From Candidatus Flavonifractor merdavium (GTDB lineage Bacteria > Bacillota > Clostridia > Oscillospirales > Oscillospiraceae): a stretch of 36,757 bases of DNA. The position numbers were made by a program, and so were the translations under genes. How positions within the stretch are numbered: the first letter of the stretch is position 1; each line of letters opens with the position of its first letter. This document shows positions 1 to 36,757 of this stretch, in pieces. The stretch covers positions 1 to 36,757 of the forward strand of contig DWXF01000063.1 of the NCBI GenBank assembly GCA_019119335.1, in the 5' to 3' direction. The notes beneath the pieces were generated by a model, which searched no databases, was not told the origin of the DNA, and saw only the letters and a list, made by a program, of their open reading frames with translations.

Positions 1-42
1 TTATAGCAAGCCCATCCCTGTGAAAGATTTCTACAATATTTT

Positions 43-170
43 CTTAAAGAGAACCTGATGTCACAATATCCTTCAGACGGGAAGCAGCGAACTTCCCATT
101 TGCAGGATCCGCGCCGTTAAGGCCCACCCGATAAAACGGGAGTTTCCTGTGTTCTCTTCAGGTCATTTTT
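43..170 (+). ncRNA. structured RNA, possibly a short 6S-like RNA
   Basis: The segment folds by eye into a rod. A closing stem pairs 47-54 (AAGAGAAC) with 151-158 (GTTCTCTT), extended past one mismatch by 43-45 with 160-162. An apical arm pairs 68-72 with 104-108 and 79-84 (GGGAAG) with 92-97 (CTTCCC). A small hairpin, 127-130 (CCCG) with 137-140 (CGGG), sits on the 3' side of the open central bubble. A run of T follows at 166-170. Closing stem, large bubble with a 3'-side hairpin and an apical arm is the plan of 6S RNA, the RNA polymerase regulator, but about 125 nt is shorter than the usual 180-200 nt. It could instead be another structured leader or small RNA. The fold is seen; the family name is inference. 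Confidence 0.4.
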
Positions 171-257
171 CCTGGTACGTTCATCCCCCTGCTGTGTGCT
201 TTGGGCAATCCGGGGTTCACCAAACAAAATTTTATTCCCTGAGAGGTGATATAAACT

Positions 258-1643
258 ATGGAACCGAGAACCGGATTGAAAAAGAGATTGGGTATTATCT
301 CATATATTGCGGTCTTTTTGGTCGTAGAAATGATATTTGGCTATTTCATTCTGGAATCCAGAAGACTTTTTTGGGAGAACTCCATGAAACATGGCAGTTA
401 CCTGGCCCAAGCTCAAATAGAAAAAATTGAAACACAGATGCAGGGATATGCCTTTTCCGTGGAACTGGCCGGGAAGTATCTGGACGAAATGGTTGATGCG
501 CACACCTCTGAGGCGCAGATGCAGCAGTGGATGAAATCTTACTGCGAGAAGATCACCGAGCGGTTCGGCAACAACGTTCTGGACATCTATGCCGTTCTGG
601 ATGGCGGTATCGTTGCCGCAAATCCGTGGAAGGGGGACGATGACTACGATTTTCTGACCAAATCCTGGTATACGGATGCGGTAGCCGCACCGCCGGGTAC
701 CATTGTATTTTCCGACTTGTATCAGGATGCTGTTACCGGGCGGGATGTGTTCACCATGTCCCTTGCTCTTTCCGATATCCACAATGTGGTTGCCATAGAT
801 GTGTATCTTACCAGCGAGAACTGGATGGGCTTTTCCGAACTGGCAGACGGCTACGGTTTACTGGTCTATGATCCCCATCAGACACTGGCCTATTCCATCG
901 GGCACATAGATCTCAGCACCGTCCAGGCGGACATACTGACCGATACCTCCAATGAAGTCTCCCACTATGCGGGGTCGGTTAAGGAGGACTACAACCTTTA
1001 TGCATGTAAGCTGAGCAGCGGTTGGAACGTGGTCATTGCGATTCCAAGAGAGGATCTGATCCCCCAGGAACACATGCTCCTGATGAACCTGGGACTTGGC
1101 CTGAACGTCCTGAACATGGTCATCGCCACAATGCTCATCATACGGCATCTTCACAACAGCAGATATATTCGCCAGGATGCCCTGACCGGTCTTTTGAACA
1201 AATCCTATCTGATGAAACAGATCCGCAAACGGCTCAAACGATCCGACGGCGCGCTGCTGATCGTTGACCTGGACAATTTTAAAAAGGTCAATGATAACTA
1301 TGGCCATGACCATGGCGATCTGGTTCTTATCCGGGTGGCGGAGGTGCTGCAGACTTGCTTCCGGAAAACGGACTGCATCGGGCGGTTTGGCGGCGATGAA
1401 TTTATCATCTATGTGGACGAATTCCTTACAGATGCTGTTCTGAATGACAAGGTGCGGGAAGTGCTCCGCCAGGTGGCTGTGCTGTCAAATCAGTATCCCC
1501 TGAGCGGTCTGGCCATCAGTATTGGTGGCTGCCGCTGTGAAAAGGGCGATAAGTACAGCGAAGCGTTCAAGCGTGCGGATGAAGCGTTATACGAGGTAAA
1601 AAACAGCGGAAAATGCGGGTTTGCTATAAAACTCCACGCATAG
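258..1643 (+). CDS. membrane diguanylate cyclase (dCache sensor + GGDEF)
   Basis: Makes the second messenger cyclic di-GMP from two GTP at the membrane, probably gated by a ligand outside the cell. Of 461 residues, about 12-33 form a first membrane span, about 34-270 an extracytoplasmic dCache-like sensor with the typical WYTDA motif near 137, about 273-297 a second span, and about 305-460 the GGDEF domain. The active-site GGDEF at about 378-382 is intact, and an RKTD (RxxD) product-inhibition site lies exactly five residues before it, so both activity and feedback control are expected. The start follows AGGTGAT with good spacing. No EAL or HD-GYP phosphodiesterase is nearby. The ligand cannot be read from the sequence. 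Confidence 0.9.
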   Translation: MEPRTGLKKRLGIISYIAVFLVVEMIFGYFILESRRLFWENSMKHGSYLAQAQIEKIETQMQGYAFSVELAGKYLDEMVDAHTSEAQMQQWMKSYCEKITERFGNNVLDIYAVLDGGIVAANPWKGDDDYDFLTKSWYTDAVAAPPGTIVFSDLYQDAVTGRDVFTMSLALSDIHNVVAIDVYLTSENWMGFSELADGYGLLVYDPHQTLAYSIGHIDLSTVQADILTDTSNEVSHYAGSVKEDYNLYACKLSSGWNVVIAIPREDLIPQEHMLLMNLGLGLNVLNMVIATMLIIRHLHNSRYIRQDALTGLLNKSYLMKQIRKRLKRSDGALLIVDLDNFKKVNDNYGHDHGDLVLIRVAEVLQTCFRKTDCIGRFGGDEFIIYVDEFLTDAVLNDKVREVLRQVAVLSNQYPLSGLAISIGGCRCEKGDKYSEAFKRADEALYEVKNSGKCGFAIKLHA

Positions 1644-1653
1644 CGGATACTCC

Positions 1654-1752
1654 ATGGGAGGTGGCAACCACGCCCAGTTTGGCAACTACGGCCCACAGGA
1701 GGCCGCCCCGCTCCCGCAAGACACAATGCCTTTGCAGAATAGCTGGAAATAG
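1654..1752 (+). pseudogene. 3' fragment of an alpha/beta hydrolase gene
   Basis: A 32-codon open stretch encodes a peptide containing GGGNHAQFGNYGPQE and ends in TAG. The block GGNHAQFGxYGxQ is, to my recollection, typical of the C-terminal catalytic-histidine region of a family of small alpha/beta hydrolases. Nothing upstream continues the fold; the diguanylate cyclase gene ends 11 bases before. I read it as the leftover 3' end of a deleted gene. It could be a chance peptide, since only one motif supports the call. Confidence 0.4.
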
Positions 1753-1824
1753 AAAATGAGCATTTTACATTTCTGAGCGTCGTATTTACAATGGAGTCAG
1801 AAAATGCGTAAGGAGGCTATTCAC

Positions 1825-2301
1825 ATGAACGCATTGGTCGCTTATTTTTCCGCTACCGGCACCACCGCCAAGGCGGCGAAGGCTCTGGCAAACGCCGTGG
1901 GTGGAGAGCTCTATGAGATCAAACCCGCCGTCCCCTACACCAGCGCCGATCTGAACTGGATGGACAAGGGCTCCCGCTCCAGCGTGGAGATGAAGGATGC
2001 CCACTCCCGCCCCGCCCTGGCCGACACCGACGCCCCGGTGGCCGGACACGATGTGATCTTCCTGGGCTTCCCCGTATGGTGGTATGTGGCCCCCACCATC
2101 CTCAACACCTTTCTGGAGGCTTATGACTTCACCGGAAAGACCATCGTTCTCTTCGCTACCACCGGCGGCAGCGGTCTGGGCAAGTCGGCGGCTGGGCTGC
2201 GCTCCAGCGCCCCCGGCGCCAAAATCCTGGATGGCCGGATGCTCAATGGCCGCCTGAATGAGGCAGAGCTGAAGTCCTGGGCGGCAGAGCTGAAACTGTA
2301 A
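1825..2301 (+). CDS. flavodoxin
   Basis: A 158-residue single-domain flavodoxin, an FMN electron carrier of the cytoplasm. The protein opens MNALVAYFSATGTTAKAA, in which the first strand is followed by the FMN-phosphate loop SATGTT. Later FLGFPVWWYVAP is the usual flavodoxin_4-type loop around the isoalloxazine ring, and ATTGGSGLG the second FMN loop. I chose the ATG after AGGAGG at 1811-1816 (8-base spacing); an upstream in-frame ATG at 1804 has no such site. It stands alone, ends at a strong terminator shared with the convergent msrAB gene, and is distinct from the second flavodoxin at 23636. Confidence 0.9.
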   Translation: MNALVAYFSATGTTAKAAKALANAVGGELYEIKPAVPYTSADLNWMDKGSRSSVEMKDAHSRPALADTDAPVAGHDVIFLGFPVWWYVAPTILNTFLEAYDFTGKTIVLFATTGGSGLGKSAAGLRSSAPGAKILDGRMLNGRLNEAELKSWAAELKL

Positions 2302-2316
2302 GCATCCCGAATATTG

Positions 2317-2355
2317 AAAAAATGTGGAGCGCCCAACAGGCACTCCACATTTTTT
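2317..2355. terminator. bidirectional intrinsic terminator
   Basis: AATGTGGAG (2321-2329) pairs with CTCCACATT (2343-2351), flanked by an A run on the left and a T run on the right, so it can stop both the flavodoxin transcript and the convergent msrAB transcript. Confidence 0.85.
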
Positions 2356-2426
2356 ACATCTGTCACACGAAAACAGAAAAGCGCATAGAACATCAAATGT
2401 GGTGCGGCAAACCATCTTCAAGCAGC

Positions 2427-3545
2427 CTATTTCTCAAACAGCTCCAGCAGATATCCGTATCCCTCAGCCTCCATTTCGGCGTATGGGATGAACCGCAGAG
2501 AGGCGCTGTTGATGCAGTAGCGCACACCGTTGGGAGATTCCGGGTCGCCGGTAAACACATGCCCCAGGTGCGAATCCCCCGCCCGGCTCCGGACCTCGGT
2601 GCGGCGCATCCCAAAGCGGTCGTCCGGAAGCTCCACCACGGCGGGGGACTCAATGGGCTTGGAAAAGGCGGGCCAGCCGCAGCCGCTCTCAAATTTATCC
2701 GCAGAGGAGAACAACGGCTCGCCGGTGACTACATCTACATAGATCCCCTTTTCAAACTGATCCCAAAATTCATTGGCAAAGGGCTGCTCCGTGCCGCTCT
2801 CCTGAGTGACGCGATACTGCTCGGCGGTCAGCTTATCCCGGATGACCTCCGCGGCCGGCTTCTGGTAGTCGCCCGGGTCAATGCGCAGCCGGGAAAAGAG
2901 CTCCATCTCCTCCCGGGGAATGTGGCAGTAACCGCCGGGGTTCTTCTCCAGATAATCCTGGTGGTAGTCCTCCGCCGGGTAGAAATTCACCAGCGGGCCG
3001 ATCTCCACAAAAAACGCCTTGCTGCGGCCACGCTCGATATCCGCAATGCGCTCCACCGTCTCTTTGGCCTTGTCGTTGGTGTAGTACACACCGGTCTGGT
3101 ACTGGCTGCCGACGTCATTGCCCTGGCGATTTGCCACCGTGGGGTCGATAACATAAAAATAGGCCAACAGCAGAGCATCCAGGCTGACCTGCTCCGGATC
3201 ATACTCCACCCGCACCGTTTCCCGGAAGCCGGTCTCCCCGGTACACACCGTCCGGTAATCGGCGTCGGCCCGGCCGGTACCGTTGGCATAGCCGCTCTGG
3301 GCATCGAGCACGCCGGGGATGGACTGCATCAGGGCCTCGATGCCCCAAAAACAGCCCCCTGCCAGATAGATGACGTTCTCTGTCGTATCCATATACACTT
3401 CCTCCTCACTGGACCATACGGAAGTATGTCCCGTTTCCGCCCTTTGCTTGTTCTGCTCTCCTCTCTCTGGTCCGCCGGGAGGCGCGGAACAGCCGCTCAG
3501 CACCAGCGCCAAAGCAATCAGGAGAGAAAACCCTTTCTTGCGCAT
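2427..3545 (-). CDS. msrAB: secreted methionine sulfoxide reductase MsrA-MsrB fusion lipoprotein
   Basis: Repairs oxidised methionine in exported proteins: the MsrA half reduces the S-sulfoxide and the MsrB half the R-sulfoxide. The 372-residue protein starts with a lipoprotein signal ([19 protein letters not shown], lipid-anchored Cys19), then a short linker, MsrA with the catalytic GGCFWG (Cys65), and MsrB with SGCGWPAF and the catalytic [11 protein letters not shown] (Cys about 344). The two CxxC zinc pairs of zinc-type MsrB are not seen, so this is the zinc-free type. An in-frame start 20 codons upstream lacks the signal context; the chosen ATG follows AGGAGG. No thioredoxin-like reductant is encoded beside it, so the electron donor is unknown. 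Confidence 0.93.
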
Positions 3546-3563
3546 GATTGGTGACCTCCTGAG

Positions 3564-3603
3564 GAAAAAGGCGCCGGACCCGGGAAAGCTCCGGATCCGG
3601 CGC
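3564..3603 (-). terminator. terminator-like hairpin between the QueD-like gene and msrAB
   Basis: On the minus strand GCGCCGGA (3603-3596) pairs with TCCGGCGC (3578-3571), followed by TTTTT (3568-3564). It should end the upstream QueD-like transcript, yet the msrAB ribosome binding site begins only four bases later. Confidence 0.7.
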
Positions 3604-3655
3604 ATCGCAAAGACATTGCTGTGTCAGTTTCCGGGATATCCGCAGCGGGCGGAAA

Positions 3656-4222
3656 TTATCCCTTCTTATAGCCGCACTTGGGGCAGACGCCGTTTTCATT
3701 CAGGGCGATGCCGCACAGCGGGCAGCGGTCGATCTGGTTGTGGGTCTCAAACTCCGCCGAGGCCGCGTTAACGCCGCTGGTAAAGGTAATCTTGGCGATG
3801 TTCAGCTTGTCCTTCAGCAGGTCGTAGACAATCTTGATCATCCCCTCCACCGTCAGGGTCTCCTTGGTGACCACCAGGCGGCACTCAGGATAAGCGGTGG
3901 CCAGTTCCGTCTTGAAGGCGGGGCCCTTCATCTGGTTCTGAGGAGCGCCGTTGCGGATGCCCTGCTCCTCATAGACCTTCAGGACCGCAGGCAGAAGGGG
4001 GTCGTCCTCCCGCAGGATCAGCGCGTGGTCAAAGTTCTTCAGAACTTCCCAGGCAGTTTTCTGAATCTCGTTGCAGGGGAACACCATGTTGACGCCGGAC
4101 TCAATGGTGTCCTCCACTTCAATGGTCAGCACGCCGGTGTGGCCGTGGAGATATTGGGCTTCGCCCTTGAACCCGTAAAAGCGGTGGGCGTACTGCAGAT
4201 CCAATGTGGTGATACTTCTCAT
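3656..4222 (-). CDS. 6-pyruvoyl-tetrahydropterin synthase/QueD-family protein with C-terminal zinc ribbon
   Basis: The family converts dihydroneopterin triphosphate into pterin or queuosine precursors at a zinc site. This 188-residue protein keeps the zinc histidines in AHRF (about residue 13) and HGHTG (27 and 29). The segment before HGH (YGFKGEAQYL) lacks the cysteine that serves as catalytic residue in QueD, so normal 6-carboxytetrahydropterin synthesis is doubtful. The last 25 residues form a zinc ribbon, CPLCG followed by CPKCG, not part of classical QueD. No queC, queE or folE gene is close. Start is ATG after AGGAGG. A divergent Crp/Fnr gene shares the upstream region. Family assignment is firm, function is not. 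Confidence 0.75.
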   Translation of the reverse strand: MRSITTLDLQYAHRFYGFKGEAQYLHGHTGVLTIEVEDTIESGVNMVFPCNEIQKTAWEVLKNFDHALILREDDPLLPAVLKVYEEQGIRNGAPQNQMKGPAFKTELATAYPECRLVVTKETLTVEGMIKIVYDLLKDKLNIAKITFTSGVNAASAEFETHNQIDRCPLCGIALNENGVCPKCGYKKG

Positions 4223-4280
4223 ATAAAAGACCTCCTTACAGTTAAATTGACCAGTCCAAAGACCTGTCTAAGTTGTGTTT

Positions 4281-4309
4281 ACTATACTAGAAAACATGGC
4301 CTTTGTCTG
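4281..4309 (-). promoter_or_regulatory. probable sigma-A promoter of the QueD-like gene
   Basis: Minus strand: -35 CAGACA (4309-4304), 17-base spacer, -10 TATAGT (4286-4281), about 60 bases before the start codon. The -35 is weak. Confidence 0.45.
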
Positions 4310-4395
4310 TGATGAGATCACCCTGGGGACATTTTTATGAAAATAATTTGCAGGATGGACCCGGAAGGCGCTCGTGCATTCTCCCTTCCCCACGG

Positions 4396-4432
4396 TTGAC
4401 AGCAGCTGTCCCCGTCCCTTATACTGGGGACA
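4396..4432 (+). promoter_or_regulatory. promoter of the Crp/Fnr gene with overlapping palindrome
   Basis: A consensus -35 TTGACA (4396-4401) is followed after 18 bases by -10 TATACT (4420-4425). An inverted repeat, TGTCCCC (4407-4413) and GGGGACA (4426-4432), brackets the -10 with a 12-base gap. A further GGGGACA half-site lies at 4325-4331 in the divergent leader. The arrangement fits an autoregulatory operator for the encoded regulator; binding is inferred. Confidence 0.65.
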
Positions 4433-4450
4433 CCATGAGGAGGGCACAAG

Positions 4451-5107
4451 ATGAGCTTTCAGAACTGTTTTCCCATCTGGGACCAACTTCAACCCTACCA
4501 GCAGCGCCAGCTCCTCGACTCACTGGCCCTTCAATCCGTGAAAAGAGGCACGATCGTTCGCGGCGGCAACGCGGACTGCGCCGGGCTTTTGCTGATCCGG
4601 ACCGGACAGCTGCGGGCCCTTGTATACTCGGAAGAGGGGCGGGAAATCACCATCTACCGCCTGTTTGACGGGGACATTTGTCTGTTCTGTGCACCCTGCG
4701 TCATCAGCGCCATCCAGTTTGACATGACTATACAGGCAGAAAAGGACACGGAGTTCTGGAGCATCCCGTCGGAGGTCTATCAAAAGCTCATGGCCGAGTC
4801 CGCAGCGGTGGCCAATTACACCAACGAACTGATGGCCAGTCGGTTTTCAGAGGCCATGAACCGGATGGAGCAGTTTATGTGGAAAAGCATGGACAAGCGG
4901 GTGGCTGCCTTTCTGCTGCAGGAAGCTTCTATTGAAGGGACCTGCGAGCTGAGGATCACCCACGAGACCATCGCCAACCACCTGGGCTCCCACCGTGAGG
5001 TGATCACCCGCACGCTGCGCGACTTTCAGAGCGCTGGCATGGTGAGGCTGTCCCGAGGCATGGTGACCATTCTGGATCAGGAAAAGCTGGAGGCGCTGCG
5101 CATATAA
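4451..5107 (+). CDS. Crp/Fnr-family transcriptional regulator
   Basis: A 218-residue DNA-binding regulator: an N-terminal cyclic-nucleotide-type beta-roll (about 15-120), a long dimer helix (about 125-150) and a C-terminal winged helix with the recognition segment THETIANHLGSHREVITR (about 167-184). There is no N-terminal FNR-type four-cysteine cluster. Cysteines do occur in DICLFCAPC near residue 78, in the position where related clostridial regulators carry a conserved Cys segment, so a redox or ligand signal is possible. Start is ATG after GAGGAGGG. It faces the QueD-like gene across a shared promoter region with a likely self-operator. Targets are not known. Confidence 0.88.
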   Translation: MSFQNCFPIWDQLQPYQQRQLLDSLALQSVKRGTIVRGGNADCAGLLLIRTGQLRALVYSEEGREITIYRLFDGDICLFCAPCVISAIQFDMTIQAEKDTEFWSIPSEVYQKLMAESAAVANYTNELMASRFSEAMNRMEQFMWKSMDKRVAAFLLQEASIEGTCELRITHETIANHLGSHREVITRTLRDFQSAGMVRLSRGMVTILDQEKLEALRI

Positions 5108-5130
5108 CAGATGCTATCGGCGCAACGGAG

Positions 5131-5180
5131 AAAAAAGCACATTGGCAGACGGCGTTTTGCCGTCCTGCCAATGTGCTTTT
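5131..5180. terminator. bidirectional terminator
   Basis: A long near-perfect stem, AAAAGCACATTGGCAG (from 5133) against CTGCCAATGTGCTTTT (5165-5180), with an inner ACGGC/GCCGT stem and A/T runs on both sides. It separates the Crp/Fnr gene from the convergent histidine kinase gene. Confidence 0.9.
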
Positions 5181-5194
5181 CCTTGTCCCGGGCT

Positions 5195-6400
5195 TTATTG
5201 TTTTACCGGCAGCCGGAGCTCGCACCGGTAAGGGGTGCCGCTGTGAAATTCCGCTTTGCCCCCATGGGCGGCGGCGATCTGGGCCACCAGCCGCAGGCCG
5301 GTTCCATGAGCGGCCCCGCCGTCCGGCTCCAGCGTCTGAGAGGCGTCCGGCCGCAGCGCGCCCTCCGCACTTCCCCCTTCCACCCATAGGAGAAGCTCCT
5401 TTCCCTCTGCCCTGGCCCCCAGGCGAATGGAACAGCCGGCGGCATTGTGCCGCACACAGTTGCTGAGCAGATTGTTCACCGCCCGCCGCAGCAGGAAGGG
5501 ATCGGCCTTAACCTCAGGCAGAGGCGTCTCCGGCAGCTCCATCTCAACATCAAAGCCGGAGCCCATGCCGCCGTTGAGAAAGTCTGCCGCCGTCTGCCGC
5601 AGGAAGGCTGAGGGCTGAATAATCTCCTTCCGCAGGGCCTGCATCTCACAGTCCAGGCGCATGGTCAGGTTCAGGTCGTTCACCAGATCCCGGATAACCT
5701 GGCTCTGGGTCCGGATGGCGGATGCCTGGCGTCTGTGCTCCGGTGTCAGGTCCGGAGCCTCCTCCATCTGGGCGGCGTAGCCCATGACCACCGACAGAGG
5801 GGTGCGGATGTCGTGGGAAACGCCGTTGATCCAGTTGGACCGGGCGGCGTCCCGAACCTGCTGGGCCTGCCGGAACCACCGGCCCACCGCCAGCCATGCG
5901 AGGCTCAGCACTCCGCCCAGGGCCAGCAGGAAAAGAGCCAGGAACCAGGCGGGGGTCTGGAGCAGCACCTGGGTGTCCATGGCAATGTCGTGCTTCCATA
6001 TGCTCCCCCTGGGAGAGCCAACTACCAGCAGCCCATCCTCCCGCACCCAGCTCTGGACCGGGTAGCCGCCGAGATACCACCGGGTGAAGGCGGCCACATC
6101 GGTGAGTGTGTACCGCTCCGGCACGTCCTCCGGCTTGCGGAGAGACCACACCACCTGCCCCTCCTGATCCAGCAGCATGGCCCAGCGGTCCTCCTCCAGC
6201 AGCGCGTCATCGGCAAAGACATAGGCCGCACCATCCCAGACCAGAGCGTTGGATAGTTGTTCCATGGGGGTGTTCCAGTCCTGACCGCCATTTGAGTTGT
6301 AGTAGACAAAGCCGATGAGTCCCACCAGGGTCACCACGGCGATGAGAAGGGCAGAGGCCGCCACCAGCATGGCCCCTTTCCATAAACCCCGCAGCCTCAT
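5195..6400 (-). CDS. sensor histidine kinase, CprK/lantibiotic-responsive type
   Basis: Membrane kinase of 401 residues: span one at about 9-33, an extracytoplasmic loop of about 118 residues, span two at about 152-173, then the dimerisation/phosphoacceptor box with SHDIRTPL (His196) and an ATP-binding domain with NNLLSNCVRHN (N-box) and HGTGL (G-box). It overlaps the upstream response regulator gene by ATGA, which fixes the start at 6400 although the frame is open further up. A medium-sized external loop with two spans resembles the CprK kinase of Clostridioides difficile, which senses lantibiotics. The divergent ABC genes support a cell-envelope or antimicrobial-peptide stress role. Confidence 0.88.
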   Translation of the reverse strand: MRLRGLWKGAMLVAASALLIAVVTLVGLIGFVYYNSNGGQDWNTPMEQLSNALVWDGAAYVFADDALLEEDRWAMLLDQEGQVVWSLRKPEDVPERYTLTDVAAFTRWYLGGYPVQSWVREDGLLVVGSPRGSIWKHDIAMDTQVLLQTPAWFLALFLLALGGVLSLAWLAVGRWFRQAQQVRDAARSNWINGVSHDIRTPLSVVMGYAAQMEEAPDLTPEHRRQASAIRTQSQVIRDLVNDLNLTMRLDCEMQALRKEIIQPSAFLRQTAADFLNGGMGSGFDVEMELPETPLPEVKADPFLLRRAVNNLLSNCVRHNAAGCSIRLGARAEGKELLLWVEGGSAEGALRPDASQTLEPDGGAAHGTGLRLVAQIAAAHGGKAEFHSGTPYRCELRLPVKQ

Positions 6401-7083
6401 GTGGTACCCTCCCGCTGGAGCCGGTAGCCCAGCCCCCGCACCGTCAGCAGAAACCGCGGATGGGAGGGGTCCGCCTCCACCTTCTCCCGCAGGCGGCGGA
6501 TGTGGACCATGAGGGTATTCTCGTAGCCAACCAGAGGCCCGTCCCATAAGGCGGAGCATAGAGCGTCAATGGTAACAATGTTCCCCCGGGCCTCCCACAG
6601 CTTGCGGAGCAGAGCGAACTCCTTGGCGGTAAGGGCGCTCTCCTGACCGCCCCGGCGAACCGTCCCCTTCCCCCAGTCGATCTCCGTCTCTCCCAGCCGT
6701 GCCGAGTGGGTTTCCTCCCGGTAGACCCGGCGCAGCACCGCCCGCAGACGGAGCAGCAGCTCCTGAGGCAGAAAGGGCTTGGTGATATAGTCGTCCGCTC
6801 CCAGGCCCAGGCCCCTGAGCCGGGCCTCGTCCTCATCCCGGGCGGAGAGGAACAGCACCGGTATATCCCGGATTTCACGAAGCCTTCCAAAGAGGGAGAA
6901 CCCCTCCCCGTCGGGGAGCATCACATCCAGCAGCACCGCGTCCGGGACGGCGGCGTGAAACCGCTCCAGCGCCTGGGCGCAGGACAGCGCCCCGTCGGTC
7001 TCGTAGCCCGCCCGGGTCAGGATCTCCCCCACCATGTGCTGGAGAGCGGGCTCGTCATCTACAATCAAAATGCGATAGGCCAT
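6397..7083 (-). CDS. OmpR-family response regulator, partner of the adjacent kinase
   Basis: 228 residues: receiver domain with acidic pocket VDDE (9-12), phosphoacceptor Asp53 in LLDVMLPDG and the conserved Lys in YITKPF near 104, then an OmpR/PhoB winged helix (about 130-225) ending in TVRGLGYRL. The ATG follows AAAGGAGG. It is the first gene of the regulator-kinase pair and is transcribed away from the ABC transporter genes. The phased repeats at 7159-7197 in the shared intergenic region are the natural candidate for its binding site, as direct repeats about one helical turn apart are typical for OmpR-family dimers. Confidence 0.92.
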   Translation of the reverse strand: MAYRILIVDDEPALQHMVGEILTRAGYETDGALSCAQALERFHAAVPDAVLLDVMLPDGEGFSLFGRLREIRDIPVLFLSARDEDEARLRGLGLGADDYITKPFLPQELLLRLRAVLRRVYREETHSARLGETEIDWGKGTVRRGGQESALTAKEFALLRKLWEARGNIVTIDALCSALWDGPLVGYENTLMVHIRRLREKVEADPSHPRFLLTVRGLGYRLQREGTT

Positions 7084-7115
7084 ACCTCTGGCCTCCTTTG
7101 TATTCGGCTATCTCC

Positions 7116-7143
7116 ATTATAACCGCTCTTTCCACTCCGTCCA
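7116..7143 (-). promoter_or_regulatory. promoter of the regulator-kinase pair
   Basis: Minus strand: consensus -10 TATAAT (7121-7116) with a TGGACG -35 (7143-7138) at 16 bases, about 35 bases before the start codon. Confidence 0.55.
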
Positions 7144-7158
7144 GCCCCGGGAAACGAA

Positions 7159-7212
7159 GTAAGGTAATCGTAAGGCAGGCTTCATGGGCGTGTAAGGCAG
7201 AACCGCTATGAT
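7159..7212 (+). promoter_or_regulatory. ABC transporter promoter with three phased GTAAGG repeats
   Basis: GTAAGG occurs at 7159-7164, 7170-7175 and 7192-7197. The spacings are exactly 11 and 22 bases, so all copies lie on one face of the helix. The last two share GTAAGGCAG. A -10-like TATGAT lies at 7207-7212, while the position 17 bases upstream of it (7184-7189) has no recognisable -35, which suggests a promoter that needs an activator. The divergent OmpR-type regulator is the likely protein. Confidence 0.6.
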
Positions 7213-7234
7213 AGGGGCACAAGGAGGTCTTGCC

Positions 7235-8146
7235 ATGAACATCATTGAGACGCACGATCTGTGCAAGCAATACGGCAGCGCCCTGCGGGTAGCCCATCTG
7301 GAGCTGGATGTGCCGGAGGGCAGCGTTTACGGCTTTCTGGGCCCCAACGGAGCGGGAAAATCCACCACCCTGAAAATGATCCTGGGCCTGGTGCGCCCCA
7401 CGGCGGGCAGCATCCGGGTGCTGGGAAAGAGCATGGACAGCGTCAACCGCCTGTCGGTGCTGCGTCAGGTGGGGAGCCTCATCGAAAGCCCCAGCTACTA
7501 CGGCCATCTCACCGCCGAGGAAAATCTGCGCATCGTCCAGACCCTCCGGGGCGTGCCGGAGCGAAATATCCGGGAGGTGCTGCAAATCGTCCGGCTGGAC
7601 GGACAGCGGGGCAAGAAGGCGGCCCACTACTCCCTGGGCATGAAGCAGCGGCTGGGGCTGGCGGCGGCCCTGCTGGGATACCCCAAGCTGCTCATTCTGG
7701 ACGAGCCCACCAACGGCCTGGATCCGGCGGGTATTCAGGAGATGCGGGAGCTGATCCGCGACCTGCCCGGCCGGTTCGGCATGACGGTGGTGGTGTCCAG
7801 CCACCTGTTGAGCGAGATCGACCAGATGGCCGACCATGTGGCCATCATCCGGGAGGGTGAGCTGGTATTTCAGGACACTCTGGAGGCGCTCCACGGCCGC
7901 AGCCGCCACCATCTGGCCCTTCGGACCACCAACAATGCGGTGGCCCGCAGTCTGCTGGCAGAGAAGTCGGTGCCCTGCCAGGAAGAGGAGGACTATCTGA
8001 TCCTGCCCATCCTCTCCGACGAACTCACCGCCCAGCTCACCCGTTTCCTGGCGGCCAACCGCTTGGGTGTGATGCGGCTGGAGGAGCGGCAGAAGAGCCT
8101 GGAGGACATCTTCCTGGAGTTGACCGGAAAGGCGGCGAGCCTGTGA
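7235..8146 (+). CDS. ABC transporter ATPase, BcrA/LanF (CprA-like)
   Basis: Drives a transporter that removes lantibiotic-like peptides from the membrane. 303 residues with Walker A GPNGAGKST (36-44), signature SLGMKQ (133-138), Walker B LLILDEPTNGLDP (152-164) and the switch His in VVVSSHLLSE; a C-terminal region past about 215 is typical of the BcrA type. The start after AAGGAGG replaces an earlier in-frame ATG at 7208 that lies inside the promoter. Its TGA overlaps the GTG start of the first permease, so the subunits are translationally coupled. Order ATPase-permease-permease beside a two-component system matches CprABC and LanFEG immunity systems. No lantibiotic biosynthesis gene is present, so a defence rather than self-immunity role is inferred. 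Confidence 0.9.
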   Translation: MNIIETHDLCKQYGSALRVAHLELDVPEGSVYGFLGPNGAGKSTTLKMILGLVRPTAGSIRVLGKSMDSVNRLSVLRQVGSLIESPSYYGHLTAEENLRIVQTLRGVPERNIREVLQIVRLDGQRGKKAAHYSLGMKQRLGLAAALLGYPKLLILDEPTNGLDPAGIQEMRELIRDLPGRFGMTVVVSSHLLSEIDQMADHVAIIREGELVFQDTLEALHGRSRHHLALRTTNNAVARSLLAEKSVPCQEEEDYLILPILSDELTAQLTRFLAANRLGVMRLEERQKSLEDIFLELTGKAASL

Positions 8147-8892
8147 AACTGCTGAGACTGGAATGTTACAAATGCCGCCGCCGGAAAATTGTTCTGGTGT
8201 GCGCCGCCGTACTGGCGGTGGAGCTGATCTGGATGGGGGCCTTCTTCACCCGGCAGGACGCCGAGGATCTGAAGTGGGGCTGGATGCTTCTGCTCTACAA
8301 TCTGGCCATGGTGGACGCCATTATTCTCCCCCTCAGCGTGGCCACCCTGGCCAGCCGCAGCTGCGAGCTGGAGCACAAGGGCAGCACCTGGAAGCTGTTG
8401 GAGACCATGGTATCGCCGGGCAGACTCTATGCCGCCAAGCTGTGCTGGGGCGCTCTGGTGCTGGCGGCCCTGCTGGTCATCCGCTCGGGGCTGTTCCTGG
8501 CGGTGGGGATTATGCAGGGCTTTCAGGGAGAAATTCCCTGGGGCCGGTTTGGTCTGTTTACCCTAATCTCCTGGGCGGTATCCATGATGGTCTATTCCCT
8601 CCAGCAGGGACTGTCCCTGCGCTTTGCCAACCAGGCCGCCGCCCTGGTGTGCGGCATCTCCGGAAGCTTCCTGGGTATCCTCTCCATGTTGTTCCCTCCG
8701 GCCCTGATCCGGTGCGTGCCCTGGGGGTACTACGGCCTTATGTCCCTGGTGGGTATGGACTGGAACGCGGTCACCCGGGTAACCCGGTTCCACTGGCAGT
8801 GGCCCCAGCCTACCGATGTTGTCCTGCTCTTTCTTTGGGCGGCGGTATTTTTCATGGCGGGCCGGACCCTGTTCGTGCGGAAGGAGGTGTGA
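8143..8892 (+). CDS. ABC transporter permease, LanE/MutE-like (CprB-like)
   Basis: A 249-residue membrane protein with about six spans, beginning MKLLRLECYKCRRRKI, the short basic N-terminus usual in lantibiotic-immunity permeases before the first span at about 17-35. The central part (SRSCELEHKGSTWKLLET) resembles the cytoplasmic coupling loop of that family. Starts at GTG overlapping the ATPase stop codon (GTGA); the next permease begins three bases after its stop. Together with the other permease it should form the membrane channel of the ATPase at 7235. Family assignment rests on context, length and topology as well as sequence. Confidence 0.82.
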   Translation: MKLLRLECYKCRRRKIVLVCAAVLAVELIWMGAFFTRQDAEDLKWGWMLLLYNLAMVDAIILPLSVATLASRSCELEHKGSTWKLLETMVSPGRLYAAKLCWGALVLAALLVIRSGLFLAVGIMQGFQGEIPWGRFGLFTLISWAVSMMVYSLQQGLSLRFANQAAALVCGISGSFLGILSMLFPPALIRCVPWGYYGLMSLVGMDWNAVTRVTRFHWQWPQPTDVVLLFLWAAVFFMAGRTLFVRKEV

Positions 8893-8895
8893 GAC

Positions 8896-9624
8896 ATGCT
8901 GCTGCGTTGTCTGAAAGGGGAAATTCAAAAGTGCCGCCGCTCTCCGGTATGGCTGGCCTTTGTGCTGCTGCCTGTTTTCCCCGCCATTCTGGGCACCGGG
9001 AACTACCTGGGGAACATCGAGGTGCTGGACAATGCCTGGTATAGCCTGTGGAGCCAGCACACCTTATTTTCCTCCATGTTCTTTCTGCCCGCTCTGCTGG
9101 GGGTGTTCTGCGCCTGGCAGTGGCGGTTGGAACACACCGACCATAACTGGAACAGCTTCCTCACCGCGCCGGTGCCGGTTCGGGATCTGTATGGGGCCAA
9201 GCTGATCCTGGCCGCCGTGGTGTCCCTGTTGTCCCAGGTGTGCATCGGCCTGCTGTTCCTCCTCAGCGGGAAGCTGGCGGGCATCTCCGGCCCGGTGCCG
9301 CCGGAGCTGCCGGGGTGGCTGCTCTGCGGGGCGCTGGGCGGCGTCTCGGTCTGTGCGGTGCAGCTCTTTTTCAGTCTGGTGAGCCGTGCCTTTGCCCCGC
9401 CGGTGGCCTTCGGCCTGGCGGGCGGCATTCTGGGGCTGATGTTCACCGCCCAAGGATGGGGGTATATGTTCCCCTACTCCCTGCTGTGCCTGGGAATGCG
9501 GGCCAACAACCCCCAGATGGAGCTGGAGCTGCCGGTCTTTGTCCTCCCGGCATTGGCCTATATTGTGGTATTTGCGTTCCTCTCTCTGCGATATCTCAAA
9601 GGGCGGGACATCGCGGCGGAGTGA
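8896..9624 (+). CDS. ABC transporter permease, LanG/MutG-like (CprC-like)
   Basis: Second permease of the module, 242 residues, about six membrane spans. It opens MLLRCLKGEIQKCRRSPVW and carries WQWRLEHTDHNWNSFLTAP, the matching cytoplasmic loop of the LanG/MutG family (an E-H-x(3)-NW pattern parallel to the first permease). Starts at ATG three bases after the previous stop, with an AAGGAGG site inside the end of the previous gene. It ends the operon; a decayed regulator remnant follows. Its partners are the genes at 7235 and 8143. Confidence 0.82.
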   Translation: MLLRCLKGEIQKCRRSPVWLAFVLLPVFPAILGTGNYLGNIEVLDNAWYSLWSQHTLFSSMFFLPALLGVFCAWQWRLEHTDHNWNSFLTAPVPVRDLYGAKLILAAVVSLLSQVCIGLLFLLSGKLAGISGPVPPELPGWLLCGALGGVSVCAVQLFFSLVSRAFAPPVAFGLAGGILGLMFTAQGWGYMFPYSLLCLGMRANNPQMELELPVFVLPALAYIVVFAFLSLRYLKGRDIAAE

Positions 9625-9721
9625 GCGATTCCCATGGTGCAAAGTCAGAACTTGTAGTACAATAAAGAAATCACAAAATTCCTGCGCTCTGAATCGGAGC
9701 GGCAGACCATGGGGATCAAAC

Positions 9722-9985
9722 ATGAAACACATTTTTCTTTTGGAGGACGATGAGACTCTGGGGCGGGGATTGCCATGGCTCTGACGGGGGCAGAGACATC
9801 TGTCGTCTGCCGTTCCAGCCTGGCCAGCGCCCTGGAAGCATTGGCGGAAGACCGGTTCGATCTGCTGATTCTGGACGTGAATCTCCCCGACGGCAGCGGG
9901 CTGGAGACCGGGGCGGACGACTACATTACCAAGCCCTTCTCTCTGGCTGTACTCCGGGCCAGGGTAAACGCCCAGCTCCGGCGGG
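9722..9985 (+). pseudogene. remnant of an OmpR-type response regulator
   Basis: From ATG 9722 the sequence reads [16 protein letters not shown], the start of a receiver domain, then needs a one-base frame change near 9768 to continue as [13 protein letters not shown] through [13 protein letters not shown] (phosphoacceptor region). There about 30 codons are missing and the text resumes with [13 protein letters not shown] and stops after VNAQLRR. The whole DNA-binding domain is absent. A frameshift, an internal deletion and a 3' truncation make it non-functional. It lies directly behind the CprABC-like operon and is not part of the intact regulator at 6397. Confidence 0.85.
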
Positions 9986-10066
9986 GCGCTGGGCATCCTC
10001 ATTCCGGTTTTGAACTGCCGTGCCGCTCAGCGCTATTCCGTAGTGGAGCGCCTGCGGCAGGAATGA
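9986..10066 (+). pseudogene. 3' end of an FtsX/MacB-type ABC permease gene
   Basis: Immediately after the regulator remnant, in another frame, 26 codons read [18 protein letters not shown] followed by VVERLRQE and TGA. A last membrane span followed by a basic turn and an ERLR end is typical of FtsX-like permeases of BceAB/MacB-type transporters. The junction suggests that one deletion removed the rest of the regulator, a kinase, an ATPase and nearly all of a permease gene. The call rests on a short segment. Confidence 0.55.
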
Positions 10067-10083
10067 GGCACAAAGGCAAACAC

Positions 10084-10126
10084 AAAAGCCATCCGCAGGC
10101 AAATACTGCTTGCGGATGGCTTTTTT
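10084..10126 (+). terminator. intrinsic terminator after the decayed locus
   Basis: AAGCCATCCGCA (from 10086) pairs with TGCGGATGGCTT, followed by a T run to 10126. A working terminator is retained behind the permease fragment, as expected if the remnant was once the end of an operon. Confidence 0.85.
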
Positions 10127-10213
10127 ATTGTCTCGGCATTTTTGTATGCTCCCATTTTTCAGACAGCGTGGTATCCCTCAGCTTCAACAAGGCATATGGC
10201 CATGCTTAGCAGG

Positions 10214-10281
10214 CAAATTTTGCACAGTCAGGCTCAAATTCTGCACCAGCCGTAGAGCATTTATAGGTTAAATGGTATAAT
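10214..10281 (+). promoter_or_regulatory. LytTR-type direct repeats and promoter of the AgrA-like regulator
   Basis: CAAATTTTGCAC (10214-10225) and CAAATTCTGCAC (10235-10246) differ at one base and are exactly 21 bases apart, the two-turn spacing used by AgrA-family LytTR regulators. A consensus -10 TATAAT lies at 10276-10281 with a poor -35, placing the second repeat near -48. A third related copy, AAACTTTGCAC, is at 10391-10401 in the leader. The 10282-10425 leader also holds GCAC-A7-GTGC and GGCAGG-GTTG-CCTGCC hairpins without T runs. The upstream 10127-10213 shows nothing else recognisable. Binding by the regulator at 10426 is inferred. Confidence 0.6.
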
Positions 10282-10425
10282 ATTCTATAAACAGCACAAA
10301 AAAAGTGCCGGGGGACCACAAGCGCCGCCGCCCGGTTTTGGGGAAGGCAGGGTTGCCTGCCGGCGGCTCAGATCTTGATACTATCTGTGTAAACTTTGCA
10401 CTCTGTTACAGAAGGAAGGCTGGCT

Positions 10426-11166
10426 ATGCTGCGGATCGCCATATGTGACGATGAAGAAAATCACCTCAATCAGACAGCGGCGCTGCTGCGTACCTATCTC
10501 CGGTCCCGCCCCGGCCTGCACGGTCAGACGGAAACCTTCCGGAGCGGCGGTGCGCTGCTGGCGCGGGCGGAGTGCGCAGGGGGCTTTGACCTCTATGTGC
10601 TGGACATCCTCATGCCTGAGCTGAGCGGGATCGACACCGGGCGGCGCCTGCGGGCGCTGGGCGAGGGCGGCGAGATCGTCTACCTCACCAGCTCCAACGA
10701 CTACGCCGCCGACAGCTACGACGTCCGGGCCTTTTTTTATCTGCTCAAGCCGGTGGAGGAGCGAAAGCTCTTCCAGGTGCTGGACGGGGCGGTGGAAAAG
10801 CTGAATCGGCGGCGAAACAGCGCCGTTGTGGTAGCCACGGTGGACGGCCCCCGGCGTGTTTTGCTGGAACACATCCGGTATGTGGAGCGGGTGGGCCGCT
10901 GCATGCGCTATTACTGCACCGATGGCACCATAGATTCTCAGACCATTCGCGTCTCTTTCCGGGAAGCAGCCGCGCCTCTGCTGGCTGACCGGCGCTTCTG
11001 CCAGTGCGGCGCCAGCTTTGTGCTGAATTTCCAGCATGTGACCGGGGTAAACGGCCAGTCAGCCATGCTGGACGACGGCCAGATCGTGGCGCTGCCACGG
11101 ACATCGGCAACGGACTTCAAGAAGGCCTGGGGAAATTACTGGCTGACGGAAGCCATGGAACTGTGA
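10426..11166 (+). CDS. LytTR-family response regulator (AgrA/VirR type)
   Basis: 246 residues: a receiver domain with CDDEE (7-11), phosphoacceptor Asp60 in LYVLDILMPELSG and the conserved Lys in FYLLKPV near 110, then a LytTR DNA-binding domain (about 135-238) with YVERVGRCMRYYC and FCQCGASFVLNFQHV. The ATG after GAAGGAAG is preferred to an in-frame ATG 10 codons upstream. It heads a unit with two AgrC-like kinases. Direct repeats of LytTR spacing lie in its promoter, so autoregulation is likely. No agrB- or agrD-like gene for a peptide signal is seen in the window. Confidence 0.93.
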   Translation: MLRIAICDDEENHLNQTAALLRTYLRSRPGLHGQTETFRSGGALLARAECAGGFDLYVLDILMPELSGIDTGRRLRALGEGGEIVYLTSSNDYAADSYDVRAFFYLLKPVEERKLFQVLDGAVEKLNRRRNSAVVVATVDGPRRVLLEHIRYVERVGRCMRYYCTDGTIDSQTIRVSFREAAAPLLADRRFCQCGASFVLNFQHVTGVNGQSAMLDDGQIVALPRTSATDFKKAWGNYWLTEAMEL

Positions 11167-11234
11167 CGGCAGTTGGAATGAGGAATGGTGTTGAAACGGA
11201 AAATCCACCGCAGGCTGTGGAAGGAGAATTTACA

Positions 11235-12512
11235 ATGACAGATATGATGTTCCTCCTCTTCCGCGCCCTTCTTATCACCATCATGACATTAGGAATGATG
11301 GCAAGCCTGACCGACTTCCGCTTCGGGTACAGGAAGCTGCTGGGTGTTCTGATCGTCTATTGCCTCTGGGTCGCCTGTTCCAGCCTGGTTTTGCTGCGGC
11401 TCGGCGGGGAACTGCTGCTGCTGCGCCTGTTTTACCTCACCATCTCCCTTCCCGCCATATTATTCACCTACTGGGCCGCCAACGATACCCCAGCTCAGGC
11501 CGTGTTCAACTACACCACACAGATTATGGTGTCCGCACTGTCCGCCTCCATGATCCGCTGGCTGACGGACTCCTTCGGCCTCTCCGGAACCGTAAACCTT
11601 CTTCTGATGTGCGCGTTCTATTTGACGGCCATCTATCTGGAATGGCGTTTCCTGCGGCAGCCCTTCCGCACGCTGATCCAGGTGATACCTGCCCGCTGGG
11701 GAGTCCTCACCCTCATTCCCTGTGTATTCTGCGGATATCTCATTCTTGTGGCAGCCTGGCCGGGCAGTTATCTGGATAACACGGCCCAACGCATCTATGT
11801 CTACGCTGCGGTCATTCCCCTGGTCTTTGTGTACATCGCCGTATTCAAAAGCCTTCTGGCCCAGTACCGCATTCAGATGGAACGGCAGAGCGCCGTGCTG
11901 CTGATGGTGCAGATCTCAGCCCTGAAGGAGAAGCTGCAGCGGGTCAAGGAAGTGGAAGAAGGCATCCGGATCCAGCGCCATGACCTGCGCCATCAGCTCC
12001 AGGCTGTTACAGAATTGGTGGCACGGGGCGACCGGGAGGCGGCCCTGGATTTTCTGGACGCCGCCCGGAAACGGCTGGATGAACGTAAGGCAATCAGCTG
12101 GTGCCGCCCCCCGGTGCTGGACGCGGTGTTTGCCTCCTACTTTGATCAGGCTCAGCGGCAAGGTATCCAGGTGGAGGCAAAAATTGCCCTGCCCGATACG
12201 CTGCCGGCAGACGAGGGCGAATTGGCTATCGTCCTGGCCAACGCGCTGGAAAACGCCATCCACGCCAATCTGGCGCTGCCTCCGGAACTGCGAAGCATTC
12301 ATTGCAAGATGGTGGGAACTCCCAGCATTATGCTGGAGCTTTCCAACCCATGCACCGGCGCTGTATTCTTTGACAACGAAGGGCTGCCGGTGGCCCAAAG
12401 GGAGGGACACGGCCTGGGGGTACAGTCCATCTGCGCGTTCTGCCGGAAAAATGGGGCTACCTGCCAGTTTGACCGGACCGACGGCTGGTTCCGGTTCCGA
12501 TTGGTGCTGTGA
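11235..12512 (+). CDS. AgrC/VirS-like sensor histidine kinase 1
   Basis: A 425-residue polytopic kinase with about six membrane spans in residues 5-205, a coiled linker (about 210-245), the phosphoacceptor RHDLRHQLQ (His249) and a GHKL ATPase domain with NALENAIHANLALP (N-box) and GHGLGVQSI (G-box). The HDLRH motif and many-span sensor place it in the HPK10 family that usually reads secreted peptides. The start follows AAGGAG at 11221-11226; the frame is open far upstream into the regulator gene, but that part is a shadow. It is the likely partner of the LytTR regulator. Its kinase half is almost duplicated in the next gene. Confidence 0.9.
   Translation: MTDMMFLLFRALLITIMTLGMMASLTDFRFGYRKLLGVLIVYCLWVACSSLVLLRLGGELLLLRLFYLTISLPAILFTYWAANDTPAQAVFNYTTQIMVSALSASMIRWLTDSFGLSGTVNLLLMCAFYLTAIYLEWRFLRQPFRTLIQVIPARWGVLTLIPCVFCGYLILVAAWPGSYLDNTAQRIYVYAAVIPLVFVYIAVFKSLLAQYRIQMERQSAVLLMVQISALKEKLQRVKEVEEGIRIQRHDLRHQLQAVTELVARGDREAALDFLDAARKRLDERKAISWCRPPVLDAVFASYFDQAQRQGIQVEAKIALPDTLPADEGELAIVLANALENAIHANLALPPELRSIHCKMVGTPSIMLELSNPCTGAVFFDNEGLPVAQREGHGLGVQSICAFCRKNGATCQFDRTDGWFRFRLVL
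11976..12512 (+). repeat. duplicated kinase-domain segment, copy 1
   Basis: From the phosphoacceptor histidine box to the stop codon this segment aligns without gaps to 13300-13836, at a constant offset of 1324 bases. Bases 12333-12421 (89 bases) are identical to 13657-13745. By eye the encoded proteins agree at about 85% of positions, while the sensor halves upstream do not align. Confidence 0.9.
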
Positions 12513-12514
12513 CA

Positions 12515-12583
12515 GGGCAAGCGGAAACGCAGTGCAAAAAAGCCTGGGGCGATTGCTGGCTGGAGGAAAAGAACGCATGGTAG
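12515..12583 (+). pseudogene. 3' stub of a second LytTR regulator gene
   Basis: Between the two kinase genes one frame reads AETQCKKAWGDCWLEEKNAW and stops at TAG 12581. The intact regulator at 10426 ends SATDFKKAWGNYWLTEAMEL. The two stretches also match at the DNA level (18 of 24 bases just before and including the KKA codons). This is the leftover end of a duplicated response regulator whose body was deleted. Its stop overlaps the start of the second kinase, so it may still supply translational context. Confidence 0.75.
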
Positions 12584-13836
12584 AGCTGTTTATCATGGAA
12601 TATTTGACGGTGTTATATATGATTATGGCGTTTCTGTTTATGGACAGCCGATATTCCCGGCGGCGCACCCTCTTCATCGTCTCCAGCGTCACGCTCCTGC
12701 TGATGGCGGCGGTGGCCGCCCTGCACCGGGCAGTCGATGTGGATGCCGCCTTTTGGATCTATGCCGTGACCATCCATATCCCGCTGATACTGCTCCTTTT
12801 CACGCTCAGCCGATTCCGGGGATGGCGGCTGATCTTCCAGCAGCTCTCCGTTGTTCTGTTCTGCACGCTGATCCATCACGGAACGGGGTTGATCTACTAC
12901 CTGTCTGGCGGCCGCTTCTGGGTGCTGGTAGTATCCTACGCTGTCCTCAGCACCGGGGTCATCTGGTTTCTGCTCCGCTTCCTTCGCCCCCTGTTTTTCC
13001 AGATACTGTTGGAACTGCACCGGGGCTGGTGGCTGATATGCCTGGCAATGGCAACCTACTACATCATCGCCGTCTACCTGATCCCTGGATATGCAGGCTT
13101 CGATCGGAGCAGCACCATCCTCAAACCGGCAGTCGCTCTGCTGATGTTGGGGTTTTATTCCATTTTAATATTTCTCTTTACCAGCATTAAAAATGAGATG
13201 GCGGCCCGGCACAACGCCCAAATGTCCACATTGCAGTTGTCGGCGCTCCAGAGCCGCATGGAAGCGGTGAAAGCAGCGGAAAATGCCATCCGCACGGAAC
13301 GCCACGACCTGCGTCACCGGCTCCAGGCTGTCGCGGAGCTGGTGTCGCGCGGAGATAAAAAGTCCGCGCTGGAGTTTCTGGACGCCGCCCAAAAGCGGCT
13401 GGATGAGCAGAAGGAAGTCCGCTGGTGCCGCCCCCCGGTGCTGGACGCGGTGTTTTCCTCCTACTTTGATCAGGCCAAAAATCAAGGCATCCAGGTGGAG
13501 GCGAAGATTGCCCTCCCCCACGCTCTCCCGGTGAACGAGGGGGAGCTGGCCATCGTCCTGGCCAACGCGCTGGAAAACGCCATCCACGCCAATCAGGCGC
13601 TGCCCCCGGAACAGCGAAGCATTCATTGCAGGATGGTTGGAACTCCCAGCATTATACTGGAGCTTTCCAACCCATGCACCGGCGCTGTATTCTTTGACAA
13701 CGAAGGGCTGCCGGTGGCCCAAAGGGAGGGACACGGCCTGGGGGTGCAGTCCATCTGCACATTCTGCCGGAAAAACGGGGCTGCCTGTCAGTTTGACCGG
13801 AGCAACGGCTGGTTTCGGTTCCGCTTGATACTATAA
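12577..13836 (+). CDS. AgrC/VirS-like sensor histidine kinase 2
   Basis: A 419-residue kinase with about six membrane spans (residues 5-205), phosphoacceptor RHDLRHRLQ (His243) and a GHKL domain with NALENAIHANQALP and GHGLGVQSI. The catalytic half is almost the same as that of the preceding kinase, whereas the sensor half is unrelated at the sequence level, so the two probably detect different signals and act on one regulator. The start after GGAGG lies within the stub of a lost regulator gene; an in-frame ATG six codons on is possible. A strong terminator follows. Confidence 0.9.
   Translation: MVELFIMEYLTVLYMIMAFLFMDSRYSRRRTLFIVSSVTLLLMAAVAALHRAVDVDAAFWIYAVTIHIPLILLLFTLSRFRGWRLIFQQLSVVLFCTLIHHGTGLIYYLSGGRFWVLVVSYAVLSTGVIWFLLRFLRPLFFQILLELHRGWWLICLAMATYYIIAVYLIPGYAGFDRSSTILKPAVALLMLGFYSILIFLFTSIKNEMAARHNAQMSTLQLSALQSRMEAVKAAENAIRTERHDLRHRLQAVAELVSRGDKKSALEFLDAAQKRLDEQKEVRWCRPPVLDAVFSSYFDQAKNQGIQVEAKIALPHALPVNEGELAIVLANALENAIHANQALPPEQRSIHCRMVGTPSIILELSNPCTGAVFFDNEGLPVAQREGHGLGVQSICTFCRKNGAACQFDRSNGWFRFRLIL
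13300..13836 (+). repeat. duplicated kinase-domain segment, copy 2
   Basis: Partner of 11976-12512. No insertion or deletion separates the copies, and the longest identical run is 13657-13745. Stronger match in the catalytic half than anywhere upstream points to gene conversion after an older duplication. Confidence 0.9.
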
Positions 13837-13847
13837 TCGAAGAAACT

Positions 13848-13890
13848 AAAAAGGGGTTGCGCAGAACGGCGTTCTGCGCAACCCCTTTTT
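13848..13890. terminator. bidirectional terminator
   Basis: A perfect 20-base stem, 13848-13867 against 13871-13890, with a three-base loop (GGC) and A5/T5 ends. It serves kinase 2 on the plus strand and the purine permease operon on the minus strand. Confidence 0.95.
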
Positions 13891-13907
13891 GTGCGCTGTG
13901 ACGGCTG

Positions 13908-15215
13908 TCAGAGCGCGTCCAGCACGGCATTCAGGACAAAGACGGCGGCCAGGAAATAAAGGGCCGGAGCCACCAGATGGGTCCGTTTCCGGCACACCAT
14001 TACCACCACATAGGACACTACCCCCAGCATGACTCCGGTGGTGATGGAACAGGTAAAGGGCATCCCCACGATCATCAGAAAGCTGGGCAGGGAAATCTCC
14101 ACATGCTTCCAGGTGATCTGGGTGATGCCGCTCATCATGGACATCCCCACCATGACCAGCGGGGCCGCCAGGGCGGCGCCGGTCACCATCCCCGCCAGCG
14201 GCGCAAAGGGCAGCATACACAGAAAGAGCAGACCGGTTACCACGGCGGAAAGTCCGGTACGGGCGCCCTCCCGGATACCGGTGGCGGATTCCGCCATAGC
14301 GGTCACGTTACTCAGCCCCAACAGCGCGCCGGCACAGGTAGCGGCTCCGCAGCAGAGCATGGCCTCCCGCTGTCCGGCCAGATCACCGATGGCGTCGGTC
14401 AGCTTGGCGTCTCCCGCCACGCCCAGCAGGGTGCCCAGAGCGTCAAAATACTGGGAAGTGACCAGAGAGAGCAGCGCGGAAACCAGAGGTATGGGCCCCA
14501 ACGTGAAAAGGACGGTGAAATCCGGCTGCAGCGCGGTCAGGGACAGCTCCGGAACCGCTGTCAGCGTTTGCGGCAGAACGGTCACCCCCAGAGGTATCCC
14601 CAGCACCACCGTCACCGCCATGCCCAATATAAGGGCCCCGGGGACTTTTTTAATCAGCAGCACCGCCGTAACAAAGATGCCCAGCAGCGCCAGCAGAGGT
14701 TCCGGCGCAGCCAGCGCGCCCATGTCCACCAGGTTGTTGTCGGCGGTGATCAGCCCCGCGTTGATCAGCCCCGAGAGGGTGAGGAAGAGACCCACCCCGG
14801 CGGACAGGGCAAACTTGAAGGGCATGGGCAGGGCGTCGTTCAGCCGTTCCCGCAGGGGGCTGAGGGCGAGAACCAGAAACACAACGCCGGAAAGCAGCAC
14901 CAGAGCCAGGGCCTGCTGCCAGGTGCAGCCGTACCGCTGGCAGAGGGTATGGGTAAACAGGGTGGTAAAGCCCAGGCCGGGGGCCAGGGCGAAGGGCAGA
15001 TTGGACGCCAGGCCGGACGCGATGCTGCCCACGGCGGCGATCAGACAGGTGGCCGTCATGACCGCTTGAACGTCCATGCCCGCCCCGGAGAGCAGGCCCG
15101 GAATGGCCAGGATCAGGTACGCCATGGAACAGAAGGTGGTGCATCCGCCCCAAAACTCTCCGGCCAGGGTGGCGCCCCGCTGGGAGAGGCGGAAGAATTG
15201 CTCCAGTCGTTTCAT
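13908..15215 (-). CDS. NCS2-family purine permease (AzgA-like)
   Basis: Proton-coupled import of adenine, guanine or hypoxanthine. 435 residues, about 12-14 membrane spans, with the AzgA-type opening LSQRGATLAGEFWGGCTTF, ALAPGLGFTTLFTHTL in the core and SNVTAMAESATGIREGARTG (the NVTxxxES-type motif of the substrate site). The ATG lies eight bases after AGGAGG; an in-frame GTG three codons earlier overlaps that site. It is the last gene of the minus-strand unit, four bases downstream of a broken copy of the same family, and ends at a terminator. Exact substrate is not readable. Confidence 0.88.
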   Translation of the reverse strand: MKRLEQFFRLSQRGATLAGEFWGGCTTFCSMAYLILAIPGLLSGAGMDVQAVMTATCLIAAVGSIASGLASNLPFALAPGLGFTTLFTHTLCQRYGCTWQQALALVLLSGVVFLVLALSPLRERLNDALPMPFKFALSAGVGLFLTLSGLINAGLITADNNLVDMGALAAPEPLLALLGIFVTAVLLIKKVPGALILGMAVTVVLGIPLGVTVLPQTLTAVPELSLTALQPDFTVLFTLGPIPLVSALLSLVTSQYFDALGTLLGVAGDAKLTDAIGDLAGQREAMLCCGAATCAGALLGLSNVTAMAESATGIREGARTGLSAVVTGLLFLCMLPFAPLAGMVTGAALAAPLVMVGMSMMSGITQITWKHVEISLPSFLMIVGMPFTCSITTGVMLGVVSYVVVMVCRKRTHLVAPALYFLAAVFVLNAVLDAL

Positions 15216-15227
15216 CTCTTCCACCTC

Positions 15228-16531
15228 CTAGATGGCCGAAAGGACGTACATAGCGATAAACAGGATGGTCAGTATGTAGGTGACCGGAGGAATCTTCTTC
15301 CCCTTCCCGCTGACCAGGCTGATGGCGGTATAGGAGATGAAGCCCACGCCGATGCCGTCGGCCACCGAATAGGTAAAGGGTATCATGATCATGGTGAGAA
15401 AGCAGGGCAGGGCGATTTCCACCTGATGCCAATAGATGTTGGTGGCGTTGTGGATCATCAGCATGCCGATGAGCACCAGAGCGGGCGAGGTGGCCGCCCC
15501 CGGGATGATCCCCGCAATGGGAGCCAGCAGGATGGCGGCCAGGAACAGCACCCCGGTGGCGGCGGTATACAGCCCGGTCCGGGCCCCGTCCGCCACGCCG
15601 GTGGAGCCCTCCACCGGTATGCCGATGGGCGGCGCGCCCAGCAGCGGAGCGGCGGCGGTGGACAGGGCCACCGCCGTCATGCCCCGGCTGTACCGGCCCA
15701 GCCCGCCCTTTTCATCCAGCAGGTTCCCCGCCCCGGCAATACAGATCAGGGCCCCCAGGGTATCGAAGCACAGGCATATGGTAAAGGTGACCACGGCGGT
15801 GACCAGGGGCAGTACCCCCAGAGACAGCACCCCGCCGAAATCCGGGGACAGCAGCAGCGGGCGCAGGGCAGACAGGGAGAGTGTCATGGATTCCGGCGCC
15901 TGAGTCACCCCCAGGGGGAAGCCCAGAAGGGTGGTAACCACAATGCCGATGAGCATAGCGCCCTTCACCTTCCAGGCCATGAGCACGCCGGTGATCAACA
16001 GGCTCAGGATGGCCAGAAAGGTGGCCGGGGCGCCGCCCCCAGCAGCAGCGCGCCGTCCTGGGCCTGGACGATGCCGGAATTCAACAGCCCGATGAGGGCG
16101 ATAAACAATCCCAGTCCGGCGCTGATGGCGTTTTTCATGCTGGGCGGAATGCAGGAGATCATCTGCTCCCGCAGCGGGGTCAGGCTGATGAGCAGAAAGG
16201 CCAGCCCGGACAGGCTCACCACCCCCAGAGCCTGGGCCCAGGTGTAGCCCATGGTGAGACAGAGGGTATAGGTAAAAAAGGCGTTGAGGCCCACCCCCGG
16301 CGCCAGCATAAAGGGCAGGTCAAGGGCGGCGGAGAGAAAACAGGCCAGGGCGGAGGAAAGGCAGGTGGCCAGCAGCACACCGGTATAATCCATACCGGTC
16401 TGAGAGAGATAGCTGGGGGTGACAAACAGGATGTACGCCACCGAGAAAAAGGAGGTCAGCGCCCCCAGCAGCTCCCGGCGTACGGTGGTTCCCCGCTCCG
16501 TCAGGTGAAACGCCCGCTCCAGTATCCTCAT
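15228..16531 (-). pseudogene. NCS2-family purine permease, frameshifted
   Basis: Two frames together make a complete AzgA-like permease. The first part (16531 down to about 16036) begins MRILERAFHLTERGTTVRRE, contains MLAPGVGLNAFFTYTL, and then runs into a stop. The second part (from about 16036 down to 15228) continues ATFLAILSLLITGVL and carries PIGIPVEGSTGVADGARTG. One base appears to be missing in the run of five C at 16036-16040 (plus strand). It may be true loss, phase-variable slippage, or a sequencing slip in a homopolymer. The start overlaps the HD gene stop (ATGA). The intact sister at 13908 may cover its role. Confidence 0.85.
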
Positions 16532-17424
16532 CCGTCATCCTCCTCCGGCTTCTCCATACGCAGCACCACATCCGCCTGGGCAATGACAAAGGAGGAACGC
16601 TCCGCCGCCACACGGCGGCACATCAGCAGCTTTTCCCGCAGCTTGTCGGTCACTTCCGCCACCCCGGCCCGGATCTCCGGGTCCTCCGTCCAGGCATAGA
16701 CCACCACCCGGTCCGGCTCCAGCTCCACCCGGCGGATGGCCATATGCTTGTGGAATTCCCGGCGGTCCCTGGCGCTGGGCATGTTCTCCACGTCATACAA
16801 AAAGCTGACATTGCGCCCGGCGGCGATGTCCAGCTCGTCCGCCAGACAGAGCAGCGCCGCCAGATAGGGCAGACTCACCGTCTTGCCCGGCTCCACCTCA
16901 AACTGAGGCGGATAGCCCACCTCGTCCAGCAGGTCCGTTTTCCGATGGCCCCGGCAGACCTGGATCACCGCCCTGGCATAGGCCTCGTTGGGAAAGTCCA
17001 GCATGCGCCAATACTTCTTCAGATACAGGCCGGACAGCTCCTGGTGATGGGCCCGCACGGCCCAGGCCCGGGCGGCGTCATCCTCCGGCTCCGGAAAGCC
17101 CAGCTCCACCCGGAACTGCTCAAAGTCCGCCGTAGACACCCCCATACCCACATCATGGAACAGCGCTCCCATCAGCAGCACATAGAGCTCCTCTTCCGTC
17201 AGCCGCTCGATCTGACCGCCGATAAGCTGATTGCACAGCTCCAGGATATCCAGGGTGTGGAGCACCGTGTGGTCGGTAAAGTCGGGAAAGTAGTTTTCAT
17301 ACCGGCTGAGCATCCGCTGGGAGATCACCACGCAGTCCCGGTACCGGCTGTGAAGCTCCGGCGCGCGTTGGGCCAGCCTGCGCTCAATGCCATAGTCTTG
17401 TTTCATTGCAATCCCCCGCTTCAT
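16528..17424 (-). CDS. HD-domain protein (HD-CE-like)
   Basis: A 298-residue soluble protein with HD-superfamily metal motifs: FTDHTVLHTLDI (about 49-60), LLMGALFHDVGMG (the HD pair, about 87-99) and RAHHQELSG (about 128-136). HD proteins are mostly metal-dependent phosphohydrolases acting on nucleotides; the HD-CE subgroup is often paired with partner ATPases. It overlaps the upstream transporter gene by ATGA and the downstream purine permease by ATGA, so it is tightly coupled to both. An internal ATG at 17406 is an alternative start. A role in sensing or processing nucleotides for these transporters is conjecture. Confidence 0.78.
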   Translation of the reverse strand: MKRGIAMKQDYGIERRLAQRAPELHSRYRDCVVISQRMLSRYENYFPDFTDHTVLHTLDILELCNQLIGGQIERLTEEELYVLLMGALFHDVGMGVSTADFEQFRVELGFPEPEDDAARAWAVRAHHQELSGLYLKKYWRMLDFPNEAYARAVIQVCRGHRKTDLLDEVGYPPQFEVEPGKTVSLPYLAALLCLADELDIAAGRNVSFLYDVENMPSARDRREFHKHMAIRRVELEPDRVVVYAWTEDPEIRAGVAEVTDKLREKLLMCRRVAAERSSFVIAQADVVLRMEKPEEDDG

Positions 17425-18836
17425 AGGCGCGGCTTCCCTTTTTTGAGGTGATATCCGTACACCGCCGCGCAGACGGCCGCAAAGGCGATCCCAGCCGGAT
17501 AGGCAATGGACTGGGACAGGCGGAAACCCTCCTCCGCCATGAGAATATAAGTACAGGACACGCCGGACATAAAGGCGGCGGGCAGGGCGCACAGCAGGGA
17601 GTGCCACGGTCTGGCCCCGTTCCGCACCAGGTACATGGCCGCCGCCCACAGCGTGATCATGGCCAGGGTCTGGTTGCTCCAGGAGAAGTAGCGCCAGACC
17701 ACGTCGAAGTCCACCTGGGTCAGCACCGCCCCCGCCGCCAGCAGCGGGATGGTCACCGCCAGGCGCTTGGGCAGGCTGGCCTGGTCGATGCGGAACCAGT
17801 CGGCGATGGTGAGCCGGGCGCTGCGAAAGGCGGTGTCACCGGAGGATACCGGGCAGACCACCACGCCGATGATGGCCAGCGCGCCGCCGAAACCGCCCAG
17901 CAGGGACACCGAAATGTCATAGACCACGCCGGACTGGCCCAGCTCCGCCAGGGCGGCCTCCAGGCCTCCGGTGGCGCCGTAGAAGGCCACTCCAGCCGCC
18001 GCCCATACCAGGGCGATGACGCTTTCGGACAACATGGCGCCGTAGAAAATTTTCCGTCCGTCCTTCTCTGAGGTAAGGCAGCGCGCCATCATGGGGGACT
18101 GGGTGCCGTGGAAGCCGGAGATGGCTCCGCAGGCCACGGTAATGAACATATAGGGCCAAATGGGGCGGCCCTCAGGGTGCAGATTGGCCAGGGTCAGCTC
18201 CGGCAGCTGGTAGTCTCCGGCCACCAGTCCCACGATAATCCCCACCGCCATCATCAGCAGCACCGCGCCAAAGATGGGATAGAGTCTTCCGATAAGCTTG
18301 TCGATGGGCAGCAGCGTGGCCAGCAGGTAGTAGGCCAGGATCACCACCACCCAAAAGCCGGTGTTCATCCACTCCGGGGTCAGGCGGGCGATCAGGGCGG
18401 CGGGGCTGGTGGTAAACACCGCCCCCAGCAGCACCAGCAGAATGAGGGAAAACACCCGCATCACCTGCTTGGCGGCGGGCCCCAGGTATTCGCCCACGAT
18501 CTCGGAAATGGAGGCTCCATCCATCCGCAGGGAGATCATGCCGCTCATGTAGTCGTGGACGGCTCCCCCCAGAATGGAGCCGAACACAATCCACAAAAAG
18601 ACCACGGGGCCAAACACAGCGCCCAGCAGAGCGCCGAAAATAGGGCCGGTGCCGGCGATGTTCAGCAGCTGGATGAGAAATATCCGCCAGTTCTTCATCG
18701 GAATGTAGTCCACCCCGTCCGGATGGGCTACGGCCGGAGTGGGCCGCTCATCGGGGCGAAACACCCGCTCCACCAGCTTTCCGTACAGAGCATATCCTGC
18801 CGCCAGCAGCAGCACAGCACATATCAGGGTAATCAC
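17421..18836 (-). CDS. cstA: CstA-family carbon starvation transporter
   Basis: Imports pyruvate or peptides in known members. 471 residues and about 12 or more membrane spans; FRPDERPTPAVAHPDGVDY and MKNWRIFLIQLLNIAGTGPI are hallmark N-terminal CstA segments, followed by HDYMSGMISLRMDGASI and the ISGFHGTQSPMMARC loop. It is the short form common in Firmicutes rather than the 700-residue enterobacterial CstA. Start is GTG after GGAGGG; the nearby ATG would run straight into a stop. It lies 49 bases downstream of a STAS gene and overlaps the HD gene by ATGA. Confidence 0.9.
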   Translation of the reverse strand: MITLICAVLLLAAGYALYGKLVERVFRPDERPTPAVAHPDGVDYIPMKNWRIFLIQLLNIAGTGPIFGALLGAVFGPVVFLWIVFGSILGGAVHDYMSGMISLRMDGASISEIVGEYLGPAAKQVMRVFSLILLVLLGAVFTTSPAALIARLTPEWMNTGFWVVVILAYYLLATLLPIDKLIGRLYPIFGAVLLMMAVGIIVGLVAGDYQLPELTLANLHPEGRPIWPYMFITVACGAISGFHGTQSPMMARCLTSEKDGRKIFYGAMLSESVIALVWAAAGVAFYGATGGLEAALAELGQSGVVYDISVSLLGGFGGALAIIGVVVCPVSSGDTAFRSARLTIADWFRIDQASLPKRLAVTIPLLAAGAVLTQVDFDVVWRYFSWSNQTLAMITLWAAAMYLVRNGARPWHSLLCALPAAFMSGVSCTYILMAEEGFRLSQSIAYPAGIAFAAVCAAVYGYHLKKGKPRL

Positions 18837-18885
18837 ATGACATCCCTCCGTTTGATTGGGTTACCCGTCCACATAACTTTTCCCC

Positions 18886-19182
18886 TTATTCAATGGTCAA
18901 GATGTCACAAAAGCCCGTCACCTCAAACACTTCCTGAATGGTGTCGCATACGTGACGGACAACCATGGTCCCCTGCTTGTTCATGATCTTCTGTGCTGCA
19001 AGAATCACCCGCAGGCCGGCGGAGGAGAGATACTCCAGCTGGGAAAAGTCCAGCACCAGTTCGGTCACGCCGGTCAGCGCGCCCTTTATCTCCGCCTCCA
19101 GCTGTGGGGCTGTGGTGGTATCCAACCGCCCCTCCAGGGCAAGGGTCCGTTTCGTTCCTTCGCTCGTTTTTACAATATTCAT
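18886..19182 (-). CDS. STAS-domain anti-sigma factor antagonist
   Basis: A 98-residue single STAS domain. Such proteins (SpoIIAA/RsbV family) switch partners with an anti-sigma kinase depending on phosphorylation of one serine, here in EYLSSAGLRVILAAQ. The ATG after GGAGG is preferred to an in-frame start 12 codons upstream. No anti-sigma kinase or sigma factor gene is next to it. Transcribed just ahead of cstA on the same strand, it may share a message with the transporters, which would be an unusual pairing. Confidence 0.85.
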   Translation of the reverse strand: MNIVKTSEGTKRTLALEGRLDTTTAPQLEAEIKGALTGVTELVLDFSQLEYLSSAGLRVILAAQKIMNKQGTMVVRHVCDTIQEVFEVTGFCDILTIE

Positions 19183-19251
19183 GTCAAGTCCTCCATTCCG
19201 GCGCCTTGGCAGGGTCAATTTGTCCCGGGCCTATGAAACAAAGCCCCTTCC

Positions 19252-19449
19252 CTACCGGATGATTCCGTGATCCCGGGCCAGGGCCTCAATACTGCGGTCA
19301 TAGGTGGCCTCCGCTTTCTTGGAAAAGAAACAGCCGGGGACGCCTTCCCCGTGATCCCGGTGGTGGGCCACGCAGGCACAGCATTTCCCATGCCGGGGGC
19401 AGTCATAGGTGCAGGGACACTCCCGCTGATTGTCACAGTGTTGCTCCAT
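19252..19449 (-). CDS. small cysteine-rich protein, DUF6485-like
   Basis: 65 residues with nine cysteine or histidine positions in its first half: CDNQRECPCTYDCPRHG, then KCCACVAHHRDHGEGVPGC and a FF pair. The pattern C-x(5)-C-x-C-x(3)-C-x(5)-CC-x-C and the following HHR..G..PGCFF match DUF6485, a metal-binding family of clostridia of unknown role. A weak AAAGGAAA ribosome site precedes the ATG. It lies 26 bases downstream of the lipoprotein gene on the same strand. Confidence 0.75.
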   Translation of the reverse strand: MEQHCDNQRECPCTYDCPRHGKCCACVAHHRDHGEGVPGCFFSKKAEATYDRSIEALARDHGIIR

Positions 19450-19475
19450 ACTCGTTTTCCTTTCTGTTGTGGATA

Positions 19476-20189
19476 TCAGGCCTGCGCATCCAGCCAGGTC
19501 ACAAAGTCCTCCGTGGAGTAAGTAAAGGCTATCTCCGCCTGGCTTCCGTCGGCAACCAGAAACTCGGTAAGGCCATACGGCGAATCCCCGCCGCTCCAGT
19601 CATAGGTGTAGCCCAGCCTGGTCCAGGGATATTCGCTCTCGAAATAAGAGTAGAGGATGTTCCCGTCAAACCAGGCGCGATAGGCCGGGTCTGTGATCTG
19701 GTCGTACCCGTTTTCCATTTGGGCGGTCACATCGGTCACATAGGCGGGGCGGATCACCTCCGACGGTGAAACCCAGAAAGCGGAAAACATCGTGCAGCCG
19801 CTGTCATCGGGCATCCCCAGAAGCTGTGCCAAACGCAGTTCCCAGTCGGTGACACCGCTTCCGTTCTCCAGATACCAGTCCTCAAACTCCCCCAGGGAGG
19901 TGGCCCAGATGTCCTGATGCGCCAGAGAATCGCCCGGCTCACACGGCTCTTCATAGTTGTGCCAGGTGACCAGCAGCACCCGCTCCCCCGTCTCGTCCCA
20001 GATGACCCGCGGGTCCTGCCGGGTCAGACAGACCAGCTCCGTTACCTCGCCATCCTCGCTGAATACCGCGTCGGTCATGGCGGCTGTCCACAGTTCCTCC
20101 CTGGATGGCACATTCTCACTTACACATCCCGTAAGCGGCAGCAGGCTCAGCACCAGGCCGGCGGCAGCCGCAGCAGCTCCCCTTTTCAT
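19476..20189 (-). CDS. lipoprotein of unknown function
   Basis: 237 residues with a clear lipoprotein signal: MKRGAAAAAAGLVLSLLPLTGC, cysteine 22 in the LTGC lipobox. The mature part is acidic and rich in tryptophan and tyrosine (EDWYLENGSGVTDW, YSYFESEYPWTRLGY, YTYDWSGGD), suggesting a compact extracytoplasmic domain. No catalytic motif is recognised. The ATG follows AAGGGGGG; the frame is open for another 61 codons upstream but without signal-peptide character. I do not recognise the family. Confidence 0.75.
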   Translation of the reverse strand: MKRGAAAAAAGLVLSLLPLTGCVSENVPSREELWTAAMTDAVFSEDGEVTELVCLTRQDPRVIWDETGERVLLVTWHNYEEPCEPGDSLAHQDIWATSLGEFEDWYLENGSGVTDWELRLAQLLGMPDDSGCTMFSAFWVSPSEVIRPAYVTDVTAQMENGYDQITDPAYRAWFDGNILYSYFESEYPWTRLGYTYDWSGGDSPYGLTEFLVADGSQAEIAFTYSTEDFVTWLDAQA

Positions 20190-20340
20190 CCAGTCCCCCC
20201 TTGTGAAAGATACCGCAGGCGTCATGTCCAGTTTAATGATAATTCCCCTGTTGTGAATCAGCTGCAAAAAATTTGTCCGCTTCTGCGCAGAATCTGTACA
20301 GACCGCTGCGGCGTACCCGGCCAGAAATCCGATGCAACGA

Positions 20341-20383
20341 AAACAACACCCCATGAAATCCACAGATTTCATGGGGTGTTGTC
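20341..20383 (-). terminator. terminator of the 746-residue membrane protein gene
   Basis: An 18-base perfect stem (20344-20361 against 20366-20383) with a short CACA loop; on the minus strand it is followed by a T-rich GTTTTCG. It lies 19 bases past the stop codon. Confidence 0.75.
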
Positions 20384-20401
20384 TGTTCTGTCCTGCGCCC
20401 C

Positions 20402-22642
20402 TCAGAAGGGCTCCAGCTCGGGCAGGAACAGGTCGGAGGCGTGGCTGAACTCCTGGATGAGGGCGGGGTAATCGTCGTCCATCTCCTCTGGGATGTAAGT
20501 CACCTCCATAAAGCGGTAGCGCCCCTCATCCCGCATGGGCTGGGCCACCAGGAAGGAGAGCCGGGCCTCGTCTCCCTCCCAGAAGGAGAACTGCTTGGTG
20601 GCAATGTCGGTCTCCGCGTCATACTCGGAGTCAAAAATCCCATCCTGATACAGCTCCCGGTTCTCCGCCTGGACCTGGGCCCACGCCTCCTCCACGATGG
20701 CCTGGGGCCCTTCCGGGGACCAGCAGGCCCGCGCCCGTATCCGCAGACCGTGGGCCTGGGCCAGCACTCCGCCGTCCTCCAGATAGGTCACCGCTCCGCC
20801 ATAGGGCAGGGGGACCCGGAGGAAGGGATCCTCCTCATAGGGCGTGGGTACCAGGGCGATACCCACCAGGGTGTAGCCCTCCTCCCGGCCCAGGTGGTAC
20901 ATCTCCTGATAGTTCTCCTTGGTGGGGCCGGTAAACTCCATCCCCTCCAGAATGTACAAAATGGTGTTTTGCATGGTTTCCTCATCCACCTGGCTGCCGC
21001 CGCTCACCTCCACCCGGACCAGGGTGCTGAAAAGATCCTGGGCCAGGGCCACGCCGGACTGGACCGTGCTGCCGTCGGTGAAGCGGATGGTGATAAGGTT
21101 ATGCAGGCAGCTCAGCCGGTCCCGGGTGGCCATCGCCACCAGGTCCTGGTCTGTGTTGGTATGGGCCAGGGAGAAGCCGTCAAAGTCGGGCCGGAGCCGG
21201 TACTCGCCGATGGGCGCGATCAGGGCGTCCACCGCCATCTCCTCGGTAGCGCCCAACTCCACGGTGACGGTATAGACCATGCCGGTCTCCGGATCGGCAA
21301 AGCTTCCCTCCTCCGTCCAGACAAGGGCGCCGGGCAGGTGGAAGGTAACCCCCAGGCTCTGGTACTGGGTGGTGATCTCCGGCTCCGTCCACCGGGCCGG
21401 CTGGCCGCTTTCCGCTGTTCCGCCTCCCTCCAGAACCACACCCAGCATATATCCCCCGGCTGTGAGCAGAATCATCAGCAGCACGGCCAGAACCCCGAAC
21501 CACCACCGGCCGGGGGCGGGCCCCGTCGGGGGCTCCGCACCAACGGCCGGAGCAAATCCGGGATAGGCCTTGGCCACCTGGAGAACCCTGCGCGCCCCTC
21601 TCTCCGGCGGCACGCTGAGCGTCTGGGTCTGGTAGGAGATCTTCCAGGCCCACTTGTTCTCGCTCTCCAGGCGAGTCTCCGGCAGGCACTGTACGATCCG
21701 GCTCAGGGCGCTGCCCGGCAGCACCCCCTCGGAGCAGAGCACCCGGATGGCCCGCTCGATGGAGGCCTTGGCCTGGGCCTGCTCGCTCTGGGTAAGCTTA
21801 TCCCACCGGACGTCGCTCATCCGGATGCGCTGCTCCGTAAAGCGGTAGGTGTCCACCATATTCAGCATATTGAGCTGAACCCGCCAGAGCACCCCATCCC
21901 GCCGGACGAAGATCCAGCGGAACGCGTCGCAGGGCCTGGCCAGGGCAAAAGCGGCAGCGCACATACTGAACATACCCACCAGCCCGCCTATGAGGGAAGC
22001 GATGACAGGCAGAGCACTGCTGTTACCAGAGGCGGCCAGGGCCAGAGGCAGAAGGATCACCAGCACCACCGCCAGCAGCGGGAGAAAGACGCTCAGCCGC
22101 AGGGTGCGCATCCAGGTGGGATGGGCGGGGTAGTACTGGCAGGTAGAGGGTGCCTCCTCCGTCACCTTGGCCCGGACCGCCTCCGGCGGTATCGCAGGCT
22201 CCGTTCCGCCCCGGAGCGCGGCGATGAGCAGGGGGGCCGCCCCCAACAGCGTAAAGAGGTAGAGGAGCGCCAGGCCGCCCCAGTAGGCTCTGGTGTCCAG
22301 ATAGCCCCCTTCCAGCAGCATCCCCATGTTCCGGAACACCAGGAAAACGTCCACCTCGGCGGCAACGGCCACCTGGATGGCGCAGTCGATCTGATAGGCC
22401 ACATAGGTCATCACCACGGTAATGATTCCGGCGGCGGCCGCCCCCTTCCGGCTGAGGACACCCCCCAGCAGCTCGTAGCCCTTCAGGGTACACACCGCCA
22501 TGACCACCCCGCAGAGCGAGGCCACATAGCCCAACTGGCTCACCACAATGATGCAGGCCATGCCCAGCAGAGACCCCAAAAAGGCCCCCACCAGTCCGGC
22601 CACCAGGCTCTCCCGACGCGTCTCTCTCTCTTTCTGCTCCAT
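20402..22642 (-). CDS. large membrane protein of unknown function
   Basis: 746 residues. The N-terminal third has about six membrane spans (roughly 15-60, 70-95, 120-145, 180-235). Then comes a cytoplasmic segment containing FRWIFVRRDGVLWRVQLNML and QRIRMSDVRWDKLTQSEQA, a single span near 375-400 (WWFGVLAVLLMILLTAGGYM), and an outer C-terminal half of about 340 acidic residues resembling a stress-type extracytoplasmic domain. I recognise no named family. The ATG follows GGGGAGGAG; an in-frame start seven codons up is less well placed. It is a single-gene unit with its own promoter, a perfect palindrome at the start site, and a terminator. Confidence 0.8.
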   Translation of the reverse strand: MEQKERETRRESLVAGLVGAFLGSLLGMACIIVVSQLGYVASLCGVVMAVCTLKGYELLGGVLSRKGAAAAGIITVVMTYVAYQIDCAIQVAVAAEVDVFLVFRNMGMLLEGGYLDTRAYWGGLALLYLFTLLGAAPLLIAALRGGTEPAIPPEAVRAKVTEEAPSTCQYYPAHPTWMRTLRLSVFLPLLAVVLVILLPLALAASGNSSALPVIASLIGGLVGMFSMCAAAFALARPCDAFRWIFVRRDGVLWRVQLNMLNMVDTYRFTEQRIRMSDVRWDKLTQSEQAQAKASIERAIRVLCSEGVLPGSALSRIVQCLPETRLESENKWAWKISYQTQTLSVPPERGARRVLQVAKAYPGFAPAVGAEPPTGPAPGRWWFGVLAVLLMILLTAGGYMLGVVLEGGGTAESGQPARWTEPEITTQYQSLGVTFHLPGALVWTEEGSFADPETGMVYTVTVELGATEEMAVDALIAPIGEYRLRPDFDGFSLAHTNTDQDLVAMATRDRLSCLHNLITIRFTDGSTVQSGVALAQDLFSTLVRVEVSGGSQVDEETMQNTILYILEGMEFTGPTKENYQEMYHLGREEGYTLVGIALVPTPYEEDPFLRVPLPYGGAVTYLEDGGVLAQAHGLRIRARACWSPEGPQAIVEEAWAQVQAENRELYQDGIFDSEYDAETDIATKQFSFWEGDEARLSFLVAQPMRDEGRYRFMEVTYIPEEMDDDYPALIQEFSHASDLFLPELEPF

Positions 22643-22692
22643 GCGGTCTCCTCCCCGTCTCACGTCCGCCCGGCCAGGCCTCTGCCCCGGCC

Positions 22693-22736
22693 GGAACTGT
22701 CAGTTCCATAATAGCATCTGCGCCACCCCGGCGCAA
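22693..22736 (-). promoter_or_regulatory. promoter with palindromic operator for the 746-residue protein
   Basis: Minus strand: -35 TTGCGC (22736-22731), 17-base spacer, -10 TATTAT (22713-22708). Directly after the -10, GGAACTG-T-CAGTTCC (22693-22707) is a perfect 15-base palindrome covering the expected transcription start, the position of a repressor site. No cognate repressor gene is adjacent. Confidence 0.6.
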
Positions 22737-22813
22737 GCTGTCGGCAAAAACCATCCCCTCCCCTTCCAAATTCATCGCCGCACCCGGGCGCCGGTCCGTC
22801 CGGAGATATGCGG

Positions 22814-22843
22814 TTGACAAGCCCACCGCCGGAACAGTATGAT
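22814..22843 (+). promoter_or_regulatory. sigma-A promoter of the deformylase-like operon
   Basis: Consensus -35 TTGACA (22814-22819), 18-base spacer, -10 TATGAT (22838-22843). The leader holds a CAGATG/CATCTG hairpin (22866-22882) just ahead of the ribosome site. Confidence 0.75.
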
Positions 22844-22900
22844 AGGGGCGGCAAGAGCCACGGGTCAGATGGCCCGCATCTGCAGCGAGGAGAACCAACT

Positions 22901-23311
22901 ATGATACAAGATATCTGCAAAGACGAAGCCTTTCTGGCCCGGAAGGCAGAGCCCGCCACGCCGGATGATCTTCCGGTTGCCGCCGATCTGCTGGAAACGC
23001 TGAAGCACCACAAGGACGGCTGCGTGGGCATGGCCGCCAACATGATCGGCGTAAACAAGCGCATCATCGCCTTCGACAACGAGGGCGGGTATATGGTCAT
23101 GTTCAATCCGGAGATCATCAAAAAGTCCGGTCCCTACGACACGGAGGAGGGCTGTCTCTCCCTCACCGGCATCCGCCCGGCCAGGCGCTGGAAGTCCATC
23201 AAGGTCCGCTGGCAGAACGAGAAGTTCCAGGAGCGGATGAAGACCTTTACCGGCTGGACGGCCCAGATCATCCAGCATGAAATCGACCATTGCGAGGGTA
23301 TTATCATATGA
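22901..23311 (+). CDS. def: peptide deformylase-like protein
   Basis: Peptide deformylase removes the formyl group from new proteins using a metal held by Cys and two His. All three ligand motifs are present in this 136-residue protein: EEGCLSL (Cys about 79) and QHEIDHCEG (HExxH, about 125-129). The first motif reads GCVGMAANMIG instead of the housekeeping GxGLAAxQ, as in the short divergent deformylases of clostridia, so it is probably an extra or specialised copy. The ATG follows GAGGAG. Its TGA overlaps the start of the next gene; it leads a four-gene operon. Confidence 0.87.
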   Translation: MIQDICKDEAFLARKAEPATPDDLPVAADLLETLKHHKDGCVGMAANMIGVNKRIIAFDNEGGYMVMFNPEIIKKSGPYDTEEGCLSLTGIRPARRWKSIKVRWQNEKFQERMKTFTGWTAQIIQHEIDHCEGIII

Positions 23312-23622
23312 AAAAGTGCAAAATCACCGTTATGCGCATCACCCGATATGAGGACCTGATGGCCCGGTACGAAAACCCTATCTCCCATGCCTGCGGCATG
23401 GAGGTGGGGCAGAGCTTTATCGCCAACGGCTGGGAACGGCCGGAGGGCTTTTGTCAGAGCGCCTGGGACACCCTTTCCCCCTTTGTGCTGGCCCTGAGCC
23501 ACGGCGGCGAGAACTTTTACGACGGCTGGATGCAAAACCCCAGGTCCGCCATGCTCTCCTGCAACGACGGATTCCGTCCGGTGAGCTTTCTGGTGGAAGC
23601 CCTGGACGAGGACGCGGACTGA
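23308..23622 (+). CDS. TIGR04076-family small protein
   Basis: 104 residues beginning MKKCKITVMRITRYEDL, with HACGMEVGQSFIANG, WERPEGFCQSAWDTL and FVLALSHGGENF, then MLSCNDGFRPVSF. These blocks, including the cysteines before EVGQ and in the SCNDGFRPV segment, fit TIGR04076, a family of unknown function frequent in anaerobes. Starts by ATGA overlap with the deformylase-like gene and ends 13 bases before the flavodoxin start, so it belongs to the same message. Confidence 0.82.
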   Translation: MKKCKITVMRITRYEDLMARYENPISHACGMEVGQSFIANGWERPEGFCQSAWDTLSPFVLALSHGGENFYDGWMQNPRSAMLSCNDGFRPVSFLVEALDEDAD

Positions 23623-23635
23623 GGAGGGCGCTTTG

Positions 23636-24106
23636 ATGAAAACCGCCATCTGCTATTACTCCCGCCACCACGGGAATACCCGGAGCGTGCTGGAGGCCAT
23701 GGCCCAGGAGGGCGAGACAGCTCTCATTGACGTAACCGCCCGTCAGGCTGTCCGGCTGGAGGAATATGACTGCGTCGGCTTTGCCTCGGGCATCTACGGC
23801 TTTGAAATGCACAAGGCCGTGGTGGAGTATGCCCGGCAGTATCTGCCCCAGGGCAAGCCGGTGTTTTTCGTCTACACCTACGGCGGAGCCAAGGGCACCG
23901 GCGCCAAGGCCCTTGCCGAGCTGGCCAGGGAGAAGGACTGCCCGGTGCTGGGGGAATTCAGCTGCAAAGGCTACGATACCTTCGGCCCCTTCAAGCTGGT
24001 GGGCGGCATTGCCAAGGGCCACCCGGACGGGCGGGACCTGGAAAATGCCCGCCAGTTCTACCGGAACATCCAGAGTCAGGTCACCCGCTCCCATGAGGTG
24101 CCGTGA
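23636..24106 (+). CDS. flavodoxin-family protein
   Basis: 156 residues, a single flavodoxin-like FMN domain: MKTAICYYSRHHGNTRSVL with the phosphate loop SRHHGNTR, then FASGIYGFEMHKAV and VYTYGGAKGTGAKA as the second and third FMN-contact loops. It differs from the flavodoxin at 1825 in all loops. The ATG is chosen after GAGGAGGG; a TTG one codon upstream is possible. Third gene of the deformylase-like operon, its stop overlaps the next start (TGATG). It presumably supplies or takes electrons for a process shared with its neighbours; no partner oxidoreductase is visible. Confidence 0.88.
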   Translation: MKTAICYYSRHHGNTRSVLEAMAQEGETALIDVTARQAVRLEEYDCVGFASGIYGFEMHKAVVEYARQYLPQGKPVFFVYTYGGAKGTGAKALAELAREKDCPVLGEFSCKGYDTFGPFKLVGGIAKGHPDGRDLENARQFYRNIQSQVTRSHEVP

Positions 24107-24624
24107 TGGAACTGGGCCTCACCTTTCCCCTCCAGCGATTTCTGAAAACAAAGCCGCCGGCCTACGGCACACAGCCGGACCGGCGGTTTTGCTGGGATCT
24201 GCATGGCATTCACCTGCGGGGACGCAGCTGTCTGCTGGCCGTCCACTGCCACAGCCGGTATACCTTCGTGCGCTATGACGTTGCGCCCCTCCAGTGGGCG
24301 GACCTTCCCGGTCTGTTCCGGAATGGGCTTTTGGACAGCCTCACCGCCGCCGGCTTTTCCCAGGCGCAGGCAGAGGCTTATCTGCGGCAGGCTGGCGATG
24401 TTGTGCTTACCCGTACCCACGGCCGCCGGGAGGTGGCCTTCCTCAACCGGGCATGGGAGGATGTGCTGGCGCTGGACCTGTGCCTGGACCCCTCCAGCCA
24501 GGGGCAGCCCCTGCTGGACCACGCTGTCAACACCCGTTCCAGCCGCTGCGCGGGCTTTGAGGGGCTTGGGACAGGTCTGGAGCGGATCACCGCGCTTTTT
24601 CAGCCCCCAGAAAAAAATGCTTGA
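24106..24624 (+). CDS. DUF6933-like protein
   Basis: 172 residues of unknown function. LQRFLKTKPPAYG near the start, CWDLHGIHLRGRSCLLAVH (the W-x-n-l-i-t-i-n-r-R pattern), SRYTFVRYDV and FLNRAWEDV near 125 resemble the DUF6933 family, whose members begin with a short L-xx-LKxKP segment. Starts at the ATG that shares its A with the flavodoxin stop. Last gene of the operon. Its own stop codon lies inside the -35 box of the following TetR promoter, so the two units are packed with no spare DNA. Confidence 0.65.
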   Translation: MELGLTFPLQRFLKTKPPAYGTQPDRRFCWDLHGIHLRGRSCLLAVHCHSRYTFVRYDVAPLQWADLPGLFRNGLLDSLTAAGFSQAQAEAYLRQAGDVVLTRTHGRREVAFLNRAWEDVLALDLCLDPSSQGQPLLDHAVNTRSSRCAGFEGLGTGLERITALFQPPEKNA

Positions 24625-24661
24625 CAAAGGGCTGCAAAGCCTTATAATGAACAATGTTCAT
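24621..24661 (+). promoter_or_regulatory. tetR promoter with palindromic operator
   Basis: -35 TTGACA (24621-24626) and -10 TATAAT (24643-24648), 16-base spacer. ATGAACA-A-TGTTCAT (24647-24661) is a perfect palindrome starting within the -10, where a bound TetR would block transcription. The core TGAACAnTGTTCA recurs at 25273-25285. Confidence 0.8.
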
Positions 24662-24675
24662 GTTGAGGTGATCGG

Positions 24676-25233
24676 ATGAATGCCCTTGTCACATCCAAAG
24701 AGGAGATCCTGGAGGCCAGCCGGGAGCTGATCCGGCAAAAGGGCTGGTCCGCGGTCAGCATCCGCTCGGTGGCGGCGGCCTGCGGGGTATCGGTTGGCTC
24801 CATTTACAATTACTTTGACTCCAAGGCCGCTCTGGTCGGCGCGGCGGTGGAAAGCGTCTGGTGCGAGATTTTTCACCGGCCGGAGGATGACGCCGTGTTC
24901 CAGGACACCCAGACCTGCATCACCTGGCTGTACAGCCGGATGGAATACGGCGGCCAGCAGTATCCCGGCTTTTTTACCCTCCACTCCCTGGGCTTTATGG
25001 GAGAAGACAAGTCTGACGGGAAACGGCGGATGCAGCAGACCTGGCGGCACATTTTGGACGGACTGCGCACCGTCCTGCAGCGGGACGCCAAGGTCCGTCC
25101 GGACGCCTTCACCGAACAGTTTACGGCGGAGAAATGCGCGGACCTGCTCTTTTCTCTGATGCTGTCCGCGCTGCTGCGGCAGGATTATGATCCTTCAGCG
25201 GTGCTGGAGCTCGTCCGCAGAGCCCTCTATTAA
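24676..25233 (+). CDS. TetR-family repressor
   Basis: 185 residues. The N-terminal helix-turn-helix is typical: SKEEILEASRELIRQKGW, then SIRSVAAACGVSVGSIYNYF (about 34-53). The C-terminal helical half (about 65-180) is the ligand and dimer domain. ATG follows TGAGGTGAT. A palindrome overlaps its own promoter and an identical core stands before the next operon, so it very likely represses itself and the three membrane-protein genes at 25303-26850 until a ligand releases it. The ligand cannot be told from sequence. Confidence 0.92.
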   Translation: MNALVTSKEEILEASRELIRQKGWSAVSIRSVAAACGVSVGSIYNYFDSKAALVGAAVESVWCEIFHRPEDDAVFQDTQTCITWLYSRMEYGGQQYPGFFTLHSLGFMGEDKSDGKRRMQQTWRHILDGLRTVLQRDAKVRPDAFTEQFTAEKCADLLFSLMLSALLRQDYDPSAVLELVRRALY

Positions 25234-25259
25234 AATTCCCACGAAATTGTGGGAATTTT
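25232..25259 (+). terminator. terminator after tetR
   Basis: AAAATTCCCAC (25232-25242) pairs with GTGGGAATTTT (25249-25259) around a GAAATT loop, beginning inside the stop codon of the TetR gene. It separates the repressor message from the second operator and the membrane-protein genes. Confidence 0.75.
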
Positions 25260-25272
25260 ATATCCCAGAAAC

Positions 25273-25285
25273 TGAACATTGTTCA
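25273..25285 (+). promoter_or_regulatory. second TetR operator
   Basis: TGAACA-T-TGTTCA, the same palindrome core as at the tetR promoter with only the central base changed, 18 bases before the start codon of the first membrane-protein gene and just ahead of its AAAGGAGG. Confidence 0.75.
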
Positions 25286-25302
25286 TTCAAAGGAGGCTGA
25301 CC

Positions 25303-25752
25303 ATGCACGTAAAACGCAATACCCTGCTGCTTCTGGCCTGCCTGGTGTGGAGCGCGGCGGGGTTCAATATTCTCCGCATCGGCCTGCTGGCCTATCCAGC
25401 CCATCTGACGGTGCTGAATGGCCTGCTGTCCGCGCTGGTTTTCGCTGTGTTTCAACGGTTTATTTTTGGGAAGCTGGTAAAAAAGCACACTGCCAGGATC
25501 AGTGCCTATTCGGAGGAGCGGCACTTTTTCCTGAAATTTTTTGACGGAAAGGCTTTTCTCATCATGCCGGTCATGATGACCGGCGGCATTGGCCTGCGGG
25601 TCAGCGGCCTTGCGCCGGAGGGGTTCATCGCCGTTTTCTATACCGGCCTGGGCGGGGCGCTTTTGCTGGCCGGGCTGCTGTTTGGCCGCAACTACGGCAA
25701 GGCGGCCCTTGCCGGGGCCGCTCAAAACAACTTTGCGCAAAAAGGAGAGTAA
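25303..25752 (+). CDS. small membrane protein, TetR-controlled
   Basis: 149 residues, about four membrane spans: about 6-28 (TLLLLACLVWSAAGFNILRIG), 35-55, 88-108 and 115-137, with a basic loop KLVKKHTARISAYSEERH between the second and third. No family is recognised. ATG follows AAAGGAGG directly after the second TetR operator. First of three consecutive membrane-protein genes separated by 3 and 12 bases, so likely parts of one function. Confidence 0.78.
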   Translation: MHVKRNTLLLLACLVWSAAGFNILRIGLLAYPAHLTVLNGLLSALVFAVFQRFIFGKLVKKHTARISAYSEERHFFLKFFDGKAFLIMPVMMTGGIGLRVSGLAPEGFIAVFYTGLGGALLLAGLLFGRNYGKAALAGAAQNNFAQKGE

Positions 25753-25755
25753 ACC

Positions 25756-26421
25756 ATGCAGGCAATCATGGAAACGCTGTTTGACGCCGTCTATCTGATC
25801 TCAGTCATTACCATCGGCATTCTGATGATCCGGGGCAGCAGAGGGAATTCCCAGTTCCGGCTGTTCGGCTTTATGGCGGTGGTGCTGGGCGCGGGCGACG
25901 CGTTCCACCTGATCCCCCGGGCGTACGCCCTGTGTACCACGGGTCTGGAGCACTACGCCGTCCCCCTGGGGCTGGGGAAGTGGATCACCTCGGTCACCAT
26001 GACGATTTTCTACGTGCTGCTCTACTATGTGTGGCGGCAGCGATACCGGGTCAAGGGCCAGGGCGGCCTGACCGCCATGGTGTTTCTTCTGGCCGGCCTG
26101 AGAATTTTCCTGTGCATGATGCCGCAGAACCAGTGGCTCAGCCCAGACGCGCCCCTCTCCTGGGGCATCTGGCGCAACATCCCCTTCGCCCTGCTGGGTC
26201 TGCTGGTGATCGTGCTGTTCTACCGCAGCGCAAGGGAGCACGACGACCGGGCGTTTCGCTGGATGTGGTTGACCATTGTGCTCAGCTTCGGCTTTTATAT
26301 CCCGGTGGTGCTGTGGGCGGATGCCATCCCTCTGATCGGGATGCTGATGATCCCCAAAACCTGCGCCTATGTGTGGACGGTGCTGATCGGATATACCGCG
26401 ATGAAGAAGGAATGCAAGTAA
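25756..26421 (+). CDS. seven-span membrane protein, TetR-controlled
   Basis: 221 residues with about seven evenly spaced membrane spans. Polar residues inside spans (GAGDAFHLIPRAYAL near 45-60 and VVLWADAIPLIGMLMIPKT near 190-208) could line a ligand pocket. I do not recognise a named family; related clostridial proteins occur with TetR and DUF2871 genes as far as I recall. Starts three bases after the previous gene with AAAGGAG inside its end. Confidence 0.78.
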   Translation: MQAIMETLFDAVYLISVITIGILMIRGSRGNSQFRLFGFMAVVLGAGDAFHLIPRAYALCTTGLEHYAVPLGLGKWITSVTMTIFYVLLYYVWRQRYRVKGQGGLTAMVFLLAGLRIFLCMMPQNQWLSPDAPLSWGIWRNIPFALLGLLVIVLFYRSAREHDDRAFRWMWLTIVLSFGFYIPVVLWADAIPLIGMLMIPKTCAYVWTVLIGYTAMKKECK

Positions 26422-26433
26422 AGGAGAGGGAAT

Positions 26434-26850
26434 ATGAAACGCTACATGAATACAGCCTTGGTGTACGCCATTCTCGCCATGGTGGGCGGGGTGTTTTATC
26501 GGGAATTTACCAAATTCAATGGTTTTACCGCCAAAACCACCCTGTCCGTGGTACATACCCATTATTTTCTGCTGGGTATGGTGTTTTTCCTGCTGCTGCT
26601 GGTGCTGGAGAAAAGCTTCTCCTTTACCGGTCCCAGGACCGGACGGATTCTGGCCTTCTATCATGTGGGGCTGAATCTGACCGCTGTGATGCTGGTCATA
26701 CGGGGCGTAACCCAGGTACTGGGGACCGCGCTTTCCTCCGGCATGAGCGCGGCCATCTCCGGCATGGCCGGAATCGGTCACATCCTGCTGGGCGTCAGTC
26801 TGGTGCTGCTGCTTGTGCAGCTCAAGCGGACCGTACAGGAAGTCGGATGA
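26434..26850 (+). CDS. DUF2871 membrane protein
   Basis: 138 residues with four membrane spans. MKRYMNTALVYAILAMVGG, then VFYREFTKFNGFTAKT and HTHYFLLGMVFFLLLLVLE are characteristic of DUF2871, a family of small membrane proteins of unknown function in Firmicutes; two His (HTH) precede the second span. Third and last gene of the TetR-controlled unit, ATG after AAAGGAGAG, followed by a strong terminator. Confidence 0.87.
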   Translation: MKRYMNTALVYAILAMVGGVFYREFTKFNGFTAKTTLSVVHTHYFLLGMVFFLLLLVLEKSFSFTGPRTGRILAFYHVGLNLTAVMLVIRGVTQVLGTALSSGMSAAISGMAGIGHILLGVSLVLLLVQLKRTVQEVG

Positions 26851-26855
26851 CAGAA

Positions 26856-26892
26856 CGGGGCTGGTACCGCGTCGCGGTACCAGCCCCGTTTT
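26856..26892 (+). terminator. terminator of the TetR-controlled operon
   Basis: A perfect 15-base stem, CGGGGCTGGTACCGC (26856-26870) with 26874-26888, three-base loop, followed by TTTT on the plus strand. Confidence 0.92.
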
Positions 26893-26947
26893 CTCTTTCT
26901 TTCCCACAGCTCTGAACCAGGAATTGTCTTTCCGCCCGAAGCCGGCT

Positions 26948-27583
26948 TCATTTCCCGGGAAAATCCGCTATCACGGCTCTCAGATCGGACAGGAACCGGC
27001 AGACATGGAACCCATCGCAGACGGCGTGATGGACCTGTATGGAAAGGGGCAGCTCGTACCGCTCCCCTATCCTTGTATACTTCCCCATGGTGAAAATGGG
27101 GAGCAGATAGTGGTATCCCTTCTGCAAATTGAGATTGAAGCCGTCAAAGCTTTCCCACGGCACCATGGAGACCGGGAAGGTGTTGGCCGGGGTGTCCGGC
27201 TTGGCCTGCATGGCCTTGACGCCGCCGTAGCGCTCCAGATCCTGCCGGTACCTCTGGCAGAATTCGGCGTAATCCTCCGCATATTCCGTCCAGAGGTTGG
27301 AGAAGGTTTCCGTATCCTTATGGAACACGGTATAGCAGGGATGGAGCCGCTTGTAATAGCCCAGCCGCCCGTCGGCGTCAAGCTCCATCCGGAATTCCGC
27401 GTGCATATGGACCGTTTTGGAGATGCAGTGGAGCATGGCGGGATAGAGGCTATGCCCTGCCTGCAGGATAGGCGTAATGTCCAGCCTGGTGGTCATGCTG
27501 TAAGTACAGGGAACTTGAGAAAGATAGTGATGATAGTGTTCCTGTCTGGCCCAATCGGCCAGGTCAACGTATTCAAATTCCAA
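26948..27583 (-). CDS. chloramphenicol acetyltransferase-family protein
   Basis: 211 residues, the length of type-A CAT. It opens MEFEYVDLADWARQEHYHHY, as CAT does, and carries the catalytic HHAVCDGFH (about 188-196, HHxxxDG) and PWESFDGFNLN (about 143-153), the latter corresponding to the Ser148 region of CAT. It may acetylate chloramphenicol or another hydroxyl compound; many chromosomal CAT-like proteins of gut Firmicutes have no proven drug activity. Start is TTG eight bases after AAGGGAG; there is no in-frame ATG nearby. No mobile-element signs surround it. Confidence 0.87.
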   Translation of the reverse strand: MEFEYVDLADWARQEHYHHYLSQVPCTYSMTTRLDITPILQAGHSLYPAMLHCISKTVHMHAEFRMELDADGRLGYYKRLHPCYTVFHKDTETFSNLWTEYAEDYAEFCQRYRQDLERYGGVKAMQAKPDTPANTFPVSMVPWESFDGFNLNLQKGYHYLLPIFTMGKYTRIGERYELPLSIQVHHAVCDGFHVCRFLSDLRAVIADFPGK

Positions 27584-27628
27584 ATTTGGGGCTCCCTTCT
27601 GTCTGCGGATTGGGTCCGGCGGCCAAGG

Positions 27629-28393
27629 TTACGCCCGGGTGTCCACCGTGTCCGTGGCGGGCTGAGCCGGAGCCTGGGCGGAGGCGTAGGCGGCCCGGGC
27701 CCGGGCTCTGCGGACCTTCCGCTCCTCCGGAGTCTCCGGCGCCGGCGCGGTGTCCTCTGCCTCCGGGCCGCCGCGCTCCGGCTCCGCCCGGTCGGGCTCC
27801 TCCGGCGCGGCAGCATGGACGTCTATCGCGTCCTCGTTGGCCTGGAGCTCCTCGGACCGGGTGGGCAGTCCGGCAAATTCCCCGCTGGCTACAAATTCCC
27901 GGGTACTCTCGGCCACCCGGTCCACCCGCTGTTTCTCCGCCATGGCGATCTCCAGCTTTTTGGAGAGCGGGATATGGGGGTCGTGCTCCACGGCCCGCAC
28001 ACGGGTGAGGGAGGCATTGACCCGGCCCATCTGCAGCTGCCGGGCCTCCTCCTGAGTCTTGCAACGGCGCAGCGCCTGCTCATAGGCCTTCTGCTCCCGC
28101 TCCTGGTTCACCAGCTCCCGATAGGCCTCCGGGTCATGCTCCTGCAGATAGTCCCGCTCCTTCTGGGTCAGCTTGCCGCCCGCGTCCAGCTTCTGATGGA
28201 TCTTGCGCAGGGTATCGTCTCCGCGGTCCCCCTGAGCGGTTTCCTCCGCCTGGAGCCGGGAATCGCCCAGCCAATCCTCCAGCGTGGCACCCTTGGCATT
28301 GTATTGCCCCGTCTGCTGCTTCAGCGACCATTGGCTCTGGAGCTTCAGATTTTTGATGTAGCCGTTCAGGTTTTGAATTGACACGAAATCCAC
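27629..28393 (-). CDS. hydrophilic coiled-coil protein of unknown function
   Basis: 254 residues, no membrane span, no signal peptide. The first 30 residues (MDFVSIQNLNGYIKNLKLQS) lead into a charged Q/E/R/K-rich helical body (about 60-180, likely coiled coil). The last 60 residues are low complexity, rich in Ala, Pro, Glu and Arg, for example APAPETPEERKVRRARARAA, and look disordered. I do not recognise it. GTG is chosen as start because AGGAGG stands eight bases before it; an in-frame ATG 12 codons earlier overlaps nothing useful. The 28394-28530 leader is AT-rich (ATATTATTATTATC) and probably holds its promoter. Confidence 0.65.
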   Translation of the reverse strand: MDFVSIQNLNGYIKNLKLQSQWSLKQQTGQYNAKGATLEDWLGDSRLQAEETAQGDRGDDTLRKIHQKLDAGGKLTQKERDYLQEHDPEAYRELVNQEREQKAYEQALRRCKTQEEARQLQMGRVNASLTRVRAVEHDPHIPLSKKLEIAMAEKQRVDRVAESTREFVASGEFAGLPTRSEELQANEDAIDVHAAAPEEPDRAEPERGGPEAEDTAPAPETPEERKVRRARARAAYASAQAPAQPATDTVDTRA

Positions 28394-28533
28394 TGTGGCG
28401 TCCTCCTTTCCCGATTGCGTACCGAGCATTCACCGGCTTCCCCGGACATCCTGCACCCATTTGCGCATGAATGGTTCCTTATATTATTATTATCGGCAGT
28501 TTTTTGGAAAAGTTTACAACTTATTTTGGCAAA

Positions 28534-28582
28534 AAGAAACGGACTTCCCGCCTCTGGCAAAAGACGGAAAGTCCGTTTCTTT
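28534..28582 (-). terminator. terminator of the beta-keto acid operon
   Basis: AAAGAAACGGACTT and AAGTCCGTTTCTTT (28569-28582) form a 14-base stem with a 21-base inner loop; on the minus strand TTTTT follows. The first arm overlaps the thiolase stop codon. Confidence 0.75.
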
Positions 28583-29750
28583 ACACGTTTCCGCAGAACT
28601 CAAAGATCCCCGCGGCGCCCTGGCCGCCGCCAATACACATGGTGACCATGAAATAACGCCCGCCGCAGCGGCGCATATGCGAGATGGCTTTGCACAGCAA
28701 CATGGCTCCCGAAGCGCCCAGAGGATGCCCCAACGCCATCGCTCCTCCCTCCGGATTGAGTTTATCCTCCGGGATCCCCAGCGTCCGCACACAGGCCAGC
28801 GCCTGAGACGCGAAGGCCTCGTTCAGCTCAATATCATCCATGTCGCTCAGCTGCAATCCGGCCAGCTTCAGCGCCTTGGGAATGGCCTTGATGGGGCCGA
28901 TTCCCATAATCCTGGCAGGTACTCCATCCACGGCAAAGCCTACAAACTTTGCCAGCGGCGTTACCCCCAGCGCCTGGAGTTTTTCCTCCGACACAAGTAC
29001 CACGAACCCCGCGCCGTCGGTCATCTGAGAAGAGGTGCCTGCCGTAACCACTCCGTCTTCCTTAAAACACGGCTTCAGCTGGGCCAGGCTCTCCATGGAG
29101 GTTCCGGGGCGAATCCCCTCGTCGGCCGTCAGCACCACCGGATTGCCTTGCCCATCCAGCCCGTCCACGGGGATGATCTGATCCTCAAACCACCCCGCCG
29201 CCTGGGCCTGCGCCGCTTTTCTGTGGCTTTCGCAGGCCATGCGCTCCATATCTTCCCGCGAAATATGATACTCCGCCGCCACATGCTCCGCCGTCATACC
29301 CATACTGATATAGTTGTCCGGCGCGTGTTTGAGCAGATAGGGTTCCACGATATTGGGGTCTGTGGCCATCGGAACCATGGACATGCTCTCCACGCCGCCC
29401 GCCACAATGACCTCCGCCTGTCCGCAGGCGATGGTGTTGGCGGCAGTGGCCACGGTCTGAAGGCCGGAGGAGCAGAAACGGTTTATGGTCATGGCCGGAA
29501 CCCGATCCGGCAGGCCGGCCCGCTGCGCCACCAGCCGGGCAATGTTATAGTCCTGCACACCCTTGGGCATGGCGCAGCCTACCACCACATCGTCAATATC
29601 CTCCGGCTTCAGCTGAGGGATGCGCTGGAGCACACCCGCCAGAGTCTGACCGCCGAACTGAACAGGATGAATCTTGGACAGCCCGCCCTTAAACGCCTTG
29701 CAGTAAGGACTGCGCCCATACGCTACCAGATAAACAGGTCTGACATTCAT
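28581..29750 (-). CDS. acetyl-CoA acetyltransferase (thiolase)
   Basis: Splits acetoacetyl-CoA with CoA into two acetyl-CoA, or runs in reverse. 389 residues, the normal thiolase length, with nucleophile Cys93 in [20 protein letters not shown] (catalytic His) and the second active-site Cys in [13 protein letters not shown] follows AAGGAG; the frame is open for 48 codons upstream into the neighbour. It is the last gene of the sigma-54 operon. With a CoA-transferase making acetoacetyl-CoA upstream, thiolysis to acetyl-CoA is the obvious role. A longer-chain 3-ketoacyl substrate is not excluded. Confidence 0.9.
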
Positions 29751-29781
29751 ATCATCGTCTCCTTCCGGATTGATAGCTGGC

Positions 29782-30525
29782 TCAGGAAAAAAACATTCCT
29801 CCGTTGACGGAAAGCGTCTGTCCGTTGATAAACGACGCGTCCTCCGAGGCGAGAAACAGAATAGCCCGGGCAATCTCCTGGGGTTCCGCTCCACGTCTCA
29901 TGGGGATCTTTTTGAGCATGGCCTCCACCACCGTTTCCGGGATGGCTTTGGTCATTTCTGAATAGGTAAACCCAGGCGCCACCGCGTTGATCCGAATTCC
30001 CTTGGCGGCATATTCCAGGCACAAAGTCCTGGTCAGAGCCTCCACCCCCGCCTTGGACGAGGCGTAATTGCTCTGCCCCACATTGCCCATCTGTCCGGAA
30101 ACCGAAGCAAGGTTTACGATGGCCCCTTTCCCCTTTTTCAGCATGTGCCCCAGAGCCGCCTGGGTGGTAAACAGCATGGACTTGAGATTGACATCCATCA
30201 CGCTATCCCACTGTTCCTCGGTGAGTTTGTGAAACAGCGCGTCCCGGGTGATTCCGGCGTTGTTGACCAGGATATCCACCTCGCCAAAAACGGATGCGAT
30301 TTTATGGAACAGCGCCTCCACATCCTTCCGCACCGCTACATCGCACCGCACCGCCAGTATGTCGGAATACCCCTGAGCCAACAGCGTTTCACCCGCGGCG
30401 GCACAGTCGTCGCTGCGGTCGGCCAGCACTACCCTGGCGCCTTCCGCGGCAAACAGCTGCGCCGTGGCAAACCCAATCCCCCGGGCGGCTCCGGTGATTA
30501 CAACCACCTGATGGGAAAATCTCAT
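29782..30525 (-). CDS. SDR-family 3-oxoacyl reductase (FabG/PhaB-like)
   Basis: NAD(P)H-dependent reductase of 247 residues: nucleotide loop TGAARGIG (11-18), NNAGI, and the Ser-Tyr-Lys triad in NLASVSGQMG and SNYASSKAG; VNGGMFFS is the usual FabG-like end. In this setting it may reduce acetoacetyl-CoA to 3-hydroxybutyryl-CoA (as PhaB does), linking the pathway to butyrate, or it may oxidise the incoming hydroxy acid. Start at ATG 30525 is favoured by AGGAAGG; ATG three codons upstream is possible. It lies 31 bases before the thiolase gene and behind a hairpin. Confidence 0.87.
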   Translation of the reverse strand: MRFSHQVVVITGAARGIGFATAQLFAAEGARVVLADRSDDCAAAGETLLAQGYSDILAVRCDVAVRKDVEALFHKIASVFGEVDILVNNAGITRDALFHKLTEEQWDSVMDVNLKSMLFTTQAALGHMLKKGKGAIVNLASVSGQMGNVGQSNYASSKAGVEALTRTLCLEYAAKGIRINAVAPGFTYSEMTKAIPETVVEAMLKKIPMRRGAEPQEIARAILFLASEDASFINGQTLSVNGGMFFS

Positions 30526-30577
30526 AGCAACCATCCTTCCTGAAGTGGGATTTTCCGGTCATATTCCCGCTTGTGCA

Positions 30578-30618
30578 GACCGTGGACCGCCTGCAAACGC
30601 CGCAGGCGGTCCACGGTC
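30578..30618. other. 17-base perfect hairpin inside the operon
   Basis: GACCGTGGACCGCCTGC (30578-30594) pairs perfectly with 30602-30618 across a 7-base loop, six bases after the cleavage-enzyme stop codon. No T run follows on the minus strand, so it is more likely an mRNA-protecting or processing hairpin than a terminator. Confidence 0.7.
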
Positions 30619-30624
30619 CAACGG

Positions 30625-31482
30625 TTACCGCACCAAAGGCTTGATGCCCAGGATTTCCCTGGCTTCCGCGGGGGTGGCGGGTTCCTTGCCAAAGGTGCGC
30701 ACGGCCTCGACCGCCCGGGCGACCAGCATCTGATTGGTTGCCATGATCTTTTCGCCGTTTTTGTCATAGCCGTAAACCACATTGTCCTCCAGGCCTACGC
30801 GGATATGGCCGCCCAGAGCCAGCGTGGCGTACAGAATGGGCAGATGAGCGGGGCCCACGCCAAAGGCGGACCAGGTGGAGCCGGCGGGAATGTGGTTTTT
30901 CAGATAGAGCAGATTCTCCACCGTGGCAGGCATACCGCCCAGCACGCCCAGCACAAACTGATAATGACAGGGGGTGGGGAGCTTGCCCTTTTTCACATAG
31001 TACTCGGTAATGCCCAGCATGCCCGCGTCAAAAATTTCAATTTCCGGCTTGATGCCCCGCTCGATGTACACTTCGCCCAACTTCTCCAGGAACTGGGGAC
31101 TGTTCATAAACACCAGGTTGGGCATCCAGTTGAAGGTACCGGCGTCATAGGAGCCCATCTCGATCTCATCAATGGTACGCATATGGGCCATGCGCTCCTC
31201 GTCGGTGGGACTGACCGCGCCGGAGGAGGTGCAGTTGATCACCACGTCACAGTCCTTATGAGCGCGGAGCAGATCCACCGTCTTGCGGAAACGGGCGGCG
31301 TCCATCGTGCCGATTCCCTTTTCGTCCCGCATATGGAGATGGACAACAGCTGCCCCCAGTTTCCAGCATTCATAGGCCGCCTCGGCAATCTGCTCGGGCG
31401 TTTCCGGAATATTGTAGCCGGAGGGCGTAATCGCACCGGTGAGGGCGGCGGTAATGATGACTTTTTGATTCAGATTACTCAT
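30625..31482 (-). CDS. beta-keto acid cleavage enzyme (BKACE, Kce family)
   Basis: Zinc enzymes of this family (formerly DUF849) take a beta-keto acid plus acetyl-CoA and give acetoacetate plus a new acyl-CoA; the founding member acts on 3-keto-5-aminohexanoate in lysine fermentation. 285 residues with the metal ligands in AAVVHLHMRDEKG (His48, His50), the family segment INCTSSGAVSPTDEERM, ATVENLLYLKNHIPAGSTWS and GGHIRVGLEDNV. ATG follows AAGGGAG. No other lysine-fermentation genes (kamA, kamDE, kdd, kal) are nearby, so the substrate is probably a different keto acid. Substrate choice depends on pocket residues I cannot model. Confidence 0.9.
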   Translation of the reverse strand: MSNLNQKVIITAALTGAITPSGYNIPETPEQIAEAAYECWKLGAAVVHLHMRDEKGIGTMDAARFRKTVDLLRAHKDCDVVINCTSSGAVSPTDEERMAHMRTIDEIEMGSYDAGTFNWMPNLVFMNSPQFLEKLGEVYIERGIKPEIEIFDAGMLGITEYYVKKGKLPTPCHYQFVLGVLGGMPATVENLLYLKNHIPAGSTWSAFGVGPAHLPILYATLALGGHIRVGLEDNVVYGYDKNGEKIMATNQMLVARAVEAVRTFGKEPATPAEAREILGIKPLVR

Positions 31483-31504
31483 ACTAATTTCTCCCTTCAC
31501 ATAG

Positions 31505-32803
31505 TCACAGAATTCCATATTGACGGGCTTCCCTTTCCAGGGTCTCCCTGTGATCTGGGTGAGCAATGGCAATCAGGCTCCGCGCACGCTGGGGAATGGT
31601 TCTGCCCCGCATCTGGGCAATTCCGTATTCTGTAATGATATAATCCACGGTATTACGGGAAAGCGTTACGATGGTACCGGGCGCCAGAGCGGCGGAAATA
31701 GTGGAAATCGTGCCCTTTGCAGTGGTGGAACGAAGGGCAATGATGGAGCGGCCGTTTCTGGCGTGGATCGCGCCGGCGGCGGTATCGCTCTGGCCCCCGC
31801 TGCCGCTATATTGTCTGCTCCCTACCGATTCAGAGGCCACCTGACCGGTCAAATCCACCGCCAGAGCGGTGTTGATCGACACCATGTTCTCATTCCGCGC
31901 CACCACGGAGGGACAAGTGACGTAAGACGCGTCAAACAGAAGCACGCCGGGATTTTGGTCCACAAACCGGTAAAGGCTTTCGTCACCCAAAATAAACGAA
32001 CCTACAATTTTGCCCGGAAACAGGCTTTTCTTCCGGCCTGTGACAATGCCCTCCCGGACCAGGTCCGCCATGGAGCTGGTGATCATTTCCGTGTGGATAC
32101 CCAAATCCTTTTTTCCGCTGAAGCTTTGGGCCACCGCGTCCGGAATACCGCCAATCCCCAGCTGGATGGTGTCGCCGTCATGTACCAGAGAGGCCACATA
32201 TGTGCCAATGGCCGCCTCCGCCGCTCCCGTCCGGGCCCGTGGAAGCACTGGCGGCGGGGTGGAGCCGTTCAGCAGGTAATCCACCTGGGAGATATGCAGC
32301 GCTGTGTCCCCGAACACCACCGGAAGATTGGGATTGACTTCCAGGATAATAATGTCCGCCTGCTCCAGAAAGGTCTGCTCCACAATGCGCGCCAGCGGCA
32401 GGCGAAAGTAGCCGTGCCGGTCCATGGGCGTGGCGGCGCAACAGAAAATGCGCACCGGATTTTCCTCCACCCAGCGCCGGGGCAGATTGTGCAGATCGCC
32501 CGGAAAATAGCTGCACAGGCCGGACTCCTGTCCGCTTCTGGTAGAGGCGCTGTGAAACGGCGAGACCACATCCACCACGCCCCGGAAGGCCGGGTCATTG
32601 AGGTATTCATACCGCCCCAGGGTCAGGCCGGAAAACACCGTGACATTTCTGACCCGCCCCTTTAAACCAGCCAGCGCGGCGGCAAAGCCAAAGGGCTCGT
32701 TGCCACAAAAGCCCAGGGCCACCTGGTCTCCGTCACGGATCAGCGCCAGCGCGGCATCCATGGAGATGGTTTTTTGGCGGCAAAGCGTTTCCAGTTCCAT
32801 CAT
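31505..32803 (-). CDS. acetyl-CoA hydrolase/transferase-family CoA-transferase
   Basis: Moves CoA between acyl-CoA and a carboxylic acid through a glutamyl thioester. 432 residues, as in 4-hydroxybutyrate and butyryl-CoA:acetate CoA-transferases. DTIQLGIGGIPDAVAQS and DLGIHTEMITSSMADLV contain the expected catalytic Glu (HTEM), and GGQSDTAAGAIHARNGRSI the second conserved block. The start overlaps the previous stop (ATGA). In this operon it could pass CoA from the acyl-CoA made by the cleavage enzyme to acetoacetate, feeding the thiolase without spending ATP. That pairing is inference. Confidence 0.88.
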   Translation of the reverse strand: MMELETLCRQKTISMDAALALIRDGDQVALGFCGNEPFGFAAALAGLKGRVRNVTVFSGLTLGRYEYLNDPAFRGVVDVVSPFHSASTRSGQESGLCSYFPGDLHNLPRRWVEENPVRIFCCAATPMDRHGYFRLPLARIVEQTFLEQADIIILEVNPNLPVVFGDTALHISQVDYLLNGSTPPPVLPRARTGAAEAAIGTYVASLVHDGDTIQLGIGGIPDAVAQSFSGKKDLGIHTEMITSSMADLVREGIVTGRKKSLFPGKIVGSFILGDESLYRFVDQNPGVLLFDASYVTCPSVVARNENMVSINTALAVDLTGQVASESVGSRQYSGSGGQSDTAAGAIHARNGRSIIALRSTTAKGTISTISAALAPGTIVTLSRNTVDYIITEYGIAQMRGRTIPQRARSLIAIAHPDHRETLEREARQYGIL

Positions 32804-33837
32804 GACAGTTCCTTTAAAAATTCAAAGAAACGGATATTCCCATGCTCCAGCGGGAGCGTTCCGTTTTCGATTTTCTTGACCACGTCCACCACCATATCGT
32901 TGACCGGAGTGGGGACGCCCACCTTCCGGCCCAGCTGGCAGGCGGCGCCATTGATGAAGTCGATTTCGCACCGGCGGCCGTTACGCAGGTCCTGGAGCAT
33001 ACTGGCCAGCAGCGCCCGGTGGGGACCCCACAGCTTGCGGCAGATCTCCTTGGTCCGCTCCATTCCCGCGGCATCGGAAAATTGGAAGGCGTCGGTAAAA
33101 TCCACCTGTACGCCGGCCCCATGGAAGGGCTCCATCTGAATCCCCGCCGCCGCGGTGGCCTGAATGCACTCCCGGCCAATATAGGCCACGGCGGTCAGGC
33201 CCAGCGGATCGTCCATAACAGCTCCGAAGGTATCGCCGATGACTGTGGACATGCCGCTGAAGGTGGCATTCATCAGCACCTTGCACCATCTCAGACCCAT
33301 GAGGTTTGTGGAGATGGTGATGGGGCACATGTACTCCAGAATCTGCTTGACCTCTTCCAGCTCGGGTGTAAGCGCGCCTGTCACCGTGCCCAGCGTGGAG
33401 GAGCAGGTTGCAATAGGGGAGGTAAGCTGCGACACGCCGGGACCGATAAAGGTGGCGCCCCACCCCACCGGGCTGCCCATGACCCGCTCGGCTCCGAAGG
33501 CATCCACAAGCGCGGTTTCCGGCAGGCCGTTCTGGCAGGTACAGAAAATGGTCTCCGGCGTGGCATGCTTCTGCATCTGCGGAATGCAGACGTCATTGTA
33601 GGTCTGCTTGGCCATATAGATGAACAGATCATAGGTGCCTTCCATTTCATCCGGGGTAAGGGCATGGACCGGCACGGTCAGCTCAGCGCCGCCGATCACC
33701 TTCGCTCCATTGGCATTGAGCGCGTCCACATGGGCCTTGTTGGCGTCGATCAGATCCACCTGACGGTTCTGGGCAATAAAGGCCCCCAAAATCGTGCCCA
33801 GAGAGCCGGCACCCATAATAGCAATACGATTCAGCAT
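32800..33837 (-). CDS. ketopantoate reductase-family (ApbA/PanE) dehydrogenase
   Basis: 345 residues: N-terminal Rossmann domain with GAGSLG (9-14), the family NGL segment in CQNGLPETALVDAFG, and the C-terminal helical domain with LMGLRWCKVLMNATFSG (the conserved Lys and Asn) and HGAGVQVDFTDAFQF. Members reduce 2-dehydropantoate or, in catabolic clusters, oxidise other hydroxy acids. It is placed between the permease and the CoA-transferase/cleavage genes and overlaps the former by ATGA; no pantothenate genes are near. I infer oxidation of the imported hydroxy acid to the keto acid cleaved by the BKACE enzyme. ATG follows AAAGGAG. Confidence 0.87.
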   Translation of the reverse strand: MLNRIAIMGAGSLGTILGAFIAQNRQVDLIDANKAHVDALNANGAKVIGGAELTVPVHALTPDEMEGTYDLFIYMAKQTYNDVCIPQMQKHATPETIFCTCQNGLPETALVDAFGAERVMGSPVGWGATFIGPGVSQLTSPIATCSSTLGTVTGALTPELEEVKQILEYMCPITISTNLMGLRWCKVLMNATFSGMSTVIGDTFGAVMDDPLGLTAVAYIGRECIQATAAAGIQMEPFHGAGVQVDFTDAFQFSDAAGMERTKEICRKLWGPHRALLASMLQDLRNGRRCEIDFINGAACQLGRKVGVPTPVNDMVVDVVKKIENGTLPLEHGNIRFFEFLKELS

Positions 33838-33869
33838 AAAAAAGCTCCTTTCCCTTTTGTTTCAGTCAA

Positions 33870-35189
33870 TCAGATGCCCAACAGGATACAAGCGCCGGCA
33901 GCTACCAGAACGGTAATGGCCGGAATGGCTACCGAGGTCCAAAATACATGTTTGTAGCCCTCCTTGTGGCTCAGCCCCAGATAGGACAGAACCAGGAACA
34001 GGCCGGCGGCATGGGGCAGCGTGTCCAGGCTGCCGGCGGCAACCGAGATCAGGCGGTGGAGCACTTCCAAATCGCAGCCGGAGGCGATGAAGTTCTCGCC
34101 CAAAATCTGCAGCGTCAGCCGCAGTCCGCCGGAGGAGGAGCCCGTAATACCGGAGATGACGGCGGTAGAAAAAATACCCTCCAGATAGGGGTGCATTTTG
34201 ATGCTCAGCACCCAATCAACCACCACCTGGAACGCGGCGGAATTCTGCACCACGGTGCCAAAAGAAACCACCGCCGCCAGACCGCCGATGGCGGAAATAC
34301 CGTCGTTCAGTCCCACACCCAGCAGCTGCTTGATGCTTTTGCCCTTCAGGCGGTCCAGATTGAAAAGCACCACCAAAATCGTGCCGGACAGCATGGCGGC
34401 CACGGTAAGCAGCGCGGAATCGGAAATGAAGCGTCCGCCGATGATGATAAACAGGATGAGCACAATCATGGGCAGGAAAGACTTCCAGGCGGCGGGGAGC
34501 GTGCTGCGGTCGGCGATCTCGTAGGCGCCCGTATTCATGTGGGCGGGATAGGTCCAGCCCTCGCCGGCGGCAATCGCCTTTTTCTCCTGAAGCCGGGCAT
34601 AGACCATGCACATGACAAACATCGCAATGGAACAGAGGATGCCCAGGACGGGAGCGGCCGTCATTTTGGTGCCCAGAAACTGGGTAGGGATAATATTGGT
34701 CAGCGCGGGAGTTCCGGGGAGGGAGGTCATCGTATAGGTGGAGGAACCGATGACCAGACAGGCCACCGTCAGATGGCGGGGCAGATTAGCTTCCTTAAAC
34801 AGCAGGAACATAATGGGACCAACCACAAAAATGCAGACAAACAGGCTCACGCCGCCGTAAGTCAGCACGGACGTAATCAGCACTGAAACCAATATGACGT
34901 TCTTCTTCCCAAACCAGTCGATCAGCTTGTAGCCGACGGCGGTGGCACAGCCAAAGGAATCCATAAATTTTGCATAAAGCGCAGAGAAAATGAAAATCAG
35001 GAGATAACTGCTGTAAGTGCCCGCATATCCGCCCATATAGTAGCTCGCGTAAGATTCCCACACAGGCATACCGTTGGACAGAATTACCACAAGCGCCGCC
35101 AGCAGGGATAGCGGCAGGGCCGCCAGGCCTTTGCAGGCGCCAATGATCATGATGGCAATTGCCGCCAGCAAACCAATAATACCGATCAT
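33870..35189 (-). CDS. GntP-family organic acid permease
   Basis: Proton or sodium symporter for gluconate-like or short hydroxy/keto acids. 439 residues, about 12-14 spans; MIGIIGLLAAIAIMIIGACK, VLTYGGVSLFVCIFVVGPI, TSLPGTPALTNIIPT and ITGSSSGGLRLTLQILG are typical GntP segments, and DTLPHAAGLFLVLSYLGLSH the conserved C-terminal block. First gene of the operon, ATG after GAGGAGG, downstream of a sigma-54 promoter. GntP members occur with 3-hydroxybutyrate and other hydroxy-acid pathways, so it marks the imported substrate as a small hydroxy or keto acid. Confidence 0.88.
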   Translation of the reverse strand: MIGIIGLLAAIAIMIIGACKGLAALPLSLLAALVVILSNGMPVWESYASYYMGGYAGTYSSYLLIFIFSALYAKFMDSFGCATAVGYKLIDWFGKKNVILVSVLITSVLTYGGVSLFVCIFVVGPIMFLLFKEANLPRHLTVACLVIGSSTYTMTSLPGTPALTNIIPTQFLGTKMTAAPVLGILCSIAMFVMCMVYARLQEKKAIAAGEGWTYPAHMNTGAYEIADRSTLPAAWKSFLPMIVLILFIIIGGRFISDSALLTVAAMLSGTILVVLFNLDRLKGKSIKQLLGVGLNDGISAIGGLAAVVSFGTVVQNSAAFQVVVDWVLSIKMHPYLEGIFSTAVISGITGSSSGGLRLTLQILGENFIASGCDLEVLHRLISVAAGSLDTLPHAAGLFLVLSYLGLSHKEGYKHVFWTSVAIPAITVLVAAGACILLGI

Positions 35190-35248
35190 AATTCTCCTCC
35201 TCTGTCAATCTGCCGTGTTGTTGGTTTGGCCAAACCTGCCCCAATAAA

Positions 35249-35266
35249 TTGCAAGATCCACGCCAA
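35249..35266 (-). promoter_or_regulatory. sigma-54 (-24/-12) promoter of the operon
   Basis: Minus strand reads TTGGCGTGGATCTTGCAA: TTGGC for the -24 box, then TTGC at the required spacing for the -12 box, against the consensus YTGGCACGRNNNTTGCW. It differs only at the A and C after GGC. It lies 60 bases before the permease start and just past a gene for a sigma-54 activator. Confidence 0.8.
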
Positions 35267-35343
35267 CTACTGCGTTTCCGGCGGAGTATAGCCGTCAGCC
35301 CTTGGAACTCCAGCAAAAAAAGAGACGGGAAAAATTTTTGCCT

Positions 35344-35379
35344 CTTCCATACCAATTCGTTTCTGAATCGGTATGGAAG
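35344..35379. promoter_or_regulatory. inverted repeat: activator site or terminator
   Basis: CTTCCATACCAATTC (35344-35358) and GAATCGGTATGGAAG (35365-35379), one mismatch, 6-base loop, about 97 bases upstream of the -24 box. It may be an enhancer site for the sigma-54 activator. On the minus strand it is followed by GGCAAAAATTTTT, so a terminator for the activator gene is also possible. Confidence 0.55.
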
Positions 35380-35412
35380 GGGCAATTCATGGCCATATCT
35401 GAAAATAGATTC

Positions 35413-35429
35413 ACAACTGAATCAGTTGT
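35413..35429. promoter_or_regulatory. perfect 17-base palindrome, likely enhancer site
   Basis: ACAACTGA-A-TCAGTTGT, five bases past the activator stop codon and about 157 bases upstream of the -24 box. It has no T run, so it is better explained as an upstream activator sequence than as a terminator. Confidence 0.55.
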
Positions 35430-35433
35430 CAGC

Positions 35434-36757
35434 TTAATAGTCAATATGATATTTTGACTTTCGCCGCACCACAGAAGGCTGACTGATCTTCAAAATTTCC
35501 GCGGCCTTATAGGTGCTCTTATATTTTTTTAAAATCTTTTCCAAAATGCTTTTTTCACACTGTTCCAGATAGGATTGAAGGGAAAACGATTCCTCCTCCA
35601 TGTCTGGAATCAGCTCGTTTGGCTGGATCAGAATGGGTAAGTCGGCGCTGCCGGAGGGTTCCATGGAAAAGGTGCTGCCAAACTGTCCAAAAAAGGAGGA
35701 CGGAAGTTCTCTGATTTCCATAACCGTCCGGCTGCTGGTCACCACAATCCGCTCCACACAGTTGCGCAGCTCCCTTACGTTGCCCGGCCAATCATAGCTC
35801 AGCATTTGCTCAAAAACCCGGTCGGAAAGCACCTTCACCCGGTCATATTTTTGGCAGTACTGCTTCAAAAAATGCAGACAGAGGGGGATGATGTCGGCCT
35901 TGCGGCTGCGCAGCGCCGGAACCTCCAGCGGAATCACATTCAGGCGGTAGTAGAGATCGGCGCGAAAGCGCTGCTCCCCGATCTGCTGCTGCAAATCTGT
36001 ATTGGTGGCTGTGATCAGCCGGAAGTCCACATAAATATCCCGATTGGAACCAACTCTGCGCATCTTGCCCGTTTCAATCACCCGCAGCAGCTTGCCCTGG
36101 AGATTGAGCGGCAGGGAATTGATTTCATCCAAAAAGAGCGTGCCGCCATGGGCTTCCTCAAAAATACCCCGTTTCCCGGAATCCAGCGCCCCGGTAAAGG
36201 CCCCTTTCTCATAGCCGAACAGCTCCGCCTCCAGCAGATGCTCCGGCAGAGCGGCACAGTTGATCTCCACCAGCTCTCGCCCACGGCGGGGGCTGCAGCG
36301 GTGGATATACGAGGCCAGCGCGTTTTTACCCACGCCCGACTCCCCCGTAATCAGGATGCTGGAGTCCACCTCCGAGACCTCTTTGGCCGTATCCAGCAGG
36401 GCTTTCATCTCCGGACTGTGGGCGATCATACGTACGGCATAGTCCTGCTGGCGGTTCTGGTTCAGGAATACCTGACCCTGAATATCGTTGATCACAGCGT
36501 CCTGATACCGGCGATTAAAATGATCAATGCTCTGCACCACCCCAATAATGAAAAGAATATTCCCTCTGTCGTCAAAAGTAGGAATGGCGGACACAATCTG
36601 GTTGTAGCCGGGAATTCCGTTCCCAGGCACAACCTTCTGCAAAACAGTGTGCTTTTGCTTGGTCTGAAGCACATAATCGGAAACACAGTGGTCTGTATAG
36701 CCCTCCTCCACGAGCTGATATACATCGCGGGCGGCATACCATTCCCTGGAGTAGCCC
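35434..36757 (-). CDS. sigma-54-dependent transcriptional activator (5' end outside window)
   Basis: The reading frame is open to the window edge, so the N-terminus is missing; an internal GTG at 36711 is not the true start. The visible 440 residues hold a PAS-like sensor end (PTFDDRGNILFIIGVVQSID), an AAA+ domain with Walker A GESGVGKN, the sigma-54 contact loop GYEKGAFTGAL, Walker B GGTLFLDEI and arginine-finger region FRADLYYRLNVIPLEVP, then a Fis/TyrR-like helix-turn-helix, TYKAAEILKISQPSVVRRK. It is followed by a sigma-54 promoter and a catabolic operon on the same strand, so it almost surely activates that operon in response to its substrate. Confidence 0.93.
   Translation of the reverse strand, partial: GYSREWYAARDVYQLVEEGYTDHCVSDYVLQTKQKHTVLQKVVPGNGIPGYNQIVSAIPTFDDRGNILFIIGVVQSIDHFNRRYQDAVINDIQGQVFLNQNRQQDYAVRMIAHSPEMKALLDTAKEVSEVDSSILITGESGVGKNALASYIHRCSPRRGRELVEINCAALPEHLLEAELFGYEKGAFTGALDSGKRGIFEEAHGGTLFLDEINSLPLNLQGKLLRVIETGKMRRVGSNRDIYVDFRLITATNTDLQQQIGEQRFRADLYYRLNVIPLEVPALRSRKADIIPLCLHFLKQYCQKYDRVKVLSDRVFEQMLSYDWPGNVRELRNCVERIVVTSSRTVMEIRELPSSFFGQFGSTFSMEPSGSADLPILIQPNELIPDMEEESFSLQSYLEQCEKSILEKILKKYKSTYKAAEILKISQPSVVRRKSKYHIDY

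Follow-up and report, generated by a model that had tools for sequence, protein, structure and literature searches.

In the 36,757-nucleotide stretch of Candidatus Flavonifractor merdavium DNA analysed here (the window), six genes and an activator gene lie together on the minus strand. Judged from their sequences, they probably form a substrate-induced catabolic operon in which a small carboxylic beta-hydroxy acid would be broken down CoA-independently, by way of acetoacetate, to acetyl-CoA. The operon pairs a PanE-type dehydrogenase with a beta-keto acid cleavage enzyme (BKACE), and this pairing recurs in distantly related bacteria.

Operon layout, conservation and control

The six-gene operon with its activator, as originally described, is confirmed: all frames are open and run in the same direction, the 5' end of the activator gene lying off the window. 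From 5' to 3' on the minus strand the operon comprises a GntP-like permease of 439 aa (33870..35189), a PanE-type dehydrogenase of 345 aa (32800..33837; Pfam ApbA and ApbA_C, residue alignment), a CoA-transferase of the 4-hydroxybutyrate/butyryl-CoA type of 432 aa (31505..32803), the BKACE (30625..31482; Pfam BKACE 4.2e-90, residue table and tree), a FabG/acetoacetyl-CoA-reductase-like SDR (29782..30534; profile matches) and a thiolase of 389 aa (28581..29750; TIGR01930, 437.2 bits vs a cut-off of 240.55). The successive intergenic gaps are 32, -4, 22, 90 and 31 bases and a purine-rich stretch precedes each start. At the operon end, after the thiolase, a terminator-like hairpin is found on the same strand (28536..28579; 20 pairs counted, then TTTTT), with the longest stem among 18 terminator-like sites (shuffle mean 9.1).

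When the window proteins were scanned, Pfam family matches were obtained for the thiolase, the SDR, the BKACE, the CoA-transferase and the PanE. The CoA-transferase matches PDB 3eh7 (9.3e-99), its best PDB matches being annotated as 4-hydroxybutyrate CoA-transferase, and it scores 258.2 bits against a cut-off of 674.8 on TIGR03948, the butyryl-CoA:acetate CoA-transferase equivalog. A Priestia permease that carries the annotation GntP and passes PF02447 (25.4 vs 22.5 bits) aligns with the window permease at 28.9% identity and 208 bits. The GntP label of the original prediction thus holds as a relationship only, since the scan of the window permease itself gave no relevant Pfam or NCBIfam match, PF02447 included.

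The same seven genes are present in Flavonifractor sp. An306, with 95.8% DNA identity. Over the seven genes, compared along 1161 of 1170 bases for the thiolase and only along the part in the window for the activator, 262 synonymous vs 30 replacement codon differences were counted (36:0 for the BKACE and 47:2 for the PanE), which indicates that the set is kept by selection, more than by chance. A search for the same gene order had been suggested as a check; the whole order was found in An306, but in no further locus among the neighbourhoods fetched, and thus was seen within one species group.

The elements of a sigma-54 operon appear to be present, namely an AAA+ activator, a -24/-12 site and, elsewhere in the genome, the sigma-54 factor gene rpoN. 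The activator (35434..36757, minus strand; Pfam Sigma54_activat 6.2e-67, HTH_50 1.8e-07) has in translation an AAA+ domain, a GAFTGA loop and an HTH at its C-terminus, and the An306 copy is full-length, with 479 aa called and, by eye, an N-terminus resembling PAS. The promoter-like site TTGGCGTGGATCTTGCA (35250..35266, minus strand) lies 60 bp upstream of the permease start, keeps GG-N10-GC and reaches a score, of our own making, unequalled at the other positions of 73,482 in the window. Against the plain sigma-54 pattern it has two mismatches; such two-mismatch matches show no excess in the window (12 found vs 23 expected from shuffles), and the chance of one in the 244-base gap between activator and permease, on one strand, is ~ 0.08. 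Sigma-54 control, as originally predicted, is therefore supported by activator, site and rpoN but not proven. After the activator gene, an inverted repeat without assigned strand (35338..35385; arms of 16, one mismatch allowed) could be either the activator terminator or an activator-binding site; An306 has the same kind of repeat with changed letters.

Proposed route and its direction

The route would start with import of the hydroxy acid by the GntP-like permease, followed by oxidation of its 3-hydroxyl by the PanE-like enzyme and NAD+ to give a beta-keto acid. BKACE would then transfer the acetyl end to acetyl-CoA, yielding acetoacetate plus an acyl-CoA shortened by two carbons, and because the acyl-CoA would arise through this transfer no ATP would be spent on activation. 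The CoA-transferase would move CoA from the shortened acyl-CoA, or from another donor, to acetoacetate, and the acetoacetyl-CoA could either be split by the thiolase or, through reduction by the SDR, be led towards 3-hydroxybutyryl-CoA and butyrate. We infer each of these reactions, their direction, the use of NAD+ and the placing of the hydroxyl at the beta carbon. The original prediction had advanced this same closed scheme of import, oxidation, BKACE cleavage, CoA transfer and thiolysis or reduction, which fits the gene content, the likely sigma-54 control and the residues; its interpretation as a whole is partly supported.

The route could also be imagined in reverse, BKACE and PanE building a beta-hydroxy acid that is exported as an electron sink, since GntP-type carriers could export. 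Moreover, the BKACE CsTAL ran backwards in vitro, as described in PMC10470551. We consider such a direction improbable, as the dedicated sigma-54 activator suggests induction by the substrate, an Asp at the beta-2 end of the PanE suggests NAD+ use, and the thiolase at the end of the operon can drain acetoacetyl-CoA.

The BKACE, the PanE-type dehydrogenase and their pairing

The window BKACE scores 302.3 bits on PF05853 (cut-off 24.8) and keeps His46, His48, Glu230, Asp231, Glu143 and Arg226 (2y7d numbering), which we take to be the Zn ligands and catalytic residues of BKACEs. Its position 14 is Ile. Position 145 is Phe, where Tyr145 is ascribed to all BKACEs in PMC12871164; given that Phe stands in 44 of the 48 distinct rows of the alignment, with lysine-linked rows among them, this residue is not diagnostic here, and the idea that it points to unusual chemistry was dropped.

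The ten closest BKACEs examined have pocket letters almost identical to those of the window enzyme. A beta-diketone-hydrolase-like gene lies close by in 10/10, and a 3HCDH (by alignment) together with a thiolase within 8 kb in 9/10; the exception sits on a contig of 5.0 kb whose end falls just within a 3HCDH-like gene, judged by eye. A PanE within 5 kb was seen in 0/10. Because these nearest BKACEs share pocket letters, adjoin diketone-hydrolase-like genes and, nine times out of ten, a 3HCDH, our leading guess for the substrate, and a tentative one, is a 3-hydroxy-5-oxo acid such as results when a cyclic 1,3-diketone is opened. In second place, and rather doubtful, comes a 2-deoxy-aldonate, for example deoxyribonate. 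When the rest of the genome was examined for a beta-diketone hydrolase, the best match was only 31% identical; it lies away from the operon, on contig C58, beside a FAH-like gene (by eye), and was set aside.

The window BKACE might instead belong to the phloroglucinol branch as triacetate acetoacetate-lyase, acting on 3,5-dioxohexanoate itself. Indeed, several of its pocket letters resemble the Trp14 group, and the downstream logic of dehydrogenase, BKACE, CoA-transferase and thiolase is that described in PMC10470551. However, Trp14 is replaced by Ile, the Pfam scan gave no cyclase match in the operon, and the SDR, whose best PDB matches are FabG-type and which shares only 31% identity with the Acetoanaerobium cluster's SDR, was rejected as a phloroglucinol reductase. 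Furthermore, the genome already owns two Trp14 (phloroglucinol-type) BKACEs, on contigs C3 and C49, a cyclase-SDR-cupin set on C6 and, on C3, a 3HCDH 55% identical to that of the Acetoanaerobium cluster. With neither Trp14 nor the cyclase/reductase neighbours of a triacetate acetoacetate-lyase, the window BKACE is unlikely to be one.

The PanE-type dehydrogenase keeps Lys176, Asn98, Asn180, Ser244 and Glu256 (E. coli numbering), which we take to be catalytic. Compared with E. coli PanE it does not keep Arg31, presumably NADPH-binding, has an Asp at the beta-2 end, and carries Ser for Asn184, presumably a residue of the ketopantoate pocket. The enzyme may be NAD-dependent, as the Asp suggests, and may act on a beta-hydroxy acid. 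Since the PanE enzymes with known function use, to our knowledge, 2-keto or 2-hydroxy acids, it is solely the BKACE neighbour that points to a 3-hydroxy acid. The beta-2 Asp is present in 8/13 PanE rows unlinked to BKACE and the pocket changes also occur in unlinked members; therefore these features do not mark a BKACE partner.

That this PanE makes pantoate (vitamin B5/CoA) or handles another 2-hydroxy acid, being placed here by chance or supplying CoA, would agree with its family annotation as 2-dehydropantoate 2-reductase and with a TIGR00745 score barely above the cut-off (145.6 vs 141.35 bits). Such a role is very unlikely: panB (PF02548) gave no match in the genome (11/14 controls detected, genome 82% complete), the five same-genus genomes searched hold no match to the window PanE, Arg31 and Asn184 have changed, and PanE adjoins BKACE repeatedly. 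Class-wide, among 391 genomes (the source genome included), one other genome yielded a PanE relative at E <= 1e-60; it is 42% identical, with no BKACE seen in the 4.0 kb around it.

Besides An306, eight of the fetched loci have PanE adjoining BKACE; they come from Clostridia, Bacilli and Alphaproteobacteria, and four of them belong to one genome. Among the 28 PanE-subfamily genes in the fetched loci, 11 have a BKACE within 3 kb, on the same strand every time, and 17 have none within that distance, flanks being short in some loci. The PanE-linked BKACEs spread over the tree rather than forming a single clade, and may lack a common substrate because their position 14 differs (I, V, G, Q). Two of these loci (L109 and L116) also have a crotonase-family gene, not close to the diketone-hydrolase type. 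On Priestia megaterium pNCT2_6 the order is BKACE-PanE-GntP, and on Paracoccus denitrificans plasmid 1 it is SSS-PanE-BKACE, the carrier being a sodium:solute symporter. In both, a LacI- or AraC-type regulator is nearby, CoA-transferase, SDR and thiolase are not annotated alongside, and the BKACEs differ from that of the window (45% identical with, by eye, Gln14 in Priestia; 33% identical with Ile14 in Paracoccus). Our searches found no description of the function of these two pairs and no published description of the pairing, although a paper using only the terms BKACE and PanE could escape them. The one listed paper with a cleavage-enzyme term, PMC12871164, has no PanE term, and for the rest the search covered titles and the openings of abstracts. 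The original prediction knew of no described pathway with the PanE-BKACE-GntP combination; the pairing is not unique, one of the eight loci having a GntP carrier as well.

More speculatively, and with considerable doubt, PanE and BKACE could constitute a portable, undescribed module that degrades beta-hydroxy acids CoA-independently in Clostridia, Bacilli and Alphaproteobacteria and in which PanE has turned into an NAD-dependent beta-hydroxy acid dehydrogenase; here it would take up 3-hydroxy-5-oxo acids, as fragments from dearomatised polyphenol rings, opened in related genomes by a beta-diketone hydrolase, and convert them to acetyl-CoA and butyrate. The BKACE family is large and physiological substrates are settled for few members, and the pairing offers a handle on new ones. 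If true, the proposal would mean a new catabolic role for the PanE family, put right the automatic 'pantothenate biosynthetic process' label on the Priestia PanE record, and add an acetate/butyrate-forming route to gut Flavonifractor, possibly tied to polyphenol fragments.

Comparison with known systems

The proposed scheme closely resembles the phloroglucinol cluster of Clostridium scatologenes, which according to PMC10470551 holds a dehydrogenase, a BKACE, a CoA-transferase and a thiolase: an NAD(P)-dependent dehydrogenase gives a beta-keto acid, BKACE acts with acetyl-CoA, and CoA-transferase and thiolase lead to acetyl-CoA and butyrate. As described there, however, the cluster uses a 3-hydroxyacyl-CoA dehydrogenase-type enzyme instead of PanE, the BKACE has Trp14 instead of Ile14, and the ring is opened by a reductase and a cyclase, both absent from the window operon.

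Lysine fermentation, with diaminohexanoate dehydrogenase and KCE, likewise sets a dedicated dehydrogenase before a BKACE, but with an amino substrate and an enzyme whose Glu14 binds the 5-amino group (PMC10470551). Having Ile14, not Glu14 or Trp14, the window BKACE matches neither the lysine nor the phloroglucinol type. The original prediction had named lysine-type residues as what would overturn it, and this check went in its favour. It had also noted no lysine-fermentation genes; that holds for the operon, but elsewhere in the genome contig C13 carries 3,5-diaminohexanoate dehydrogenase and the two subunits of lysine 5,6-aminomutase beside a separate Glu14 BKACE. That the window BKACE is itself the 3-keto-5-aminohexanoate cleavage enzyme, and the operon part of lysine fermentation, is rejected as extremely unlikely on account of this Ile and of the C13 cluster with its own BKACE, even though lysine genes exist in the genome and Lys_ferment_KCE is the top NCBIfam model, below its cut-off (267.7 vs 382 bits; on NF052387 the window BKACE scores under the cut-off).

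Deoxyribonate oxidation in Pseudomonas simiae and Burkholderia relatives, as reported in PMC6365646, shares with the proposed beta-hydroxy acid route an oxidation at C3, a BKACE, acetoacetate activation and a thiolase; it differs by an SDR dehydrogenase, a glycerate kinase and a lactonase, the latter in P. simiae, the comparison covering the genes of the route. Finally, the CORE cycle with BKACE15 joins BKACE, CoA transfer from acyl-CoA to acetoacetate and thiolase in a closed sequence, but is described in PMC11961710 as synthetic, with malonate semialdehyde as substrate.

Layout, conservation and likely control of the operon

The seven genes of the operon, encoding in order a sigma-54 activator, a permease, a PanE-type dehydrogenase, a CoA-transferase, a beta-keto acid cleavage enzyme (BKACE), an SDR and a thiolase, lie on the minus strand at 28581-36757, and the distances between the six genes downstream of the activator are 32, -4, 22, 90 and 31 bases. 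A terminator-like hairpin of 20 pairs (28536-28579) is found 3' of the thiolase. The closest named record to the window, Flavonifractor sp. An306, has an identical seven-gene content and order at 95.8% DNA identity, and the codon differences between the two, summed over the seven genes, are 262 synonymous and 30 replacement. Judged from this sequence comparison, the operon is kept under selection as protein-coding.

Inside the 244 bases that separate activator and permease, a GG-N10-GC site, TTGGCGTGGATCTTGCA (35250-35266), reaches a score in our own scoring scheme that is unmatched at any other of 73,482 window positions. The plain sigma-54 pattern with at most two mismatches was found 12 times in the window compared to 23 in shuffles, so that the weight of TTGGCGTGGATCTTGCA comes from its position and its kept GG and GC. 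The sigma-54 DNA-binding domain has one match in the window genome. The scan also covered nine gaps outside the window and An306 that separate a related activator from the adjacent operon, and seven of them displayed an operon-facing site scoring at least 13.9; activator and operon are divergent in four of these loci (L107, L057, L058, L111) and co-directional in three (L047, L051, L108). In L045, on contig C49 of the window genome, a good site points toward a 3-hydroxyacyl-CoA dehydrogenase-type (3HCDH) gene, and scanning of the activator gap of L044, on contig C3, gave no forward-direction sigma-54-type site.

Elsewhere in the window, two neighbouring ORFs in different frames (15228-16531) resemble by eye the halves of one nucleobase-type permease; a second, open permease copy lies beside them (13908-15224), and a frame break in the split pair is possible. 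At 26948-27583, a 211-aa ORF resembles by eye a chloramphenicol-acetyltransferase-family protein and has a close copy in An306 (L001:12905-13540).

Residue types of the cleavage enzymes and of PanE

Four BKACEs were counted in the window genome, which is 82% complete. The one on contig C13 has Glu14 and adjoins genes for diaminohexanoate dehydrogenase and for both subunits (alpha and beta) of lysine 5,6-aminomutase, each of the three above its NCBIfam cut-off. Those on C3 and C49 have Trp14, the residue of triacetate lyase (PMC10470551), and the 3HCDH that follows the C3 enzyme is 55% identical to that of an Acetoanaerobium cluster made of a cupin, an SDR, a 3HCDH, a cyclase and a Trp14 BKACE. 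Counterparts of this cyclase (63%), SDR (38%) and cupin (54%) are present on C6 (L137:7096-9316), and the second Trp14 BKACE, on C49, lies ~9 kb from another cyclase-family gene. This genome thus seems to carry phloroglucinol-type genes, distributed among C6, C3 and C49.

The BKACE of the operon has Ile at position 14. In a tree of 51 sequences it falls inside a 28-row group (100/98) in which position 14 is Ile, Val or Met, and also within a 24-row set (100/99). Tyr145, present in CcaKce, is ascribed to all BKACEs in PMC12871164; among 48 distinct aligned rows, position 145 is Phe in 44, Tyr in three and Met in one, the lysine-linked enzymes also having Phe.

In all 11 BKACE-linked PanE rows, Lys72, Asn98, Lys176, Asn180, Ser244, Asp248 and Glu256 of E. 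coli PanE are kept. Arg31 is not, an Asp is found at the end of beta-2, Asn184 is replaced by Ser and Asn194 by Phe, and 17-22 extra residues precede position 244. All 13 unlinked subfamily members compared share this Ser and the extended stretch, and their beta-2-end residue is Asp in eight, Asn in four and Val in one, so that these features mark the subfamily more than BKACE linkage. A search of the 82% complete window genome gave no panB, the pantothenate partner gene.

Gene neighbourhoods of PanE and BKACE in other genomes

With a threshold of at least 200 bits, 28 PanE-subfamily genes were found in the fetched loci. A BKACE lies within 3 kb of 11, always on the same strand, and these are spread over nine loci: L001 (An306), L107 (genome G206), L108, L109, L057 and L058 (all genome G032), L116 (genome G411, same order), L127 and L128. 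The other 17, some with short flanks, have no BKACE within 3 kb. L057 and L058 came from the BKACE search. The pair occurs with a TctA-type carrier in L107; Priestia megaterium (L127) displays a LacI regulator, BKACE, PanE and GntP permease, and Paracoccus denitrificans (L128) a sodium:solute symporter followed by PanE overlapping BKACE. Counting that of the window, the tree includes nine BKACEs linked to PanE. A test of whether they form a single clade, chosen once the tree was known, rejects this (p-AU 1e-11); for the 25 labelled rows, PanE linkage requires four or more changes, and several of these BKACEs are long branches. Hence either PanE and BKACE were brought together at least twice, or one BKACE was exchanged for another. 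Genome G032 (L057, L058, L108-L111) has 11 BKACE matches and at least nine PanE-subfamily genes, three of them in tandem beside one BKACE and a solitary one preceded by a dedicated sigma-54 activator and a -24/-12-like site.

The closest examined relatives of the window BKACE show a different profile. Ten loci whose BKACE is 71-78% identical to it (L047, L048, L050-L053, L055, L056, L002, L140) share one type of crotonase-family gene, located nearby on the same strand, and nine of them also carry a 3HCDH and a thiolase in the same orientation within 8 kb. The remaining locus, L140, shows no thiolase; by eye, its 5.0 kb contig breaks off within a 3HCDH-like gene. No PanE was found within 5 kb of any of the ten. 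The L047 crotonase best matches in the PDB beta-diketone hydrolase 2j5g (1.2e-30) and 6-oxocamphor hydrolase 1o8u (2.9e-27), with enoyl-CoA hydratases far behind. Pocket residues 104-110 are MGSYDAG in the window enzyme and in all ten, while position 14 is Val in the relatives and Ile in the window, and a one-piece CoA-transferase resembling that of the window is found in L002 (31%) and L140 (34%). Among 30 BKACE loci, nine have PanE within 5 kb, 12 a diketone-hydrolase-like gene (at least 90 bits) within 8 kb and none both; the crotonase-family genes of PanE loci L109 and L116 score under 90 bits. The window operon looks like a shared cleavage end joined to a different front end.

The relatives' own cluster, preserved among Oscillospiraceae, combines one or two beta-diketone-hydrolase-like crotonases and a Val14 BKACE with 3HCDH and thiolase genes, and appears to encode an undescribed pathway that cleaves rings or diketones. 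Of the nine loci other than L140, eight also have, by eye, an apparent two-subunit CoA-transferase and an OFA-type carrier, and four a phosphotriesterase-cluster gene (one scanned). A DUF362 protein (PF04015, scanned in L056) with a ~105-aa partner without Pfam match (L056:1912-3484, L002:4104-5659; by clustering also L045 and L052) adjoins Val14-type as well as Trp14-type BKACE clusters. On contig C58 of the window genome (L136:7460-10612), an apparent FAH-family hydrolase is flanked by a pair of crotonase-family genes that resemble the beta-diketone hydrolase at 31% and 25%, with an apparent carrier and an apparent GntR-type regulator nearby (by eye).

Proposed route and known chemistry

In the proposed route, a beta-hydroxy acid would be taken up, oxidized with NAD+ and cleaved by BKACE, after which CoA would be transferred to acetoacetate, followed by thiolysis or reduction. 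Our leading guess for the substrate, of low probability, is a 3-hydroxy-5-oxo acid, based on the beta-diketone neighbours of the close relatives and on the opening of the dihydrophloroglucinol ring to 3-hydroxy-5-oxohexanoate described in PMC10470551. A deoxy-aldonate is a second, less likely candidate because of the GntP carriers, the Priestia LacI regulator and the deoxyribonate pathway (PMC6365646). A text search of literature with few subscription papers, which differently worded papers could escape, returned no paper pairing cleavage-enzyme and PanE terms; taken singly, each of the families represents known chemistry.
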